NCBI RefSeq assembly: GCF_030413595.1
Contig: NZ_CP129238.1
Coordinates: 2,108,001 to 2,172,000 of the forward strand
Reading direction: 5' to 3'
DNA length: 64,000 nucleotides
Origin: Planococcus liqunii
Lineage (GTDB): Bacteria; Bacillota; Bacilli; Bacillales_A; Planococcaceae
Part shown: in pieces, positions 1 to 64,000 of the stretch
Layout: each line of letters begins with the position of its first letter
How positions within the stretch are numbered: position 1 is the stretch's first letter
Notes under the pieces: generated by a model
Databases searched by the model: none
The model's input: the letters and a program-made list of their open reading frames with translations, nothing else
What the model was told of the DNA's origin: nothing
Made by a program: the position numbers and the translations under genes

Positions 1-67
1 AATTATTTAATGCCAGCATGTATTCAAAAAAGTTTTTGGCTTTCTCTTTCGCTGTAATGGATTCCAT
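1..67 (-). CDS. Unknown protein, N-terminal fragment
   Basis: The first 22 codons of a gene that runs off the left edge. The ATG is preceded by a good AGAGGTG ribosome binding site about 7 bases upstream. The visible residues (starting MESITAKEKAKNFFEYM) are charged and helical, with no signal peptide. The piece is too short to assign a family. The upstream side is AT-rich and contains no other gene. Confidence 0.6.
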   Translation of the reverse strand, partial: MESITAKEKAKNFFEYMLALNN

Positions 68-290
68 CGAATACACCTCTCTTATCTTTCATTGTTGTAT
101 AAAGGTCTCATTTATTTGCCATTAACTAATTGACAATCTTAGTATGATTTTTCTTCTTTTATTCCTAATACTACCAACGATTAGGATTTTAGACAAGATG
201 ACGTGCGGGAACATAAGAAGTTTCTTCTCCGCCTCTATGTACTAAGTAATAGTTCATTGTTTTAGGCGTTTTTTGATTTCAACCACAAAA
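68..290. other. Intergenic region without a gene
   Basis: AT-rich spacer between the partial gene at the left edge and the terminator of the efflux operon. It should carry the promoter of the leftmost gene, on the minus strand. I see no open frame with a ribosome binding site and no convincing operator. Confidence 0.5.
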
Positions 291-320
291 ACAGCCTTCA
301 GTAAAATTATTGAAGGCTGT
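285..320 (-). terminator. Intrinsic terminator of the efflux operon
   Basis: A perfect 10-bp stem (ACAGCCTTCA / TGAAGGCTGT, 291-300 and 311-320) with a 10-base loop. On the minus strand it is followed by a T-run, and it lies about 80 bases after the permease stop codon. Confidence 0.85.
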
Positions 321-398
321 TTGAATATACGTATGCAGTTAGATGATGCAATGCAATGATCTATTCCTCCATTCGAATCTAGTAACAACCCTCTTGCC

Positions 399-1571
399 TT
401 ATGTACTCCTCAAAGCATCGATCGGATTCAACCTCGACGCTTTTCGTGCAGGGGCGAATCCGAAGATGATGCCAATCGACATGGAGAATCCGAGAGACAA
501 AAAGACGGTTAACGGAGACAACAGGAAGCTGGTGTCCATGACTGAACAGATGGCAAAAGCTGTCAGGATGCCGGATATCACGCCAATCAGTCCGCCAATC
601 AGCGATAAAAAGACCGCTTCGAGCAGGAATTGCTGCTGGATTCGCTTTGGCTCCGCTCCAAGCGCTTTGCGGAGACCGATTTCAGCCGTTCTTTCTGTAA
701 CAGAAACAAGCATCATATTCATAATGCCGATTCCTCCCACCAGGAGAGAAATAGAAGCAATCCCGATAAGCAGCATGGACAATGTTGTGATCATTTGATT
801 AATGGTCGACAGCATTTCCTGTGTATTGCGAATTGCAAAGCCATTTTCCTGGTTGTCATAGGCATCATTCAGCGTCGCTTCAATGGCGCGCGTGGTTTTG
901 TCCGCTTCTGTGGAGTCTTCCATATAAACATCGGTTGCCATGATATAGTTGGTTCCGAGCAGCTGCATCGAAGTTGTGTAAGGGACGATCACCGTCTCAT
1001 TAATGGAACTTGACGAAAAGGCATGCGATTGCTGGAGTGTCCCGATGACGGTGAAGTTGATGCCGCCAATCAATATGCTTTTTCCGATGGGGTTTTCGCC
1101 GTAGAACATTTCTTCGGCAATCGCAGAGCCGATCAAGCTGACTTTGTTTTCACTTTGGGTGTCCAACGGATTGATTCCTCTTCCGGTTTCAATGACGTCT
1201 GTGTTTTTTGTAAAATAAACATCGTTTCTCCCGGTGACGGTTACTTGTTCTTTGACGGTGCCTCCCGCTGCAATGGTTGTGAAGCCGGTAACGTTCGGCG
1301 ACACACCGGACACATTGTCAATGTCGCCCAGGCGCTCGATGTCCTGGTGGAGCAGCCCCGTTTGTAAAGGGGAGCCGAGAGTCGAGACAACGATCCGGTC
1401 CGCTTTGAACGTCGCAAAATCGTTGGTCATGTCGTTGGTCACGCCTTTGACGATGGTAATCAGCGTGATGATGGAAGCGACGCCAATGACGATGCCGAGG
1501 ATCGTCAGTGCCGAACGCATTTTGTTGTGAAGAACGTTCATCCAGCTCATTTTCAAGTTTTCCCTTAGCAT
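399..1571 (-). CDS. MacB/YknZ-type ABC transporter permease
   Basis: Integral membrane subunit of a tripartite efflux ABC transporter. The 390-residue protein has the MacB/FtsX layout. It opens with an amphipathic stretch (WMNVLHNKMRSALTILGIVIG) and a first membrane helix (about 20-42). A large extracytoplasmic MacB-PCD domain follows (about 45-265), then three helices (about 268-295, 322-345, 355-375), and it ends RKASRLNPIDALRST, typical of the family. It overlaps the ATPase gene by 7 bases and is the last gene of a three-gene operon (fusion protein, ATPase, permease), the same order as B. subtilis yknX-yknY-yknZ. In that family the role is export of toxic peptides or drugs; the substrate here is unknown. 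Confidence 0.92.
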   Translation of the reverse strand: MLRENLKMSWMNVLHNKMRSALTILGIVIGVASIITLITIVKGVTNDMTNDFATFKADRIVVSTLGSPLQTGLLHQDIERLGDIDNVSGVSPNVTGFTTIAAGGTVKEQVTVTGRNDVYFTKNTDVIETGRGINPLDTQSENKVSLIGSAIAEEMFYGENPIGKSILIGGINFTVIGTLQQSHAFSSSSINETVIVPYTTSMQLLGTNYIMATDVYMEDSTEADKTTRAIEATLNDAYDNQENGFAIRNTQEMLSTINQMITTLSMLLIGIASISLLVGGIGIMNMMLVSVTERTAEIGLRKALGAEPKRIQQQFLLEAVFLSLIGGLIGVISGILTAFAICSVMDTSFLLSPLTVFLSLGFSMSIGIIFGFAPARKASRLNPIDALRST

Positions 1572-2254
1572 CCGGCTTCCTCCTCCCTCAGATGGCCGTC
1601 GAGGATATGGAAAACCCGTCCCGCGTTTTTCGCGATTTCCGGGTCGTGCGTAATCATGATAATCGATTTCCCTTCCTGGTTTAACTGATGGAAAAGTGAC
1701 ATGATCTGCTTGCCGGTCTTTTGGTCGAGCGCGCCCGTCGGTTCGTCGGCGAGCAGAATCGTCGGTTCCGTCACCATCGCCCGCGCAATGGCCACCCGCT
1801 GTTGCTGGCCGCCCGACAGTTGGCTGGGCAAATGCTCCATTCGTTCTTCGAGGCCGACTCTGGCCAGCATATCCGCTGCCCGCCGCTCGCGTTCTTTCGC
1901 CGGGAGTCCTGCATATACGAGTGGCAGTTCCACATTCAGCCGGGCACTTAAACGCGGCAGCAGATGAAACTGCTGAAACACAAAACCGATTTCCTTGTTG
2001 CGGATTGACGCCAGTTTGGTTTCATCCAATTCCTGCACCCTTTGCTGCGACAAGCGGTACTCGCCGCCCGTCGGGGTGTCGAGGCAGCCGATCATGTTCA
2101 TCAGCGTGGATTTGCCGGAACCCGATGGGCCCAGGATGGCCACAAAGTCGCCTTTGTTTACGGACAAGTCTATCTGGTCGAGCACCACCTGTTCTTCTCC
2201 ACCCAGAAAATACGATTTGCTGATGCCGGTCATTTTTAAAATTTGCTCCACCAT
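1565..2254 (-). CDS. MacB/YknY-type ABC transporter ATP-binding protein
   Basis: Cytoplasmic ATPase that powers the adjacent permease. The 229 residues form one nucleotide-binding domain: Walker [10 protein letters not shown] (about 40-48), Q-loop [10 protein letters not shown], signature [14 protein letters not shown], Walker [13 protein letters not shown] and the switch His in MITHDPE. These are the hallmarks of the LolD/MacB subfamily. The start is well placed: a near-complete anti-16S match (GGAGGTGATC) sits 7-8 bases upstream and overlaps the stop codon of the preceding fusion-protein gene, so translation of the two is probably coupled. Confidence 0.94.
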
Positions 2255-2263
2255 GATGCTTGA

Positions 2264-3124
2264 TCACCTCCAGAAAAGCTCTTCCAACAGCCCTTCTTCT
2301 CCAGTCGAATACATGACGCTTTCTCCGGCTGATACACCGCTGACCACTTCCACGATCATGCCGTCATTGATGCCTGTCGTAATGGCTTTTTCTTTCGGCT
2401 CTCCTTCTTCTGACGGCAGCAGCACATAAGGTTCGTTTTCATCGTCAAAAAGGATGACATCCATAGGCAGCGTCGTCACAGCCAGTGCTTCATCCTTCAC
2501 GATTTTTGCTTCTGTGCTCATGCCTATGCGCAAGTCGCTATCCCGTTGCAGGTCCATCGCCACCATAAAATACGAAACGCCGTTTTCGTTGACCGCTTCT
2601 TTTGAGATGTCGCTTATGGTGCCTCCCAGTTCTTTGCCGAGTGCGTTGATGCTAACGTTAACTTTTTGGCCGATTTCCAAGAACCTAAAGCTGAATTCGT
2701 CCACTTTGACGTTTGTTTTGTAATTTTTGTAGTCGACAATTTTCATCATCTCCATGCCGGCATTCACTTGGGTGTTTTTCTTGATGCGAATATTTGAAAC
2801 TTCGCCATTTATCGTTGCCTTTATATTTTCTCCTAACGACGTTACCATCAGCACGTCACCATTTTTGACTTGATCTCCCTGCTTCACTTTGATGTCGCAA
2901 ATTTGCATCGGTTTTTCGCTAATGACCGTTTCCCTGTTTTGGGTGTCAATGATGCCTGGGAAATTAGAATACGTCGTTATATTTCCAGTTTTGGCGACCT
3001 CTGCCTGGAAAGCTCCTGTCCCTTTTGGCATAAAAATAGCAGCTGCTGCTATCGCTAGAACCAAAATGCCAATGATGCTCCAGAGCATCCACTTCTTCGT
3101 TTTCCGTTTAGTACTAGCAGTCAT
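2264..3124 (-). CDS. HlyD/YknX-type membrane fusion protein
   Basis: Periplasmic-adaptor-like (RND/HlyD family) subunit of the efflux system, 286 residues. It has an N-terminal basic stretch and a single membrane anchor (about 11-30). Next come a lipoyl/barrel-sandwich half (VISEKPMQICDIKVKQGDQV), a beta-barrel region, and a C-terminal part ending with the usual 'V..G...GE.V' pattern. I place the start at MTASTKRKTKKW because GGAGG lies 8 bases before this ATG. A longer frame of 18 more codons exists but has no ribosome binding site. It is the first gene of the operon. Confidence 0.9.
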   Translation of the reverse strand: MTASTKRKTKKWMLWSIIGILVLAIAAAAIFMPKGTGAFQAEVAKTGNITTYSNFPGIIDTQNRETVISEKPMQICDIKVKQGDQVKNGDVLMVTSLGENIKATINGEVSNIRIKKNTQVNAGMEMMKIVDYKNYKTNVKVDEFSFRFLEIGQKVNVSINALGKELGGTISDISKEAVNENGVSYFMVAMDLQRDSDLRIGMSTEAKIVKDEALAVTTLPMDVILFDDENEPYVLLPSEEGEPKEKAITTGINDGMIVEVVSGVSAGESVMYSTGEEGLLEELFWR

Positions 3125-3308
3125 ATTTTTCGCCTCCATTGCTGGCAATACTTCTGGATCTCCATTGGAAAATCCCATAGCTTCTTTTTTACTTGCGTCT
3201 AATCCTTTGCAATCCCCACTTTATGTATTGAAAAAATGATATTTTTATTATTTTTAACGTATTTATAATATCACGAATTAATTATTTATTCAGTCTTTTT
3301 AAAGGTTT

Positions 3309-3599
3309 TTGTTTTTACCCTTTTTCATTCTAGTTTCACTTTTTCCTTTTATAAGCACACAGAACATGAAACTTCACTTCAATCGCAGCCATGTAGGACC
3401 AAGTCCCTTCTATATCTACACGGTGGCTGTGTCGTACACGCCGCTTCATGACAAGGCGGTGGCAACTGTCAAAGCCGTCGGTCCTGTCGAAATCCAGAAA
3501 GACCAGAAAAGAAGCAAAACCTTGAATGCCATGGAGAATATTCAAAAGGCTGTAGACAGGAATCGTCTCGGGTTCAAGCGCAAATATGTAAGATGTTAA
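3309..3599 (+). pseudogene. Possible gene remnant, function unknown
   Basis: A 96-codon open frame in a 600-bp gap. Its second half (from about 3390) has more GC than the surrounding spacer and a protein-like composition (for example AVATVKAVGPVEIQKDQKR and KTLNAMENIQKAVDRNRLGF). The first 20 codons read through AT-rich spacer and there is no ribosome binding site. It could be the tail of a decayed gene or chance. I do not recognise a family. Confidence 0.2.
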
Positions 3600-3614
3600 A
3601 ACAAATGCGATTCA

Positions 3615-3658
3615 AAAACCCCTGGATTTCACAATCATCTGTGAGAATCCAGGGGTTT
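3615..3658 (-). terminator. Terminator of the TRAP operon
   Basis: A long hairpin (AACCCCTGGATT paired with AATCCAGGGGTT, with an inner TCACA/TGTGA extension) followed by T-rich sequence on both strands. It lies about 70 bases after the DctM stop on the minus strand and may work in both directions. Confidence 0.8.
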
Positions 3659-3730
3659 TCTGTTATTTCTTTTTTGATTTTAATCAATGCAGCAAGAATC
3701 GCTTACGAATTCTAATTGTTTTTCTTTCAA

Positions 3731-5020
3731 TTATTCATATAGATTCGGCAACCACATCGACAGGGCCGGAACGAACGTGATGATGGCCAAACAAATGATC
3801 ATCGCCAGCAAGAACGGCAAAACGGAAACAGCGATCCGTTCAAACTGGACACCGCCGACACTCGACGCCACAAACAAGTTGACCCCAAGCGGCGGTGTGA
3901 TAAAGCCGATCGCCAAGTTGGCAACCAAGATGACGCCGAAATGGATCGGGTCAACGCCTACTGCGACCACAATCGGCAACAGAATCGGTGTTAAGACGAC
4001 GAGTGCTGAAATCGTATCGATAAACATCCCGACTACCAGCAGCAACAGGTTGATGGCAATCAAAATGACAAGTGGATTTGTCGATAAATTGGTCAGGTAA
4101 CCGGAGATGGCTCCCGGAATCTGTTCGATCGTCATGAAATAGGCAAATGACACAGACAGCCCGATAATGATCATCGTGGTGGCATTGATGACAATCGACT
4201 GGCGGAAACTCTCATACAGGCCTTCCCATGACAATTCCTTGTAGACGAACTTGCCGATGATGATGGCGTAAACTACCGCAACGACGGCTGCTTCTGTCGG
4301 CGAGAAAATTCCGCCGTAGATGCCGCCGAGAATGATGACCGGAATCAGCAACGCCCATTTTGCTTCCCAGAACGTTCTGATGACTTCTTTGAATTCAAAG
4401 TTTGAAGCTTCTCCCGCTTCTGGCTTGTAGCCGCGTTTTCTGGAGATCAAATAAGCGGTGATCAATAGGGCCACACCAATCAACAGCCCGGGCAGGATTC
4501 CAGCCAGGAACATGCTGCCGACCGACACGCCGCCGATGACGCCGTACAACACAAATGGAATGCTTGGCGGAATGATGACGCCGATTGAACCGGCCGAAGC
4601 TGCAACGGCTGAAGCAAAGCCGCCTTCATATTTGCGCGCAATCATCGCCGGAATCATAAAGCCGCCGATTGCCGCGACAGTAGCCGGGCCTGACCCGGAT
4701 ATGGCCGCGAAAAACATACAGGCGACAATCGTCACCATAGAGAGCCCGCCGGTCATCCAGCCGACCAAAGAAGACGCAAGCGCCAACAGCCTCTTGGACA
4801 CACCGCCCTTGCCCATTAAAACACCGGCCAGCATAAAGAACGGAATTGCCAGCAACGGAAACGAGTCGAGCGACGTAAACGCTTTTTGCGTAATGATGCT
4901 AAGAGGCAGATTGGTACCGAAGTAAATCGCAGTCAAGGCGGAAACGCCAAGTGCGAAGGCGATTGGAACACCGATAAATAAACAGACAAATAAAGTACCG
5001 AATAACAGGGCTATCGTCAT
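3731..5020 (-). CDS. dctM: TRAP transporter large permease, DctM family
   Basis: Large membrane subunit of a TRAP transporter, which imports organic acids using the sodium or proton gradient. The 429-residue protein is almost entirely membrane helices (about 11-12), with the conserved GSGPATVAAIGGFMIPAM and SAGSIGVIIPPSIPFVLYG segments of the DctM family. It overlaps dctQ by 4 bases (ATGA), so the two permease subunits are translationally coupled. The upstream dctP and GntR genes complete the operon. The sequence does not give the substrate. Confidence 0.95.
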   Translation of the reverse strand: MTIALLFGTLFVCLFIGVPIAFALGVSALTAIYFGTNLPLSIITQKAFTSLDSFPLLAIPFFMLAGVLMGKGGVSKRLLALASSLVGWMTGGLSMVTIVACMFFAAISGSGPATVAAIGGFMIPAMIARKYEGGFASAVAASAGSIGVIIPPSIPFVLYGVIGGVSVGSMFLAGILPGLLIGVALLITAYLISRKRGYKPEAGEASNFEFKEVIRTFWEAKWALLIPVIILGGIYGGIFSPTEAAVVAVVYAIIIGKFVYKELSWEGLYESFRQSIVINATTMIIIGLSVSFAYFMTIEQIPGAISGYLTNLSTNPLVILIAINLLLLVVGMFIDTISALVVLTPILLPIVVAVGVDPIHFGVILVANLAIGFITPPLGVNLFVASSVGGVQFERIAVSVLPFLLAMIICLAIITFVPALSMWLPNLYE

Positions 5021-5511
5021 GCTGGAAGGTCCCCTCCCTTATGCATTTCGTAATCGCCTTTCCAGATCTGGATCAGTTGCTGGATCAAGCGGACACACAT
5101 ACCGATGCCGCCAAGTGGGACAGCCAAAAATGGAATCCACATTGGCAATTGCATGGCCGGTGTGACTTGACCGTTGGCCATGCTCGCAAGTACCAAATCC
5201 GTTCCGAAATATGCCAAAAACAAAGCCATTCCAAACCAAATGATTACACTGATACTTTCCAATACCTTTCGCGTCACCCCTTCAAAACGGGTAACAAAGG
5301 CCTCCACCCGGATATGTTCCCGCAATTTGACCGCGTAACTTGCACCGATCCACACCTGGAAAATATGTATATAACGGGCCATTTCCTCAGTCCAGCTCGG
5401 CGCACTGGAAAATACATAACGTCCGACCACTTGGCCGAATATCAAAACTACCATGACGACTAGCGTCAGGACTAAAAACGCTTCTTCTGCTTTTTCAAAC
5501 TTCTTGATCAT
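5017..5511 (-). CDS. dctQ: TRAP transporter small permease, DctQ family
   Basis: Small membrane subunit of the TRAP transporter, 164 residues with four predicted helices and the typical 'RY.F....SWTEE.AR' segment (GRYVFSSAPSWTEEMARY) after helix 1. I start at MIKKFEKAEE because AAAGGA lies 9 bases upstream. A TTG six codons earlier lacks a ribosome binding site. It sits between dctP and dctM and overlaps dctM by 4 bases. Confidence 0.92.
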   Translation of the reverse strand: MIKKFEKAEEAFLVLTLVVMVVLIFGQVVGRYVFSSAPSWTEEMARYIHIFQVWIGASYAVKLREHIRVEAFVTRFEGVTRKVLESISVIIWFGMALFLAYFGTDLVLASMANGQVTPAMQLPMWIPFLAVPLGGIGMCVRLIQQLIQIWKGDYEMHKGGDLPA

Positions 5512-5580
5512 TTCCACACATCCTTTCAAAAACGAAGAACCAAGGAAATGCTTCCTTGATTCTTCAACTGTAGTGTCTTT

Positions 5581-6609
5581 TTACTCTTCATTCGCAGCAA
5601 GCGCCTGATCGATCAATACTTTGTCGATTTGGCCTTCGTATTTCGTATAAACGGATTCTGCAGCTTCACGGAATGCATTGCGCTGGTCGTCCGTCAAATC
5701 GTTGACTTTCATGCCTTCTGCTTCCAGTTGATCCAAAAACTCTTTATCTTGCTGTTGCGCCAATTCGCGCTGCTCGGTGCGGAATTCTTCTGAAGCTTCC
5801 ATAACCAAGTCCTGCAGATCTGACGGCAAGGTGTTGTAGAAATCATTGTTCACCAATAGCGCTGTTGCTGCATAGACATGCCCCGTCAATGTCAGATAAT
5901 CCTGCACTTCATAAAATTTGTTTGTGTAGTACAAGGAAATTGGGCAGTCCATCGCGTCATAGGTTCCTTGCTGAAGCGCGGTGTACAATTCGCCGAAAGC
6001 AAATGGCGATGCGTTTGCACCAAATGCTTTGAATGTATCGGTATGCAGCGGACTTTCCAACGTCCGCATTTTCAAGCCTTCCATGTCTTCCGGTTTTTCA
6101 ATCGGACCTTCGTTATTGGATACATGGCGGAAACCGTTTTCGCCAAATACCAGCCCTTTAATGCCGTTGTTTTCCAGATCCGCCAGTAGTTCAGTTCCCA
6201 AATCTCCATCAAGCGCACGATAAGCAGCTTCGTTGTTATTGAACAGGAACGGCAAATCAAACACCTGGAATTTCTCGTTGAACGATGCCATTGCCGCAAC
6301 CGCTGGAATCGTCATCTCGACGTTTCCGAGCTGCACCGCTTCAATCGCTTCGCGGTCAGAGCCGTAAAGCTGGCCGTTCGGATAAAGTTCCACTTTCAAG
6401 CGGCCATCCGATTCTTTCTCCAATTTCTCTTTAAAAGCTACTGCTGCCACATGGGACGATTGTTCTTCCGGCACCAAATGCGCCAAACGGATGGTGAAAG
6501 TTTCTCCACTTGACTCCCCGCCCTCCGACGATGAACCGCCGCTGTCCGGACGGCCACAAGCTGATAAGACAAATAATGCAATAAGTAATAATCCAAGTAT
6601 TTTTTTCAT
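5581..6609 (-). CDS. dctP: TRAP transporter solute-binding lipoprotein, DctP family
   Basis: Extracellular receptor that captures the substrate and hands it to DctQM. The 342-residue precursor has a lipoprotein signal peptide with lipobox LSAC (Cys18) and a Ser/Gly/Glu-rich linker. The DctP fold follows, including the region GLKMRTLESPLHTDTFKAFG, where family members carry the Arg that binds the substrate carboxylate, and ELYTALQQGTYDA. The start codon overlaps the stop of the regulator gene by 4 bases, so receptor and regulator are co-expressed. A C4-dicarboxylate or sugar-acid substrate is likely from the family but not proven. Confidence 0.93.
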   Translation of the reverse strand: MKKILGLLLIALFVLSACGRPDSGGSSSEGGESSGETFTIRLAHLVPEEQSSHVAAVAFKEKLEKESDGRLKVELYPNGQLYGSDREAIEAVQLGNVEMTIPAVAAMASFNEKFQVFDLPFLFNNNEAAYRALDGDLGTELLADLENNGIKGLVFGENGFRHVSNNEGPIEKPEDMEGLKMRTLESPLHTDTFKAFGANASPFAFGELYTALQQGTYDAMDCPISLYYTNKFYEVQDYLTLTGHVYAATALLVNNDFYNTLPSDLQDLVMEASEEFRTEQRELAQQQDKEFLDQLEAEGMKVNDLTDDQRNAFREAAESVYTKYEGQIDKVLIDQALAANEE

Positions 6610-7271
6610 AGATCCTCCCGTGTGATGTATTTCAGCAACCGGTATTCAATGTTGTTTAAATGGACGGCCAGTTGCTGTTTGGCCTCCTGAAAATTTCCCT
6701 GTTCAATCGCTTCGATAATGGCCAAATGTTCGGCATAGGCCATTTTTGAACTGCCGGCAATCGTATCAGATACAAGCATAAACGCCCGGCTGCCTCCGGT
6801 ATTGATGCCTTTGATGATTTCTTTCAAGCGTCTGTTCCGATGGTTGCTGCACAATAACGAGTGGAATTCCTCATCCAAATCCATGAACCGGACAAAGTCT
6901 TTTTCCTGAATCGCTTGCCGCTGAAGTTCAGCGTTTTGTTTCATGTCCGCCACGATGCGCTCTAGATCTGCTTCCGGCCATTCCTGAAGTCCGTAAATTT
7001 CCAGCAATCGCCGAAGTTCCATAATCTCTTCAACGTCTTGCTGGGTGAAATCAGCGACGACGGCCGGCCTTGGCTGCTTCAACTCGATAAGCGCATCAAC
7101 AGCCAATCTTTTCAATGCTTCCCTAAGTGGAGTTCGGCTGATTCCAAGTTCCATTGCCAGCTTTTCTTCCGGCAATTCATCTCCGGGTTTTAGTTCGCCA
7201 ATCATAATCAACTTTTTGATGTATTCATAAGCTTGTTCGGCAAGTGTGACTTTTTTCGCTATCTTCTTCAT
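6606..7271 (-). CDS. GntR/FadR-family regulator (FCD domain)
   Basis: Transcription factor of 221 residues. An N-terminal winged helix (about 12-75, with ELGISRTPLREALKRL as the recognition helix) is followed by an all-helical FCD ligand-binding domain (about 80-215). The FCD domain carries the D/H/H metal-binding pattern expected for organic-acid sensing (DLDEEFHSLL and a later AEHLAIIEAI). It is the first gene of the TRAP operon and faces a palindromic operator 32 bases upstream of its start. It therefore most likely represses its own operon and releases it when the transported acid binds. Confidence 0.92.
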   Translation of the reverse strand: MKKIAKKVTLAEQAYEYIKKLIMIGELKPGDELPEEKLAMELGISRTPLREALKRLAVDALIELKQPRPAVVADFTQQDVEEIMELRRLLEIYGLQEWPEADLERIVADMKQNAELQRQAIQEKDFVRFMDLDEEFHSLLCSNHRNRRLKEIIKGINTGGSRAFMLVSDTIAGSSKMAYAEHLAIIEAIEQGNFQEAKQQLAVHLNNIEYRLLKYITREDL

Positions 7272-7302
7272 GGTTCCTCCTTCCTACATAAATAATCATA
7301 AC

Positions 7303-7321
7303 AGTGTATACTGTATACACT
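7303..7321. promoter_or_regulatory. Palindromic operator for the GntR regulator
   Basis: A 19-bp inverted repeat, AGTGTATAC-T-GTATACACT, perfect in both 9-bp arms. FadR-subfamily GntR operators are usually short palindromes of this kind, and it sits directly upstream of the regulator's own start. Assignment to this protein is by position and symmetry. Confidence 0.75.
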
Positions 7322-7544
7322 CAGTATATGGTAATGGTTTTAAGATGTAAATGTAATTTTCGGAATTAATTGACTTCTCAAACAATTTGCATCAACAAAG
7401 TAGAAAGTTAGGTGGAAATATTTCAAGAAAAACAACCAATCTTTTGATGTGAATCCAAGGCGTCTTCGCTACAATAAAAGAAACGGTTCAAGGACTCGGA
7501 CACAGTAATGGCTTATTAAATGCATAACGCAAGGAGGTAGCAGG

Positions 7545-8330
7545 TTGGAAACCCTATTAGTTTTTAGAAGTTCATTTTCGAATAAGTTTTGGAAAATCAC
7601 CGTTGCCGACACTTCGTTCGCCGTCAACTACGGAAAAATCGGTACAGCAGGTTCCGTCAACGTCAAAGACTTCCCGACGCCGGAAGCCTGCAAAAAAGAA
7701 GCCCACCGCCTCATTCAGTCCAAACTTAAAAAAGGCTATCAGCCGGCGGTGTCGACCGATCCGCTCATCAAAGAAAGTGCCATGACCGAAGCTTACTTTT
7801 GGCAACTGCTCGACCGCTGCAAGGAAAAAGGCGATGAGCCAGACGAACAGATGGAGTGGCTTGCTTCCCAATTGGCGAAAGGGTCCGTAATTGATATTTT
7901 GAGTTTTGATTCCATTTTGAAAAAGCATTACAGCCAGTCTTATACCTCCGATTTGTGGGCTGCTGCCTATATTGCCATGGGCGGCTGTTCGGATGACTGC
8001 TTTGATTATTTCCGGGCGTGGCTCCTGTACCTCGGGAAGGATGTCTATTATGAAGCCATTGAAGATCCCGAAGCGCTTCTGCCCTATTTCGGGCTTTTGC
8101 AGGAACAGGAAGAAATCCCGCAGCTGGAAGAATTCTTAATGGTCGCTTGTGAGGCTTTTGAAGAGAAAACCGGCCGGGACATGGAAGATTATTGGAAGCT
8201 TTATGATCAGTTGATGCAAGACGATGACCCGGATCCGGATATCGACTTCGATTGGGATGAGGACGATGAAGAAGGGCTGAGCCGCATGTTTCCGCAGCTG
8301 TGGGCAGTTTATGGAGAGAACCCGTTATAA
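7545..8330 (+). CDS. WGR domain - DUF4240 protein
   Basis: 261-residue cytoplasmic protein of unknown role. Residues 1-70 form a WGR domain (KFWKITVADTSFAVNYGKIG, then KEAHRLIQSKLKKGY), a nucleic-acid-binding module best known from PARPs. Residues about 80-200 match DUF4240 (FWQLLDRCKEKGDEPDEQ, then AAYIAMGGCSDDCFDYFRAW). The tail is very acidic (DDDPDPDIDFDWDEDDEE). The start is TTG with a strong AAGGAGG 7 bases upstream. It is a single gene facing away from the GntR operon, with a shared bidirectional terminator downstream. Confidence 0.88.
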   Translation: METLLVFRSSFSNKFWKITVADTSFAVNYGKIGTAGSVNVKDFPTPEACKKEAHRLIQSKLKKGYQPAVSTDPLIKESAMTEAYFWQLLDRCKEKGDEPDEQMEWLASQLAKGSVIDILSFDSILKKHYSQSYTSDLWAAAYIAMGGCSDDCFDYFRAWLLYLGKDVYYEAIEDPEALLPYFGLLQEQEEIPQLEEFLMVACEAFEEKTGRDMEDYWKLYDQLMQDDDPDPDIDFDWDEDDEEGLSRMFPQLWAVYGENPL

Positions 8331-8342
8331 GAAACAAAGGAA

Positions 8343-8385
8343 AAGGGAAACAAAGCACCGGACGCACCGGACATTGTTTCCCTTT
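8343..8385. terminator. Bidirectional terminator
   Basis: AAAGGGAAACAA and TTGTTTCCCTTT pair around a GC-rich loop between two convergent genes (WGR-DUF4240 and the SMP-30-like gene). The A-rich and T-rich flanks allow termination in both directions. Confidence 0.75.
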
Positions 8386-8403
8386 CGTGTTTGTGATCTT
8401 AAT

Positions 8404-9372
8404 TTATTGCAAGCCGTACGGCACTAAGCCTTCTTTGTTCACTTTGATACGCCATACTTCGTTTTTCGAGGATTCCGTTATATACAGATAGCCTTCGCGG
8501 AATGCCAGATTCGTCGTGAAAGTTCCGGCGCTTTCAGGAAGACGGATGGTGCCGTATTTGAATCCGTCTTTGTCCTGGATTACGATTTGTCCCGCCTGGA
8601 AGTGAGCGACATACAGATTCCCTTCTTGATCCACTGCTAAGCCGTCCGGTCCGATTCCGCCTTCATATTGGCCGAAAACGTATGGAGTTTCAGGTGAAGG
8701 CGGCGCATTTTTGGCAGGAACCGCGAGCACCCGGTTTTTGCCGAACTCGGATATATACACCCGGCTGTCATCTGCGGATATCGCGACTCCGTTTGGATAG
8801 GCAATTTTATCTGCGAACAAGACGGGCTCTTTGCTTCCAGCCGGCAAGTAAAAGACGCGGCCAACCGGATTGGTGGCGCTCGACCCCATTGGTTCGGTAA
8901 AGTACAAACCGCCGTCCTTATCAAAGATCAAATCGTTTAACCCGTTCAAGGCTTGGCCTTTATACGTGCTGACGGCCGTTTCGCTCTTGCCTGTTTTCGG
9001 GTCGTAGGCGTGGATCACGCCCGTAATGTCCGTTATGAACAGGCGGCCGTCTTTATGGAACTTCGCCCCGACTGGTCCCGGATATTTCTTGACTTGCTGG
9101 ACTTTGTCTCTTTTGACCGTCAGCAATTCTCCGGACATCGGGCTCACCATCCAGATGGTGCCTTTGCGGTCAAAGTTGATGCCTTCCATGAATCCGCCGT
9201 CGCCTTTTACGACTTTTTCCCATTTGGCTTTCGCGGGCACGATTTCGGAAATTTTATGCCGTTCCTCTTTTGGCACCGGTTTTGTTTCGTACAAGTTTTT
9301 AGCGCCGGCGAAGCCCGCTGCTGCAAGTAAGAATGCAACGAGTATGGCGATAGTCAATCCTCTTTTTTTCAC
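8404..9372 (-). CDS. Exported SMP-30/gluconolactonase-like beta-propeller protein
   Basis: 322-residue protein with an N-terminal signal peptide or anchor (about 5-24). A six-bladed propeller of the SMP-30/gluconolactonase/NHL type follows (FMEGINFDRKGTIWMVSPMSG, GLNDLIFDKDGGLYFTEP, YPNGVAISADDSRVYISE, GPDGLAVDQEGNLYVAH). The repeated 'G.....D..GN.Y' blades are clear. Family members bind a divalent metal in the central channel and hydrolyse lactones or esters; the actual substrate is unknown. The start is GTG with GGAGGAG 8 bases upstream. A catabolite-control-like site lies upstream. Confidence 0.82.
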   Translation of the reverse strand: MKKRGLTIAILVAFLLAAAGFAGAKNLYETKPVPKEERHKISEIVPAKAKWEKVVKGDGGFMEGINFDRKGTIWMVSPMSGELLTVKRDKVQQVKKYPGPVGAKFHKDGRLFITDITGVIHAYDPKTGKSETAVSTYKGQALNGLNDLIFDKDGGLYFTEPMGSSATNPVGRVFYLPAGSKEPVLFADKIAYPNGVAISADDSRVYISEFGKNRVLAVPAKNAPPSPETPYVFGQYEGGIGPDGLAVDQEGNLYVAHFQAGQIVIQDKDGFKYGTIRLPESAGTFTTNLAFREGYLYITESSKNEVWRIKVNKEGLVPYGLQ

Positions 9373-9466
9373 TTCTGAAACTCCTCCTTTTGAAATTCAT
9401 GATTTCTGAACCAGTCTCCTGATCCGTGAAGAAAACAGTTGCCACTCCCTCTTCATTAGGAGCCTC

Positions 9467-9480
9467 TGCAAACGTTTCCT
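9467..9480. promoter_or_regulatory. Possible cre (CcpA) site
   Basis: TGCAAACGTTTCCT matches the Bacillus cre consensus TGWAARCGYTWNCW at all but the third position. It lies about 95 bases upstream of the SMP-30-like gene. This would make sense for a sugar-lactone enzyme, but single matches of this kind also occur by chance. Confidence 0.35.
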
Positions 9481-9647
9481 CCTGAAGCGGAAACTGTTAG
9501 TACCGAATATACCGTTGAGGAAGATGAAGGGCTAGCCATTTAAGCTTCGGAGTTTTTGTATAATTCAGTAAGTTTTTCTCTTTTATCGATATGTATACTT
9601 TGTTAGACTAGTAAGGTTAATTAGCTGACTTAAATTTTCAAACAAAA

Positions 9648-9680
9648 AAGCAGAGAAAAGTATGGACTTTTCCCTGCTTG
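9648..9680 (-). terminator. Terminator of the mhq operon
   Basis: On the minus strand AAGCAGGGAAAAGT pairs with ACTTTTCTCTGCTT around a short loop, followed by a T-run. It lies about 50 bases downstream of the mhqO stop codon. Confidence 0.75.
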
Positions 9681-9730
9681 CAATTGCTTACTTGTTTGGA
9701 ATGATTTTCGGTTCGCTTCACCGAATTAAA

Positions 9731-10666
9731 TTAATCAATTTCACGGATTTCAAACGGAATCAGCGACTCGGTCAATTGAGCGCGGCGCGGCTCGTATTGT
9801 TCCGGCAGCATCAATTTTCCGCCCATGGCCGCAAGAGTTTCGTCATGCGCAAATCCTGGAGGGTCTGTGGCGATTTCAAAAAGGATTTCCCCGTGCTCCC
9901 GGAAGTAAATCGCGTTAAAGTAATTGCGGTCTTTCACTTCCGTTACGCCGTAGCCCTGGTTCCGGACATGTTCCTGCCAGCCAAGCTGGTCCTGGTCATC
10001 TTCTGCACGCCAAGCGATGTGGTGCACAGTTCCGACGCCCATTTGGCCGCGGCCGAGCGGCGTCTGTTTGACGTCGATGACGTTCCCGATGTCGCCGTAA
10101 GCGCGGTAGCGCATGAAATTGCCATCTTCTCCGACCTTTTCAAGCCCCATGACGTCCACCAAGGTTTTTCCGGTTTGTTCCGGACGGGCCGACAGCAAAG
10201 TCGCTCCGCCGAAGCCTTTGATCGCCACTTCTGGTGTAATGCTGCCCGATTTGTAATGGTTCACTTCGCCCGCTTCCCTTTCCACAAGTTCCAGCTGGAG
10301 GCCATGTGGATCTTCAAACAATAGGTTCGTTTCGCCAAAACGCTCTTTTTTCGCAAAAGGAATGTTGAGACGTTCCAGGCGTTCTTCCCAGAACGGCATC
10401 GCGCCTTTTGGAATTACATAAGAAGTCACGCCGACTTGCCCGGCTCCGATTTTCCCTTGGTAGGCATTTGCCCACGGGAAGAATGTAATGATCGTACCCG
10501 GTTTTCCACCATCGTTGCCGAAGTACAAATGATAGGTGCCCGGGTCGTCAAAATTGACGGTTTGCTTGACCATCCGCAATCCCAGTACGCCTGCATAAAA
10601 ATCGACGTTTTCCTGAGGATGTCCGACGACAGCTGTAATGTGGTGTATTCCCGCTGTTTTTTTCAT
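9731..10666 (-). CDS. mhqO: Ring-cleaving dioxygenase, MhqO-like (VOC fold)
   Basis: 311-residue cytoplasmic enzyme made of two VOC modules. The first carries GIHHITAVVGHPQENVDFY; the second carries GTVHHIAWRAEDD and ILFEIATDPPGF, which supply His/His/Glu ligands for Fe(II) in extradiol dioxygenases. B. subtilis MhqO and MhqA opposing toxicity of methylhydroquinone and catechol share this architecture. It is the last gene of a flavin reductase-mhqD-mhqO operon, 51 bases after mhqD. TAGGAGG precedes the ATG. Confidence 0.9.
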   Translation of the reverse strand: MKKTAGIHHITAVVGHPQENVDFYAGVLGLRMVKQTVNFDDPGTYHLYFGNDGGKPGTIITFFPWANAYQGKIGAGQVGVTSYVIPKGAMPFWEERLERLNIPFAKKERFGETNLLFEDPHGLQLELVEREAGEVNHYKSGSITPEVAIKGFGGATLLSARPEQTGKTLVDVMGLEKVGEDGNFMRYRAYGDIGNVIDVKQTPLGRGQMGVGTVHHIAWRAEDDQDQLGWQEHVRNQGYGVTEVKDRNYFNAIYFREHGEILFEIATDPPGFAHDETLAAMGGKLMLPEQYEPRRAQLTESLIPFEIREID

Positions 10667-10717
10667 CTATCTTCCTCCTAAATCAGATGTGTTTTGAGTG
10701 GATTCCATTCCCGTCAA

Positions 10718-11341
10718 TCATTCGACTGTTTGTCCGTATTTTCGCTGATACCACTGTCTCGCCGCTTCCACTTCACTTCCGGTCAACTGGTGGCCGTTGT
10801 TTTCCCAGTGGACTTCGACAGATGCGTTCGCCGATTCTAGCGAGGCATGCAACTCTTCTGCTTCCTTTACAGGTGTAATCGGGTCGTTGGTTCCAGCAGC
10901 GATAAAGACCTGCTTTCCGGCAAGGTCCTGCAACTCGATTCCGCGTCTTGGCACCATCGGGTGATGAAGGATTGCACCGTTCAAGGCATCGCTAAAGTGA
11001 TAGAGCAAACTTGCAGCAATATTTGCCCCGTTCGAATAGCCGATCGCAACGATGTGGTTCCGGCTAAACTCGTATTTCGCCGAAGCCTCATCCAAAAAGC
11101 GGTTTAATTCGTTCGTACGGAAAACCAGATCCTCTTCGTCAAATACGCCTTCGCTCAACCGTCTGAAGAACCGGGGCATGCCGTGTTCCAAGACATTTCC
11201 TCTTATACTGAGTACCGAAGCTTCGGCATCAACCATCGGCGCCAATGACAGGAGCGACTGCTCATTCCCGCCTGTTCCGTGCAGCAACAGAAGAACCGGT
11301 TTTTCCGGATTGGATCCTTTTTTAAAAATATGTTCCATCAT
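10718..11341 (-). CDS. mhqD: Carboxylesterase/phospholipase-like hydrolase, MhqD-like
   Basis: 207-residue alpha/beta hydrolase. The nucleophile elbow is IGYSNGANIA (GxSxG), the acid Asp sits in AGTNDPITP, and the His in ENNGHQLTGSE. The oxyanion strand LLLHGTGGNEQSLL is typical of the YodD/MhqD esterase group induced by quinone stress in B. subtilis. It lies 17 bases after the flavin reductase gene and before mhqO in the same operon. Confidence 0.88.
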   Translation of the reverse strand: MMEHIFKKGSNPEKPVLLLLHGTGGNEQSLLSLAPMVDAEASVLSIRGNVLEHGMPRFFRRLSEGVFDEEDLVFRTNELNRFLDEASAKYEFSRNHIVAIGYSNGANIAASLLYHFSDALNGAILHHPMVPRRGIELQDLAGKQVFIAAGTNDPITPVKEAEELHASLESANASVEVHWENNGHQLTGSEVEAARQWYQRKYGQTVE

Positions 11342-11358
11342 TGTTCCTTCTTTCTTTT

Positions 11359-11982
11359 TTATTTTGGTCTCTCAATTGAAAAGATCTCTCCGATGGCGGC
11401 GTAATTGGCGCCTGCCAACCGGCTGACGGCATCCAATCCTCTCGGGTCGATGCGCCCGTTTTCATAAATCGCTTCATTCACATGGAAACAGATTACTTCT
11501 CCGATGAACAAGTCACTGCCTGGCCCATCTCCGCCTAGCGGAATCGCCTGTACCAACCGGCATTCCATACGCACCTTCGATTCGTTGATGCCCGGAACCG
11601 AAATCGCTGCACTCGGAATCAACGTCAGATTTGCCGACTCCACTTCACTTTCCGATGGCGGCAAGGAAGCAGCGGTTTCATTGATCTTCGCCACATTCTC
11701 TCTATCCACGATATGCACCACGAATTCGCCGTTGCCATAAATATTCCGCGCCGTGTCTTTCAGTTCACCCTCTGGCCGCTGAATCGCCAGCGACACCATC
11801 GGCGGGTTCGACGAGACGATATTGAAATAACTGAACGGCGCACCGTTGACGATCCCCGCCTCAGACTGGGTGGTAACAAATGCAATTGGACGCGGGATAA
11901 TCGAACCGATCAATAGCTTGTAGTTTTCGCGTTCTGTATTTTGTTTTGGATCAATTGCCGTCATTGTAGAATGATTCATCAA
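11359..11982 (-). CDS. Flavin reductase-like FMN-binding protein
   Basis: 207 residues of the flavin-reductase-like (split-barrel, DIM6/NtaB) family. The FMN-binding N-terminal segment is LLIGSIIPRPIAFVTTQSE, and FSYFNIVSSNPPMVSLAIQ follows. The family supplies reduced flavin or acts as a flavoprotein oxidoreductase. As first gene of the operon with mhqD and mhqO, it probably takes part in quinone or aromatic detoxification. I see no MhqR-type box upstream; that space is occupied by a repeat element from 12076 onwards. Confidence 0.87.
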   Translation of the reverse strand: MMNHSTMTAIDPKQNTERENYKLLIGSIIPRPIAFVTTQSEAGIVNGAPFSYFNIVSSNPPMVSLAIQRPEGELKDTARNIYGNGEFVVHIVDRENVAKINETAASLPPSESEVESANLTLIPSAAISVPGINESKVRMECRLVQAIPLGGDGPGSDLFIGEVICFHVNEAIYENGRIDPRGLDAVSRLAGANYAAIGEIFSIERPK

Positions 11983-12075
11983 AAACGCTCCTTTTTTAAG
12001 CCGTTCTTACTTTCAAATAAATATTCAGCAAAACTCGCCGAACCATTGAACCGCTTTGCTCAAAATTTATTAGAA

Positions 12076-12613
12076 ACACAAAATGTGCGTTTGCACATTT
12101 TGTGTCAGACTGTAGACAAAGTCTAGATGAAATGTAAAGCGATGCATAAAACCAACCGGACCCGCCACTTCGCTTTCCGTGGGCTCAGCTTCAGCCTCCT
12201 CGTCACTAACGTTCCTGCGGGGTCTTCAGCTTTCGTCGCTTCGTCGCGTTGCTCCTTCACTGCTCCCACAGGAGTCTTCGTGGCTGGACCGGTTGGACGA
12301 CTCTCTTTCATCTGAAAGTGAACGATAATCTGATTGAAGCCCAAACATTTAGTTGTAGAAGAAAAGCGACACCTTAGAGTAGCCTCCACTCTGAGGATCA
12401 GCAGTGAAAGCCGGCGACTCCTGCGGGATAGCGAAGTGCCGAAATCCACTCGGGACGCTAGTTCCGAGTTAGTTCGGCGCGAGCCCGCGGAACGCGTCCG
12501 GCTGTAACGGAGGATCCGGTATTTCCTCTCTAATTGGCTATTTATTCACCTATCATGTCTAAAAATTATTTTATCTACAAGCTCACACACAATGTGCGTT
12601 TGCACATTGTGTG
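12076..12613. repeat. MITE-like compound intergenic repeat element
   Basis: A 538-bp non-coding block with near-identical hairpins at both ends. Each contains AATGTGCGTTTGCACATT (12076-12105 and 12586-12613). Just inside each hairpin is an inverted TGTAGAYAAA motif (TGTAGACAAA at 12111, TGTAGATAAA on the opposite strand near 12570). Between them lie two GC-rich segments that look like the widespread Bacillaceae 'gactcctgcggg' intergenic repeat, arranged head to head (about 12150-12320 on the minus strand, 12370-12510 on the plus strand). No transposase is present. The frames inside are artefacts of repeat composition. Confidence 0.7.
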
Positions 12614-12632
12614 ATTTCTAAAGATGAAGGGA

Positions 12633-13193
12633 TTATGCGTTTACTGTTTTAAGGCGGACTGACTTAAGAGCCGTTGCCCATGGAATCACTTGGTCAAGCA
12701 TTTGGTTAACAGAAGCTTCCTGAACCGGGGCCGCTTTTAGTTCTGCACCATTTTCAAAGTCGGTGAACAGAGACAAAGCCGGATGGACTCGGACATCTGC
12801 CACTGACAATTCGCCCAGGATTCCGCGCAAGTGCTCCGCAGCACGCGCGCCGCCGACTGAACCGTAAGATACGATTCCAGCTGCTTTGTCATTCCATTCT
12901 GCGCGAAGGTAATCGAGTGCGTTTTTCAAAGACCCTGTGATGGAGTGGTTGTATTCTTGTGCGATGAAGACAAAGCCGTCTTGTGCAGCAATCGCTTCAG
13001 ACCATGCCGCTGCTCCAGATGCGTCTGTACCAGCTTCGCCAAGCAATGGCAATTTGTAATCTGCGATGTCGATGATGGTGTAATTGGCATCGCCGCGTTT
13101 GTCTGCCAATTCTTTTACCCAGTTTCCTACTTGCGGGCTTAAGCGCCCTTCACGTGTTGATCCTAATACGATACCGATGTTTAATTTTGTCAT
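12633..13193 (-). CDS. NADPH-dependent FMN reductase (azoreductase-like)
   Basis: Flavodoxin-fold oxidoreductase, 186 residues from this start. The FMN phosphate loop is GSTREGRLSPQVGNWVKE, followed by AQEYNHSITGSLKNALDYL and SYGSVGGARAAEHLR, as in the YhdA/ArsH-like family that reduces quinones and azo dyes with NADPH. GAGGAGG lies 8 bases before this ATG. A second in-frame ATG 21 codons upstream (13256) has its own AGGAG and would add a Gln/Glu-rich extension, so both forms could be made. A perfect MhqR-type palindrome lies upstream, so the gene should be induced by quinones. Confidence 0.9.
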   Translation of the reverse strand: MTKLNIGIVLGSTREGRLSPQVGNWVKELADKRGDANYTIIDIADYKLPLLGEAGTDASGAAAWSEAIAAQDGFVFIAQEYNHSITGSLKNALDYLRAEWNDKAAGIVSYGSVGGARAAEHLRGILGELSVADVRVHPALSLFTDFENGAELKAAPVQEASVNQMLDQVIPWATALKSVRLKTVNA

Positions 13194-13300
13194 TGTTGTT
13201 TCCTCCTCATTTTGGGTTGTTTGTTGTGTACCAAATAATTTTGAGAATAAACTCATGTTTGATGCTCCTAACTGTTTTTATATTCATTTACTCCATCTAA

Positions 13301-13320
13301 ATATCTCGAATTCGAGATAT
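13301..13320. promoter_or_regulatory. MhqR-type operator upstream of the FMN reductase
   Basis: ATATCTCGAATTCGAGATAT, a perfect 20-bp palindrome. It agrees with the inverted repeat described for B. subtilis MhqR targets (core ATCTCGAA-TTCGAGAT). It sits between the regulator and its probable target, the FMN reductase, 45-65 bases upstream of the longer start. Confidence 0.88.
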
Positions 13321-13334
13321 AAGATTAAAAAAAT

Positions 13335-13778
13335 TTAAGCGTGCTGTGCTTGAAAACCGATTTTCTTAATTGCTGCAATCATCGTTTGCGTTTCAAGTGG
13401 ATCCATGCCATGAAACAATTTGTCGATCGTTTTTTCATGCTTTGGGAAAATCTCTGCTATTAAGCCTTGGCCTTCAGTTGTTAGTTCTGCATAGGTGACG
13501 CGCCGGTCCTCTGGGCAAGCTTGCCGCTTAACGTAATTCTTTGTTTCCAGCTTATCAATGACGTACGTGATGCTGCTGCTCGCAATCAACACTTTTTTGC
13601 CGACCAGCTGAATGGGCTGCTTCCCTTGGTGATAAAGCAATTCCAGTACCGAAAACTCCGTTGGATTCAATCCGTATTGGGCGACGTCGTTTTTGATGGC
13701 TTCGTGAAGCGCGTCTGCCGCACGAACCAGGACTGTTACAGCTTTTAAATTGAGATTGGAAAATTCCAATGGCCTCAC
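13335..13778 (-). CDS. mhqR: MarR-family regulator, MhqR-like
   Basis: 147-residue winged-helix repressor of the MarR family. The DNA-binding part covers about 45-105 (KVLIASSSITYVIDKLETKN as recognition helix, then the wing EDRRVTYAELTTEG). In B. subtilis MhqR represses quinone-resistance genes. Two features support the same role here: palindromes matching the known MhqR box on both sides of the gene (13301-13320 towards its target, 13799-13818 in its own promoter), and neighbouring MhqD and MhqO genes. Autorepression is likely. Confidence 0.85.
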   Translation of the reverse strand: MRPLEFSNLNLKAVTVLVRAADALHEAIKNDVAQYGLNPTEFSVLELLYHQGKQPIQLVGKKVLIASSSITYVIDKLETKNYVKRQACPEDRRVTYAELTTEGQGLIAEIFPKHEKTIDKLFHGMDPLETQTMIAAIKKIGFQAQHA

Positions 13779-13798
13779 CTCTTTTATCTTGAATTAAT

Positions 13799-13818
13799 TT
13801 ATCTTTAATTCGAGATAA
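13799..13818. promoter_or_regulatory. Second MhqR-type operator, in the regulator's own promoter
   Basis: TTATCTTTAATTCGAGATAA has perfect 6-bp outer arms (TTATCT/AGATAA) and an AATT centre. The right half is identical to the perfect MhqR palindrome and the left half is degenerate. It lies 20 bases upstream of the regulator's ATG. Confidence 0.65.
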
Positions 13819-13888
13819 TCATATCATGGCTATTTTCGGCTGTCAACACTTTGGATTTCGACTTTTTGTTTTAAAGGCTCTCCCATAG

Positions 13889-13920
13889 AAAAAGCAACCG
13901 GAAAAAGGCCGGTTGCTTTT
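13889..13920 (-). terminator. Terminator of the second FMN reductase gene
   Basis: AAAAGCAACCGG pairs with CCGGTTGCTTTT. The stem ends in a T-run on the minus strand, about 10 bases after the stop codon. Confidence 0.85.
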
Positions 13921-13930
13921 GGTGTTCGAA

Positions 13931-14494
13931 TTATTTATTGCGCAGTGGCTGCAAGGCATTCGTCCAGGCGTTGACTTGGTCGAGCATCATATTGACCGAC
14001 TTTTCATGGATGGCTGCAGGCGTGAACGTACTCATTTTCTCAAAATCGGTAAACAGCGACATCGACGGATGTGCCCGTACAGTGGCGACTTGCAGTTCGG
14101 CCATGATGATCCGCAGCGATTCCGCTGCCCGGACGCCGCCTGCCGAACCATAGCTGACAATGCCCGCCGCTTTGTTGTTCCATTCAATATACAAATAATC
14201 AATGGCGTTCTTTAATGCCGATGTCACGCCGCGGTTGTATTCCGGACAGATAAAGACGTAGCCGTCCAGTTCTGCTATTTTCTTTGACCAGGGAATCGCT
14301 TCCGGTGTCTGGTAATCCTGGCTGTATGCCGCAGAAATCGGTTCTGCGTACATCGGCAGGTTGAACTCCGCCAAGTCGACAATTTCGTAGTCGGCGTCTC
14401 CGCGTTTGTCCGCAATGCCTTTGACCCATTCCGCAACTTGCGGGCTGTTGCGCCCTGGACGCGTGCTTCCTGTAATGATGCCAATTTTCGTCAT
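13931..14494 (-). CDS. NADPH-dependent FMN reductase, paralogue
   Basis: 187-residue flavodoxin-fold enzyme, a paralogue of the FMN reductase 700 bp downstream. It carries GSTRPGRNSPQVAEWVKG, then PEYNRGVTSALKNAIDYL and SYGSAGGVRAAESLR. Both are expected to reduce quinones, azo compounds or metals with NADPH. It is a single gene with its own terminator, and no MhqR box is visible upstream, so the two paralogues are probably regulated differently. Confidence 0.9.
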   Translation of the reverse strand: MTKIGIITGSTRPGRNSPQVAEWVKGIADKRGDADYEIVDLAEFNLPMYAEPISAAYSQDYQTPEAIPWSKKIAELDGYVFICPEYNRGVTSALKNAIDYLYIEWNNKAAGIVSYGSAGGVRAAESLRIIMAELQVATVRAHPSMSLFTDFEKMSTFTPAAIHEKSVNMMLDQVNAWTNALQPLRNK

Positions 14495-14611
14495 AAAAAT
14501 GATGCCTCCTCCGTTTGGATTGGTGCTTCAATCTTCCGACGCTGAACATCTGGATGTACTGCCATCATAAAACTTATTTCCCTCAAATTCAAACTATTCC
14601 GTCAATATGTC

Positions 14612-14641
14612 ATAAAAAAAGAGCCCAAAGATGAGCTCTTC
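14612..14641 (-). terminator. Terminator of the phosphatase-like gene
   Basis: On the minus strand AAGAGC pairs with GCTCTT and is followed by seven T. It lies about 60 bases after the stop codon of the upstream gene. Confidence 0.65.
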
Positions 14642-14699
14642 GTTATAAACTGGGAAACTTAGGAATTTCCGCTTTTAGTTGACCCTGTCTCCGGTTTTG

Positions 14700-15128
14700 C
14701 TAGGCTTCCGGAAACAGGCGATGCAAAGATTCCTTCAAGTGTGGATTCACACTGATAATCGGACGCACCGATTTGGCTTGTGCTTCTGCATCCTGGATGC
14801 TGTCGGCTTTACCCAGGGCGAGCAACGTGCCAATGGCCACAGTCCCGGCCCGGTTGCTGCCACTGGCACAGTGGAAGTAGATTTTCTTGCCGTCGTTGTA
14901 TGCGCCGACAACCTGATCAATTGCTTCTTTGACCGATTCATCCTGCTGCTGGTCAGTTTCGTTTATGATTGGGCTGTGAATCCGCTGATAGCCGTAGTCC
15001 CCTGCTCCCGCTTCTGAACGCAAGTCAACGACCACATCGATTTGTTCTGTATCAAATGCTTTTTGGGCATCTGCTGCGCCGCCAATGAAAATGCGGCCTT
15101 CCACCAATTCCTGATAGGCTTTGTCCAT
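14700..15128 (-). CDS. Dual-specificity/tyrosine phosphatase-like protein
   Basis: 142-residue protein with the CX5R phosphatase loop HCASGSNRAG, preceded by an upstream Asp region (VVVDLRSEAGAG). This is the layout of the small DSP/beta-lactamase-hydrolase-like (DUF442-type) phosphatases. The catalytic Cys and Arg are present. The start MDKAYQELV is chosen because AAGGTGG lies 7 bases upstream; 23 further in-frame codons upstream are unsupported. Its substrate is unknown. It stands alone, but arsC follows upstream on the same strand. Confidence 0.8.
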   Translation of the reverse strand: MDKAYQELVEGRIFIGGAADAQKAFDTEQIDVVVDLRSEAGAGDYGYQRIHSPIINETDQQQDESVKEAIDQVVGAYNDGKKIYFHCASGSNRAGTVAIGTLLALGKADSIQDAEAQAKSVRPIISVNPHLKESLHRLFPEA

Positions 15129-15283
15129 TACGCTTCCACCTTCCTCCGCGTTCAAAAATATTTTTTGCATGCTAACTTTCGAGAACTGCTCTTTCAAATG
15201 GGTATAGCCGATTTTCGCTTATCATAAACAGGGCCATTTGCCGTTCTATAACCCTAAACCGGCCTTTATCAGATCTACCTTAA

Positions 15284-15703
15284 TTACTTTCCGGTCTCGG
15301 CAAAGTGGCGGATTCGTTCGCCGATTTCATCGCGGACATTCTGGAATACGGTCCACTTTTCTTCTTCCGTTCCTTGGGCTTTCGCAGGATCTGTAAATCC
15401 CCAGTGGTCGCGTTTTACATGGGGCGGCGTCATCGGGCACTTGTCCGCTGCGTCGCCGCAAAGCGTCACCACAAAGTCGGCATTGTTTAGGATGTCCGTG
15501 TCGATGATGTCCGATGTGTGCTTGGAAATGTCGATGCCTACTTCGTCCATCGCTTTCACCGCTTTCGGATTCAAGCCGTGTGCTTCAATGCCTGCGCTCA
15601 ATACTTGCCACTCGTCTCCGAGAATTTCTTTTCCCCAGCCTTCTGCCATCTGGCTGCGGCAAGAGTTGCCTGTGCATAGGAAATACAATGTTTTTTTCGT
15701 CAT
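15284..15703 (-). CDS. arsC: Arsenate reductase, thioredoxin-coupled
   Basis: 139-residue low-molecular-weight-phosphatase-fold enzyme that reduces arsenate to arsenite. The three redox cysteines occur at the positions usual for the S. aureus pI258/B. subtilis type: Cys10 in the P-loop [11 protein letters not shown], Cys82 and Cys89 in [12 protein letters not shown]. No arsR, arsB or acr3 gene is adjacent, so arsenite export must come from elsewhere in the genome. Confidence 0.95.
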
Positions 15704-15863
15704 TCAATAAACCCCTTTTCCAGTCGTTTGCCTGCTATTCATGGTTATCTAAAATTCAATGCATGATTAGCTGCTTATTAGTTTTTCTCTTTTACAACAT
15801 ATCAGCATTTGCTTATATGTTCAAGAGTCCTTAATGGAGCAGGTTAAACTTTATGGAAATTAA

Positions 15864-15892
15864 AAAAGCATACCGCTATCGGCATGCTCTCA
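15864..15892 (-). terminator. Terminator of the small-protein operon
   Basis: On the minus strand AGCATGCCG pairs with CGGTATGCT (one mismatch), followed by TTTTTT. It lies about 30 bases after the stop of the 111-residue membrane protein. Confidence 0.7.
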
Positions 15893-15920
15893 ACTGATTA
15901 TTTGAATAACAATATTTTCA

Positions 15921-16256
15921 TCAATTGCCGTATGCATTACTCTTTACCGGAATCTCATTGAATTCTGGATGGGTGAACATTTCTTCGTAAGGAATTGTTG
16001 AACTTACTTCGTATTCGCCGCTTTGTTCTTTGTATTCAAAAATCACCAGCTGCTTCCAGCCGCTTACCGTTCCTTCATCGACGATGCCGATTTTATTAGG
16101 CGCGATTTGGATGATGCGATTCTCCGGACTTTCTACACTGACAGGAACTTCCGGATGATTGAGCTCTTCTGCCTCGGTAGTCATATTGTCGACGATTACA
16201 ATCAAACAAATCAAGATTCCGCTTAAGACCACTTTAAAAAACAAATCATTTTTCAT
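15921..16256 (-). CDS. Membrane-anchored hypothetical protein
   Basis: 111 residues: a basic N-terminus, one membrane segment (about 6-24), then an extracytoplasmic region of about 85 residues with the pattern NRIIQIAPNKIGIVDEG and IFEYKEQSGEYEV, which looks like a small beta-rich domain. GAAGGAG precedes the chosen ATG by 9 bases. It is the last gene in a row of very small genes on the same strand and ends at a terminator. No family was recognised. Confidence 0.75.
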   Translation of the reverse strand: MKNDLFFKVVLSGILICLIVIVDNMTTEAEELNHPEVPVSVESPENRIIQIAPNKIGIVDEGTVSGWKQLVIFEYKEQSGEYEVSSTIPYEEMFTHPEFNEIPVKSNAYGN

Positions 16257-16273
16257 TTTGTATGGCTCCTTCA

Positions 16274-16378
16274 TTATATATTGCTATGTATTTTGAGCTG
16301 TTCTTGATTCTTCAATTCTTGCTGCACTTTCTTTAATTGAGAAAGTACCTGATTCGAAATGACAGAAGCCAAAGTCAA
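16274..16378 (-). CDS. 34-residue small protein
   Basis: TTG start with a strong AAAGGAG 7 bases upstream. The product begins MTLASVISNQVLSQLKKVQQ, continues as a polar, Gln/Lys-rich amphipathic helix, and has no membrane segment. It lies 17 bases before the 111-residue membrane protein gene and 12 bases after the split membrane-protein gene, so the three look co-transcribed. The ribosome binding site and tight packing support it; there is no homology evidence. Confidence 0.45.
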   Translation of the reverse strand: MTLASVISNQVLSQLKKVQQELKNQEQLKIHSNI

Positions 16379-16390
16379 AAAGGCACTCCT

Positions 16391-16619
16391 TTACAATATA
16401 ATCAAAATAGTGTCGCTTACTGGATGCAGAAAAGAGTAGATGGCCAGTCCGCTGCTACCCAGAACAAAAGCCAAACCCACATCAAGTACGATTCTTTTTA
16501 TGTGTATTTTTTCAATTAGCTCACTTCATAAGTTTTTCCTTCACTAAGTAAAAAACAAAGAAAATAGCCGTAAAGAAAATGACTGTAAGTACTACATCAA
16601 ACCAATTGATAAATTCCAC
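16391..16619 (-). pseudogene. Two-helix small membrane protein, split by a frameshift
   Basis: A GTG start with AGGGGG 8 bases upstream opens a 32-residue frame (MEFINWFDVVLTVIFFTAIF, ending KEKLMK). A TGA then stops it at 16521-16523. In the +1 frame, immediately continuing, a further 43 codons encode ELIEKIHIKRIVLDVGLAF and a second hydrophobic helix up to a stop at 16391. Joined by a single-base skip at AAG-TGA-G, this gives a ~75-residue two-helix membrane protein. It may be a real frameshift mutation, a recoding site, or a sequencing error. The 32-residue form could also be functional by itself. Confidence 0.4.
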
Positions 16620-16989
16620 AACTCCGTCCCCCTATTCAGACTATACAGCCTTTAAAATTTTCAATTGTACTCATATGATTCTTTTTTAACAGTAGCTGTT
16701 TTGGTCAAGTCATATCCTGCCAGAGCAGTTGCTTTTTTCTTGAACTGCCAAACCCATTAAATTTGAATTCAACCATTGAATGATTTCGACTCTACGATTT
16801 TGATGCATTCGCGTGAGATTCGCAAAATACTGATGCAATTCCTTTAGCGCGCTTGTTCATCCAGATAGCTCCTATGCGATTGATTTCGTATAGATTTAAA
16901 ATCTGTAAAGCTGACGTACATTGAAATCTTAAAAAACTTAAGAACTTTACTCTTCATTAATAATAAGAACTACGCCGGCTATTCTTAAC
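16620..16989. other. Intergenic region, possibly decayed coding sequence
   Basis: 370 bp between small genes. On the minus strand an open stretch without a start (about 16715-16850) reads LKELHQYFANLTRMHQNRR and VEIIQWLNSNLMGLAVQEK, which looks like the end of a decayed gene. Nothing else here has a ribosome binding site and a sensible frame except a 22-codon frame beginning near 16862. Confidence 0.25.
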
Positions 16990-17166
16990 TTATTGAATGA
17001 ATATGCCGATCAAGATAATCAGCAAAGACAACCCAAAAAATCCGGCCATGAAATAGCCGAAATAACGCAACAGGCGTGGAAGTTTCTTCACTTCAATCGA
17101 ACTTGGAGCCCCTTCGATGTTTTGCATATGTGCGACCGCGTCATTAAATGGCTTTTTTTCCGGCAT
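16990..17166 (-). CDS. 58-residue single-pass membrane protein
   Basis: ATG with GAGGAGG upstream. The N-terminal 35 residues are soluble (MPEKKPFNDAVAHMQNIEG, then SIEVKKLPRLLRYFGYF). A C-terminal membrane helix follows (MAGFFGLSLLIILIGIFIQ), so this is a tail-anchored small protein. The strong ribosome binding site and the charge pattern around the helix make it a credible gene despite its length. Function unknown. Confidence 0.7.
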   Translation of the reverse strand: MPEKKPFNDAVAHMQNIEGAPSSIEVKKLPRLLRYFGYFMAGFFGLSLLIILIGIFIQ

Positions 17167-17460
17167 TGGAACGGCCTCCTCTTAATAAAGTAAATCTAGA
17201 CAAATTATGGTTATTACAATATTAACAAATTTACCCAGCCCTGCCTATGGGAGATGAAAAAGAAACTTATTGTTATTTCGCTTTTCTAAAGTACAAGCAG
17301 ATAAATCGGATGTTTCTAAGTCATTTAAAAGCATCGAAAATATCGTATATCTCAGCTTTAACAAACTAATCCGATTGCAGTTTCTTTCTCCGAATGCTCG
17401 ATTATTCGCTAGCTTAGATAATGAAGCATTTATTATGCAATTCTTATATTTTACTGTTAT
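17167..17460. other. AT-rich intergenic region
   Basis: About 300 bp of low-GC spacer upstream of the ribT leader. Open frames here have no ribosome binding site and biased, spacer-like composition. I see no gene. Confidence 0.45.
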
Positions 17461-17489
17461 TTGACTTTTAATATCCGACTTAGTATCAT
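17461..17489 (+). promoter_or_regulatory. SigA-type promoter of the ribT leader
   Basis: TTGACT, a 17-bp spacer, then TATCAT. It points at a ~120-base leader that ends in a strong hairpin just before ribT. Confidence 0.6.
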
Positions 17490-17609
17490 AAATATATCTA
17501 AAAAATATAATATCAATCTTTTAAAAATGTCATTAAAATTTCCGCACCATTTTTATGAAGACTTACAATTTAAAATCAGGACGAGTATACCAGACAATAG
17601 CGCTGGAAA

Positions 17610-17658
17610 TAACGCCGAAAAGAATGAACCATTCTTTTCGGCGTTTCTGCCTTTTTTA
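17610..17658 (+). terminator. Terminator/attenuator in the ribT leader
   Basis: AACGCCGAAAAGAATG pairs with CATTCTTTTCGGCGTT around a 2-3 base loop, followed by CTGCCTTTTTT. It ends about 20 bases before the ribT start codon, so it either ends a short RNA made from the 17461 promoter or attenuates ribT. Confidence 0.75.
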
Positions 17659-17678
17659 TCACTAAGGAGGAATATTTA

Positions 17679-18041
17679 ATGGTACTTATCAAGTTCGAAA
17701 ATTCTCATGAAAAAGTTGCCATGAATTTGTTATCTTTCATGTCCAGCGAGCAAAAATTAAATGTCCTCCATCACACCATCCAATTATATGAAGAAAATCC
17801 GAATTGGCACCTGTACTTTTGGAAACTGAAGGAAAATTTTGTCGGTGCCATTGGCATTGAATTAAATGAACATACATTCAACGTTCATCATGCCAGCGTT
17901 CATCCTGATTTCCGGAATGAGGGCATTGGCCATATTATGGTCGAACATGTCCAGCGTCTCCATGAGCCTTTGGCGATGAGTGCTACTCCCGAAACGAAAG
18001 ATTTCCTTGCAAAATGCTGGGAGCACCAATTTTCAGGGTAA
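17679..18041 (+). CDS. ribT: GNAT-family acetyltransferase, RibT
   Basis: 120-residue GNAT protein matching B. subtilis RibT throughout (AMNLLSFMSSEQKLNVLHHT, then FVGAIGIEL, HHASVHPDFRNEGIGHIMVE). The acetyl-CoA loop is RNEGIG. In B. subtilis ribT is the last gene of the riboflavin operon and its substrate is unsettled. Here it stands alone, without ribDEAH and without an FMN riboswitch that I can see, but behind a leader with a strong terminator hairpin. AAGGAGG precedes the ATG. Confidence 0.85.
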   Translation: MVLIKFENSHEKVAMNLLSFMSSEQKLNVLHHTIQLYEENPNWHLYFWKLKENFVGAIGIELNEHTFNVHHASVHPDFRNEGIGHIMVEHVQRLHEPLAMSATPETKDFLAKCWEHQFSG

Positions 18042-18111
18042 ACACTGATTCTTCGTCTATGAAGAAAAACGTGAAGACCCAATTTTCATTTTTAAAAATC
18101 CTATAGGTATT

Positions 18112-18145
18112 GAGAAGATGCTGCTTTATGCCTCTTCTCCTTTTT
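18112..18145 (+). terminator. Probable terminator of ribT
   Basis: GAGAAGA pairs with TCTTCTC over a 14-base loop, followed by CTTTTT. It lies about 70 bases after the ribT stop codon. Confidence 0.45.
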
Positions 18146-18338
18146 GCGTTTACAGGATTCTTCAACTGTCTCTACAACTCACGTATTCCATGTCCGCTTT
18201 TAGATTAGCTCATGTAGTTTTTTTATGCAGCCACTTTTCCGTCCCCCTTATTCGTGGTATACTTCGTACTTTGAAACAGAGAATTTATCGGTGATTATTT
18301 TCTCGTAAGAACATTAGAGAGTAAGGGGGCTATAAGAT

Positions 18339-18932
18339 TTGGAAACGATCATTCTGCAATTAATGGAAGTGTTTAAGGGGCTCTCCTACTTCGGGATTAT
18401 GCTTGCTTTGACATTTGAATTTATGCCGGCGGAGCTGGTCCTGCCTTTAGCAGGCTATTGGGTCTACGAAGGCGATTTAATTTTATACGGCGCAATTCTG
18501 GCTGGCTCAATCGGTGGCGTACTTGGCCCATTAACGCTGTATGCACTTGGCCGATACGGCGGACGGCCGATGGTGCTGAAATACGGCAAATACTTCTTGG
18601 TCACCGAAGAACATATCAATAAGTCTGACCGCTTTTTCGAAAAATACGGCGGCGGCGTCGCTTTCTTCGGCCGCTTTTTGCCGGGCGTCCGTACAGCAGT
18701 CTCCATTCCATGCGGCATGGCAAAAATGAATGTCTGGAAATTCATCTTTTTTACATACATCGCGATGCTTCCGATTACAACCGTTTATGTCTATTTAGGA
18801 TTCAAACTTGGGCCTCAGTGGACGCAAGCTGGAGAGATTTTCAGCCAGTACGCCAACCTTCTGTTGGTGCCAATCATAGCCATCATTGTCTTGATGATTG
18901 TGAAAAAGAGGAAAAGAGTCAAATCCATTTAA
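18339..18932 (+). CDS. DedA-family membrane protein
   Basis: 197-residue membrane protein of the DedA (VTT/SNARE-associated) family. An early re-entrant region has acidic residues (FEFMPAELVLPLAGYWVYEG), followed by KYGGGVAFFGRFLPGVRTAVS, which holds the conserved G-x-F-x-R-x-x-P-x-x-R motif. Three to four helices follow. Bacterial DedA proteins flip undecaprenyl phosphate or phospholipids and support envelope homeostasis. TTG start with AAGGGGG upstream. Single gene between two terminators. Confidence 0.9.
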   Translation: METIILQLMEVFKGLSYFGIMLALTFEFMPAELVLPLAGYWVYEGDLILYGAILAGSIGGVLGPLTLYALGRYGGRPMVLKYGKYFLVTEEHINKSDRFFEKYGGGVAFFGRFLPGVRTAVSIPCGMAKMNVWKFIFFTYIAMLPITTVYVYLGFKLGPQWTQAGEIFSQYANLLLVPIIAIIVLMIVKKRKRVKSI

Positions 18933-18996
18933 GTATCATCATCTCAAAACTCGATCAGCAGTTAGGATTACAGAAAAATGCTAGGCTATGCCCTCA

Positions 18997-19054
18997 AAAA
19001 AAGACCTGAACATTGGCGCAAGGCTTCTCTTGCCGCTTTTGTTCAGGTCTTTTT
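18997..19054. terminator. Bidirectional terminator
   Basis: AAAAAGACCTGAAC pairs with GTTCAGGTCTTTTT around a 28-base GC-rich loop. It lies between the convergent DedA and XRE-DUF1232 genes. Confidence 0.8.
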
Positions 19055-19108
19055 GATAGTTATTTTTTCGCATTACACTTACTCGAAATCGCAGGTTCTG
19101 AAATTCAT

Positions 19109-19768
19109 TCAAGCGTTATTTTCCAACCTATTACTGGCTAATTGAATGGCCATGCAGTCATCCAAATAACCGACTGCAAAAACATAGTCGTGCAGGAGGT
19201 CAAGCGGCAAAACAAAGTAAAGCAGAGCGCCTCCTATGATGGCCAGTTCCCGTTTGGTTCCTTGTGATTTTAAAAGCTTTAGGTGCCAGCTTTTCAGTTG
19301 ATCTATATAAGTCCCGGTATTTCCAAAATGATTTACTTTCGCTTCAAATCCTTCTTTGATCATCCCATTTCCTTCGTTAGTGCCAGCATATTCCTGGCAC
19401 CTTTCCCATTCTTCCTGCACTTTTGCAACTGTAATAGACTGGTCATGCAAATGGATCACTTGCTCTAATAGTTCAATTTCGTCTATAGATGGAGAGGCTG
19501 GAAGCTTTTCTGGCTCTGAATTCCCAACTTCAATTGGTTTGCTTTCTTCGTTATGGTCTATCGATTCAATCAATTCATTTAAAGGAACTTTAAGAGTAGA
19601 AGAAAATATTTTTAGTTGTTTTAGCGTCGGTTTTCTTTTGCCGTTTATGATTCGCGAAATGGTCGCCTTATCTATCGACGTAAGTTCTGCGAAATACCGA
19701 AGTGAATAAGAATGGGCAGTTAATGCGTTTTTTAATAGCATTCCCAAACTTACAGATTTGTTTTGCAC
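19109..19768 (-). CDS. XRE-type HTH - DUF1232 protein
   Basis: 219 residues. The N-terminus is an XRE helix-turn-helix (about 8-65, YFAELTSIDKATISRIINGK). A central linker of about 70 residues follows, then a C-terminal DUF1232 domain with the characteristic YFVLPLDLLHDYVFAVGYLDD (normally SPIDLIPDFIPVIGYLDD), which is membrane-associated. The combination suggests a DNA-binding protein that docks on the membrane. It is divergent from the LCP-family gene, whose promoter it may control. No operator is obvious. Confidence 0.82.
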   Translation of the reverse strand: MQNKSVSLGMLLKNALTAHSYSLRYFAELTSIDKATISRIINGKRKPTLKQLKIFSSTLKVPLNELIESIDHNEESKPIEVGNSEPEKLPASPSIDEIELLEQVIHLHDQSITVAKVQEEWERCQEYAGTNEGNGMIKEGFEAKVNHFGNTGTYIDQLKSWHLKLLKSQGTKRELAIIGGALLYFVLPLDLLHDYVFAVGYLDDCMAIQLASNRLENNA

Positions 19769-19931
19769 AAAAATGCTCCTCTCGTTTTATATAGTAAGTA
19801 AAGTCTGTTCCTATCACTTTATCGACCTGTTGTTTTTTTGTCAATTTTATTTGTTGTTGACAAATAGTCAACGACCCTCTAAGATTTTACTGTATCGCTT
19901 TTTACTTGCTCCATAGAAAGAAGGAGATAAA

Positions 19932-20888
19932 TTGGGTCGCTCCACAAAAATAAAAAAACGAAGGTCAACCATTGTCTTGCTAACCCTTCTTATTATGGCT
20001 TCCTTATTGCTCTTTTTGGCTTTTCATTTGATGCACGAGGCGCTATCCGATAAAGAAGCATCACAAGCTACTCCAGAGAAAGACTTGGAGACTACATACA
20101 GCGAAACTAATGTTCCGGAAACAGGCGAACTGAATGTACTTTTAATCGGCACAGATCGAAGAAGCGATGAATACGGTCTTTCAGATGCTTTGCTTCTGGC
20201 TAACTATAATTTCAAAAACAACCGGCTGAAACTGGTTTCTTTTATGCGCGATACATATGTTGACATTCCAGGATACGGGATGCAGAAAATTAATGCTGCC
20301 CATTCCTTCGGCGGTCCGGAGTTGATTCGTGAAACGCTTTATGAAAATTTTGGAATTGCAGCAGATCATTATGCCTCGGTGGACTTCAATGGCTTTCCAC
20401 ACCTTTTTGACTTGATAATTCCCGGCGGCATTGAAGTGGATATTCCCTATGAAATGTCCCACGGCATCGGGATGACGTTAGAACCTGGCATACAAACTTT
20501 AAATGGCGGCCAATTGCTGGGCTATGTGCGTTTCCGCCATGACAAAAACAGCGATTATGGCCGTGTGGAACGGCAGCAGGAAGTGCTTTCCGCACTTAAA
20601 ACACAAGGCATCAATTTTAACAGCTTGCTGAATCTTCCCGAAATAATAGGAGCTTTCGGAACTTACATTGATACGGATCTAGACAAGCTTACTCTTTTAA
20701 ATATCGGCAAGTCATTGGTCCAAGGAGATGCTGAGGAAGTTAAAACGATGCGGATTCCTGTTGCCGATGCATTTACAGAAGAACGGAAAAACGCGGGCGA
20801 AGTATTGGTCATCGATTTGGAGGCCAACCAAAGAGCTTTACATGAGTTTTTAGAGAGCGAATCGCAAAGTATTGATGTTCGAAAGTGA
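19932..20888 (+). CDS. LytR-CpsA-Psr (LCP) family cell-wall ligase
   Basis: 318 residues: an N-terminal basic stretch, one membrane anchor (about 12-34), a Glu/Thr-rich linker, then the LCP domain (about 66-215). The domain shows conserved GTDRRSDEYGLSDALLL, FMRDTYVDIPGYG and YVRFRHDKNSDYGRVERQQ, with the Arg/Asp residues that bind the polyprenyl pyrophosphate. LCP enzymes transfer teichoic acids or polysaccharides to peptidoglycan. TTG start with AAGGAGA 7 bases upstream. Followed after 47 bases by a small conserved gene on the same strand. Confidence 0.93.
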   Translation: MGRSTKIKKRRSTIVLLTLLIMASLLLFLAFHLMHEALSDKEASQATPEKDLETTYSETNVPETGELNVLLIGTDRRSDEYGLSDALLLANYNFKNNRLKLVSFMRDTYVDIPGYGMQKINAAHSFGGPELIRETLYENFGIAADHYASVDFNGFPHLFDLIIPGGIEVDIPYEMSHGIGMTLEPGIQTLNGGQLLGYVRFRHDKNSDYGRVERQQEVLSALKTQGINFNSLLNLPEIIGAFGTYIDTDLDKLTLLNIGKSLVQGDAEEVKTMRIPVADAFTEERKNAGEVLVIDLEANQRALHEFLESESQSIDVRK

Positions 20889-20935
20889 TTAACGTCTCTT
20901 GAATCATTTATTCATTTTAGGAAGCAGGTGTCCAT

Positions 20936-21217
20936 ATGTTTACTTGGAATTATTTTGATTGGGGAGAAGGCATTGAACAAGGACTGACAGCCAAGGGTTT
21001 TCCTTATTACGAAGTAGAAATTAAAGGCTGGAATGACGATCAAGAGTATACGGATTTAGAAAAATTGATTGTAATCAAAGTCATTAATACATACTCATCC
21101 GTTGAAGTAAAAATGAATTTTTTACATCCCGATGCCAGAAGAAACTTTACTGCCAGAAAAATGGCGAAAGAAACAAAAAAATATTTGATTGATGCGATTA
21201 AGAGTGACTTAATCTAA
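20936..21217 (+). CDS. Small conserved protein, GxxQGL/EVEIxGWND family
   Basis: 93-residue soluble protein of unknown function. It is a paralogue of the protein at 49877-50179: both share W-x-Y-x(2)-(D/W)-x-G-I-x-Q-G-L-T, then G-x-P-x-x-E-V-E-I-x-G-W-N-D and a T-D-L stretch (here EQGLTAKGFPYYEVEIKGWN). Below the shared core the C-terminal half is charged and helical. It follows the LCP gene by 47 bases with GGAAGCAGG upstream, so it may share that transcript. Confidence 0.72.
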   Translation: MFTWNYFDWGEGIEQGLTAKGFPYYEVEIKGWNDDQEYTDLEKLIVIKVINTYSSVEVKMNFLHPDARRNFTARKMAKETKKYLIDAIKSDLI

Positions 21218-21286
21218 TTCTGTTTCCGGATCAATTTTAGGCTTGGAAAACTGGCCGTTCAAGCGCTCCATCCAGCATTCAACCAT

Positions 21287-21332
21287 AGAAAAAGCCTCAA
21301 AAGCCGGATGTTACTTCTAGCTTTTGAGGCGC
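21287..21332 (-). terminator. Terminator of the MDR oxidoreductase gene
   Basis: GCCTCAAAAGC pairs with GCTTTTGAGGC across a 15-base loop. On the minus strand it runs into CTTTTTC. Confidence 0.8.
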
Positions 21333-21371
21333 AGCATTCAAATGCCGCTTAAAAGAACCGTTTGCTGCTAA

Positions 21372-22334
21372 TTAATGTTGCATTGTGATAACCACGCTTC
21401 CATGTTTATGGCCCGTTTCAACATAACTATGAGCGGCCGCCACTTGGTCCAGTGGATAACTTCTGTCGATGACCGATATGATCTTCCCTTCTTCAATCAA
21501 TCCTTTCAAAAAAAGCAGATCTGCTTTTTTCATCGATGCTACTCCGCCTTTCAGTTTTTTGCTGCGGCTTAACGAGCTCGACAACATCTTGGCGAATTGC
21601 GGCACCCCGGCAACAGCTGCTAAGAAGATGCCGTTTTCCTTCAACGAATTCTTGCATTTGGTAAAAGAGGTTTTTCCAACCGTATCAAAAATTAAATCGT
21701 AAGTTTTTTCGTTTTTTGTAAAATCTTCTGTCGTGTAATCGACTATGAAGTCCGCTCCCAGTAATTTCACGAGATCTAAATTTTTCGGACCACAGACCGC
21801 GGTTACTTCCGTGCCAAACGATTTAGCAAGCTGGACCGCATAAGTGCCCAGTGCCCCGGATGCACCATATATCAGAACCCTTTGGCCAGGTTTGATATGC
21901 CCCTTATCTCTTAAAAAGAATAAAGACGTGGTCGCTCCAAATGGAACGGAAGCCGCTTCTTCAAACGTCATATTGAAAGGTTTGAGGCTAATAGCACTTT
22001 TCTCTTGCAGGCAGACATACTCGGCATTAGCACCCAGATTACCCCCGGTCCCACAAAACACGAAATCCCCGACTTTGAATTGCTTGACGTTTTTCCCAAT
22101 CGCTTCTACTTCTCCGGATAATTCAGAACCCAGTATCCCGGCTTTCGGTTTTTTCATGCCATAGAAGAACCTGACAGCAAACGGATCCGCTCTCCTTACT
22201 TTGCAGTCTCCCGATGTCGCCGTTGTTGCATACACTTTCACCAGTACTTCGTCATCTTTTGGCAACGGTCTATCCACTTCTCTTAACTCCATTACTTCCG
22301 GCGGCCCGTATTTTCGGTGGACGCTTGCTTTCAT
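21372..22334 (-). CDS. MDR-family NAD(P)-dependent oxidoreductase
   Basis: 320-residue medium-chain dehydrogenase of the quinone-oxidoreductase-like branch, which lacks the structural zinc Cys cluster. The GroES-like N-terminal half contains GILGSELSGEVEAIGKNV; the Rossmann half contains VLIYGASGALGTYAVQLAKS and YDLIFDTVGK. Such enzymes reduce quinones or enones with NADPH. Single gene with its own terminator. Confidence 0.9.
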   Translation of the reverse strand: MKASVHRKYGPPEVMELREVDRPLPKDDEVLVKVYATTATSGDCKVRRADPFAVRFFYGMKKPKAGILGSELSGEVEAIGKNVKQFKVGDFVFCGTGGNLGANAEYVCLQEKSAISLKPFNMTFEEAASVPFGATTSLFFLRDKGHIKPGQRVLIYGASGALGTYAVQLAKSFGTEVTAVCGPKNLDLVKLLGADFIVDYTTEDFTKNEKTYDLIFDTVGKTSFTKCKNSLKENGIFLAAVAGVPQFAKMLSSSLSRSKKLKGGVASMKKADLLFLKGLIEEGKIISVIDRSYPLDQVAAAHSYVETGHKHGSVVITMQH

Positions 22335-22554
22335 GATGAAACTCTCCCTTCGTTACACGCTTGCAAGGGACTGATAGCAGATTATAAATTACAGAAAATT
22401 CAATTTATCACCTTCAGAGTATACCTGTTGCTTTTGCATAGCAATTTTAAGTAACTGCATACTTAGAGAAGCGAATTACCATTTCAACATTTAATTTTTT
22501 TTACTTAATGCCCACAATTCCTTTGGAGCATCTTTCTTTTCTTAATATAAAAGA

Positions 22555-22582
22555 AAAAGGATTTCCGAAGAAACCCTTTTTT
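22555..22582 (-). terminator. Terminator of the VOC gene
   Basis: On the minus strand GGGTTTC-TTCG-GAAATCC followed by TTTTTCTTTT. A short hairpin with a stable UUCG loop about 20 bases after the stop codon. Confidence 0.75.
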
Positions 22583-22601
22583 GCTTTACTCTTTAACTTT
22601 T

Positions 22602-22988
22602 TTATTTCGGCTGCGCAATCTGAATGAAATTTCCGCATGTATCGTCAAACACTGCAATTGTGACCGTGTCCATTTCAGTCGGCTCGATTGAAAATTGAAC
22701 CCCTAAATCCAGTAAGCGCTCGTATTCGGCGTGAATATCCGAAACGCCAAACATAGTGGCCGGTATGCCTTCAGCAAAGATTTTCTGCTGGTATTCCCGG
22801 GATGCCGGATGGTCATTTGGTTCAAGCAATAGTTCCGTACCTTCCGGATTTTCAGGGGACACCAATGCAATCCATCTGAATTTCCCCATGGGAATGTCGT
22901 GCTTTTTTTCAAAGCCGAGCGTTTCCGTATAAAATGCCAATGCCTTGTCCTGGTCTTCTACAAACAAACTGGTAACGATGATGTTCAT
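22602..22988 (-). CDS. VOC-family (glyoxalase-like) protein
   Basis: 128-residue single-domain VOC protein. The first strand is NIIVTSLFVEDQDKALAFYT, then the pattern LLEPNDHPASREYQQKIF, and a C-terminal NFIQIAQ. The usual metal ligands are only partly present: the first His is replaced by Thr, and the final Glu position reads Gln. It may therefore be a binding protein rather than a glyoxalase. AAGGAGG precedes the ATG. It lies 108 bases downstream of an ArsR-type regulator on the same strand and may be in its regulon. Confidence 0.85.
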   Translation of the reverse strand: MNIIVTSLFVEDQDKALAFYTETLGFEKKHDIPMGKFRWIALVSPENPEGTELLLEPNDHPASREYQQKIFAEGIPATMFGVSDIHAEYERLLDLGVQFSIEPTEMDTVTIAVFDDTCGNFIQIAQPK

Positions 22989-23096
22989 TGTCTTATCCTC
23001 CTTATTAACTTCTTCGCTACAACTTCGTTATCCAAGCCGTTCCATGTTCAAACAGCCTTTTAAACTCATGCAAAGCTTAAGCTGCCTTTTTGCCAG

Positions 23097-23372
23097 TCAA
23101 TCGATCCACCTGCTCAGCAAATCCTTCAACGGTTCACTATTATACCGGAGAACCCGGTACTTCCCCTTCCTTTCCGATTTCACAAGGTCCGCTTCATCCA
23201 ATAAAGCAAGGTGCTTGGCAATGGCTTGTCGCGACATATCAAGCTTGTGTTTTGAAATAAGGCGGATGGACAATTCATACAAAGTCAGTTCATGGCGCTC
23301 CGCCATTTCGTCCAGGATCAGCCGCCGCGTCGAATCATTAAGAGCTTTAAATACTGCTTCGTCATTTTTCAT
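23097..23372 (-). CDS. ArsR-family HTH regulator
   Basis: 91-residue winged-helix repressor. The typical ArsR start is MKNDEAVFKALNDSTRRLIL, with recognition helix MSRQAIAKHLALLDEADLVK and wing RKGKYRVLRYN. No metal-binding Cys is present, so it belongs to the group that senses something other than metals. I start at this Met because the family begins here. The -10 TATAAT lies only 7 bases upstream, so the mRNA would be leaderless or nearly so. A palindrome fills the promoter spacer and implies autorepression. Confidence 0.85.
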   Translation of the reverse strand: MKNDEAVFKALNDSTRRLILDEMAERHELTLYELSIRLISKHKLDMSRQAIAKHLALLDEADLVKSERKGKYRVLRYNSEPLKDLLSRWID

Positions 23373-23378
23373 ACCTTC

Positions 23379-23408
23379 ATTATACGCAACCAAATGGTTG
23401 CGCGTCAA
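23379..23408 (-). promoter_or_regulatory. Promoter with embedded operator for the ArsR regulator
   Basis: On the minus strand TTGACG, 18 bases, TATAAT. The spacer is filled by GCAACCATTTGGTTGC (23386-23401), an inverted repeat with perfect 7-bp arms. A protein bound there would block RNA polymerase directly. Confidence 0.78.
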
Positions 23409-23517
23409 CTTATCTGCAGATTCCAATCTCTCCATGCCCCAGTACATGTTTTGCCGCATTGCCTTTTATTCAAAACCTTTACAGATACGTGAAGTCCTTT
23501 ATTTGAGCAAAATTTTT

Positions 23518-24108
23518 TTATGATTTTTGGGCAATCAAGACATACAAAGATTCAGCAGGAAAGTGTTTTTCCGTAATCCGAAGTCCTGCATCCGTTATTG
23601 CTTGCTCCATGCCGGCCAACGTAATTCTGGGCGCGTGTTGACCTGGTCCGGCTTTAGGTTCCAGTTCCACACAAATCAAATGGCCGCCTTCTTTCAGTAC
23701 GTTCTTCAATTGCGTTAAAGTCGGCGCTAAGGGATGGATTTCGTGAAGTACCAATGAAGCGATGACAACATCGATGGATGCGTCAACCAATGGAATTTTA
23801 TTTGTATGGCCTTGAATCGGTACAATATTTGTGATGTTTTCCTGCTGAGCTTTTTTCTGGATCATTTCGAGCATGCTGTCATCCAGATCTAACGCATAAA
23901 CCGGTCCCTTCACCCGTTTGGCTGCAGGAATGGAAAAATAACCGGTCCCTGCCCCGAAATCCAAAACAGCAGCCTCCGCATTTATTGGAATGAAGCTCAG
24001 TAACATTTCCGGAGGCAACTCCGCTCTTCTTTTCGGGCTGTCCAAGTAGGATACTTTCCCTTTGTGCTGGTGCTGTCCATGAGCGTGATTGTGATGATGT
24101 GCCATCAT
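23518..24108 (-). CDS. Class I SAM-dependent methyltransferase with His-rich N-terminus
   Basis: 196 residues. The N-terminus is strongly histidine-rich (AHHHNHAHGQHQHKGK) and probably binds metal. Then comes a UbiE/Methyltransf_11-type Rossmann domain with SAM motif I AVLDFGAGTGYFSIPAA, acidic motif YALDLDDSMLEM and VIASLVLHEI. The substrate is not evident; homologues in Bacillales are annotated only as class I methyltransferases. GAGGAGG lies 6 bases before the ATG. Single gene, downstream neighbour ArsR on the same strand. Confidence 0.87.
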   Translation of the reverse strand: MMAHHHNHAHGQHQHKGKVSYLDSPKRRAELPPEMLLSFIPINAEAAVLDFGAGTGYFSIPAAKRVKGPVYALDLDDSMLEMIQKKAQQENITNIVPIQGHTNKIPLVDASIDVVIASLVLHEIHPLAPTLTQLKNVLKEGGHLICVELEPKAGPGQHAPRITLAGMEQAITDAGLRITEKHFPAESLYVLIAQKS

Positions 24109-24356
24109 TTATTTCCTCCTCTATGCCATTTGGTAAGAACGGCGTTATTCATTCACAAAATCATTTGCTGTAATCTAAAAAAAGATATTAAAGAGCCTTA
24201 TAGTCTTTAATTAAAATCAATTTACCATCTAATTTACCCAAAGTCAACTGAATATGAAATGGCTCTTTTGTCTTTTTGATTTTCAAATAAAACACTTGCA
24301 GGTTACCTTACGTCACCATCTACGCTGGAGATAACAAAAAAGTTGGAGGGATTAAA

Positions 24357-25055
24357 TTGACAACGGAAACATTTGACAGAAATACAAATTGGCACTGGCG
24401 GGATCTATTTAGCTTGCTGTTCCTGGTATTGGTGTTCGTCCCTGTTTTTATTGAATACAGCTTATTTAATGCATTGCGGGAACTTTTCCAAAACGAGCTT
24501 TATGCCGGCACATCCATCGGCTTGATCATGTCCTTTATTTTTATGGCAGCACTCTTCTTTTTCGTATTAAAACCCAAAAACCAGTCATGGGCAGCTGTCG
24601 GAGTCCGGCCCTTTTCGCCTGGACATTGGAAGCTCATGGCGGTGTGGACATTTATCTTAATCCTGATCAGTGTCGGATTGATGATGATCATGTCTTTTAT
24701 GGGAATTGGTTCCGCCAACAGCAAGACCGACAGCCTCCAAACGGACATGACCGTTCTCCATTTCATTATCGCCTTTGTTTCCGCAGCCGTCATTTCGCCG
24801 GTATACGAGGAGATTTTTTACCGCGGCTTTCTTTACCGGTTCTTCCAAAGCCGTTACGGCATTTTGTCGGGTATGCTGCTCAGCTCAGTTATATTCACTA
24901 TTGTCCACATTCCGACCTATAACACCTTGCCTGTCAATTTTGTATCCGGCCTCATTTTTGCGTGGGTCTACCAAAAAACGGGTTCTGTCATTCCAAGTAT
25001 CGTTATCCATGGCGTTTTTAACGGTATCGCTGTAATCCTTATGGCAATAGCCTAG
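24357..25055 (+). CDS. CPBP-family intramembrane protease (Abi)
   Basis: 232-residue membrane protein with the CPBP/Rce1 catalytic pattern: motif 1 EEIFYRGFLYRFF (the EExxxR glutamates and Arg), motif 2 FTIVHIPTY (FxxxH), motif 3 GVFNG region with IVIHGVFN. Around six to seven membrane helices. The family includes CAAX prenyl proteases and bacteriocin-immunity-type proteases. TTG start with GGAGGG 6 bases upstream. Single gene convergent with the MerR gene. Confidence 0.92.
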   Translation: MTTETFDRNTNWHWRDLFSLLFLVLVFVPVFIEYSLFNALRELFQNELYAGTSIGLIMSFIFMAALFFFVLKPKNQSWAAVGVRPFSPGHWKLMAVWTFILILISVGLMMIMSFMGIGSANSKTDSLQTDMTVLHFIIAFVSAAVISPVYEEIFYRGFLYRFFQSRYGILSGMLLSSVIFTIVHIPTYNTLPVNFVSGLIFAWVYQKTGSVIPSIVIHGVFNGIAVILMAIA

Positions 25056-25063
25056 CTTTTTTA

Positions 25064-25097
25064 AGCCTAGTATCAGGTTGCTTTGGACTTAAATAGG
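25064..25097. terminator. Convergent terminator
   Basis: AGCCTA pairs with TAGGCT over a ~22-base loop, followed by CTTTTTT on the plus strand. It overlaps the last codons of the convergent MerR gene. Confidence 0.5.
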
Positions 25098-25832
25098 CTC
25101 TTTTTTGCTTGCGCTTTCCAAAAACCCAAGGACTTCCGGGGCAATCGGATACAGTCCGAGCTCTTCGGAAGCCTTGGCTGATTTTCGGACTTCCCAAAAA
25201 GCTTCCGCGAGTTCAGGACTGCTGAAAGTTTCCGCAGACAAAAGATCCGCGTCTTCTGAAATTAGCTGCCCTTCTTGGGATTGAGGAGAATTTCCTTTCT
25301 TCAGGCACAGGTCAATCCTTTTGATCAAATTGATCCACTTTTTCGTCGCGGCGTCATCACTTTCCAGTTTCGGCAGTTGTCTTTTTAAAGTAGTTTGCTG
25401 CTCTTTGGAAAAATAGCGGCGCCATTCTTTTTCCTTTTCAGCACCGGCGACCAGTGAGATCAAATCCTCCCAGTGCAGGCTGTCTTGCAAGTCCAAAAGA
25501 TTTAACAGCGATTGTGTATGGTTCAGCGAGGCATGGAGCCTTTCAATCTCTTCTTTTAGGAGGGTCTTATGTGCCAGCAATATCGTCTTCATGGACTGCT
25601 CAGCAAGGACACGCCGGCTGTCTTCCAGGGACAGGTTCAACGATTTAAGCAACAGGATTTTTTGCAGATTCAGGATATCATCTTTGGAATAAAACCGTTT
25701 TCCGCCTACCTCTTTTTTGGAAGGTTCGGCCAACCCAATCTGATCGTAATAGCGGATGGTCCGTACAGAAATGTTCAATAGCTTGGATAATTCTCCAGTG
25801 GATAAATAGGTCGGTTGTTCTTTCGAAATCAT
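25089..25832 (-). CDS. MerR-family regulator with long C-terminal domain
   Basis: 247 residues. The N-terminal MerR winged helix (YLSTGELSKLLNISVRTIRY, then KRFYSKDDILNLQKIL) is followed by a dimer coiled coil (about 90-125) and an extra ~120-residue helical domain (KRIDLCLKKG and WEVRKSAKASEELGLYPI). The C-terminal domain is Cys-poor and resembles TipAS-type ligand domains rather than metal sensors. Divergent from ccdA; the 140-bp gap between them could hold a shared control site, which I could not identify. Confidence 0.87.
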   Translation of the reverse strand: MISKEQPTYLSTGELSKLLNISVRTIRYYDQIGLAEPSKKEVGGKRFYSKDDILNLQKILLLKSLNLSLEDSRRVLAEQSMKTILLAHKTLLKEEIERLHASLNHTQSLLNLLDLQDSLHWEDLISLVAGAEKEKEWRRYFSKEQQTTLKRQLPKLESDDAATKKWINLIKRIDLCLKKGNSPQSQEGQLISEDADLLSAETFSSPELAEAFWEVRKSAKASEELGLYPIAPEVLGFLESASKKEPI

Positions 25833-25972
25833 GTTACTCCTCCTCGTTCAGAAATAATGGCATTTTCAAATTTTTTTATTCAAAATAGTCGTCCTTTTAA
25901 TTGTAATATTTAATGGGAACTATGGAAATAAAAGTTATGTCATTGTGCTAGAATATTGGTGAGGTGTTGAAC

Positions 25973-26692
25973 TTGGAAAACATTACAATATTCATTGCGC
26001 TGGCCGGAGGATTTTTGGCATTTGTCTCTCCTTGTTGTTTGCCTTTATACCCTTCTTTTATTTCATACATAACAGGCGTCTCCGTAAACGAGTTAAAGGA
26101 AAACAAACAAGCTTCTTTCAGGAAGAAAATCTTAGTTCACTCGATTTTCTTTTCGTTAGGCTTCTCTGTCATCTACTACATACTTGGTTTTTCGTTAAGC
26201 ACAATCGGCGGCTTATTCCGGACGAACCAGACCCTGATCCAGATGCTTGGCGGCATTTTCCTGGTTTTCATGGGCTTGTTCTTAATGGGTATTATCAAAC
26301 CTGAATTTATGTTCCGTGAAAAACGCCTCAATTACGAGAAGAAATCCGCTACATACTTGAATTCGTTTGTGGTCGGCTTCATCTTTTCGGCCGGGTGGAC
26401 GCCTTGCATCGGACCGATCTTCGGCGCCATTATCACGTATGGAAGCCTGGTAAATCCTGCTCAGACGATTGCAGTGGTCACCGCCTATTCGCTCGGCTTC
26501 TGTGTGCCGTTTATCATCATGGCGTTCTTTATCGGAAAGACGAAATTCATCTTGAATTACTCGGCTGGACTGATGAGATTTGGAGGCGCTATTATTGTCC
26601 TTTTAGGCATCATGATTTACTTCGACAAAATGTATTATCTAAATATCTGGACTGCTGATCTCCAAAGTTTTATCGAGTCTTTTCTTATCTAA
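25973..26692 (+). CDS. ccdA: CcdA/DsbD-family thiol transporter
   Basis: Six-helix membrane protein that carries electrons from cytoplasmic thioredoxin to extracytoplasmic thiol-disulfide proteins. The two redox cysteines sit in SPCCLPLYPSFISY (helix 1) and GWTPCIGPIFGAI (helix 4), as in CcdA. I start at the TTG that follows GAGGTG by 6-8 bases; a GTG three codons earlier is also in frame but overlaps the ribosome binding site. A 28-codon gene and a lipoprotein gene follow on the same strand. Confidence 0.92.
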   Translation: MENITIFIALAGGFLAFVSPCCLPLYPSFISYITGVSVNELKENKQASFRKKILVHSIFFSLGFSVIYYILGFSLSTIGGLFRTNQTLIQMLGGIFLVFMGLFLMGIIKPEFMFREKRLNYEKKSATYLNSFVVGFIFSAGWTPCIGPIFGAIITYGSLVNPAQTIAVVTAYSLGFCVPFIIMAFFIGKTKFILNYSAGLMRFGGAIIVLLGIMIYFDKMYYLNIWTADLQSFIESFLI

Positions 26693-26719
26693 AGCGAAAT
26701 GGTAAAGGAGACTGTTTTA

Positions 26720-26806
26720 ATGAAACTGAATGTCTTAGCCGACACTTTGCTCGGGCTCACTATTGCCTTTCTCGTATTTTGCTTGATCGAAAGAGTTTTT
26801 GAATGA
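26720..26806 (+). CDS. 28-residue small membrane protein
   Basis: ATG with AAAGGAGA 9 bases upstream, 27 bases after ccdA. The product is a single hydrophobic helix (MKLNVLADTLLGLTIAFLVF, then CLIERVFE). Reading on in the same frame after two nonsense codons, a further hydrophobic stretch (MLAGIGGHLFAATIQ) follows, so the gene could be the intact front half of a decayed two-helix protein. Confidence 0.5.
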   Translation: MKLNVLADTLLGLTIAFLVFCLIERVFE

Positions 26807-26919
26807 ATCCGCTGAATTGTTACGATGCTTGCCGGAATCGGTGGACATTTGTTTGCGGCCACTATTCAATGAAAGAAAAAGAAAATGGTTGACCATAAAA
26901 ACTTTAAGGCGGTGTAATC

Positions 26920-27465
26920 ATGAACAGCTTTAAAAAGTTCGCTGCTTTCATCTCAATTGTTTGGTTGCTTTTCTTGGTTACGGGGTGTTCGACAGACCCG
27001 CAATTCGAACTTTACAAAGGAAAAAACTTAAGCATCGCTGTTTTGGGTGGAGGACCGGCAGTGAAAGAGCAGCAAGTAGAATTTCAGGAAATCTCGTTTG
27101 ATGAATTCAATGCAGAAGCGTTAAGAAAATTCGACGCAGTTTTCATCACTAAAGAAAACCTCGCGGAGGCTGCCCAAAGCCAGTATGCCCCGGTCTATTC
27201 GGATGCCCATATGCCTTTCTTTTTTCTAGAGTCAAACACTGGAGAATACCCTTTTATCGATGCCGATTTGGAATACAAAGACGCCAGTGAAATTCCTAAT
27301 CATAATTATTACGCCACCGGTTACCTGAAAACAGCTCAGCAAGAAGAAAAGACATGGACATATGGTCTATATAAAGACGAAGTAAACGAAGAAAATGTCC
27401 AGGAAGTCTTCTCAAGAATTTTTAAAACGATTGAAGAAAATCCGAAAAACATACTCGAAAATTAA
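26920..27465 (+). CDS. Hypothetical lipoprotein
   Basis: 181-residue precursor with a lipoprotein signal peptide ending in the lipobox LVTGC. The mature part has a strand-helix start (LSIAVLGGGPAVKEQQVEF) and LRKFDAVFITKENLAEAAQ, reminiscent of a Rossmann-like or periplasmic-binding half-domain, but I do not recognise a family. It lies downstream of ccdA and the small membrane protein gene and has its own terminator. A thioredoxin-related role suggested by the neighbourhood is not backed by a CxxC motif. Confidence 0.75.
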   Translation: MNSFKKFAAFISIVWLLFLVTGCSTDPQFELYKGKNLSIAVLGGGPAVKEQQVEFQEISFDEFNAEALRKFDAVFITKENLAEAAQSQYAPVYSDAHMPFFFLESNTGEYPFIDADLEYKDASEIPNHNYYATGYLKTAQQEEKTWTYGLYKDEVNEENVQEVFSRIFKTIEENPKNILEN

Positions 27466-27516
27466 TACTAAAAAGCAATCCTACTTTGTTGCTGATTCCG
27501 TTTGTCTAAATGAAAT

Positions 27517-27559
27517 GGAACCTGAAAAGCCTTGTTTAATCCAAGCCTTTTCAGGTTCC
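27517..27559 (+). terminator. Terminator of the ccdA-lipoprotein region
   Basis: GGAACCTGAAAAGGCTTG-like arms (27518-27535 and 27541-27558) with a short loop and a following T-rich run. It lies between convergent genes and probably works in both directions. Confidence 0.8.
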
Positions 27560-27664
27560 TATTTTATTAGTTAGGCTAGTTTAGCAAGTTGCTTAAAATA
27601 AAAAAGCGAATATAAAAAATCGCATCTCAAGGTTCACTAAAATTACCGGTATATTGAGACTATG

Positions 27665-28540
27665 TCACTTCAGGTAAACATTTAGATAATCCTGATCCAG
27701 TTCGTTTGTTTCTAACCCAGTGACAGTCTTTAAACTTTCTTCGAAGTCACGGGTTTCAACTACAGATTCCATAATTTCTTTGATAACGCCTTGTCCGAAT
27801 TTGCTAGTCAAAAAATCTATTGCGTAATAGCTTTGCAGATAAGCATCAGCTGTTGGCACTTCCCTAGCCGCTTGCCACTGCTCCGGACTATTCAAATCTG
27901 AAAAAGGGATGCTCTCGAAATTCGGAAAATAGACATCATCCGGATCAACAGCTGCATATTCAGCTACTCCTTCTATAAACCACATCGGATATGCAGCTTG
28001 ATCTGGCGACTTTCGGTTAAACGCATAGTGATTGTATTCGTGCAGGAGCAATTTTTGAAATTCGTGTGAGGCTGATTTGTCACTCTCATCCGAATAATGA
28101 ATAGCCAGGACTTTATCGAAATCAGAATATGCACCGTCCACATCAGTCAACCCCGAAAAATCCATAAACTGTTCCTTATCATCAAATACCATTAAATCAA
28201 CTGGCACTTCATCAAACCGACCAAAAATCTCTTCGTTTTTTGCAATGGCTAGATCGAGTGTTTCAATTGTTGAAGGCACAAATTCACTGAAATTTTCAGA
28301 GTAGTATATGGAAACATGCCGATGTTCTTCCAGAAGAGAAGATTCTTGCAGCTTCCGTTCGACAACTCCATCGGCGTTCTTTGTAGCCAGCGCAGACATT
28401 GTTTGAAAGTATGACATCTCCGTTCCCTGGGCAGCTGAAATTACTTTATACAAAAAGAAACTTCCGCTAAATAATAGCACGCAAACTAAAATAATAAATA
28501 TGGAAGAAATTAATAGGATAATTTTATATTTGGGTTTCAT
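27665..28540 (-). CDS. Membrane-anchored gluzincin-type metallopeptidase
   Basis: 291 residues with an N-terminal membrane anchor (about 7-29). The extracytoplasmic domain has the zinc motif HEYNH (in LLLHEYNHYAF) and, 20 residues on, EGVAEYAA, whose Glu is the third zinc ligand of gluzincins (peptidase MA-like superfamily). Upstream are features of the same fold (VPVDLMVFDDKEQFMDFSG). It is predicted to act on the outside of the membrane; the substrate is unknown. AAGGAG precedes the chosen ATG by 5 bases. Confidence 0.82.
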   Translation of the reverse strand: MKPKYKIILLISSIFIILVCVLLFSGSFFLYKVISAAQGTEMSYFQTMSALATKNADGVVERKLQESSLLEEHRHVSIYYSENFSEFVPSTIETLDLAIAKNEEIFGRFDEVPVDLMVFDDKEQFMDFSGLTDVDGAYSDFDKVLAIHYSDESDKSASHEFQKLLLHEYNHYAFNRKSPDQAAYPMWFIEGVAEYAAVDPDDVYFPNFESIPFSDLNSPEQWQAAREVPTADAYLQSYYAIDFLTSKFGQGVIKEIMESVVETRDFEESLKTVTGLETNELDQDYLNVYLK

Positions 28541-28762
28541 GGGCACTCCTTAATGCGAGGTTGATGAATTCCTTATGATATAAATTTAATCTATCACAAA
28601 CTGGAAAGGTCTGTAAGTTAATTTTCGAAATGATTCAATAAATCAGTTCCTTTTAAAGAAAAACACGGTATATACTAATTAACATGTAATGGTAATTTCT
28701 AAAAAAGAAATATAATATTCCTCATTCAATTTGATGAAGTATAAACAATGGAGGCACCTATA

Positions 28763-29404
28763 ATGAACATGCAAAAAGAAACAATCAAAGGCTACAAAAA
28801 TTTAAATATTCCATATTCACTTATCACACATGAAGAACAATCAAATAAACTGGCTATATTCCTGCCCGGCGCTGGATATACGACACAAAAACCCTTGTTC
28901 CATTACTCAGAAGAAATCCTATTGAAAAAAGGTTTTGATGTCTTGAATGTGAACTACCGATACAACGATGCGGATTATGACAGCTTTGATATGGATGAAC
29001 TGAGTACGGCAATCAAAGTGGATGTGCAAATTGTAATCGATGAAGTGTTGAAGAATGGGGTTTATAAGGAATTTTATTTGGTTGCAAAATCACTGGGAAC
29101 GATTGCGTTGTGCACCGAACTGGAAAGAGCTGCTTTTAAAGATGCTAAAGTGGTTTGGCTGACGCCATTAATCCACCGGGATGATGTATTGGATAAAATG
29201 GTCCGGAGCACCAATAAAGGATTATCTTTCATCGGCGACAACGATTATTGCTATTCAGAGGAACGATACAAATTATTGGCGGAAAACCCGCATCTGGTTT
29301 CCCGGCTCATTCCCAATGTGGACCACAGCATGGAATATAAAGGCGATCCTTTCAAATCGATTGATGCGTTGAAAACGATCATGGAAGAGATCAATCAGTT
29401 TTAA
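28763..29404 (+). CDS. Alpha/beta hydrolase
   Basis: 213-residue hydrolase-fold protein. The oxyanion strand is LAIFLPGAGYTTQKPLFHY; the nucleophile Ser lies in VAKSLGTIAL (in place of the usual GxSxG), and the C-terminal His in IPNVDHSMEYKGD. An Asp in FIGDNDYCYSEE completes a likely triad. This is a YdeN/dienelactone-hydrolase-like small hydrolase. I start at the second ATG because GGAGG lies 8 bases before it. A bidirectional terminator follows. Confidence 0.8.
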   Translation: MNMQKETIKGYKNLNIPYSLITHEEQSNKLAIFLPGAGYTTQKPLFHYSEEILLKKGFDVLNVNYRYNDADYDSFDMDELSTAIKVDVQIVIDEVLKNGVYKEFYLVAKSLGTIALCTELERAAFKDAKVVWLTPLIHRDDVLDKMVRSTNKGLSFIGDNDYCYSEERYKLLAENPHLVSRLIPNVDHSMEYKGDPFKSIDALKTIMEEINQF

Positions 29405-29430
29405 TTGAATCAATTATAAGCCACAAAAAA

Positions 29431-29452
29431 AGGATAGCGGATGCTATCCTTT
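29431..29452. terminator. Bidirectional terminator
   Basis: AAGGATAGC-GGAT-GCTATCCTTTT with an A-run before it and a T-run after it, between convergent genes. Confidence 0.85.
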
Positions 29453-29488
29453 TCATTTCGTTGTATTTTAAGACTACCTTTTCCAGTT

Positions 29489-29713
29489 TCATTGAAATGC
29501 ATAAATAGCTGCTATTAGAATAGATGCAGCAAGGACAAAGTTGATTAATCCATCTACTTTTCGCTTTCCGAATTCAGAAATTCCGGCCGCTACGAACATT
29601 ATGACGAGCCCCAGCAACATAAAAGGCAAAATCCCTGCAGTGTTTCCTGTGAGCAAACCGTAAGCGGAAAATGCGAGTACAATCGTTGCAAAGATGATGA
29701 CCAGTATTTTCAT
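29489..29713 (-). CDS. DUF3953 (YczI-like) small membrane protein
   Basis: 74 residues, three hydrophobic helices (ILVIIFATIVLAFSAYGLL, ILPFMLLGLVIMFVAAGIS, LINFVLAASILIAAIYAF) and a short basic loop (EFGKRKVDG). The pattern matches the YczI/DUF3953 family of Bacillales, whose function is unknown. The start follows GGGAG by 9 bases; a TTG three codons earlier overlaps this site. Confidence 0.8.
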   Translation of the reverse strand: MKILVIIFATIVLAFSAYGLLTGNTAGILPFMLLGLVIMFVAAGISEFGKRKVDGLINFVLAASILIAAIYAFQ

Positions 29714-30067
29714 TTGTCCCAACTCCCATTTTTAATTACATACAATAATTAACGGGTTCTTTTCAATCATTATACTCGCCTTAATAATGTTTGAATAGTC
29801 AAATTAATGACAGAAGCATTTTATTCAAATGAGGGATAAAAGCTTTGCTGCTCTGCAAATGAAGAGACAGCGACAAGTAACTGCCGCGCACTTTCTAAAT
29901 AGAAGCGCTTCTTTTCTATTTAGCAATTAATGGTGTAAACAGGTAGCAATTCTATCGGGTTCTTCAGTCATTATTCATTTAATTGCAACTCACTATTTCT
30001 TCTTGTCTTAAATAACGTGATCGATGCTACAAACAGAAAAATAGGCGGAAGCAAAGTGGGAATGAAA
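29714..30067. other. Intergenic region without a convincing gene
   Basis: 354 bp, AT-rich. It holds a weak hairpin (about 29896-29924, CTAAATAGAA/TTCTATTTAG) and, on the minus strand next to the ABC permease stop, a 27-codon TTG frame (29971-30054) for one hydrophobic helix (LPPIFLFVASITLFKT) with no ribosome binding site. Neither is strong. Confidence 0.4.
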
Positions 30068-32554
30068 TTATTTGTTGTCGCTTAAAATTTCAAGACTGAT
30101 CTTTTTATTGCCTATCTTCCATCCGACTGGAATAAATATTACCAAACTGATAAACCACATAGCTCCTGCAACTCCTAAAATCAATAAATAATCAATTGTC
30201 GGACTGCCTGGATCGACAAGAGAAACAGTCAAAGAAAATAACACTCCGCAAACAAGCCCGAACATAAGTCCAGAGACAAGGTAAAAGGATATCTGGGTGA
30301 CGACTATCTTTACGACACCCCAGGGCTTTACTCCAATTGTTCTAAGAACCGCAAACTCTTTACGTTTAACCAGTATATTGTTTAAAAGAGTGTTAAAGAC
30401 GCCCGCGATTACAGAAACAACAAGCACAATTAATACAATAATGAAAATAGCCCAATGCTGTAAAAACATATGAGATGCTTCTTTAATAGAGACGCCATGA
30501 GTATTGACCGTGACTTCTGGATACATATTTTTTAAAGTTTCAAGCGAATTCAAAGCCGCTGATTCATCTGTTGATTTTACATATGCTTTTTGGAAATTAG
30601 TTGAAGAGATATTTAAAGCCTTCGCCTGCCAGTCGAAAAGAACTTCTCCTGTAGGCACTGCTTCAGAAATTGCGCTTACTGCCATTGTCGTTACATATTC
30701 AGCTTGCTGCATTTCTTCTGAATAGATCCCGATTTCCAGTGAATCTCCCACAGATAACCCATGCCTCTTTGCAAATTCTGGCGAAACTATAGCTTTTTTC
30801 GCTAAGTCTTTTCCAGCTGCTTCTGCTAATACACCGACATCATGAAGTGCTTCTAAATCAACCAATGTATAGTCAAATGAGACAGACCCGCCGTTACCTA
30901 ATAATTCCGCTCCACCATAGGTGCTTACAGTAGCCACTTTCACACCCGGCATTCGTTTACGTACTTCTTTAATCAACTCTGACGGGTTGATCTCGGATTG
31001 CTGTATCCGGCTTTTGATAACTACAGAAGTAGGAAATTGCTCGTTGATATACTCTATATTATTATCCCTAATGGTATTTAGCAGAACGGATCCGAACACA
31101 GCTATGATCATGACCACACTTATTGAAAGAATGACAAAGCTGTTCTTTTTGACTTGCGGTTTTAAGTTCTGGATAGCAATCACAAAGTTACTAGAAAATA
31201 CTCTCCGAAATACGGGCATCAGAAAGTTCAAGGAGCGAGTAAGCCATATGGGCATTGCCATAAAAAGACCAGCTAACAAAAGAAACGCGCTAAGTAGGAT
31301 AAGCAGTGTCCTGGCTGCATCATTTACTACGAGTATGGTGCCAAACAGTAGAGAAACAATAGAAATAATCCATAAAATTTTCATAGCAACTTTCCGGGTG
31401 TTCTCATTTTTGAAATCAAGTTCTTCATTTTCTTGTAAAATCGCCAAGGGCAAAATCTTAGATGATTTGAGAACCGGAATATAAAGAAACAGTTGAATCA
31501 CCATACTCGAGGCTACTAGAACGGGAACCGCCACTTCCCAGGCAAATGGTTCTTGGGAAAGTGAGATGGAAAACCATTGGCCGAAATTAGGCTGCAGGAA
31601 TTGATTTGCAAGATACGAAATCATTGTTCCGAGCAGAGCACCTGCAACAGTAATCAATATGCTTTGGATTCGAATTACTTTAGCCAGTTGTGTGGTTTTT
31701 GCCCCTAGCGCACGCATAATGGCAAATTGATTTTTGTTCTTGTAAACAAACAAGTCGAAATTGGAAATCACCATGATGGAAGTAACAATTAAAATTAACA
31801 TTGATAAAATGACAATAAACAAATTCAAGGAATCTAAATTGCTTTTTGCTGCTTCATCCTGTTCAATAATATCTACGCGCAAGCCCGGCTGAATTTTTTT
31901 AAAATCATTGGCCATTGCAATCAAGTCGCTTTTTTCTTTGGTTTTAACCATTAAAGCGGTTGTTTCGTTTTTATGTTTTGGCAATTCTCCCGTATTGAAT
32001 AATTTTGCTCTCTCCAAGGTGAACATCACCATATCAGGAGAAATGCCAGTTCCTTGAGCATTCTTCAAGACTTCCACTATCTCAAAAGAATCTTGTTCAA
32101 TCTCGATTTGATCGCCTTTTAAAAGCTTTAAGGATTTTGCCAAATTCTCCGTAATTATGACAGAGTCTTCCCTCAAATCTACGCTTGTTTTGTATCTGCT
32201 TTTCGCAATCGGATCATTTTCAATCCCGAGAGCATACACTTCTCCACCTAAAGGAGCTACATATGCTTGTGTAACCAAAGCCTCCGAAACACTTATGGTC
32301 GAAGCGTGGTTAGAAACAGCGTGATAGAGTTCCTTCTCATTCTCCACTAGATTGTCATCGCTGAACACAAGGGCAATATCTAAATCGCCATACATTTCCC
32401 GGAGGTCATTCTCCAGTGTCTGCTTCGCATTTACAGCAAAAAGAGACATTGTTATTACAAGAGAAACAGCGATGGCAATGCTCATAATTGAAGTGAACAC
32501 TAAAAACTTGTTTTCTCTGAATAAGCGATACGCCAACTGATTAAGTGATTTCAT
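30068..32554 (-). CDS. FtsX-family ABC transporter permease
   Basis: 828-residue permease with two FtsX/MacB-like repeats. Helix 1 lies at about 16-38, a MacB-PCD extracellular domain at about 45-240, and three helices follow at about 250-360. A central pair of helices, a second extracellular domain (about 500-690) and three terminal helices (about 705-815) complete it. This eight-to-ten-helix, double-domain layout is found in lipoprotein-release-type and antimicrobial-peptide-resistance (BceB-like) permeases. Overlaps the ATPase gene by 4 bases (ATGA). No two-component genes are adjacent, unlike the Bce systems. Confidence 0.92.
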   Translation of the reverse strand: MKSLNQLAYRLFRENKFLVFTSIMSIAIAVSLVITMSLFAVNAKQTLENDLREMYGDLDIALVFSDDNLVENEKELYHAVSNHASTISVSEALVTQAYVAPLGGEVYALGIENDPIAKSRYKTSVDLREDSVIITENLAKSLKLLKGDQIEIEQDSFEIVEVLKNAQGTGISPDMVMFTLERAKLFNTGELPKHKNETTALMVKTKEKSDLIAMANDFKKIQPGLRVDIIEQDEAAKSNLDSLNLFIVILSMLILIVTSIMVISNFDLFVYKNKNQFAIMRALGAKTTQLAKVIRIQSILITVAGALLGTMISYLANQFLQPNFGQWFSISLSQEPFAWEVAVPVLVASSMVIQLFLYIPVLKSSKILPLAILQENEELDFKNENTRKVAMKILWIISIVSLLFGTILVVNDAARTLLILLSAFLLLAGLFMAMPIWLTRSLNFLMPVFRRVFSSNFVIAIQNLKPQVKKNSFVILSISVVMIIAVFGSVLLNTIRDNNIEYINEQFPTSVVIKSRIQQSEINPSELIKEVRKRMPGVKVATVSTYGGAELLGNGGSVSFDYTLVDLEALHDVGVLAEAAGKDLAKKAIVSPEFAKRHGLSVGDSLEIGIYSEEMQQAEYVTTMAVSAISEAVPTGEVLFDWQAKALNISSTNFQKAYVKSTDESAALNSLETLKNMYPEVTVNTHGVSIKEASHMFLQHWAIFIIVLIVLVVSVIAGVFNTLLNNILVKRKEFAVLRTIGVKPWGVVKIVVTQISFYLVSGLMFGLVCGVLFSLTVSLVDPGSPTIDYLLILGVAGAMWFISLVIFIPVGWKIGNKKISLEILSDNK

Positions 32555-33309
32555 ACGATTGAACCTGTGATGATCCCTTTGGAAATTTTCATGATGTGTT
32601 CAAGATTCTGATTCCCAGTACACTCATACTCGTTGACAATTTTGCCATCATGAAAAAATAGCACGCGATCTGCATAGCTGGCGACTTTTGGATCGTGTGT
32701 AACTACAAGTATGCATTGATAGGGTTCTTTTTTCACAGAAGTCAACACATCCAGAATTTCTTCAGAAGTATTGGCGTCTAAGTTCCCTGTCAATTCGTCC
32801 GCCAACAAAATCGGTGGATCACCTATAAGAGCGCGACCGATGGCCACCCGCTGTTGCTGCCCTCCGGATAATTGGACAGGACGATGCGTCTTCCACTTTG
32901 TTAAACCCATCCGTTCGATCATGTTGCTAGTTTTACTGTCGATTACTTCCTCTGACTCGCCTTTTATGAGCAAAGGCAATGAAATATTTTCTTCAACAGT
33001 TAAGTCCTTCAACAAATTATATGCCTGAAAAATAAAGCCGATGTTTTTTCTTCGGTAATCTGTCGCTTTAGGCTCTGTAAAGAAAGCTTCCGAATCTACA
33101 CCGTTCAGACGTATTTTTCCACTGGTCGGTTCATCCAATGCGCCAATCACATTAAGCAGCGTGCTTTTTCCAGAGCCGCTCGTTCCCATAATTGCAACAA
33201 ATTCACCCATATATAAATTGAACGAAACGTCTTTTAGCGCCTCTACTTCAAAACCTTTTCCTGTATAGATTTTTGTAAGGTGCTTAACTTCCAAAATGAC
33301 ATTTTTCAT
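32551..33309 (-). CDS. ABC transporter ATP-binding protein (LolD/MacB-like)
   Basis: 252-residue ATPase partner of the FtsX-type permease. Walker A GTSGSGKST, Q-loop IFQAYNLLKD, signature [14 protein letters not shown], Walker B ILLADELTGNLD (the family more often has DEPT; here Leu replaces Pro) and switch His VVTHDPK. I use the ATG with GAGG 11-12 bases upstream; a GTG six codons earlier is possible but has no ribosome binding site. First gene of a two-gene operon. Confidence 0.93.
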   Translation of the reverse strand: MKNVILEVKHLTKIYTGKGFEVEALKDVSFNLYMGEFVAIMGTSGSGKSTLLNVIGALDEPTSGKIRLNGVDSEAFFTEPKATDYRRKNIGFIFQAYNLLKDLTVEENISLPLLIKGESEEVIDSKTSNMIERMGLTKWKTHRPVQLSGGQQQRVAIGRALIGDPPILLADELTGNLDANTSEEILDVLTSVKKEPYQCILVVTHDPKVASYADRVLFFHDGKIVNEYECTGNQNLEHIMKISKGIITGSIV

Positions 33310-33508
33310 TAATATGATGAGCCTCACTCGCTAGTTTAAATTTTTAATTAATCGATCTTTGAAAAATCCAAAATTCTATTTCTAATTTCAAAGATATTCT
33401 TCTTGAACTTTACTAAATTTAGAACCAATACCATATAAATACATTAACACATATAGAAATTTTCTTCTTTTAAATGTAGAAAGCATTTTTTGATCATTTG
33501 ATTCCATA

Positions 33509-33541
33509 AAAAAAGAAGAAACTTAGCAATAAGTTTCTTCT
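33509..33541 (-). terminator. Terminator of metG
   Basis: AGAAGAAACTTA-GCAA-TAAGTTTCTTCT, with seven A before it on the plus strand, that is a T-run on the minus strand. It begins 22 bases after the metG stop codon. Confidence 0.85.
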
Positions 33542-33562
33542 GAACCTGCTAAAAGCTTCCAT

Positions 33563-35198
33563 TCACTTTGCTTCACTGACCAGCTTCTCGACCTCTTCTT
33601 CGATTCGTTTTACATCATAGCGTTCAAATAGCGGCTTGATGTTTGATACAGTATTTGTTTCACAAGCTACAAACGCCCAGTTCAACTCTTTCATTGCCAG
33701 CATGCCTTTTACCTTTTCCGAAGAGAACGGCAAAAACGGGTTTAAGAGCTGGCTGAGGTTCGCAATGATCAGCATGCACGTGGCAATCGTTTGATCGCAC
33801 GAAGCCCGGTTTTCTTTGATTTCTTTCCACGGTTCTTTTTCGTCAAAGTATTTATTGGCAAAGCGGACGAACGTGAACACTTCTTCAATGCCTTCTTTGA
33901 AATGGCCTTCCTCGATTTTTCGGCCGACGCTTTCGTAAAGCCCTTCGATTGTTCTTTTTATGCTTAGATCCACTTCCGCTTTTGGCACGGTTCCTTCGTA
34001 GCTTTTCTCGATAAATTTCAAGGTTCGGTTGATGAAATTTCCATAAGCGCCTAACAGTTCGCCGTTGTGGCTGTAAATGAATTCGCGCCAGGAAAAATCC
34101 GTGTCGCGGTTTTCAGGCGCATTGATGGCCAGGAAATAGCGGATGGAATCCGGGTTGTATCTTTCCAAAATATCCGGCACCCACACAGCCCAATTCTTGC
34201 TTGTCGACAGCTTCCGTTTTTCAAGCGTCAAGTATTCGTTGGAGACGATATGAGTCGGCAAGCCCTGGACGCCAATGCCTTTTAAAATCGCCGGCCAAAT
34301 GATCGTATGGAACGGGATATTGTCTTTGCCGTGGACATAATAAGCCATTGCATCTCCTTGCCAGAATTCTTCGTCGCACTGCTGATTTTCAGCAGCCCAT
34401 TGCCGGCTTGCGGAATAATAGCCCGAAACGGCTTCAATCCAGACATACACCTTTTTGTCTTCATAGCCTTTTACCGGCAACGGGACGCCGTTTGGCAAGT
34501 CCCTGGACACTGCCCGGTCCAAGAGCCCTTCTTTTAAGTAACGTTCAGACAAATGGATGGCGTTTTCGCGCCAAGCACCCCTCTCCTTTGCTTCTTTAAC
34601 ATAGGCCTCAAGTTCTCCCTGAAAAGCACTTAATGCGAAATAAAATTGTTCCGTTTTTTTCACCGTCGGCGCGTTTCCACAAAGCTTGCATTTCGGCTCC
34701 AGCAAATCCAGCGGATCCAAAATGGTCGAGCAATTGTCGCATTGGTCGCCGCGGGACGGATGGGCACAGACAGGACAAATCCCTTCTACATACCGGTCAG
34801 GCAAAAAACACTGATCGGTTTCACAGTACATCTGGTCGGTTTCTTTCTTGTAAATATGGCCGTTTTCCATCAAGTCCAAAAAAAATCCGTTGAACCGTTT
34901 GATGATGAAACGCACCATCTGTCCTTGTATACAAATCATAGGTGAAGCCGAGCCTTGAGAAACTGGCCGTAAACTCCTCGTGGTAGTGATCAGCGATTTC
35001 TGTGATTGTTTTCCCTTCCTGATTGGCCCTGATTGAAATCGGAGTTCCGTTGCAGTCACTCCCTGAAACATACAAAACCCGCTCGCCTTTTAACCGGTAA
35101 TACCGTGCCAAAATGTCCCCCGGCAGCAATGCAGCGATATGACCCAAATGCAAAGAGCCGTTGGCATATGGCCAGGCTCCTCCAATAAATACGCTCAT
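33563..35198 (-). pseudogene. metG: Methionyl-tRNA synthetase, interrupted by a one-base frameshift
   Basis: Class I aminoacyl-tRNA synthetase charging tRNA-Met. The N-terminal frame holds the HIGH-like motif ([13 protein letters not shown]). The long C-terminal frame has zinc knuckles (CPVC...CDNC, then CKLC), the KMSKS-like motif ([11 protein letters not shown]) and the anticodon-binding helices, but no C-terminal EMAP domain. The two frames join at a run of eight T on the minus strand (34878-34885): removing one T gives [11 protein letters not shown] and a full protein of about 544 residues. All catalytic motifs are intact, so this may be a fresh mutation, transcriptional slippage or a read error. 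The T-box leader shows methionine-tRNA control. AGAGGAG precedes the ATG. Confidence 0.85.
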
Positions 35199-35223
35199 CT
35201 TCTCCACTCCTCTTTTAAAAAAT

Positions 35224-35518
35224 AAAAAACCCCGCCTTTATCCGAATCGAATAAAGGCGAGGTTTCACTCGCGGTTCCACTTTAATTTGCTGCCAACTCG
35301 CATCAACAGCCTCAGCCAGTACAAAGCTTCTGCTCCTATACTGCGGCTTTGATAACAAGTGCCAACTCTTGTCGCATTCTACTGATTCCAAATGGAAGGT
35401 TCAACGCGAAGCTCCGAGGCCATTTTCGAATGCGCATTTTTGCTTCTTTTCAGCTGCCGAAGCTCTCTGGAAAAAACGCAGTCAATCTACTCTTCTCATC
35501 AACGCTAAATTATTTATT
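35224..35518 (-). promoter_or_regulatory. T-box riboswitch, methionine (AUG specifier)
   Basis: Leader of metG. On the minus strand the T-box sequence TGGAACCGCG (35270-35279) is followed by a terminator whose arms are CCTCGCCTTTAT and ATAAAGGCGGGG, then a T-run. Upstream, stem I is recognisable (AGAGAGC...GGAGCTTCGCG). A specifier sits in the context GAAAATGGCCTC, giving AUG (35421-35423) followed by a purine. Uncharged tRNA-Met would stabilise the antiterminator and allow metG transcription. Confidence 0.9.
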
Positions 35519-35524
35519 TTGATT

Positions 35525-35553
35525 AGTATATCTGCAGATGCCATTTTTTACAA
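35525..35553 (-). promoter_or_regulatory. Promoter of the T-box/metG transcript
   Basis: On the minus strand TTGTAA, a 17-bp spacer, TATACT. It places the transcription start a few bases before stem I of the T-box. Confidence 0.6.
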
Positions 35554-35573
35554 GATGAGCTTGAAGTTTTATT

Positions 35574-36194
35574 TTATGATTCTAAATTGAGCGTTGCGTT
35601 CACGGCCTTCCCGATTGGCTTCATAAAGAAATTAAGGATCAATCCTCCAAAACAAACCGTTAAAACCGTTCCAATGCCAATCGGTCCGCCTACGAGAAAA
35701 GCCACAATCAAGAAGCCAAGATAGATCAGCGTCCGTGAAACAAAGAGGTCGGTTCGCATTAAGTCCTTAATGATTAAGGTCAACCGGTCTATCGGAATGG
35801 GGGCGAAATTTGTAAGAAGATAAGTGGCGGTCCCCGCTCCGATCAGAATCAGCCCAATGGAAAAACAGACGGCCTTGCCCACCCACATATCCGGAATGAT
35901 TAAGCTGCCCAAGAGAAAAAGCCATAGATCGATTCCAATTCCTGTGATGACTGCTGTGACCAGTCCCAACAATTCCGGCCGTTGCCTGGTCAGTAAAGAA
36001 TTGCAGCCGATCATGAGGACAGCCAGCAAGACTTCCCAACTCCCAACGGTTAGCCCCACCTTAATAGACAAACCCACCAAAACGGCATCAAATGGCGACG
36101 TCCCTAAGCCGGATAAAATAGTTAAGGAAATGCCAAGGGCCAGTCCCATGATCCCCAGCAGAAAAAATGCAAATCTTGCGTATGGCTTCTTCAT
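35574..36194 (-). CDS. YczE/YitT-like membrane protein
   Basis: 206-residue membrane protein with about five to six helices (FFLLGIMGLALGISLTILSG, then GTSPFDAVLVGLS, later APIPIDRLTLIIKDL). The GTSPFDA motif after helix 1 is typical of the YczE/YyaS/YitT family, whose function is not established. It overlaps the upstream GNAT gene by 4 bases, so the two are coupled. Confidence 0.88.
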   Translation of the reverse strand: MKKPYARFAFFLLGIMGLALGISLTILSGLGTSPFDAVLVGLSIKVGLTVGSWEVLLAVLMIGCNSLLTRQRPELLGLVTAVITGIGIDLWLFLLGSLIIPDMWVGKAVCFSIGLILIGAGTATYLLTNFAPIPIDRLTLIIKDLMRTDLFVSRTLIYLGFLIVAFLVGGPIGIGTVLTVCFGGLILNFFMKPIGKAVNATLNLES

Positions 36195-36640
36195 GCTCGT
36201 TTTCCTTGAGACAAATCTTTCGTCATGACAATATGAGGGATTCCGTCTTCCATAAAGACAGCCGTGCGGCTCTCATAGCCTAGTTTTTTATAGAAGCCTT
36301 CTGCCTGCGTCTGTCCGTGCAATTTCACTTGCGCTGCGCCTTGGCTTTCAGCAATTCCCTCCAAAGACCCGATGATGATTTTACCGATTCCCAGTTTTCG
36401 GTACGGTTCCAAAATGCAAATTCGTTCCAGTTTCCCTGTTTGCGCCAGGAATCGGATTCTCCCCGTCCCGACAGCTTGCCCCTCATGAAATACCAGTATG
36501 TGCTTGCATGGACTGTTGAGTGTGTCAAACTCATCAAATTCATCTTCTATCGCCACCCCCTGTTCGTTAACAAAGACTTGTTCCCGAATCATGAAGGCTT
36601 TCTTTAAGTCTTGTTCATTCGATATAAGTTTGGTTTCCAT
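36191..36640 (-). CDS. GNAT acetyltransferase, YjcF-like
   Basis: 149-residue GNAT protein. VFVNEQGVAIEDEFDEFD near the start and the acetyl-CoA loop YRKLGIGKIIIG (RxxGxG) match the YjcF/ElaA group. The C-terminal half (VKLHGQTQAEGFYKKLGYES) holds the usual last strands. The substrate is unknown. The chosen ATG has GGGGTGA 6-7 bases upstream. It is divergent from the MarR-paiA-paiB operon and translationally coupled to the YczE-like gene. Confidence 0.87.
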   Translation of the reverse strand: METKLISNEQDLKKAFMIREQVFVNEQGVAIEDEFDEFDTLNSPCKHILVFHEGQAVGTGRIRFLAQTGKLERICILEPYRKLGIGKIIIGSLEGIAESQGAAQVKLHGQTQAEGFYKKLGYESRTAVFMEDGIPHIVMTKDLSQGKRA

Positions 36641-36730
36641 ACCCTTCACCCCTAATGGTTTAATAAGAATTTCATTTTCCTGTTGCGCTGGCGGTCCATT
36701 TGCAGTACATTCAATATATACGATATTTTA

Positions 36731-36742
36731 TTGCAAATGCAA
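36731..36742. promoter_or_regulatory. Short palindrome upstream of the MarR regulator
   Basis: TTGCA-AA-TGCAA, a 12-bp inverted repeat 28 bases before the marR start, in the gap between divergent operons. MarR operators are usually 16-20 bp, so this may be the core of one. Moderate support only. Confidence 0.4.
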
Positions 36743-36769
36743 CAAAAACTTTTTTTGAAGGAGTTCCTT

Positions 36770-37222
36770 ATGAAAGAAATTCTGCGCGAAATCGGCATGA
36801 TTGCCCGGGCCCTGGATTCCATCAGCAATATCGAATTCAAGGAATTCGATTTGACCAAAGGCCAGTATTTGTATTTGGTGCGGATCTGCGAGAACCCTGG
36901 AATTATCCAGGAACAATTAATCGACTTGATCAAAGTCGACCGCTCCACCGCTACACGAGCGATTCAGAAGATGGAGGCAAACGGGTTTATTGAGAAAAAA
37001 GACGATCCGCGCAATAAGAAAATTAAAAAGCTGTTTCCGACAGACAAATGCAACGCTGTCTATCCGTTTATCAAACGGGAAAACGATCACTCCAATAAAG
37101 TGGCATTGGACGGTTTTTCTGAGCTGGAAGAAGAAATGGCTTTTGAATTGCTGCAGCGGATCCGGAAGAACATCGAAACGGATTGGGATTTTGTGAAAAA
37201 AGGAAACAAGCGGGATTATTAA
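36770..37222 (+). CDS. MarR-family regulator
   Basis: 150-residue winged-helix regulator (MKEILREIGMIARALDSISN at the N-terminus, recognition helix KVDRSTATRAIQKMEANGF, wing KKDDPRNKKIKKLF). AAGGAG lies 7 bases before the ATG. It heads an operon with PaiA- and PaiB-like genes and is divergent from the GNAT-YczE pair. It may control both directions. Confidence 0.87.
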   Translation: MKEILREIGMIARALDSISNIEFKEFDLTKGQYLYLVRICENPGIIQEQLIDLIKVDRSTATRAIQKMEANGFIEKKDDPRNKKIKKLFPTDKCNAVYPFIKRENDHSNKVALDGFSELEEEMAFELLQRIRKNIETDWDFVKKGNKRDY

Positions 37223-37242
37223 GCAAAGGAGCGAAAATTTAG

Positions 37243-37755
<513 letters not shown>

Positions 37756-37778
37756 CAGCTTCTGAAAGGCGGTCCATC

Positions 37779-38405
37779 ATGTTCATTCCAAAACAGTTTA
37801 AAGTCAGCGATTTTGAAGAAATCCGGGAATTTGTCCAGCAAAACTCCTTTGGGACACTGGTCACTACTCGAAAAGGAAGGCCTATTGCCACCCACCTCCC
37901 TTTGCAGTTGGTCAAAGAAGATGAAGATACCTTTATAACTGGCCATATGGCGTACGGCAATCCACAGTGGCGCACATTTGAAGCGAATGATGAGGTTCTG
38001 GTCATGCTCCAAGGCCCGCATGCCTACATCTCCTCTTCCTGGTACGAGCACGAAAACGTTCCGACGTGGAACTACCAATCGGTCCATATTTACGGAGCGG
38101 CCCAGCTATTAAGCGAGGAAGAATTGAAACAGGACTTGACGAAACTATTATTGAAATACGAAGAGCACCGGGAGAACCCGGTCTTATGGGACAAGCTGTC
38201 TCCTGCTTTATTGGAAAAAGAAGTGAAAGGCATTGTCGGATTTAAAATCAAGGTTAAAGAGATCCAGGCAGCAAACAAATTAAGCCAGAACCGCAATGCA
38301 CAGGATTATGAAAATATTGTTGCGAAACTTCACGAAGAAAAAGATCCGAATTCCCATCGGCTGGCAGAGGTAATGGAGAAGAAAACACCCGCGCCAAAGA
38401 GTTAA
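37779..38405 (+). CDS. paiB: FMN-binding regulator, PaiB-like
   Basis: 208-residue split-barrel flavin-binding protein of the PaiB family (MFIPKQFKVSDFEEIREFVQ at the start; GHMAYGNPQWRTFEANDEVL and ISSSWYEHENVPTWNYQSVH are family signatures). In B. subtilis PaiB represses sporulation and protease genes together with PaiA. It lies 23 bases after paiA and is the third gene of the operon. Confidence 0.92.
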   Translation: MFIPKQFKVSDFEEIREFVQQNSFGTLVTTRKGRPIATHLPLQLVKEDEDTFITGHMAYGNPQWRTFEANDEVLVMLQGPHAYISSSWYEHENVPTWNYQSVHIYGAAQLLSEEELKQDLTKLLLKYEEHRENPVLWDKLSPALLEKEVKGIVGFKIKVKEIQAANKLSQNRNAQDYENIVAKLHEEKDPNSHRLAEVMEKKTPAPKS

Positions 38406-38452
38406 CTTCCTATCGAACCCTTCTTTTAAAAGTGGTAAGGAGAACGCTATAC

Positions 38453-38911
38453 ATGAAATCTCAGTTAAAAATCGCTAATTGGTTATTGGAGTTAGATTCC
38501 GATCAAACTCAGGAATTCTATGCTAAAGGCGTAGACGTATGCAATTGTGCATACTGCAGCAATTTCACAGCTTCCACTGGCACGATGAGTGCTAGGTTCA
38601 TTACTTTGCTTGCTGCACTCGGAATCGACCCGAAGATGCCTGCAGAACTCTCAGAATTCCCATCCAACGAAGAAGGGCTTCATACGTACTTGGGTTTTTA
38701 CCATTTCACAGGAGAAGTTATAGAAGGCAAACTGATTACTTCCTCTGACTGGAAAGAATCCAACACGCTGAAACTCGACAATTTCACCATCGGTTTCTCC
38801 AGGAAGTTAATGTTTGTTCCTGAAGATTTTCCAGCGCCGGTTCTTCAGCTGGAGTTTGAAGTGGATCTCCCCTGGGTTTTAAATCCTTTAGATAAAACAG
38901 ATGATAATTAG
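38453..38911 (+). CDS. Hypothetical protein
   Basis: 152-residue soluble protein. A CxCxYC cluster near the N-terminus (GVDVCNCAYCSNFTASTG) is followed by an alpha/beta domain with AALGIDPKMPAELSEFP. This pattern occurs in uncharacterised Firmicute proteins; the Cys cluster may bind metal. AAGGAG lies 8-9 bases before the ATG. It follows paiB on the same strand and ends at a terminator. Confidence 0.75.
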   Translation: MKSQLKIANWLLELDSDQTQEFYAKGVDVCNCAYCSNFTASTGTMSARFITLLAALGIDPKMPAELSEFPSNEEGLHTYLGFYHFTGEVIEGKLITSSDWKESNTLKLDNFTIGFSRKLMFVPEDFPAPVLQLEFEVDLPWVLNPLDKTDDN

Positions 38912-38921
38912 TGAAATTTAA

Positions 38922-38958
38922 AATCCTGTAAGCTCTTTACGAAGGACTTACAGGATTT
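38922..38958 (+). terminator. Terminator after the pai operon region
   Basis: AATCCTGTAAG pairs with CTTACAGGATT, followed by TTATA. It lies between convergent genes. Confidence 0.7.
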
Positions 38959-39029
38959 TATACCTTAGACTAGAAAGATGTTATCCTTCCGCATTAAAAA
39001 TGGTTGGCTTTTTCAAAATAAAGTTCTTT

Positions 39030-39611
39030 TTACCGTTTAAGAAACCCTGAAAAGTCCCGGGCCGCTTCTCTTGCATCCTGTATCAATTCCATCAGGAAGT
39101 TGTCGGGTTCGCTCCTTTCCTGGTGAAAATGCCTTAGTGCACAGGTTTCCAACATATCCATGGAACATTCCTTTAGAAAATTCCGTAAAAAATCATGTTC
39201 TTTCAACTGGAAGACCGGAACGAGCGTGTCGTCTTCTATCTGCAAGTGGAAGCCTTTTTTATTTGCCAGTTTCTGCGTGTTTCTTGTTGCCACCAATACT
39301 TCGATCCATGACTTTAAGTGGCCTGGAATCCCGAACCCAATCGTTTGTGTAATGAAGACCACAGCTTCTGCATCCGCTATTTGTTCAAGCAAAAGACCGT
39401 ATTCCTTCGTTTTCCCTTCTGCCTCTTTCACTCTGTTTTCTGAATTGAAATCCAAAGCCGGCAGCTCTGTTTCAAATATATCCACTTCCTTGACTTCGTA
39501 ATCTGACTGGCTGGCGCGCAGCTCATCCAAGAATGCTCTGGAAACGGACGAACTGAAAGAATCGGCCCGGGTGTCCGGGTTTGCGACAATGCATAGAATT
39601 CTTTTTTCCAT
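39030..39611 (-). CDS. Flavodoxin-fold NAD(P)H oxidoreductase
   Basis: 193-residue protein of the Flavodoxin_2/AzoR-like group (CIVANPDTRADSFSSSVSRA phosphate loop, then VFITQTIGFGIPGHLKSWIE). It likely reduces quinones or azo compounds with FMN. The C-terminal part (FLRNFLKECSMDMLETCALR) departs from classic AzoR. Single gene. Confidence 0.8.
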   Translation of the reverse strand: MEKRILCIVANPDTRADSFSSSVSRAFLDELRASQSDYEVKEVDIFETELPALDFNSENRVKEAEGKTKEYGLLLEQIADAEAVVFITQTIGFGIPGHLKSWIEVLVATRNTQKLANKKGFHLQIEDDTLVPVFQLKEHDFLRNFLKECSMDMLETCALRHFHQERSEPDNFLMELIQDAREAARDFSGFLKR

Positions 39612-39849
39612 ACTTCCTCATTCCTTTCTTTTACTCCTCATATGACCGTTCTGGACAGTTCTAAACCTTCTAACCATAGACCACTGCTTCGAACAAAAAA
39701 ACAATTTCAATACGTTGTTGGTAAATGGGAAAACTGCCGCCTTTTAATTATACTGATAATTCAAAAATCTTTCCTCTTCTCTGCAGGAATCCATTCCCGT
39801 TGTAGAGAATTTTACACAATAAGAAGACAAACTATAGGAGGAGATAAAA

Positions 39850-40323
39850 GTGGATTTTGCGTATAAACAAATTTTGGCAGCAGTGGATGGGTCAGATGAA
39901 GCTGCATGGGCATTCAAGAAGGCTGTGGAAATTGCGCTTCGAAACAAGTCCGTATTGAATTTAATCTACGTCGTCGATACCCGTTCGTATTCCGCAATGA
40001 CGAAGCGTGTTCCAGATGTTGATGACCGGGTTTTCGATCACGGGAAGGAACTGCTCGAACGCTACAAAAGAAATGCGCTAGATGCAGGCATCCCAGAAGT
40101 AAATGTGTTTATTGCTGCCGGATCGCCGTATAAAGTCATCTCACGCGACTACGCAAAACGGGTGGAAGCGGATTTAATCGTCTGCGGGGCCCAAGGCTTA
40201 AATGCCGTGGAACGATATTTGATGGGAAGTGTATCCCAACACATCGTCCGCAGCAGCCATTGCGATGTTCTTGTAGTCCGGACAGGCGACACAGAAGACG
40301 CGGCAGAAGCAGAAAGAGCTTAA
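39850..40323 (+). CDS. Universal stress protein (UspA family)
   Basis: 157-residue single-domain Usp. Its start is QILAAVDGSDEAAWAFKKAV. The ATP-binding pattern G-x2-G-x9-G-S is present in CGAQGLNAVERYLMGSVSQH, so this is the nucleotide-binding type. A close paralogue lies at 60168-60617. GTG start with AGGAGG upstream. Confidence 0.93.
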   Translation: MDFAYKQILAAVDGSDEAAWAFKKAVEIALRNKSVLNLIYVVDTRSYSAMTKRVPDVDDRVFDHGKELLERYKRNALDAGIPEVNVFIAAGSPYKVISRDYAKRVEADLIVCGAQGLNAVERYLMGSVSQHIVRSSHCDVLVVRTGDTEDAAEAERA

Positions 40324-40367
40324 CTGCAGCACTGAATGCCATAAGAAGCCAACAGCTCCATAAAAAT

Positions 40368-40422
40368 AAACACCTTTCGTTGAATAAAGGAAACGCAATT
40401 CCTTTAAACCAACAAAAGGTGT
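40368..40422. terminator. Bidirectional terminator
   Basis: AACACCTTT-GTTG arms pair with CAAC-AAAGGTGTT around a loop that contains a second small hairpin (AAAGGAA/TTCCTTT). It lies between the convergent usp and D-2-hydroxyacid dehydrogenase genes. Confidence 0.7.
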
Positions 40423-40481
40423 TTTTTCATTCTCTACTATCAAAACCGTTCCTTACAGAGAAAGCTAGATGAACCATACTA

Positions 40482-41477
40482 TCATTCGCTCTTCGTATCC
40501 ACCAGCTCTTTCAATTCTTTCATCACATTTTCCGGAATGCCACCTGTTACTCCGGCCACCAAATTTTCAGCAGCTTTCATGACCATCGCCTCGCGGGTTT
40601 TGGCCGTCGCTGAACCAATATGCGGCACTGCCGTCACTTGCTTCATCTTCAACAACGGATTTCCCGGGTCGACCGGCTCCTGTTCAAACACATCGAGTGC
40701 CGCACCGGCAATTTCTCCCGCTTCCAGTGCATCGATTAAAGCCTGTTCGTCTACCACGGCTCCTCTTGCGGCATTGATTAAATAGGCTGTGGGTTTCATC
40801 CGGCGGAACTGCTCCGCCCCCAATAGACGACGAGTCGACTCGGTCAACGGGACAATCAATACGACAAAATCGGATTTTTCCAGCAGCTCGTCCAACGGGC
40901 TGTAGCGGATGCCGTATTTTTCTTCAAGCTCCGGTTTTGGCGTCGTCGCGTGGAAAAGGACATTCATTTCAAACCCATGGACGGCTCTTCTGACGATTTT
41001 CTCCCCAATGCGCCCCATTCCGACAATCCCCAGCGTGGCATGATGTACATCTACTCCAAACAATTCCTTCGGCTTTGTGTCTTTGGTCCACTTCCCTTGT
41101 TTTACAAAACTGTCCATTTCCGATACTCGTCTTGCGGCTGACAGGATGAGCGCAAAGACCAGATCAGCCACTGTTTCGTCCAGTACAAATGGCGTATGCG
41201 TACCGATTACGCTGAATTCTTTCATCGCTTCCACATCAAACGAATCATACCCGACCGATGTATTGCTGATGATTTTCACCTGCGGCACTTGTGCAAGAAA
41301 TTCACGGGTAATCGGCGGATTCTGGACTAGCAGGCCATCCACGCTTTTCGCTTCTTCCAGCAACACAGTGTTCGGAATGCGTTCTTGTTTGTCCCAGATT
41401 TTGTAGTCGCAGTATTCGGCTATATAGGCTTCTACTGCCGGCGGCACCGGCCTTGCAATGAATACTTTTGGTTTCAA
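40482..41477 (-). CDS. D-2-hydroxyacid dehydrogenase (glycerate/glyoxylate reductase type)
   Basis: 331-residue NAD(P)-dependent dehydrogenase. It has the nucleotide loop TLGIVGMGRIGEKIVRRAV and the catalytic residues Arg (in INAARGAVVDE), Glu (DVFEQEPVDPG) and His (VPHIGSATAKTR). It is of the glyoxylate/hydroxypyruvate reductase-like subgroup. Single gene, following an XRE gene on the same strand by about 50 bases. Confidence 0.93.
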   Translation of the reverse strand: MKPKVFIARPVPPAVEAYIAEYCDYKIWDKQERIPNTVLLEEAKSVDGLLVQNPPITREFLAQVPQVKIISNTSVGYDSFDVEAMKEFSVIGTHTPFVLDETVADLVFALILSAARRVSEMDSFVKQGKWTKDTKPKELFGVDVHHATLGIVGMGRIGEKIVRRAVHGFEMNVLFHATTPKPELEEKYGIRYSPLDELLEKSDFVVLIVPLTESTRRLLGAEQFRRMKPTAYLINAARGAVVDEQALIDALEAGEIAGAALDVFEQEPVDPGNPLLKMKQVTAVPHIGSATAKTREAMVMKAAENLVAGVTGGIPENVMKELKELVDTKSE

Positions 41478-41529
41478 TTGAATTCCTCCTTCGCTTGTGT
41501 TGAAGAATAGTTGAGTTCATTCATCTTTT

Positions 41530-42015
41530 TCAATTTGAAGATTTCTTCAAGCCTAAATCCTTTGCTTTTCGCTCCAGCGTATTTAAATGCAGCTTCGCTT
41601 CTTCCTCATCAAACGAACTGAAACAGCGGTAATTGGCCTCATCGATAATCCGGAAATGCTGGCTCACCACATTCTGCTGCAGCTTGTACGCTCCCCTTTT
41701 TTCAAGTTCTTTCCACCAAACCTTCCCGCCCATCGTCTTAGTGGAAGCCTGTTCGATGTTGTTGAACGTTACCAACCGGACCACTTCCAACGGGTCATCC
41801 CCTAAACCGTTCTGCAGAATTTCACTTTGCTCAAATAACGCCACACACGTTACCGCTACATTCCAGCTCGCTTCGGCTCTGCCTTTTTCAATTTGAATCA
41901 ATGTCTTTTTGGAGAGACCCAAAATTTTCGACATTTCTTCTTGTGAAAATTCATTTTCCAGCCGGATCAATCGCATCTTTTGCGATACAACTTCAATTAA
42001 TTCTTGTTGATTCAT
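41530..42015 (-). CDS. XRE-family regulator
   Basis: 161 residues. An N-terminal XRE helix-turn-helix (RLENEFSQEEMSKILGLSKK, then TLIQIEKGRAEASW) is followed by an ~85-residue C-terminal domain of unknown type (KVWWKELEKRGAYKLQQNVV). It is divergent from the FAD oxidase-MFS operon, and a perfect palindrome lies between them, so it most likely controls that operon and itself. Confidence 0.85.
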   Translation of the reverse strand: MNQQELIEVVSQKMRLIRLENEFSQEEMSKILGLSKKTLIQIEKGRAEASWNVAVTCVALFEQSEILQNGLGDDPLEVVRLVTFNNIEQASTKTMGGKVWWKELEKRGAYKLQQNVVSQHFRIIDEANYRCFSSFDEEEAKLHLNTLERKAKDLGLKKSSN

Positions 42016-42044
42016 TCAAACACCTCTAGTTTAATTTTCACCAA

Positions 42045-42062
42045 TAGTGTAATATTACACTA
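42045..42062. promoter_or_regulatory. Perfect palindromic operator between divergent genes
   Basis: TAGTGTAATATTACACTA, an 18-bp perfect inverted repeat, 30 bases from the XRE start and 48 from the FAD oxidase start. XRE repressors bind such repeats as dimers. Confidence 0.82.
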
Positions 42063-42109
42063 AATATAACATATGAATACACTTCATGCGATGAAAGGGT
42101 GTGAAAGCG

Positions 42110-43540
42110 ATGAAAAAAATCGGGATGGTTTTATTATACTTCTTTATTTTGTGCTTATCGGGATACTTCTATTCCGCTCATCTCCATGATACCACTGCAG
42201 AAGTGCACCAGCGGCTCTTGCCCATCAAAATCAAAACGGTAAAACCAGGGACAGACGAAATGGAACTGCAGCAGCTTGTGGAAAATGCAAACCAAAAAGG
42301 AGACATTCTTACCATTGCCGGCATGCAGCACAGCCAAGGCGGGCAGACGGTGTATCCCGATGGCATCATGGTCGATATGAAGCCGTACAATCAAATACTC
42401 GAAGTCAATGAAGACGCCAAGACAGTAACCGTTCAAAGTGGAGCCACATGGGCGGATATTCAGGAAGCGGTCAATCCGTATGGCCTGTCGCTGAAAGTCA
42501 GCCAGTCGCAAAACATTTTTACCGTCGGCGGCTCCTTGAGCGTCAATGCCCATGGCCTGGACATCCGCCACGGCGGCTTGTCGGATACGGTATTGTCGAT
42601 GCGCGTTCTGACTGCCGACGGAGAGATCCGGAACTTGAGCCCGACAGAAAATAAAGAGCTGTTTTATGCAGTGATTAGCGGATATGGCTTGTTTGGCATC
42701 ATTATGGATGTGACTTTAAAGCTTACCGAAGACGAGCTGTATGTCACGGAAACCCAAAGCATGGATTTCCGGGATTATCCGGCATATTTCAAAGAACAAG
42801 TGAAAGGGAATCCGGAAGCCAAAATGCATTTGGCCCGGCTTTCCATTGCACCGGAATCGCTGCTGGAAGAAATGTATGCCATCACGTATGAGACGGCTCC
42901 GGACCAAAGCAAGCTTCCTGAGCACAACCAGTTGAAAACGGAAAACCTCGTGGCGGTGCCGAAGTTTTTCCTCGGACTGTCACGCATCAATGATGCCGGA
43001 AAAGAAACATTTTGGAAGACCCAGAAAACGTATACGGAAGGGATAGACGGGAAGCACGTTTCAAGAAACAACGTCATGCGATCAGACTCGGAATTCATGG
43101 AATACGACAATAGCCGGAAAACGGAAGTGCTTCAGGAATATTTCGTTCCCGTCGATGAATTTGAATCGTATATTCCCGAACTGAAAGCCATTTTGGAAGC
43201 CCATCCTGATTTCAACCTATTGAATGTCACCGTCCGCTACGTCGGCAAAAATGACAATGCCGTTTTGTCGTATGCCAAAGAAGATATGTTTTCTTTGGTG
43301 CTGCTCATCAACCAAGGAACCGACCCGGAAAGTGTGGCAGATACTCGGGAAATCGTGCAGGAAATGATTGATGTAACACTCGCCCATCGCGGCAGTTATT
43401 ATTTGCCTTATTTCGGCTATCCGACCAAAGCGCAAATGCAGAAAGCGTATCCGAGAACCGATGAATTCTTCGAGCTGAAAGACCGCTACGATCCGGACCA
43501 CCGTTTCAAAAATCTGTTTTATGAGGAGTATCGGCCATGA
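42110..43540 (+). CDS. Membrane-anchored FAD-binding oxidoreductase
   Basis: 476 residues. An N-terminal membrane segment (about 3-22) is followed by a PCMH/FAD_binding_4 domain (TVQSGATWADIQEAVNPYGL, VGGSLSVNAHGLDIRHGGL) and a C-terminal substrate domain like that of sugar-lactone oxidases (ending DRYDPDHRFKNLFYEEY). The His that covalently binds FAD in some relatives cannot be confirmed. It probably oxidises a sugar or lactone at the membrane. The MFS gene overlaps its stop by 4 bases, and an XRE gene is divergent. Confidence 0.88.
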   Translation: MKKIGMVLLYFFILCLSGYFYSAHLHDTTAEVHQRLLPIKIKTVKPGTDEMELQQLVENANQKGDILTIAGMQHSQGGQTVYPDGIMVDMKPYNQILEVNEDAKTVTVQSGATWADIQEAVNPYGLSLKVSQSQNIFTVGGSLSVNAHGLDIRHGGLSDTVLSMRVLTADGEIRNLSPTENKELFYAVISGYGLFGIIMDVTLKLTEDELYVTETQSMDFRDYPAYFKEQVKGNPEAKMHLARLSIAPESLLEEMYAITYETAPDQSKLPEHNQLKTENLVAVPKFFLGLSRINDAGKETFWKTQKTYTEGIDGKHVSRNNVMRSDSEFMEYDNSRKTEVLQEYFVPVDEFESYIPELKAILEAHPDFNLLNVTVRYVGKNDNAVLSYAKEDMFSLVLLINQGTDPESVADTREIVQEMIDVTLAHRGSYYLPYFGYPTKAQMQKAYPRTDEFFELKDRYDPDHRFKNLFYEEYRP

Positions 43541-44085
43541 ATTATAAACGTTTCATCTATTATCAAGGCACCATCGGCATGGCGTCCAGCATGATTTTCC
43601 CGTTTTATATTCTGCTAATCAAAAATGTCGGAAACAGCTACGCACAATTCGGCTGGGCCTATGGGCTGTTTGCGCTGACAGCGGCGCTGTGCTATCCGCT
43701 GATTGGGAAATACGCAGACCGCGTCGGCGACAAGACTTTGTTAAATATCTATTCCTGGGGAATGGCAATCCTTCTCCTTTGTTTCCCTTTGGCCACTGAA
43801 GTTTATCATGTCTACATCCTGCAGGTGCTGATGGGCGTACTTGGGGCAGTCCAAAAAAACTCAGAAAAAACCGTACTGGCGCGCTATGTAACAAAAGAAT
43901 TGGCCGGCACCCAAATCGGACGCTATCATGTATGGACGTCCATTGCGGCAGCCATTGCAGTGATTGGCACCGGATACCTCGTCGACTTCCTGACGATTGC
44001 CACGATTTTTTACATTGCTTCTCTTGTCTACGCCTGGAGTGGGATACAGTTAATGAAATTGAAGGAAACTGGAGCGGAAATTTGA
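43537..44085 (+). CDS. Half-size MFS transporter
   Basis: 182 residues with about six helices, half of a normal 12-helix MFS protein. The MFS signature between helices 2 and 3 is present (GKYADRVGDK, matching G-x3-D-R-x-G-x-(K/R)). The frame ends naturally after helix 6 and no second half follows, because the next 240 bp contain only repeats and a terminator. It overlaps the FAD oxidase gene by 4 bases (ATGA). It might dimerise, or be a fossil half. Confidence 0.85.
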   Translation: MNYKRFIYYQGTIGMASSMIFPFYILLIKNVGNSYAQFGWAYGLFALTAALCYPLIGKYADRVGDKTLLNIYSWGMAILLLCFPLATEVYHVYILQVLMGVLGAVQKNSEKTVLARYVTKELAGTQIGRYHVWTSIAAAIAVIGTGYLVDFLTIATIFYIASLVYAWSGIQLMKLKETGAEI

Positions 44086-44126
44086 GTTTTCTTCATACTC
44101 AGCGTTGTCAATCGCCTCGATTTTTA

Positions 44127-44223
44127 GAAATACGACCAGAAGTTTCTGAAATACGACCAGCAGTCGCAAATTTACGACCAGATGTCACCGAAATACGATC
44201 AGTAACGCCGAAAATACGATTCA
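44127..44223. repeat. 21-bp tandem repeat, about five copies
   Basis: TACGACCAG or a variant recurs at 44131, 44152, 44173, 44194 and 44215, exactly every 21 bases, within the longer unit GAAATACGACCAG plus 8 variable bases. Because 21 is a multiple of three, the array reads as seven-residue repeats (EIRPEVS, EIRPAVA, NLRPDVT) in one frame. There is no start or ribosome binding site for that frame, so I take it as an intergenic minisatellite. Confidence 0.85.
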
Positions 44224-44262
44224 TAAGCGAAAATTGGCTAATAATAAGAAGTGCCGGCATAT

Positions 44263-44301
44263 TAAAAAAGGAGGAACTTGCAGCCAAGTCCCTCCTTTTT
44301 T
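44263..44301. terminator. Bidirectional terminator
   Basis: AAAAAAGGAGG-AACTTG pairs with CAAGT-CCTCCTTTTTT around a 4-base loop. It lies between the convergent MFS and signal-peptidase-like genes. Confidence 0.85.
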
Positions 44302-44324
44302 AACAGTGGTTCGAATCCACTAGC

Positions 44325-45125
44325 TCATTTTACATACCCCATTACTTCTCCTTCAATTTCAGAAAGCAGAAGCGTTTCCTGGCTGCCTCTAAACCAATCA
44401 TCGCCCGCGACAAACACTTCATCTTCAGCCAGTCGGAATGCAGGTGTCGTCTGTGAAAAGATTTCTTTCATCGATCCGACATTCTGTTCAGCCCCTTGCG
44501 CTTTCAGGGCGGCGACGTATTCCTCAAGAGACCCGATGCCCATCCGATTTGCCTTGCCATAAAAAGTATCCAGCCGCTGGCCATCGACATAGACTTGCCC
44601 TTCCTTGATTTCGATTGTTTCCCCCGGAAGCCCGATTATTCGGGAGACGGTCTTCTTTTTCCCATCAAATGCTTCCATTTTATAGACAATCACATCTCCT
44701 CTGGAAACGGATTTGTCTTCATAAGCTTGCGGATCAATCAATAAAGGATAAACAGTGTATTCATGATTCCCCCGGTCCATCGCATCATACTTAAAGTTCA
44801 GGATTTCCATCGGCGTATCGTATTCCGTAAAAAAAGCAATTTCTGTCTCCGTGCCGAGATCCGTCAGGACAGCAGTTTCCGGCTGGCCGAAATTTGTATT
44901 TTGCGGTTCAGGCTCACCTTTATTCAAATTCAGCACTAAAAATACGCTGATAGCTGACAGGAGAAGCACAAAGACGGCGACGTATTTAATGGGGCTCTTT
45001 CTTTTAGAAGAAGCTTCTACCTGATTAACATTTTTGATTTCCATTCTTATCTTTTGTTTCAAGGACTCCTTGAACCGGGGATTGCTTCCGATAAACGCAT
45101 CCATCTCTCGCTTAAGCTTGTTCAT
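44325..45125 (-). CDS. Probable anti-sigma factor with catalytically dead signal-peptidase-I fold
   Basis: 266 residues. The cytoplasmic N-terminus (about 1-48) is charged and helical (MDAFIGSNPRFKESLKQKIR); a membrane helix follows (about 50-68), then an extracytoplasmic domain with the S26 layout. Box D reads VSRIIGLPGETIEI, where the catalytic Lys (VKR in SipS) is Ser. Box B reads YDAMDRGN, where the catalytic Ser (GDSMxPT) is Ala. Box E is retained as VAGDDWFRGSQET. The fold is kept but the Ser-Lys dyad is gone. The start follows AGGAGGGG by 7 bases and lies 13 bases after the sigma factor gene. Regulation of that sigma factor is inferred from position and topology. Confidence 0.8.
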   Translation of the reverse strand: MNKLKREMDAFIGSNPRFKESLKQKIRMEIKNVNQVEASSKRKSPIKYVAVFVLLLSAISVFLVLNLNKGEPEPQNTNFGQPETAVLTDLGTETEIAFFTEYDTPMEILNFKYDAMDRGNHEYTVYPLLIDPQAYEDKSVSRGDVIVYKMEAFDGKKKTVSRIIGLPGETIEIKEGQVYVDGQRLDTFYGKANRMGIGSLEEYVAALKAQGAEQNVGSMKEIFSQTTPAFRLAEDEVFVAGDDWFRGSQETLLLSEIEGEVMGYVK

Positions 45126-45138
45126 CCTGAAACCCCTC

Positions 45139-45652
45139 CTATTCGCTTGCATCGACTTGGTCTTTCAACAGCTTCTTCGCTCTTCTCAACCTCGTTTTGA
45201 CTGTGTTCTCCGGGCAGTTCAGCAACCGGCTGATTTCTTTCGTCGCGAATTCCTGGTAATAGTATAGAAGGACGGCTTCCCGGTATTTAATTGGAAGCCC
45301 CAATACTTTTCTTGTTAAATTGGCTTGTTCCGCTCGGACTTCCACATTTTCTTCATGAGACTTTCTTCCTGACAGCATCCGTGAATAAAGCCCGCTTATT
45401 TTTCCAGCTTCTCAAATGGTCATGGCATTTATTGATGGTTATTTTGGAAAGGTACGTTCTCAGGGAGGATCGCTTATCAAACTGATGGGACTTTTGATAA
45501 TAAGATAGGAAGACTTCCTGCACAATGTCCTCGGCAGCCTGCCAATCCTTGACGTAAAAATAAGCCAGGCGAATCAATTCTTCGCCGCAGTTGTCCATAA
45601 TCTTTTCCATCTGCTCATCGCTTATTTCAGATTCGCGTATGTCTCTAGCCAC
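45139..45652 (-). pseudogene. ECF-type sigma factor, split by a frameshift
   Basis: Two overlapping frames on the minus strand. 45353-45652 encodes region 2 (99 residues, with AYFYVKDWQAAEDIVQEVFL); 45139-45378 encodes region 4 (79 residues, with LGLPIKYREAVLLYYYQEFA and LLNCPENTVKTRLRRAKKLL). They are offset by one base and overlap between 45353 and about 45410. Loss of one A from AAAAA near 45404, or of the G in AAAGTCTC near 45360, would fuse them into a normal ~170-residue sigma. A two-subunit sigma like SigO/RsoA is conceivable, but the second frame lacks a ribosome binding site. GTG start with GGGGAGG upstream. Confidence 0.8.
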
Positions 45653-45683
45653 AGTCCCATCCTCCCCTTTTCTTTATACTTCG

Positions 45684-45712
45684 TAGACGTAAGATTTTTA
45701 GGAATAGTTTCA
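45684..45712 (-). promoter_or_regulatory. ECF-sigma promoter (autoregulatory)
   Basis: On the minus strand TGAAAC, 17 bases, CGTCTA, located 32-60 bases upstream of the sigma factor start. It matches the general ECF consensus TGAAAC-N16/17-CGTC, so the sigma factor probably activates its own operon. Confidence 0.75.
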
Positions 45713-46079
45713 TTTTAAAATTCCACTTCACGTATAGTCATTTATAAAAGTAAAAAAGAAGCTTTTTACAAAGTTTCATTCCTTTAATCATGTAAGCATA
45801 TATTTTATTTTAAAGAATTTGCGTTTCTTTTCCGCTTCTCTTTAAGCCTTCAAAAGCCTCGTATTAATAGCGATGATCACTATACTCCGACTCCTGAAAA
45901 CAGCACCAATTGCCGGACGGATCACTCCCTCATAGCGTAATGACGCCAACAGAAAAAAATCATAAAAATACAATGCCCCCTTTAAGAGCCGCCCCAAATA
46001 TGCAGTTTGGCGTTTTTCGTTTAACGGAAGGGCAAACGGGAAGAGGTATTAAAGAAAACTAAAAAATGGAGGTTTTAAT
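45713..46079. other. Intergenic region
   Basis: About 370 bp without a gene, AT-rich then of mixed composition. It must contain the promoter of the Cys-rich protein gene on the plus strand. I found no clear copper-repressor palindrome. A short inverted repeat (CCAAATATGCAGTTTGG) lies near 45992. Confidence 0.4.
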
Positions 46080-46412
46080 ATGGCTCATGATCAGCATCAG
46101 GAACTCATCCAAATTTTGCACGAGTGCGTTGCGGCGTGCAACCACTGTTTTGACGCTTGCCTGCAGGAGGAAGACGTGAAAATGATGGTTCAGTGCATCC
46201 GCTTGGACCGGGAATGTGCAGAGATCTGCGCCTTTTTGGAACAGACAATTTCCAGAAATTCACCGTTTGTAACGGAACTGGCCAGAGTATGCGCTGCAAT
46301 TTGTGATGCATGCGGCGACGAATGTGCGAAGCACGCAGACCACCACGACCATTGCAAACAGTGTGCGGAGGCTTGCCGCAAATGTGCAGAAGCTTGCCGC
46401 AATATCGCGTAG
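46080..46412 (+). CDS. Cys-rich four-helix copper-binding protein (Csp-like)
   Basis: 110 residues, very rich in Cys and His, arranged at helical spacing (HECVAACNHCFDACLQEE, then CIRLDRECAEICAF, CAAICDACGDECAKHADHH, CKQCAEACRKCAEACR). This is the DUF326/Csp copper-storage pattern, where a four-helix bundle is lined with Cys that bind Cu(I). It has no signal peptide, so it is a cytosolic Csp3-type store. AATGGAGG precedes the ATG. A strong terminator follows. Confidence 0.93.
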   Translation: MAHDQHQELIQILHECVAACNHCFDACLQEEDVKMMVQCIRLDRECAEICAFLEQTISRNSPFVTELARVCAAICDACGDECAKHADHHDHCKQCAEACRKCAEACRNIA

Positions 46413-46421
46413 CTCCAATAG

Positions 46422-46449
46422 GCCCGCTGGAAGAAGTTCTTCCAGCGGG
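46422..46449 (+). terminator. Terminator of the Cys-rich protein gene
   Basis: CCCGCTGGAAGAA pairs with TTCTTCCAGCGGG, then TCTTTTCT. Strong GC-rich stem 8-9 bases after the stop codon. Confidence 0.85.
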
Positions 46450-46676
46450 TCTTTTCTATTTTCTCCACGCATCTAAAAATGCCTGAGAACTTAAACTTTA
46501 TCCCACTTCTCAAATTTTTTTCATAACTTACTATCTTCCTCATAGCGAATCGGATAAACTAAAGATACATGGTAATATATGCCTTTTCTATTTTATTCGC
46601 AAATTAGCAATTGATCATTTTTCGTGTTTTTCCATTAGACCGCCACGCTTTATTTACCGAAGGGAGATCTTTAGTT

Positions 46677-49097
46677 ATGAAGTACTTTTCAGAAGAAAAA
46701 GGCCAGCATATTCTGGCTTCTACCGCTCTTTTTGACTTGATCAAAGACCCAGTTTTTTTGATGGAGAAAGACGCTGATTCCTTTCGCTATACTTATGTAA
46801 ATCCATCCGCTTTGGCACTTATGCCAACACAGGATCTTATTGGCAAACGCATCGAAGAAGTGCTGTCGCCGGAGCAAAGCCGCAATGTCATTCACTTCCA
46901 TCAGAAAGCCCAATCCACAAAGAGATCGATAGAATTTATGGAAGGAATTGAGACGGAACACGGTGAGTTTATCGGCGAGACCGTATTGAATCCGATCATT
47001 GCAGAAAACGGGGAATGCCGCTACATACTCGCTGTCATCAGAGATGCTACGGAACGGGAACTAAAAGAACGGGCGCTGCAAAGAACGCAGAGAGAAATTG
47101 AAATTGAACGAAAAAGATTGAATTCGCTAATCGAAAACAATGCGAATGCGGTATTTGAGTTTGACCACAATAAAATTTTCATCCGCAGCAATCCGATGGT
47201 GACCGAGGCCATTGGCTTCAGCGAAGAAGAACTGCTCGGCAAATCCATTGTCGGCTTGGTGCACGAGTCTTGCCTGGAAAATACGTTATGGCATTTTGAC
47301 AAAGCGCTGGAAGGCAGTTCCGTTGAATTTGAAACAGCTGTTTACACAAAAACAGAACAGCTGCTGCAATTTTACGTCAACACCATTCCCATTATGATTG
47401 ATGGAAGCGTAATCGGCGTCTATGCCATTGCTAAAGATATTACCGAACAAAAAGAAATGGAGCGTCTTCTAAGGGAAAGCGAACAACGGTACAAGTCCTT
47501 GTTTGACAACCATCCGCACGGCATTTTCACATTTGATCGAAACGGCATTTTAAAAAGCGGGAATGCCGGTGCAGAACAAATTACCGGCTATTTAATGGAA
47601 GAAATGCTGGTGCAGTCCTTTAAGCCGATCCTGCTGCAGTCTGAAATGGAAAAAATAAAGCACCATTTCTACAAAACGATTCATAATAAGCAGCCGGAAC
47701 GTTTCGAAATGGCTTTTCGCCATAAAAACGGCGAGCTGATCGACCTTCAAGCGATGAACATACCGATCATAGTCGATGAGCAATTGGTTGGATTACACGG
47801 CATCGTCACCGATGTGACGGAGATGAACCGTGCCCAAAAAGCATTGACTGAAACGAAAGAAGAGCTCGAAGTGTTCTGGAAAAATTCCACGGATCCTATT
47901 TTTTATATTGATACAAAAGGCGATATTCTGAAAGTAAACCCGGCATTTGAGGAAATCTTCGGTTTTACGGAAGAAGAAATGGTTTCGGGCAAAGGCACTA
48001 TTATTCCGCCGCACATGGTCAAAGACCAATTCGAGATTGTCGAAAGAATTCTGAACGGTGAAACGGTAAACTCTCATGACACCATCCGCATGACAAAATC
48101 TGGACGGCCGCTCAATATCATCTCTTCTTATACCCCGGTGCGAAATGCAGAGAAAGACATCATTGGAGCCACTATCATTTATAAAAATGTGACGGAACTT
48201 AAAAAAGCCGAAAAGGAACTGCAAAAAAGCCAGGAGAAATACAAGATCATAACCGAAAGCACGTTTGACATCATCACCTTGATCAACCTCTCCGGACTGA
48301 TTGAATACGTCTCGCCCGCCAACGAAAAAATATTGGGATATTCCGACCAAGTTTATATCGGCAGCCCCTTTACGATGAATGTCCATCCGGAAGATGCGTT
48401 CGATTTAATGGAAAGTGTGACATCGCTGGTTGACGGCGGAAAGCCGGCCACTATTGAAATTCGTTATTTGCATCAGGACGGCCATTATATCTGGATGGAA
48501 GTTTCCCCTACTCCCGTTATTGAAAACGGGCAAGTGAAACGCTTATTCACTATTGCCCGCGATATCACAGAGCGAAAGAGGCTTCAGGATAAGATTGCGA
48601 AAATGGCTTTTTACGATCATTTATCCGGCATCCCCAACCGAAGAACGTTTGATGACAAGCTGCAAAAAGCCATTGACCAAGCCAAACGTTCCGGCAAAAA
48701 AGTGGCCATCCTCATGCTCGACGGACGCAAATTCAAACAAATCAATGACCGCTTTGGCCACGATGCAGGAGATGCTGTCATCAAGGAAATGGCGAAACGG
48801 CTCCAAGCTTGTGTCCGCCCGATTGATACAGCGGCGCGCTTAGGCGGAGATGAAATGGGCGTGGTGATGCCTGAACTGGATTCAGAAGAAGAAGCCGAAA
48901 ACATGGCACAACGGATTTTAAAGTCCTTTGAAACGCCGCTGGTCTTCAATGGCTTTGAAATCAAAATAGGAGCAGGAATCGGCATTTCCCTTTACCCTGG
49001 CCACACGCTAAACGAAAAACAACTGATTAAATATGCGGACATGGCTTTATACGAAGCCAAAAAATCAGAGCAAGACGACTATAAAATTTACAAGTAA
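46677..49097 (+). CDS. Five-PAS diguanylate-cyclase-like protein
   Basis: 806 residues, soluble. Five PAS domains lie at about 20-130, 150-265, 275-395, 400-515 and 525-640, most with a PAC motif (DITEQKEMERLL, DVTEMNRAQKAL, DITERKRLQDK). A GGDEF domain follows (about 645-806). The active-site signature is RLGGDEMGVV, with Met for the usual Phe, and the first metal motif reads MLDGRKFKQINDRFGHDAGD. The inhibitory RxxD site (RPID) is present 5 residues before GGDEM. No EAL domain. It probably makes c-di-GMP in response to redox, light or ligand signals. GAAGGGAG lies before the chosen ATG. Confidence 0.92.
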   Translation: MKYFSEEKGQHILASTALFDLIKDPVFLMEKDADSFRYTYVNPSALALMPTQDLIGKRIEEVLSPEQSRNVIHFHQKAQSTKRSIEFMEGIETEHGEFIGETVLNPIIAENGECRYILAVIRDATERELKERALQRTQREIEIERKRLNSLIENNANAVFEFDHNKIFIRSNPMVTEAIGFSEEELLGKSIVGLVHESCLENTLWHFDKALEGSSVEFETAVYTKTEQLLQFYVNTIPIMIDGSVIGVYAIAKDITEQKEMERLLRESEQRYKSLFDNHPHGIFTFDRNGILKSGNAGAEQITGYLMEEMLVQSFKPILLQSEMEKIKHHFYKTIHNKQPERFEMAFRHKNGELIDLQAMNIPIIVDEQLVGLHGIVTDVTEMNRAQKALTETKEELEVFWKNSTDPIFYIDTKGDILKVNPAFEEIFGFTEEEMVSGKGTIIPPHMVKDQFEIVERILNGETVNSHDTIRMTKSGRPLNIISSYTPVRNAEKDIIGATIIYKNVTELKKAEKELQKSQEKYKIITESTFDIITLINLSGLIEYVSPANEKILGYSDQVYIGSPFTMNVHPEDAFDLMESVTSLVDGGKPATIEIRYLHQDGHYIWMEVSPTPVIENGQVKRLFTIARDITERKRLQDKIAKMAFYDHLSGIPNRRTFDDKLQKAIDQAKRSGKKVAILMLDGRKFKQINDRFGHDAGDAVIKEMAKRLQACVRPIDTAARLGGDEMGVVMPELDSEEEAENMAQRILKSFETPLVFNGFEIKIGAGIGISLYPGHTLNEKQLIKYADMALYEAKKSEQDDYKIYK

Positions 49098-49296
49098 CGC
49101 GCAAGGCTTTTCTTTGGCTGCTTCCTTTTCTATAGTTGCCTAAATTCAGCGGTTGCCGCTTTGATTGCTTCAAAAGCAGTTATCTTACTCTTTTTATAGC
49201 CATCTCATAGGAAATTGTGCAATCCTGCAGGTTATTGAAGCCGGCAGAACGGGTATAGCATATCCGAGACGTCAATTACACGGAGGAGGAAATCGC

Positions 49297-49773
49297 ATGG
49301 ACTCTGCTATTTGGTGGTACATAGCACTCGCAATAGTTGTGGTGGGGCTAATCATTGCAGGAATCGGAGTTTTCTTATTTATAAAAGGAATGAAAGAACC
49401 GATGAAAGAAATCAAAGGTTCAGCTGACAATTTAAAAGGGCGCATGGACAAGCTCAAACTGGAAACCTCGAGCCTGTCGCATACGGCAAATGAATTGAAA
49501 GAAGACATGCAAGTGAAATCCGAAAAAGTTACGGTGTTCGTGGACGCTGCTAAAGGCACAAAAAATTCAGTGCTCGATTTGAATTCAGCCGTCCGGACGC
49601 AGACAGTCAATATCGCGTCACGAGTGGATAACGACAGACAAAGCGTGGCCCAGGCCGATCAGTGGAGCGATACCGTCATCGGTTTACTCAACTTCTGGCA
49701 GGACCGCAAGGCTGCTAAAAAGAGCCAATCTGACCATTTGTTGATCCCTATTTCGGGCAAGCGCCCGCAATAA
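49297..49773 (+). CDS. DUF948-like membrane protein
   Basis: 158 residues. An N-terminal membrane helix (IALAIVVVGLIIAGIGVFLF) is followed by a coiled-coil-rich tail (KEIKGSADNLKGRMDKLKLE, then LSHTANELKEDM), the layout of the DUF948/YtxG-type envelope proteins of Bacillales. GGAGGAGG precedes the ATG by about 7 bases, and the 44 upstream in-frame codons have no ribosome binding site. Single gene with a terminator. Confidence 0.82.
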   Translation: MDSAIWWYIALAIVVVGLIIAGIGVFLFIKGMKEPMKEIKGSADNLKGRMDKLKLETSSLSHTANELKEDMQVKSEKVTVFVDAAKGTKNSVLDLNSAVRTQTVNIASRVDNDRQSVAQADQWSDTVIGLLNFWQDRKAAKKSQSDHLLIPISGKRPQ

Positions 49774-49788
49774 CAATAAAACAAGCAC

Positions 49789-49826
49789 ATTCAAAAAGGC
49801 AGCCCCAGGGCTGCCTTTTTGAATGC
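49789..49826. terminator. Bidirectional terminator
   Basis: CATTCAAAAAGGCAGCCC pairs with GGGCTGCCTTTTTGAATG around a 2-base centre. It lies between convergent genes. Confidence 0.9.
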
Positions 49827-49876
49827 GCTGATACGTATATTTTCAGTTAATAAAAATAGAGCTGTGGTCTTGGGAA

Positions 49877-50179
49877 TCAGAGATTTCTTTCCGACTGGCG
49901 GAACGCCGAAACAGCTGATTGCAATTCAATTTTTGCTTCGTCGACAAGTTTGCCGATCATTAAGTCGTGCTCTAATTCCGGTCGGTTATACTCAACATTC
50001 AATTCGATTTCTGAATCGTAAGGAGAATCGATCGCTGTTATTTTCACTAAACTCGTCAAATCGGTAAAGGTTTCATTATCGTTCCAGCCTTGAATCTCCA
50101 CTTCCCAAAAAGGAACGCCCTCTTCAGTCAGACCTTGGCCGATGCCGTCATCAAGTTCGATGTATTTCCAAAATTTCAT
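49877..50179 (-). CDS. Small conserved protein, GxxQGL/EVEIxGWND family (paralogue)
   Basis: 100-residue soluble protein, paralogue of the one at 20936-21217 (shared GIGQGLTEEGVPFWEVEIQG followed by WND, then TDL). No known domain. The start MKFWKYIELDDG aligns with that of the paralogue; a longer frame of 34 codons upstream is unsupported. The ribosome binding site is weak (GCGGGTAG). Confidence 0.72.
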   Translation of the reverse strand: MKFWKYIELDDGIGQGLTEEGVPFWEVEIQGWNDNETFTDLTSLVKITAIDSPYDSEIELNVEYNRPELEHDLMIGKLVDEAKIELQSAVSAFRQSERNL

Positions 50180-50329
50180 CAGACTACCCGCTTTCAAATG
50201 TTGTTGGTCACCTAGTGTCAAAGATAGCACAAACCCCAATATACCATACACCAAATCCAATAGTTGAGTTAATTTTGTCATTCTCCTAACTATTCATCCC
50301 GACACGATGAATTTCCTGCTTATAACCCG

Positions 50330-50737
50330 TTATTGCACCCGGATAAACTCTGTCTCATAGTCCTTGTTCTCGCATCCGGTCAAAATATAATCCGGTTTAT
50401 CACCTGTTTCTACAGCTTTAAACTCTGCACATATGGTTTCGATGACTTCCCCGGAGCCATACTGATCTTCCCTTGAATCGTAGACGGACTTGATTGCCTG
50501 GCCGTCAAATTCAAGGTCCTGGTAGATTGGATCGCCTTCCGTTGTATAGAATATCACTTTTATATGGTCCGGGTTCTGTTGCTGAAAGTTTTGCAAAAAA
50601 CGCTCCAGGCGATCAAAGTTCTCCCTGTCACCTGAGTTCGCTATTGTAACGGTATCCTCTTCCGGAAAAGAATCATGCTCGTTTTGGCAGCCGGACAGCA
50701 ACAAACAAGCCAAGAATATGACCCCTGCCTTTTTCAT
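50330..50737 (-). CDS. DUF4362 lipoprotein
   Basis: 135-residue precursor with signal peptide and lipobox LLSGC. The mature part matches the DUF4362 family of Bacillales (FDRLERFLQNFQQQNPDHIK, VIFYTTEGDPIYQDLEFDG, YDSREDQYG). Function unknown; extracellular and lipid-anchored. Confidence 0.85.
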   Translation of the reverse strand: MKKAGVIFLACLLLSGCQNEHDSFPEEDTVTIANSGDRENFDRLERFLQNFQQQNPDHIKVIFYTTEGDPIYQDLEFDGQAIKSVYDSREDQYGSGEVIETICAEFKAVETGDKPDYILTGCENKDYETEFIRVQ

Positions 50738-50854
50738 CTTCGATCTTCCTCTCCTCCTATTTTCGCTTGACCTGCTGAAAATAAATTGATAAGCGCGGTT
50801 TTATTGATATGATAAAGAAGCAATCACTTTACAGAAAATAGGAGAAATTCATTT

Positions 50855-51397
50855 ATGGGAAAAAGGATATTTTTTGTAATGCTCGCTGTATGCTTTTTGC
50901 TGTTTTCTTTGTTTTTCATCTACTCTTTTGCAATGTCCCATGAACCCGTACCCAGCAAAAGACTAGTAGAAAATTCAGTCCGTGACAATGGTCTCCATAT
51001 TTTTGGACCGGTAGAAGGTGCGTTTTTGCATACACCGAAAAACTACGGCTTTTACAACGATCATCGCTTCTACGTTGTAGAGCAGTCTTTAGGAAACCAT
51101 GAAGAACTCAGCGGTTGGTATGCGGTTATTGAAACAGGTGAAGCCTTAACTGCAGAAGATGAAGCAGCCCTGCAGCTTTATGCCAAAAAGGAAAATCCGT
51201 TGAACGGTTTGGAATACAAATCAAAGCACAAGATGCGTGTTTATCAGAACGGCGAAGTCACTAAAGAAGAATGGCTTTTAAAAGCGGTTTTCTCCTCAGA
51301 TGAAGACAAGTATTTGTCGTTTGTTCCATTAGCGAATCCGGGAAATTCGGGATTTAATTTGTTTGCGGAAGGGTACAAAAAAATTCTGGATTTCTAG
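50855..51397 (+). CDS. Membrane-anchored hypothetical protein
   Basis: 180 residues with an N-terminal membrane anchor (IFFVMLAVCFLLFSLFFIYS) and an extracytoplasmic domain with alternating strands (GFYNDHRFYVVEQSLG, HKMRVYQNGEVTKEEWLLKA). No family recognised. AATAGGAG lies 10 bases before the ATG. Confidence 0.72.
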   Translation: MGKRIFFVMLAVCFLLFSLFFIYSFAMSHEPVPSKRLVENSVRDNGLHIFGPVEGAFLHTPKNYGFYNDHRFYVVEQSLGNHEELSGWYAVIETGEALTAEDEAALQLYAKKENPLNGLEYKSKHKMRVYQNGEVTKEEWLLKAVFSSDEDKYLSFVPLANPGNSGFNLFAEGYKKILDF

Positions 51398-51582
51398 TAG
51401 GCGCTCCATTCATTATCTAAAGAAATTTGTATTCGTCCTCATTTAAAATTTGATAAAGCAGCACTTGCTTTTCTGTAAAGGCGATGAGGTGGCAGGATTC
51501 TGAAGGATCGAGCCCTCTTGCTCTTCCCTGCAGCGTGCCTATTAATTGTGGAATATATCCCAAACAACTCCAACTTGCCCAG

Positions 51583-51795
51583 TTAAAGCCCTGTTTCTTC
51601 TAAAACTTCTCTTCTGGCGGCGTAATGAAAATTTTCGCCTAACTCCGCAAAGCCGCCGGGCAGTCCCCATTCGCCTGTATCCGACCGTTGCTGTAAGAGG
51701 AGCCGGTTATCTTTATCAAAAACAAAAGCCCCTGCTATAACCATGATTACTTTTTCATGTCCAACCATCGATCTTAGATTTTTAATGTAATCCAT
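51583..51795 (-). pseudogene. NUDIX hydrolase fragment
   Basis: A good ribosome binding site (GGAGGAG) and ATG open a NUDIX hydrolase: VIMVIAGAFVFDKDNRLLLQ, RSDTGEWGLPGGFAELGE, AARREVLEETGL. The Nudix box (GX5EX7REUXEEXGU) is complete, but a TAA follows directly at ETGL. The same frame continues for about 15 recognisable residues (LGKLELFGIYST) before similarity is lost. The ~80 missing C-terminal residues mean a truncated, probably inactive gene. Confidence 0.82.
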
Positions 51796-51884
51796 ATATA
51801 GGTCTCCTCCGCCGTTCCTTAATAAGCAGCAATCTTTCCGTTTTCTTTGCATCCGAATCCTTTGTTTCTAATTTCCAGTAAGCC

Positions 51885-52337
51885 TCAATCTATTATTACC
51901 GTCTCTTTAAATTCTTTTTCCAGATATTCGTAAACGATTGTGACGGACGGAATTGTGGTGCTGTCTTTGACCGTTAAGCCGTAAGGTGACGGCAAGTTTT
52001 TCGCGTTTCCTTTCGAGGCTGTTCCAGGTTCAATCGCCATCGCATCGTAATTAGCAAAAGTATATCCTCTGTCGTTAAAGGTTTCAGTTATGGCAAAGCC
52101 TTCTTGTTCCTGTTGAAGTTGGATTTTGGCTATTTCGGGTTTATCCACGCTATTGACGAGGATATCCCTAATATGGATGTCTTGGAATCCTGCATTACCG
52201 ATTGTCAGGATTACTACTTTCCCGTCATATCCTGCAAACGAGTACTCTGCTTCGAGTTTCGGCTGAACAAGCACTAGATAAAGTGCCAGTAAAACTAGCA
52301 TTATGGTGGTTACTATCAGAACCTTTTTCTTTTTCAC
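51885..52337 (-). CDS. Membrane-anchored hypothetical protein
   Basis: 150 residues. An N-terminal basic stretch and membrane helix (VLIVTTIMLVLLALYLVLVQ) precede an extracytoplasmic beta-rich domain (YDGKVVILTIGNAGFQDIHI, later SVTIVYEYLEKEFKETVII). The chosen GTG start follows GGCGGAG by 6 bases; a TTG nine codons earlier is possible. No known family. It lies 30 bases upstream of the truncated NUDIX gene on the same strand. Confidence 0.7.
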   Translation of the reverse strand: MKKKKVLIVTTIMLVLLALYLVLVQPKLEAEYSFAGYDGKVVILTIGNAGFQDIHIRDILVNSVDKPEIAKIQLQQEQEGFAITETFNDRGYTFANYDAMAIEPGTASKGNAKNLPSPYGLTVKDSTTIPSVTIVYEYLEKEFKETVIID

Positions 52338-52518
52338 TGCATTCTCCGCCTTTTCCAGTATCAATACGTGCTAAAGTGAATAGAAAACCGCTAGATCTTT
52401 ATACCCAATAATTCCTTAATCTTACAATACATATTAATCGTAAAACACACAACTACTAATTGCGGTTCAAAGAAATTCGCTTTGTTCTTTCACATTACTG
52501 CAGAACTACAGCCTTTAA

Positions 52519-52547
52519 TTGACTGTACAAAGATTAACTTCTTTTAT
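52519..52547 (+). promoter_or_regulatory. Putative SigA promoter
   Basis: TTGACT, 17-bp spacer, TTTTAT, located 55-83 bases upstream of the next plus-strand gene. The -10 differs from TATAAT at two positions. Confidence 0.4.
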
Positions 52548-52601
52548 TTTTGGGAAAAGAATTAGATACAGTTAGAAACTCATAGAAAGAAGAGTGGAAT
52601 T

Positions 52602-52892
52602 ATGTCTCCTTTGCTCGAAAACAGCCAAACAACCATGAGCTATGCCACCAGTTCAAATCAATTACATGAAAATAAGAAAAGAATCATCGAGACTGGCCTT
52701 TACTCGGTCGACCTTCTTACACCTTGTAATCCCGGACACACAGCTTGCCAGGTATTATTGACTGTCCATCCGCCAGCTCAAGCAGCAACGGAACACATAC
52801 TGCCGGTGCGCATCAATGCTTTATCGACTAAAACAGAAATACTGAAAAAGGTTTCAAAAGCTGTTCAGGACTACTTCGCACAAGGGGAGTAG
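52602..52892 (+). CDS. Hypothetical protein
   Basis: 96-residue soluble protein with no recognised domain. It contains LLTPCNPGHTACQVLLTVHP and a charged C-terminal helix (TKTEILKKVSKAVQDYFAQG). GAAGAGTGG lies about 8 bases upstream of the ATG; a promoter-like sequence and a perfect terminator flank it. Confidence 0.6.
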   Translation: MSPLLENSQTTMSYATSSNQLHENKKRIIETGLYSVDLLTPCNPGHTACQVLLTVHPPAQAATEHILPVRINALSTKTEILKKVSKAVQDYFAQGE

Positions 52893-52920
52893 TTCGATAA
52901 CTTATTTACTAATAGACAAA

Positions 52921-52950
52921 ATGACGGTTCCCGGGAACCGTCATTTTTTT
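52921..52950 (+). terminator. Terminator after the hypothetical gene
   Basis: ATGACGGTTCCCGGGAACCGTCAT is a perfect self-complementary palindrome ending in seven T. It can fold as a hairpin with a minimal loop. Confidence 0.85.
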
Positions 52951-53044
52951 ATTCCTCAAAAAGCTACTTTCTTTTTTAGCCGCTTCAGTCTCTTCGCAAC
53001 TCTGTCTAGAATCGTTGAGTATTGGACTCTAAAACCAACAAAAA

Positions 53045-53066
53045 GCGGATGGCATGGGCCATCCGC
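53045..53066 (-). terminator. Terminator of the carboxylesterase gene
   Basis: On the minus strand GCGGATGG-CCCATG-CCATCCGC followed by TTTTTG, 7 bases after the stop. Confidence 0.85.
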
Positions 53067-53072
53067 AGAATG

Positions 53073-54089
53073 CTATTTCAATTTTTCATCCAGGAAGCTG
53101 AAGACTTCTTCCAGGTTCTCTTCTGTAGTAAACGGTTCACCACCATGTACAGCCCCTTCAAACAGGGACAGTTCCACTTGTCCCTCGCCCAAAACAGCTT
53201 TCAGGTTTTCAGCGAAATTGACCGATTGCTGAACCGGTACGTTCGGGTCTGCTGTTCCATGCTGGATCAGGAAAGCCGGATCGTTTTCGGTGATGTACGT
53301 TTCGGGATTTGCTTTTTTCACTTCATCTATTTTCTCCAAAAGGCTGCGGCCCATGTATTTACTTTCCGGCGAGCCGGAAGCGTTTCGTTCACCCAGCTTC
53401 GGTGTAATGCCAGAATCTGCAAATTGCTCATCAATTTTCAGGAAATCGATTTGGCCGTACCAATCGACAACTGCCTGCACCCCCGAAGTGTAGTTGATGT
53501 TATCCCTATTTTTCCCTTTTAACTCACCACTGTCTCCGCTTGTGCCAGCAAGTGCTGCCAAATGCCCGCCGGCACTGCCGCCCCAGGCAGCTATTTTGTC
53601 AGGATTCAAGTTGTATTCTTCTGCATTTGCTTTCACGTGGCGAATTGCGGCTTTGACATCGCTGATCGCAGCCGGGAAGAAGGCTTCTTGCGACAGACGG
53701 TAATTGACCGCTACGACTGCATAACCACGATTGACGCCTTCAAGCATCGGCTCAAGGTCAGTTCCTGTTTTATCTCCTTCCTTGAATCCGCCGCCGTGGA
53801 TAGCGACAATAACCGGGAACGGCCCTTCTCCTTCATTCGGCAAATAAATATCAAGTTGCTGGGCTTCGGACAGACTTGCATATGGAATATCTAAAAATTG
53901 ATTTTCAATAGAGGAAGCATCCACTCCATCAGAAGAAGCTTTCTTCCTATCTTTTGCTTGTGCTGTTTCAGACGCTTCCACTGTTCCATCACTTTCCAGC
54001 ATGGATTCTTCAGAAGTGCTCGTTGAACAGCCGGCCAGTAAAGCAGCGGCGAGGGACATTGAAATAATTGGGTACAATGATTTTTTCAC
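53073..54089 (-). CDS. Lipoprotein alpha/beta hydrolase (HSL-type carboxylesterase)
   Basis: 338-residue precursor with a lipobox (LAAALLAGC) and an acidic linker. The hydrolase domain has HGGG (VIVAIHGGGFKEG), nucleophile AAWGGSAGGHLAA, Asp in HGTADPNVP and His in GAVHGGEPF, as in hormone-sensitive-lipase-like or acetyl-esterase enzymes. It is anchored on the outer face of the membrane. GTG start with GGGAG 9 bases upstream. Confidence 0.9.
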   Translation of the reverse strand: MKKSLYPIISMSLAAALLAGCSTSTSEESMLESDGTVEASETAQAKDRKKASSDGVDASSIENQFLDIPYASLSEAQQLDIYLPNEGEGPFPVIVAIHGGGFKEGDKTGTDLEPMLEGVNRGYAVVAVNYRLSQEAFFPAAISDVKAAIRHVKANAEEYNLNPDKIAAWGGSAGGHLAALAGTSGDSGELKGKNRDNINYTSGVQAVVDWYGQIDFLKIDEQFADSGITPKLGERNASGSPESKYMGRSLLEKIDEVKKANPETYITENDPAFLIQHGTADPNVPVQQSVNFAENLKAVLGEGQVELSLFEGAVHGGEPFTTEENLEEVFSFLDEKLK

Positions 54090-54158
54090 TCAATACAACT
54101 CCCTTTTGTTTTGTTTAATCTTTCGATACATTGATCGTAACAAAACAATGTGGCACAA

Positions 54159-54199
54159 AAATGGCAGAAAAACGATGCAAAACGCACGTTTTCCTGCCA
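54159..54199 (-). terminator. Terminator of the two-component operon
   Basis: TGGCAGAAAAACG pairs with CGTTTTCCTGCCA (one mismatch) around a loop with a second symmetrical segment. On the minus strand it runs into ATTTTTG. Confidence 0.7.
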
Positions 54200-54222
54200 T
54201 TGGTATAACAATAAAAAGTCAT

Positions 54223-55464
54223 TCAATATGATGCCCGTCTCAAGGTAATGATAAAGGTGGTTCCCGATTCGCCTTTGCTTTCCACTTTAATTTTTTCGCC
54301 CAGCTGTTCCATAATTTCATAGGCAATGGAAAGCCCAAGCCCGCTGCCGGAGCTGGTGTGCGACAGATCTTCTTTGTTGAAGCGGCCGAATATATGTGGG
54401 AGGATGTCGTTGGAAATGCCCTGCCCGTTATCCGACACCAAAATTTCCGCCTTCCTTCCAGTCGTTTTGGCATCAATCACCACTTTGCCTTGTTCAGGCG
54501 TGAATTTAAAAGCATTGTCCAGCAAAATCGTCAAAACCTGAACAATCCGGTCTTTGTTCGAATAGGTTTCCGGAAGGTTTTTTGCCCGCTCGGTAATCTG
54601 GAAATGGAGATCGAGTTCATCTGCCAAAATGACAAAAGGTTCGGCAGCTTCTTTGATCACTTCTTTTGTATCCACGACCGACTTGTCAAAAGCCACTTTC
54701 TTATGCTGCAGCCGCGACAATTCCAGCAAATCGGCAATGAGTTTCTCCAGGCGCGCACTTTCCCTCAAAATGATGCTGTAGTATTGATCGATTTTTTGTG
54801 GATCGGTCACGACATGGTCAGCCAAAGTCTCTGTTAATGCTTTAATTGAAGAAAGAGGCGTTTTCAGTTCATGGCTGATGTTGGCGACATAGTCTTTTCG
54901 CATCTGCTCCAGCTCGTTTTTCTCTTTAATGAACACAGTAAGAAAAGCGAGAATGATGATTGTTCCGATTGCCAAAGTCACGAAGAACACCAGGTAAAAA
55001 CCATCCAGCGCTGCCTGATAGGCACGTGCTTCTTTTAATAAGAAAATGCCGCCAGTCACTTTGCCGTCTTGGACAATCGGCTGGCCAATGATGATGGCCC
55101 GTTTCGAATAGCCTGGCACTTCGTGGATTTCAACAGCCATTTTGCCGCTGATGATTTTGGGCAAATAAGATGCCAATTTCTTGTTCACTTTGGCATCATC
55201 AGAAGTTGGCACCTTTTCATCAGAGTAAACGCCCATTTCCTTGCCGTGCACATCGAACGCTTTTACCAGGAAATCGTCTGTTCGGCTGATTTTATCCCCT
55301 TTCGCCACTTCTTCCCCGATCAAAGTCAGGGGCGGCTGAAGCTCTTCAATTTTAGACTGAATAAAGTAATGCTTGATCGCAAAGGCTCCCAGCAATTGGC
55401 CGGAGATAAAGATGGCTAGTATGACAAAAGCAATCCACAGCTTGCTTGAAAATAACCGCTTCAT
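54223..55464 (-). CDS. Sensor histidine kinase
   Basis: 413 residues: membrane helix 1 (about 8-29), an extracytoplasmic sensor of about 125 residues, helix 2 (about 157-178), then HisKA with NISHELKTPLSSIKAL, N-box LLDNAFKFTP, G1 VSDNGQGISND, G2 SSGSGLGLSIAYEIM. The arrangement is typical of PhoR/ResE-like kinases. It overlaps the response regulator gene by 4 bases; the regulator is upstream. Confidence 0.94.
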   Translation of the reverse strand: MKRLFSSKLWIAFVILAIFISGQLLGAFAIKHYFIQSKIEELQPPLTLIGEEVAKGDKISRTDDFLVKAFDVHGKEMGVYSDEKVPTSDDAKVNKKLASYLPKIISGKMAVEIHEVPGYSKRAIIIGQPIVQDGKVTGGIFLLKEARAYQAALDGFYLVFFVTLAIGTIIILAFLTVFIKEKNELEQMRKDYVANISHELKTPLSSIKALTETLADHVVTDPQKIDQYYSIILRESARLEKLIADLLELSRLQHKKVAFDKSVVDTKEVIKEAAEPFVILADELDLHFQITERAKNLPETYSNKDRIVQVLTILLDNAFKFTPEQGKVVIDAKTTGRKAEILVSDNGQGISNDILPHIFGRFNKEDLSHTSSGSGLGLSIAYEIMEQLGEKIKVESKGESGTTFIITLRRASY

Positions 55465-56150
55465 TCGTTCACCTCAAATTTGTAGCCGACGCCGTACACC
55501 GATTTAATGGAAAAGTCGGGGGCGGCTTTCGCCACTTTTTGGCGGATGCGCTTGATCATCGTGTCCACAGTCCGTGTATCGCCGGTGTAATCATAGCCCC
55601 ATACTTTATAGAGCAGCTCTTCCCGGTTAATCACTTTCCCCTTATGGTTGACCAGATATGCCATTACCTCAACCTCTTTTGCCGTCAATTCGATAGCTTG
55701 CCCATTGACCTTAACTTCGTAGCCCGATACATCAATGGACAAGTTTCCTGCATTCAAATAGTGTAGATTTTTATTTTTCGGCTGAACCCGCTTCAGGATT
55801 GTCTTGATCCGCACCACCACTTCACGCGGAGAAAACGGCTTCGTAATATAATCATCCGCACCGATTTCCAAACCGATGATCCGGTCCATTTCTTCGCTTC
55901 TTGCACTCAGCATCAGAATGGGAATGTCGCTCGTTTTACGGATTTCCTTGCAGACTTCGGTTCCAAAAAGGCCCGGCATCATGATATCCAGCACCACTAA
56001 ATCGAAATGCTGCTCACTTAATAGCTGCAAAGCCAGGTTTCCGTTGTATACCGACACACTCATCATGCCTTCAGCTTCCAAATAAGCATGGAGGCTTTCA
56101 TGAACTGCTTCATTATCGTCACAGATTAAAACGGTTGTAGGTTGTTCCAC
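55461..56150 (-). CDS. OmpR-family response regulator
   Basis: 229 residues. The receiver domain has acidic pocket ICDDNE, phospho-Asp in LVVLDIMMPGLFG and Lys in ITKPFSPREV. The C-terminal winged helix (LSIDVSGYEVKVNGQAIELT, later TRTVDTMIKRIRQKV) is of the OmpR/PhoB type. GTG start with AAAGGGGT upstream. First gene of the kinase pair; signal and targets unknown. Confidence 0.95.
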   Translation of the reverse strand: MEQPTTVLICDDNEAVHESLHAYLEAEGMMSVSVYNGNLALQLLSEQHFDLVVLDIMMPGLFGTEVCKEIRKTSDIPILMLSARSEEMDRIIGLEIGADDYITKPFSPREVVVRIKTILKRVQPKNKNLHYLNAGNLSIDVSGYEVKVNGQAIELTAKEVEVMAYLVNHKGKVINREELLYKVWGYDYTGDTRTVDTMIKRIRQKVAKAAPDFSIKSVYGVGYKFEVNE

Positions 56151-56258
56151 TGCGCATACCCCTTTAACCTTTTTGGTTTAGTAATTCTATTATTTTTCAC
56201 TCCTATGGTTTCACATATCTCGATATAAAGCAATTCCTCTATTATTTCACCTATGCAA

Positions 56259-56293
56259 AAAAAAATTCGTAAAGGAAAAAATCCCTTTACGAA
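56259..56293 (-). terminator. Terminator of the sigma/ABC operon
   Basis: TTCGTAAAGG pairs with CCTTTACGAA around a short AT-rich loop. On the minus strand it is followed by a long T-run. Confidence 0.8.
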
Positions 56294-56336
56294 CTTTAAA
56301 AATGACTTCAATAACCAACCACCGGAAGGTTTTCAT

Positions 56337-57209
56337 TTACACATCGCGCTTGTTAAAGCTGTAAATGGAAAACAGCACCGCGACTGCGCCGTACAATACC
56401 GCATACCCAATCATGATATTGCCCGGCACGGAGATGCTTGTAAACATGCCGCCTTGCGCCATGGAAAGCGGATTGTCCGTCGTATCGAATAAAAAAACGG
56501 TCATTTTCCGGTATATCGAATCGATCGGAAACACCAGGCTCATGACAATGCCGATATTTACGAGGCTCGCTTTTTCGATGACTGCCCCGAACTGTTCGAT
56601 AAAGCCGCCGATGAAAGCCGCACCGTAAAGAATGATTGAGATGATTCCGGCATTCAACGTCGACATCCGTGTGCTCAACAATACGCCGAACGCTACTAAA
56701 ACAAAGGGCTGGATCACGAATACACTAACTGCTTTGATCAATTGCAGCGCCTGGAAGTCCAGCGACATCCAATCCGCTCCGATTCCTTGATGCAGCAGGA
56801 TGATGGCAAAGAATAAACTGGCGGCATAGGCAATCAGCAGAAAAGCCAATCCGATGAATTTGCCGAGCACAAATTGGGAGCGGGCAATCGGCCGCATCAG
56901 CCACGTATCGATTTGGTGGCTGGCCACTTCTCCTGAAATCGAGCTGACGCTGGACATGATGGCCAGAAGCGCTGTAATGAATGATGAAAAATAGAGGCCG
57001 ACTCCGAGCAGCTGCGACGAGATAAACTGCTGCATGAGAAACACTTCTGTTCCTTGGCCGCTATTTCCCACTTCTTCGGCGCCTTCCTGGCCGGCAAAAT
57101 AAATGGCTATTCCGTAAAGCGCCAGAAAGATGAGCGTCATGACGACGGTTATCAAAAAAATTCGTTTTGTTACCATTTCCTGAATCGTCAGTTTAGCGAT
57201 GGTCCACAT
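56337..57209 (-). CDS. ABC-2-type transporter permease
   Basis: 290-residue membrane protein with six predicted helices (FLITVVMTLIFLALYGIAIY, then SSFITALLAIMSSVSSISGE). It belongs to the ABC-2 family often encoded with sigma-factor operons. It overlaps the ATPase gene by 17 bases and is last in the operon. Confidence 0.9.
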   Translation of the reverse strand: MWTIAKLTIQEMVTKRIFLITVVMTLIFLALYGIAIYFAGQEGAEEVGNSGQGTEVFLMQQFISSQLLGVGLYFSSFITALLAIMSSVSSISGEVASHQIDTWLMRPIARSQFVLGKFIGLAFLLIAYAASLFFAIILLHQGIGADWMSLDFQALQLIKAVSVFVIQPFVLVAFGVLLSTRMSTLNAGIISIILYGAAFIGGFIEQFGAVIEKASLVNIGIVMSLVFPIDSIYRKMTVFLFDTTDNPLSMAQGGMFTSISVPGNIMIGYAVLYGAVAVLFSIYSFNKRDV

Positions 57210-58128
57210 AGGCGCTCTCCTTTTTGTGACTCACCCAGTGCATGAACACGTCCTCCAGGTGCGGAATGATCGGTTTCGCTTCAAAGACATTCACCTTTTG
57301 GGCAGACAAATAATGAAGGATTTTGGGAATATCCCGCTCCTGCTCAAGCTGGAACAGCCACCGCGTCCGCCCTCCCTGTTCGCTGCCTTTTTGGTAATTC
57401 ACCACAAAGGCCGGGAAAGGTGCAGCCAGTGCCCCTTCGGTCACCACTTCCACTTGGGCTTCGATTGTCATGAGCTCCCGCCACGGTCCTTGTACAATCA
57501 TTTCCCCTTCATGGACAATTGACACATGGTCGCAGACGGATTCGACTTCCTGCAGCAGATGGCTATTCAGAAAAACGGTCTTCCCCTGGTCCCGCAAGTA
57601 CACCATCAGATCCCGGACATCTTTTCGTCCGATGGGATCTAGAGCTGACGTCGGTTCATCCAGGAAAATCACTTTCGGGTCATTTAAGATGGCACAGGCC
57701 AGGCCAATCCGCTGGCTCATCCCTTTTGAAAATCCACTGATGCGCCCTTTTTCCTTCCCGGCCATGCCAACAAGCTCTATCACTTCCTGTATGCGTTTGT
57801 TCCGGTTTCGGACCGGTATTTTGCACAGTTCGGCATGGGCGTCGAGCAGCTGTTTGCCGGTCAACCAGTCGGGATAGCGGAACAGCTCCGGCAAATAGCC
57901 GACTTGTTCCCGCGATTTCACCGTGCCGATCGGTTCGCCGAGTATAAAGCCTTCACCGCTTGTCGGCTGCATCAAGCCAAGCAGCGTCCGGACGAACGTG
58001 CTTTTCCCTGAACCGTTCGGCCCTAAAAATCCGTAGACAATGCCTTCCCCGATCGACAAAGTCACATCCTTGATGCCGCCTTTGCCATCATAAGTTTTCG
58101 TCAATGAATTCGTCTGGATGACGTCCAT
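57193..58128 (-). CDS. ABC transporter ATP-binding protein (ABC-2/CcmA-like)
   Basis: 311 residues. The nucleotide-binding domain has Walker A GPNGSGKST, signature SKGMSQR (in ISGFSKGMSQRIGLACA; an unusual Q-free signature common in ABC-2 ATPases) and Walker B VIFLDEPTSALDP. A C-terminal ~90-residue extension follows. GAGGGGG precedes the ATG by 6 bases; an upstream in-frame extension overlaps the preceding gene and is not supported. Confidence 0.92.
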   Translation of the reverse strand: MDVIQTNSLTKTYDGKGGIKDVTLSIGEGIVYGFLGPNGSGKSTFVRTLLGLMQPTSGEGFILGEPIGTVKSREQVGYLPELFRYPDWLTGKQLLDAHAELCKIPVRNRNKRIQEVIELVGMAGKEKGRISGFSKGMSQRIGLACAILNDPKVIFLDEPTSALDPIGRKDVRDLMVYLRDQGKTVFLNSHLLQEVESVCDHVSIVHEGEMIVQGPWRELMTIEAQVEVVTEGALAAPFPAFVVNYQKGSEQGGRTRWLFQLEQERDIPKILHYLSAQKVNVFEAKPIIPHLEDVFMHWVSHKKESAYVDHR

Positions 58129-58192
58129 CCTCTTCCCCCTCTGTCGCAAGAAAAGCCCAGAGCTTGATGAAGCCACTCTGAACTTTTCTCTC

Positions 58193-59329
58193 TTATTCAT
58201 TCACTTGTTCACTTAAATCTATCAGTTCTTCAGCGCTTACACTGCCTTCAGCAAAGATGGTATGAATCTCGCCATTTGCCTGCCAAACGATATAGGAATG
58301 CTCGTCGCTTTCAACAGCAAATCCTTCCCCATCGCCTACTTTAACTTCCGTCATTTCCGATCCTTCTGTTTGGGCATACGGAATCGGCAAAGTCGATTCG
58401 ATATTGTCGATGCCGGCAATCTGCGTCTTCACGTTTTCAGGCAAAAACGGAAGCGACAGCAGCGTCGTTCTCAGCTGCTCGATCGATACGCCTTCCGGCA
58501 CCGTGATCTCGGGTGACTGGGTGTGCATATACGACACGTATTGGCCGTTCATTGAGTAATCGGTGTGAACGGCTTCAGAAGTTGCGACCGAGAACGGCTT
58601 GCCGTCGAGCAAGGCGTCAAATTGCTGGTCAGATCCTAATTGGCTTAGCATCTGATTCGCTTTTTCGACATTCAGCGTAAAGGTGATTGTCGAAGCGGGC
58701 ATCACGTTCACCCCTTCCACTTCAAATTCTCCTAATGCCGGTACCGCGTGGCCGGCTGCTTCAGCCGCTTGTTTAGACTCAAAGTAGGCGGCTTCAGCGG
58801 CGGATTTTGACATTTCCAGCTGCCCGATGTCCTTCAAGTCGAGCGTCCCTTCTTTGTTTTCACTGACCCACGACTCGATTTCCTGAAGATCATTTTGCGT
58901 CAGCGTTACGATTTCAAAATCGTTCACGCGGAACAGCGACAAAAACTGGTTCGCTTCTACCCGGACTTGCGGGTGGGCAAGTGTGCTGAACAACGCGGCT
59001 GCAATCGCTCCTGAAACAAGCAAACGTTTGGTTTTCGATTTCAAGGTACTCCATCCCTTCCTGTTTTTCATCTCTTGAACGGCAGCCGTCTTCCGGCTTC
59101 CGCCGTGCTGCAGGTTTTCTTCGAACTGTGCCCAGGCCACTTCCAGATCAAGCGGAACTTCGTTCGCTTCTAAATTTTTTTCAAAAAAAGAATTCAGCTG
59201 CTGCAATTCGAGAATGTTTCTGCGGCATGCTTGGCAGTTTTCCAAATGCTTCATGATTTGCTTTTTTTCTTCGCGGCTGACTTCTCCGTCCAAATAAGCC
59301 TGCAGCCTTCCCACATCCCGGCATGTCAT
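58193..59329 (-). CDS. Zinc-finger anti-sigma factor
   Basis: 378 residues. The N-terminal zf-HC2 domain has Cys3, His28, Cys32 and Cys35 (HLENCQACRRN), the HxxxCxxC anti-sigma zinc signature. A linker, a membrane helix (LLVSGAIAAALFSTLA, about 88-105) and a large extracytoplasmic part follow (LSLFRVNDFEIVTLTQNDLQ; GVNVMPASTITFTLNVEKAN). It overlaps the sigma factor gene by 4 bases. It should hold the sigma factor at the membrane until released by an envelope signal. Confidence 0.9.
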   Translation of the reverse strand: MTCRDVGRLQAYLDGEVSREEKKQIMKHLENCQACRRNILELQQLNSFFEKNLEANEVPLDLEVAWAQFEENLQHGGSRKTAAVQEMKNRKGWSTLKSKTKRLLVSGAIAAALFSTLAHPQVRVEANQFLSLFRVNDFEIVTLTQNDLQEIESWVSENKEGTLDLKDIGQLEMSKSAAEAAYFESKQAAEAAGHAVPALGEFEVEGVNVMPASTITFTLNVEKANQMLSQLGSDQQFDALLDGKPFSVATSEAVHTDYSMNGQYVSYMHTQSPEITVPEGVSIEQLRTTLLSLPFLPENVKTQIAGIDNIESTLPIPYAQTEGSEMTEVKVGDGEGFAVESDEHSYIVWQANGEIHTIFAEGSVSAEELIDLSEQVNE

Positions 59330-59874
59330 TGGTCGTCGCCCCTTTCTTCCGCATAAAAATCCCGAAACCGCTTTTTTGCCCGCGCTAATAAGGTGCCGAT
59401 GGATAGTTTTTCAAGTCCATTGCTTTGGGCTATTTCTTCGTAGCTGTATCCTGAGTACTTCATAATCAGGATGTCACGATCCCGCTCGGATAACTTCATC
59501 AAAACCTTTTGGACTTCCTGGATATCTTCGAGCGCCATGTAGCGGTCTTCAACAGACCCGATTGCATTTTTTCCAAACCGCTTTTGCTTTTCTTCCCGTG
59601 CATGATGGCGCTTTTCGGTCCGTATATGGTTATAGGCGGTGGTAACAGCCACTTTTGTCAGCCATCCCTGGATATTTTCAATCGCTTTCCGGTCCGCATG
59701 GTACAGCTTCATAAAAACTTCCTGGGCAATATCTTCCGCCAAGGCCTGTTCTTTCACAATGATCAGAGCTTTCCGGACGACCAGAGAATAATGCTGCTTG
59801 AATAACTCCTGGAACGATTCTTCGCCTGACGAATTGCTTCGGCTGTCGGACAAATTCGCCTTCACCTCCATCAT
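59326..59874 (-). CDS. ECF-family sigma factor
   Basis: 182 residues. Region 2 includes LIIVKEQALAEDIAQEVFMK; region 4 includes KLSERDRDILIMKYSGYSYE and LSIGTLLARAKKRFRDF. It is intact, unlike the sigma factor at 45 kb. AAGGAGG precedes two adjacent ATGs (spacing 5 and 8). Operon order: sigma factor, anti-sigma factor, ATPase, permease, similar in idea to the B. subtilis sigY-yxlCDEFG operon, where the last two genes also encode an ABC-2 transporter. Confidence 0.92.
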   Translation of the reverse strand: MMEVKANLSDSRSNSSGEESFQELFKQHYSLVVRKALIIVKEQALAEDIAQEVFMKLYHADRKAIENIQGWLTKVAVTTAYNHIRTEKRHHAREEKQKRFGKNAIGSVEDRYMALEDIQEVQKVLMKLSERDRDILIMKYSGYSYEEIAQSNGLEKLSIGTLLARAKKRFRDFYAEERGDDQ

Positions 59875-60167
59875 TGATGCCTCCTTCCAGAAAAGCCCCT
59901 ACCTTAATGACACCATATTACTGAATTTTGTGACATTTAACGAGATATTTATTTTATTTTTCCTCAAAAAAGAAACAGAAAGGGGGATGATTTAGAACTC
60001 GCTAACTTTTACATTGAATTTATCACATTGTTTATTGATTTACAATAAATATTTATTCCTTCTTAATTTAATTTCAATCGGTTAGAATATATTTTATTCC
60101 CTGCAGGAGATTGGTCTTTGTTTACAGAAATACGTCGATGAAGCTTTTATGACAGGGGGAATTTAAC

Positions 60168-60617
60168 ATGACATTGGCGTATAAACACATATTGGTGGCT
60201 GTTGACGGATCGGATGAAGCGGAATGGGCGTTCAAGAAAGCAACCGGCATTGCCAAGCGCAACGCAGCTGCCCTGAATCTGATTTATGTAGTGGATACCC
60301 GTTCGTTTACAGGCGTCAAATTGCACGAACCGGATATTGAAGAACAAGCTTATGATTATGGAAAAGAACTGCTCGACAGCTACAAGCAAGAAGCTCAGGC
60401 GACAGGTGTTTCAGAAGTCAATACCTTTCTCACTCCCGGTTCCCCCAAAAAAGTAATTTCACGCGATACTGCCAAAAAGGTCGAGGCGGATCTCATCGTC
60501 TGCGGTGCTACAGGCATGAATGCTTTTGAGCGTTACTTAATGGGCAGCGTATCACTGCATATTGTCCGAAACAGTTCCTGCGATGTATTGGTGGTCCGCA
60601 GACCGGAAACAGAATAA
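60168..60617 (+). CDS. Universal stress protein (UspA family), paralogue
   Basis: 149 residues, closely similar to the Usp at 39850-40323 (shared DGSDEA-W-FKKA and LNLIYVVDTRS). The ATP-binding G-x2-G-x9-G-S pattern is present (CGATGMNAFERYLMGSVSLH). AGGGGG lies before the ATG. Own terminator downstream. Confidence 0.93.
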   Translation: MTLAYKHILVAVDGSDEAEWAFKKATGIAKRNAAALNLIYVVDTRSFTGVKLHEPDIEEQAYDYGKELLDSYKQEAQATGVSEVNTFLTPGSPKKVISRDTAKKVEADLIVCGATGMNAFERYLMGSVSLHIVRNSSCDVLVVRRPETE

Positions 60618-60628
60618 TTCAAAGCGCA

Positions 60629-60666
60629 AAACGGAATGCCTCGATTAACCAGGCATTCCGTTTTTT
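60629..60666 (+). terminator. Terminator of the usp gene
   Basis: AACGGAATGCCT pairs with AGGCATTCCGTT, followed by TTTTT. Confidence 0.85.
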
Positions 60667-60737
60667 AGTTTATTCACTGGTTGGAGTCGTTTTGCAACTG
60701 CTTAACTCTGCATGCGGACTTTTACTTTTTACTGTAT

Positions 60738-61430
60738 TCAGGGAATTCCAGGTGAGTCTCTTTGAAATACGGCATCTATTTCTTGGCGGTCGTAGTCCAG
60801 AATCCAGCTATTATACTGTTCATACAAAAAGCGAATGTTTTCCTGGTCTGCCGCCAGAACATCGCAACCCCGGTCATCGTATAAATGAAAGATTAGTTTC
60901 TTAGACAGATTTATGAAATAAACTTCAATCCCGCTTTCTGGATTATTCTTTAAAATTGTCGTCGGGTGATTAAAATCTTCATAACAGATGGCCTGAAGCA
61001 GTTGGACAAAGCGCAGATCGGTTTTCTGGCATTTCAGACTAAAGCGGTGGACGGCCATCGCATCCTCTTCATCAAGGTCCTCTTCTAAATACTCTCCATA
61101 TGAAAAAGTTTCTAGCTGCAGTTGATACAAATTTCGTTTATCTTTTACATATTTCCGGTATAGATTGAGCGGTTTCTGTTGAAGAATGGAACTTGTTGGC
61201 CTGGCGACAATGTCAGTCACCAGCAAGAGTTCGTCTTTGTCATCAAATACTTCATTAAACAAAGTTATTGCCCGGTGATGTGCCTGGACCAAACAGTTTG
61301 GATCATGAGCAGAAAGAGCAGGGTCTGAAATCTCGAAACGAATGCCCGGATTCCAGGAATAGAATAAGGCTGGGCTCAAGATTAACCCGTCGAAATAGCT
61401 ATCTAAAAAGTCCTGTAACGGATATTTCAT
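60738..61430 (-). CDS. DUF3885 protein
   Basis: 230 residues matching the DUF3885 family (NPGIRFEISDPALSAHDPNC, AITLFNEVFDDKDELLLVTD, later YFINLSKKLIFHLYDDRGCD). A soluble cytoplasmic protein of unknown function, often found in polymorphic-toxin-related contexts in Bacillales, though no toxin gene is adjacent here. Confidence 0.82.
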   Translation of the reverse strand: MKYPLQDFLDSYFDGLILSPALFYSWNPGIRFEISDPALSAHDPNCLVQAHHRAITLFNEVFDDKDELLLVTDIVARPTSSILQQKPLNLYRKYVKDKRNLYQLQLETFSYGEYLEEDLDEEDAMAVHRFSLKCQKTDLRFVQLLQAICYEDFNHPTTILKNNPESGIEVYFINLSKKLIFHLYDDRGCDVLAADQENIRFLYEQYNSWILDYDRQEIDAVFQRDSPGIP

Positions 61431-61559
61431 CGAAGACCTCCAAATAGCTTCAGTTTAAAATCAGTTTTCATCTCTATAAAGCTTGGCTTTTAGCAGGATG
61501 CATGGCTTTAAGTGAAATCAGCAGTCCAATAAGAAGAACTGGTTCTGCATTAAAGGAAA

Positions 61560-61754
61560 TTAAAATTTCCTTCTGCGCTTGGGCAAGTGTTTCTTTTTCT
61601 TATACGATATATAGGGCTCCTGCTCCACACACTCAAAATATTCGAGCGGGAAATTCTGCGTCACAGAAGTATGGATTTGACTGCCTTCCTCGTAAGTGAC
61701 TTCTCCAATTTTTATATCACATTTAGCTGTGAGTTTATACAATTTGTTGGCCAA
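61560..61754 (-). CDS. Small hypothetical protein
   Basis: 64 residues (starting MANKLYKLTAKCDIKIGEVT), with a basic tail (KKKKHLPKRRRKF). TTG start with a strong AAAGGAGG 7 bases upstream. The 16 codons further upstream are open but have no ribosome binding site. No known family. Confidence 0.6.
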   Translation of the reverse strand: MANKLYKLTAKCDIKIGEVTYEEGSQIHTSVTQNFPLEYFECVEQEPYISYKKKKHLPKRRRKF

Positions 61755-61923
61755 TCCGGGGCCTCCTTTATCCAGCAAAAAATGAAAGCCGTTAAGAGTC
61801 ATTCGACAATTAGTTTCTACCTATGAGAAAGTTTAATTTACCATTCTCTTTCTATGCAAAAGCTGTCAATTCTCCTTACACAACACCATATCATATTTAA
61901 CATCTCTCTTTTGCCGTTCCCTC

Positions 61924-62016
61924 TTATCGCCTAAACAGTTTCTGAAACAGGAAAACCAATCCAATAATGGCTATAGCGGTAATAATGTACCCTGGAACAC
62001 CGATTGAACTTATCAT
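61924..62016 (-). CDS. 30-residue small membrane protein, TatA-like N-terminus
   Basis: ATG with AGGGGGA about 7 bases upstream. The product is a single hydrophobic helix with a basic tail (MISSIGVPGYIITAIAIIGL, then VFLFQKLFRR). The IGVPG start resembles the N-terminus of TatA proteins, and a tatA fragment lies 1.9 kb away. It lacks the FGPxKLPELG hinge and the amphipathic helix, so it is not a TatA. Function unknown. Confidence 0.6.
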   Translation of the reverse strand: MISSIGVPGYIITAIAIIGLVFLFQKLFRR

Positions 62017-62083
62017 AATAATTCCCCCTTTCTTTATTAACTGCAAGTTTATAGTGATTCAACCTTGTTTCTTTTTTCATTGC

Positions 62084-62404
62084 CTAAAGACCTGAAAAAT
62101 CAGTTTCCTCGCTCGGCCAAACGTAAAAAATAGAAGAAATCCCATCATTTACAGCTTGATCAAAACATTCCAGTGATTCCTGAAGTTCAGGATCCTTTAA
62201 GTACCGCTCCCGGTTCACAATGAACTGATCTTCCACTTTTTGCACTTTCCATCCTTCGCTCTGAATGTAATCATTCGCTTCTGTCAAAGCGGATTCCATA
62301 CTCGCAGAATTTACCCAGCAGTTTATAAAGGCGCCTGCAATCTCTTTTTCTTCTTTATTCTCGGGAAGCGGAACTGCTTCCAGCATCAAGTAATAAATTG
62401 CCAC
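62084..62404 (-). CDS. Hypothetical protein
   Basis: 106 residues (MAIYYLMLEAVPLPENKEEK; later SIFYVWPSEETD). Mainly helical and acidic, no membrane segment. GTG start with AAGGAGG 9 bases upstream; an ATG eight codons earlier is possible but overlaps the stop of the upstream lipoprotein gene by 4 bases. The two genes form an operon. Unknown function. Confidence 0.65.
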   Translation of the reverse strand: MAIYYLMLEAVPLPENKEEKEIAGAFINCWVNSASMESALTEANDYIQSEGWKVQKVEDQFIVNRERYLKDPELQESLECFDQAVNDGISSIFYVWPSEETDFSGL

Positions 62405-62424
62405 CTTTTTTCTCCTCCTTTCTT

Positions 62425-62715
62425 TCATCGCTCCACAATCACCTCCATTGGCAGGGTGTATGAGAAATCGGATGGTGTATCGACAGGGACAACAATCACC
62501 TGGTCGCCTACTTCCAACTCTTCAAAGGAACTTACGTCTCCGCTGAAAGTCATTAGATCGATCAATTGCATTTCTTCTACCACTACTTCAGAATTTCCGG
62601 ATGACAGCTCCAACATAAAACTTGAATCTTTCTTTTCTACTACGGTTCCTTCGTAGTTTCCGCAGGCTGCTAAAAGAAAGAGTAAAAAGATCAGAACGCT
62701 GAGCAGTCTTTTCAC
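62425..62715 (-). CDS. Small lipoprotein (DUF3221-like)
   Basis: 96-residue precursor with lipobox LLAAC. The mature domain is a small beta-barrel (NYEGTVVEKKDSSFMLELSS, then LEVGDQVIVVPVDT), the OB-like pattern of DUF3221/YobA lipoproteins of Bacillales. Extracellular, membrane-attached. Family assignment moderate. Confidence 0.72.
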   Translation of the reverse strand: MKRLLSVLIFLLFLLAACGNYEGTVVEKKDSSFMLELSSGNSEVVVEEMQLIDLMTFSGDVSSFEELEVGDQVIVVPVDTPSDFSYTLPMEVIVER

Positions 62716-62901
62716 TTTTCAAACCTTCCATCCATAAAGTTTATCCCATCGCACGATTCTAGTACTCATAAGGTAATTGCATTACAAATTCCCTTTAAAA
62801 GTGTAAAATAGCTTTTTCGACAATATCGGCGTCTTGTGCATTTGGCTAAAATAGCACCGCCTTCAACATTTTTTATTTCAAGTATTGGAAGTGAGTGAAC
62901 T

Positions 62902-63606
62902 GTGGAAAATTTAAAGCAACAAAGTGAAAAAATGCACATCAAGAAAAATGAAACACTTTATATCAGCACTGTTTTGACGATCATCGCATCGTTTCTAATG
63001 GGATTTTTAGACGCTTATACATTCTTGCAGCAAGATGAAGTCTTTGCGAGTGCACAGACCGGCAATCTCGTCAGCTTAAGTTCAAAGCTCTTTTCAGGGG
63101 AATGGAAAGAAACCATGAGCCATGTTTGGGCATTTGGAGGATTTCTGATTGGTGCATTTGCCGGTGAAGCAGTCATGGACCGTTATCAAGATAAAGGCGT
63201 GAAAAGATACCGTTATTATTTATTGATCCAAACGGTTTTGCTGCTCGTACTTGCACTATTTCAGGATCAGTTTACCGGGGCACTTATGATCTTTTTACTT
63301 GGTACGCTTGCGGGATATGAACTGACCATCTTCCGTAAATTCCGGGGCACAGTGGTCAATAATGGAATCATGACTGGCAATACAAAAAACCTGATGAGCC
63401 ATTTATATCAACTTGTTTTCAAAAATGATTCGAAAGCAAAAGACCATTTGGCCAATTTGGCAGCGACCGTCCTGATTTTCATGTTGGGTGCAGGAGCAGG
63501 TACACTTACCATCCGGTATAATGCCAGTTATAATCTTTGGGCTGCTTTTGCCATTTCGTTTCTTGCATTTGCATGGGCAACGGTTCGTCCATTGCGTGAT
63601 TCATAA
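62902..63606 (+). CDS. DUF1275 (YoaK-like) membrane protein
   Basis: 234 residues with six helices. Family signatures are ASFLMGFLDAYTFLQ, FASAQTGNLVSLSSK and YELTIFRKFRGTVVNNGIMT, then GNTKNLM. Function of DUF1275 proteins is not settled. GTG start with GGAAGTGAG upstream. Single gene. Confidence 0.88.
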   Translation: MENLKQQSEKMHIKKNETLYISTVLTIIASFLMGFLDAYTFLQQDEVFASAQTGNLVSLSSKLFSGEWKETMSHVWAFGGFLIGAFAGEAVMDRYQDKGVKRYRYYLLIQTVLLLVLALFQDQFTGALMIFLLGTLAGYELTIFRKFRGTVVNNGIMTGNTKNLMSHLYQLVFKNDSKAKDHLANLAATVLIFMLGAGAGTLTIRYNASYNLWAAFAISFLAFAWATVRPLRDS

Positions 63607-63811
63607 AAGGTAAAATTATATAATTTAGCAACTTGCTTATAAGCTTCACTCAAATTAACGTACCATATTTTTACATAAATTCCTATAACAATTTATCTTC
63701 TCTAATCTACTATGCTGAAATAGTGGATTTACAAAACTTATTCCGATTGCAATATTATAGCTAGACAGCTAAAATGAATTTCGGCTATCGCTTGGATCAA
63801 CAATTTTCCAC

Positions 63812-63850
63812 AAAAAAACCTTTCTTTGCCGAAGCGAAGAAAGGTTTTTT
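63812..63850 (-). terminator. Terminator of tatA
   Basis: AAAAAACCTTTCTT pairs with AAGAAAGGTTTTTT around TGCCGAAGCG. On the minus strand it ends in a T-run, just after the tatA stop codon. Confidence 0.9.
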
Positions 63851-63856
63851 GCGTTC

Positions 63857-64000
63857 TTATTTTTTTATCATTTTTTCTTTTTCAGCGTCTTCGTCCACTT
63901 TGGAATCTTCTGTTGCATCGTCCATGAGGCCTTTTGTTGAGTTTTTAAATTCTCTCAAAGTTTGTCCTGCAGCACGACCCAACTCCGGTAATTTCGCTGG
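63857..64000 (-). CDS. tatA: Twin-arginine translocase subunit TatA (C-terminal part)
   Basis: 47 residues of a gene that runs off the right edge. [18 protein letters not shown] is the diagnostic FGPxKLPELGR hinge and start of the amphipathic helix of TatA/E, followed by an acidic tail ending EKEKMIKK. The membrane helix lies outside the window, so the start cannot be placed; tatC may follow beyond the edge. Confidence 0.92.

Follow-up and report, generated by a model that had tools for sequence, protein, structure and literature searches.

The anti-sigma factors RsiV and RsiP of Bacillus consist of a cytoplasmic part, one membrane helix and an outward part, have an ECF sigma factor as partner and, according to the reports on them, undergo a site-1 cut by signal peptidase before RasP acts (PMC4183432, PMC8844934). 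Outward sensors derived from enzymes, including a protease-like S1C domain, are carried on an anti-sigma stalk by RsgI of Clostridium thermocellum, for which SigI partners and polysaccharide ligands are reported (PMC12203970). A dead signal peptidase fold is found in SipA of Streptococcus pyogenes (PDB 4n31), which is reported to keep its peptide cleft (PMC4049620); SipA serves pilus assembly and is not reported there to be linked to a sigma factor. In the open-licence papers that we searched, we found no description of sigma-linked dead signal peptidases.

Here we analyze a gene of the window, a stretch of 64,000 nucleotides from Planococcus liqunii (contig NZ_CP129238.1, positions 2,108,001 to 2,172,000). 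Its architecture and linkage suggest that the product is most likely the anti-sigma member of a pair and that it uses a dead enzyme as its binding sensor. The plan is that of RsiV and RsiP, with the difference that signal peptidase is the cutting enzyme there, while its dead relative would be the outward domain here. The likeness to RsgI lies in the enzyme origin of the sensor, whereas the folds are other ones, and the linkage to sigma genes sets the family apart from SipA.

Gene product and membrane layout

The gene lies on the minus strand (44325..45125) and codes for a protein of 266 amino acids, with AGGAGGGG immediately 5' of the ATG at 45125. In profile searches the product matched PF10502 (E value of 4.8e-15) and the 'signal peptidase I' model TIGR02227 with 47.0 bits for a cut-off of 47, and this score exactly at the cut-off accords with the database name of the protein (signal peptidase). 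An AlphaFold2 model was obtained with a pLDDT of 87, and the top solved folds in a Foldseek comparison of residues 99-266, within the top 1000 chains, were SpsB and its dead homologue SipA. The S26 fold of type I signal peptidases that the preliminary description had recognized is thus borne out by the profiles, the model and the fold matches; the domain covers residues 89-266 (44328..44861, minus strand).

In front of this domain the model has a membrane helix at residues 46-67 (44925..44990, minus strand), preceded by a predicted cytoplasmic tail of residues 1-45 (44991..45125, minus strand) with a net charge of +7 and model helices at 3-12 and 20-38, a putative sigma-binding domain. Judged from the model and the charge, this is the layout of an anti-sigma factor, with a cytoplasmic N-terminal domain, a single membrane helix and an outward sensor, and it is consistent with the earlier claim of an outward domain behind one helix and a charged tail. 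The long charged tail is a feature of the sigma-linked form of the family and is unlike type I signal peptidases. Tail and helix share 41% identity over 68 residues with a second sigma-linked protein of the same genome (locus L091).

Loss of the catalytic dyad

The family differs from type I signal peptidases (SpsB and SipS; TIGR02227 and PF10502) in that every readable copy examined lacks the Ser-Lys pair. In the window protein, the position of the catalytic Ser is taken by Ala115 (codon at 44781..44783, minus strand), in the context KYDAMDRGN, and that of the catalytic Lys by Ser161 (codon at 44643..44645, minus strand), in the context TVSRIIG. When the protein is aligned by profile with SpsB (4wvh), GESMDPT stands opposite yDaMDRG and the Lys of KRVIG opposite the residue preceding R162, and the alignment with the B. 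anthracis structure 4nv4 also shows the Lys column. Both replacements had been read from the sequence in the preliminary description, as had a well-kept box E (GDDWFRGSQET, residues 241-251, 44373..44405, minus strand), and all three hold up, the last with D242 and W244 near-invariant in the family.

A homologue search returned 204 proteins at an E value of ≤1e-3, the best 120 of which were listed, and a second search listed 120 of 1718 proteins, the remainder of which may include active enzymes. One weak match (L008) reads as a solute-binding protein and was rejected. The listed proteins, the fetched loci and the window gave 206 domain rows (196 distinct; the window's own protein enters twice), with both catalytic sites readable in 200 (190 among the distinct ones). 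The check for an intact dyad found the Ser-Lys pair in none of these 200 rows, and in none of the 84 readable copies of an independent locus census of 85, which marks the loss of the dyad as a trait of the family, wider than the window protein alone. Ser without Lys occurs in 41 of the 200 readable rows, and Lys is kept in only 5, all of which have Asp at the Ser site.

The Ala and Ser of the window protein, whose conservation the preliminary description had wanted checked, are not constant, as both catalytic columns vary: over the 206 rows the Ser column reads A91 S42 N41 T12 G7 D7 and the Lys column G74 S66 A38 T11 K5 L4. The residues that hardly vary are others. M116, G119, R162, D242 and W244 are each present in 200/200 readable rows, followed by D117, R142 and R246 (198 each), R118 (190) and N120 (186), and in the census the counts are 85 of 85 for R162 and D242, 84 for M116 and W244 and 76 for R246. 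The MDRGN motif, typically found here in place of the MxPT of type I signal peptidases, shows more variation among the census copies than among the listed hits (D117 in 75, R118 in 73 and N120 in 64 of 85), and 19 of the 85 copies are unmatched by the strict pattern MDRG[NDHK]. What appears to be kept around the former substrate cleft is typically DxMDRGN, R142-G-D, R162 and D242-x-W244, with catalytic positions that vary freely.

The near-invariance of R142, R162, D242 and W244 within the old active-site boxes would also fit an enzyme that has formed another catalytic centre out of the conserved Asp, Arg and Trp. We consider this extremely improbable, since the invariant and nearly invariant columns of a 69-row alignment include no Ser or Cys (Thr92 and Thr187 are nearly invariant), and since SipA, with the same loss, is reported to have no detectable peptidase activity (PMC4049620).

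Neighboring sigma factor gene

The preliminary description placed the gene directly downstream of an ECF sigma factor gene. The two genes do adjoin and are co-directed, but it overlooked that the sigma gene is broken. Its 5' half (45353..45652, minus strand) codes for region 2 in a frame that ends early (PF04542, 2.8e-16; PRK09415, 'sigma C', 1.2e-26), and the 3' half (45139..45378, minus strand) codes for region 4 in another frame (PF08281, 1.5e-16; PRK09415, 3.8e-22). A MAFFT alignment of four loci (the window, L001, L002 and L003) places the junction of a 14-bp deletion that shifts the frame at 45374..45375 (minus strand), and the sigma genes of the three relatives are open and without the deletion. 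We set aside programmed frameshifting, and likewise a sigma factor made of two parts by design, as in SigO/RsoA, because the frames of the relatives are open and the 14-bp deletion accounts for the difference. Translation may restart at the internal ATG at 45378, and a sequencing error as the source of the difference is unlikely.

Since the break separates region 2 of the sigma factor from region 4, the window copy of the anti-sigma gene is probably an orphan. The same state recurs at four others among the 53 loci with sigma linkage (L040, L074, L088 and L089), where a damaged sigma gene stands beside an open anti-sigma gene, so the anti-sigma role may have ended at these loci and in the window; L038 is the reverse case, with the damage on the anti-sigma side. 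At L074 (genome G157) the sigma gene consists of the region 4 end only, and a frame that reads as ABC-F-like enters its 5' part.

Whether the window copy is a relic, jobless after the break and on its way to being lost, is in our judgment evenly balanced, and such a fate would be compatible with our explanation of the family. The deletion and the four further broken loci speak for it. On the other side, the anti-sigma frame is open and complete, the promoter motif and the terminator hairpin described below are retained, and the dN/dS of the anti-sigma gene (0.24 against L001 and 0.28 against L002) is no higher than the 0.31 of the L001-L002 pair. These values give no sign of relaxed selection, although a recent break would leave none visible; the dN/dS of the two sigma halves was uninformative.

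The same genome codes for an intact paralogous ECF pair (G000:C1:1826644-1828200, corresponding to L091:4400-5957) with the related tail and helix and the same promoter type. The sensor of its anti-sigma protein differs from S26 and is weakly DUF4871-like, with 15 bits for a cut-off of 25. The shared promoter type and related tail make cross-talk possible, and the paralogous sigma factor may still drive expression of the orphan copy from the intact promoter.

Promoter and transcription unit

An ECF-type promoter-like site, TGAAAC-N17-CGTC, lies 5' of the sigma gene (45686..45712, minus strand) and is the single match in the window, with 0.19 expected. We found the promoter core 5' of 14 scanned sigma ORFs, not of every one. 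In the window's own genome the core TGAAAC-N16/17-CGTC has 18 sites, versus 23 in a reversed control, so the core alone says nothing on a regulon. A longer motif with up to 2 mismatches has 17 sites in 46 genomes of the genus, all about 570-600 bp before the start of a tail-family anti-sigma gene, that is, before the sigma gene. Twelve of these belong to S26 pairs and 5 to pairs whose anti-sigma protein matches in the tail only, and the two of the latter that were read (L091 and L083) have a common sensor, different from S26. With up to 3 mismatches there are 29 sites in the 46 genomes, compared with 6 in the reversed control; 12 sites have exactly 3 mismatches, and the two examined (G008 and G009) are tail-family sigma operons. 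In the window's own genome no site of the longer motif lies beyond the two sigma operons, and there is thus no regulon to point to the signal.

A hairpin with A/U flanks follows the stop of the anti-sigma gene (44260..44305, minus strand; -29.3 kcal/mol, z score of -8.2, 0/200 shuffles as good) and is a probable terminator, although not listed by a consensus terminator scan. With this hairpin, the unit in the window looks like sigma and anti-sigma genes only. We claim the two-gene unit for the window alone, because at 16 sigma-linked loci another ORF of the same direction lies no more than 120 bp away. Downstream neighbors of sigma-linked copies form only clusters of 3 to 5 related loci.

The gap after the operon contains four copies of a direct repeat with a spacing of 21 bp around ATACGACCAG (44127-44219). 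Beyond it, a 182-aa half-size MFS protein is encoded on the plus strand (43537-44085; PF07690 positions 8-166 of 347), and, as L001 and L002 have an MFS protein of equal length, this is no fresh truncation. On the other side of the operon there is a gene for a Cys-rich DUF326 protein of 110 aa (46080-46412, plus strand), which we take to be of the copper-storage type.

Distribution and genomic context

The search of the order gave relatives in 72 of its 261 genomes, which belong to 13 of 19 genera. Among 398 genomes sampled across the class there were 20 with relatives, from 9 of 145 genera, and among 398 sampled across the phylum there was one, the window's own; all these counts are lower bounds, as 6 to 9 first-look candidates were scored per genome. 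The census comprises 85 classed copies, 80 from the search of the order and 5 from that of the class. It excludes fragments (L114, L121, L128, L132 and L133), copies with fewer than 110 profile positions (L134, L135 and a 50-aa piece of L086) and two copies with internal stops (L099 and L100), while L136 was kept despite its stops. A sigma gene was counted as adjacent when a same-strand profile hit ended within the span that runs from 300 bp ahead of the open frame's start to 400 bp past it; L120 and L142 have merely 403 and 260 bp of upstream DNA. Classes were corrected by reading the sequence for L122 and L124 (chance Cys) and for L082 (unlikely upstream start).

The family falls into two genomic settings. 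Tail and membrane helix are present in 54 of the 85 copies, and an ECF sigma gene immediately precedes 53 of these 54, the sole exception being L085, the tail of which is shortened. Among the 31 tail-less copies (25 with a lipobox pattern and 6 with bare anchors), not one has an adjoining sigma gene (Fisher test, 2e-22, kinship ignored). The co-occurrence with sigma genes on which the preliminary description had made its reading depend is thus found in the relatives; the window itself has the co-directed, adjacent ECF sigma gene in broken form. The dead S26 domain on a sigma-linked stalk stands, and what that description missed is that the domain also occurs as lipoproteins without an adjoining sigma gene. 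The best model for most of the sigma partners tested was PRK09415, and SigX for that of L061, all below the curated cut-offs.

Among the copies without a sigma gene we saw no telling neighbors, L138 being outside this comparison; the neighbor clusters reflect same-genus synteny (L070, L116 and L117) or an ABC-transporter-like group (L079, L082 and L140). In L070, L116 and L117, by sequence reading, a bare-anchor dead S26 gene keeps a conserved position between adenine phosphoribosyltransferase-like and RelA/SpoT-like genes.

The window protein has, as SipA does, a dead dyad in an S26 fold, and it could be an assembly helper or chaperone of that kind, expressed under its sigma neighbor without binding it. 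This is quite unlikely, since the N-terminal tail tracks the sigma gene through the census and since the related tail and helix bear an unrelated sensor at the other sigma locus of the same genome. The five window neighbors that were scanned are of kinds other than pilin or sortase.

Domain exchange and origins

Mapping sigma linkage onto a tree of the domain requires 8 changes, and an AU test on a reduced set of 80 rows rejected a single clade of sigma-linked copies (p of 7.6e-125). Independent contrasts of tail and sigma gene on well-supported branches number only 2 to 3, although the AU test argues that the sigma linkage arose more than once.

The clearest exchange concerns L090. The first 72 residues of L090 and L035 are 92% identical and their domains 35%, while the domain of L090 is 75-76% identical to the lipoproteins L084 and L086, so that an anti-sigma stalk has visibly exchanged its sensor for the domain of a lipoprotein. 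Stalks with more than one domain also occur: protein P0123 bears a DUF4871-like domain (21 bits, below Pfam's cut-off of 25) and an S26 domain on one stalk, and P0122 has two S26 domains. Ten copies (L073, L074, L093, L094, L123-L127 and L129) are about 380-530 aa long, with extra outward sequence before the dead S26 domain and mostly behind it too; in L073, the one scanned, the extra parts matched no Pfam family.

Proposed mechanism

Building on the fold, the dyad loss, the architecture, the sigma linkage, the promoter motif, the domain swap and the sigma break as read from the sequences, we propose that the protein belongs to single-pass ECF anti-sigma factors with a dead S26 sensor. The short charged N-terminal tail would hold the ECF sigma factor encoded just upstream, and the outward domain, which would not cut, would bind a partner at or close to what used to be the substrate cleft. 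Binding would alter the way in which a site-1 protease meets the stalk, RasP would then cut within the membrane, and the released sigma factor would transcribe targets that include its own operon, starting from TGAAAC-N17-CGTC, in an autoregulation that we infer from this site. The same dead domain is used as a free lipoprotein and has moved between both settings, and the window copy is most likely an orphan, possibly in cross-talk with the paralogous pair. We regard this proposal as a whole as likely. The preliminary description had likewise taken the protein for an anti-sigma factor that reuses a peptidase fold; the dead fold, the stalk of tail and helix and the sigma linkage in relatives favor that idea, with the correction that the pair is not intact here. 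The signal peptides, preproteins and signal-peptidase inhibitors that it named as signals would be conjectural ligands.

The genome codes for RasP and PrsW homologues and for two signal peptidases with the dyad. As signal peptidase is reported to cut RsiV and RsiP (PMC4183432, PMC8844934), the dead domain could instead be a bait that binds active signal peptidase, whose idling or displacement would lead to a site-1 cut in the bait's own stalk. We saw by eye no conserved AXA-type site or other conserved cleavage motif after the membrane helix in 62 proteins. This counts against such a bait, which we hold to be very unlikely, and also against our own proposal, in which the site-1 cut is hypothetical; binding of a partner by the dead domain itself is the reading that we prefer.

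A more specific version, which we hold to be rather doubtful, makes the dead signal peptidase an export gauge that would rival the active signal peptidases in binding signal peptides or some other shared ligand and report a build-up of substrate through the ECF sigma factor, while the free lipoprotein copies would titrate the ligand. In L138 (G428:C1:1926587-1933984) a sigma gene, an anti-sigma gene with a weak dead S26 copy lacking the MDRGN part, and a free domain stand in a row. This gene row and the lipoprotein domain moved onto an anti-sigma stalk are the pattern expected from such a gauge.

Significance

At least dozens of the listed hits (best 120 of 204) carry the names 'signal peptidase I' or 'S26 family signal peptidase'. 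Since the catalytic pair is missing from all the readable copies that we examined, such proteins should not count as export enzymes. If the proposed sensor role is true, the domain would be a new ECF sensor module, derived from an essential enzyme and common to lipoproteins, and its conserved motifs would make the question of the ligand testable by mutation.
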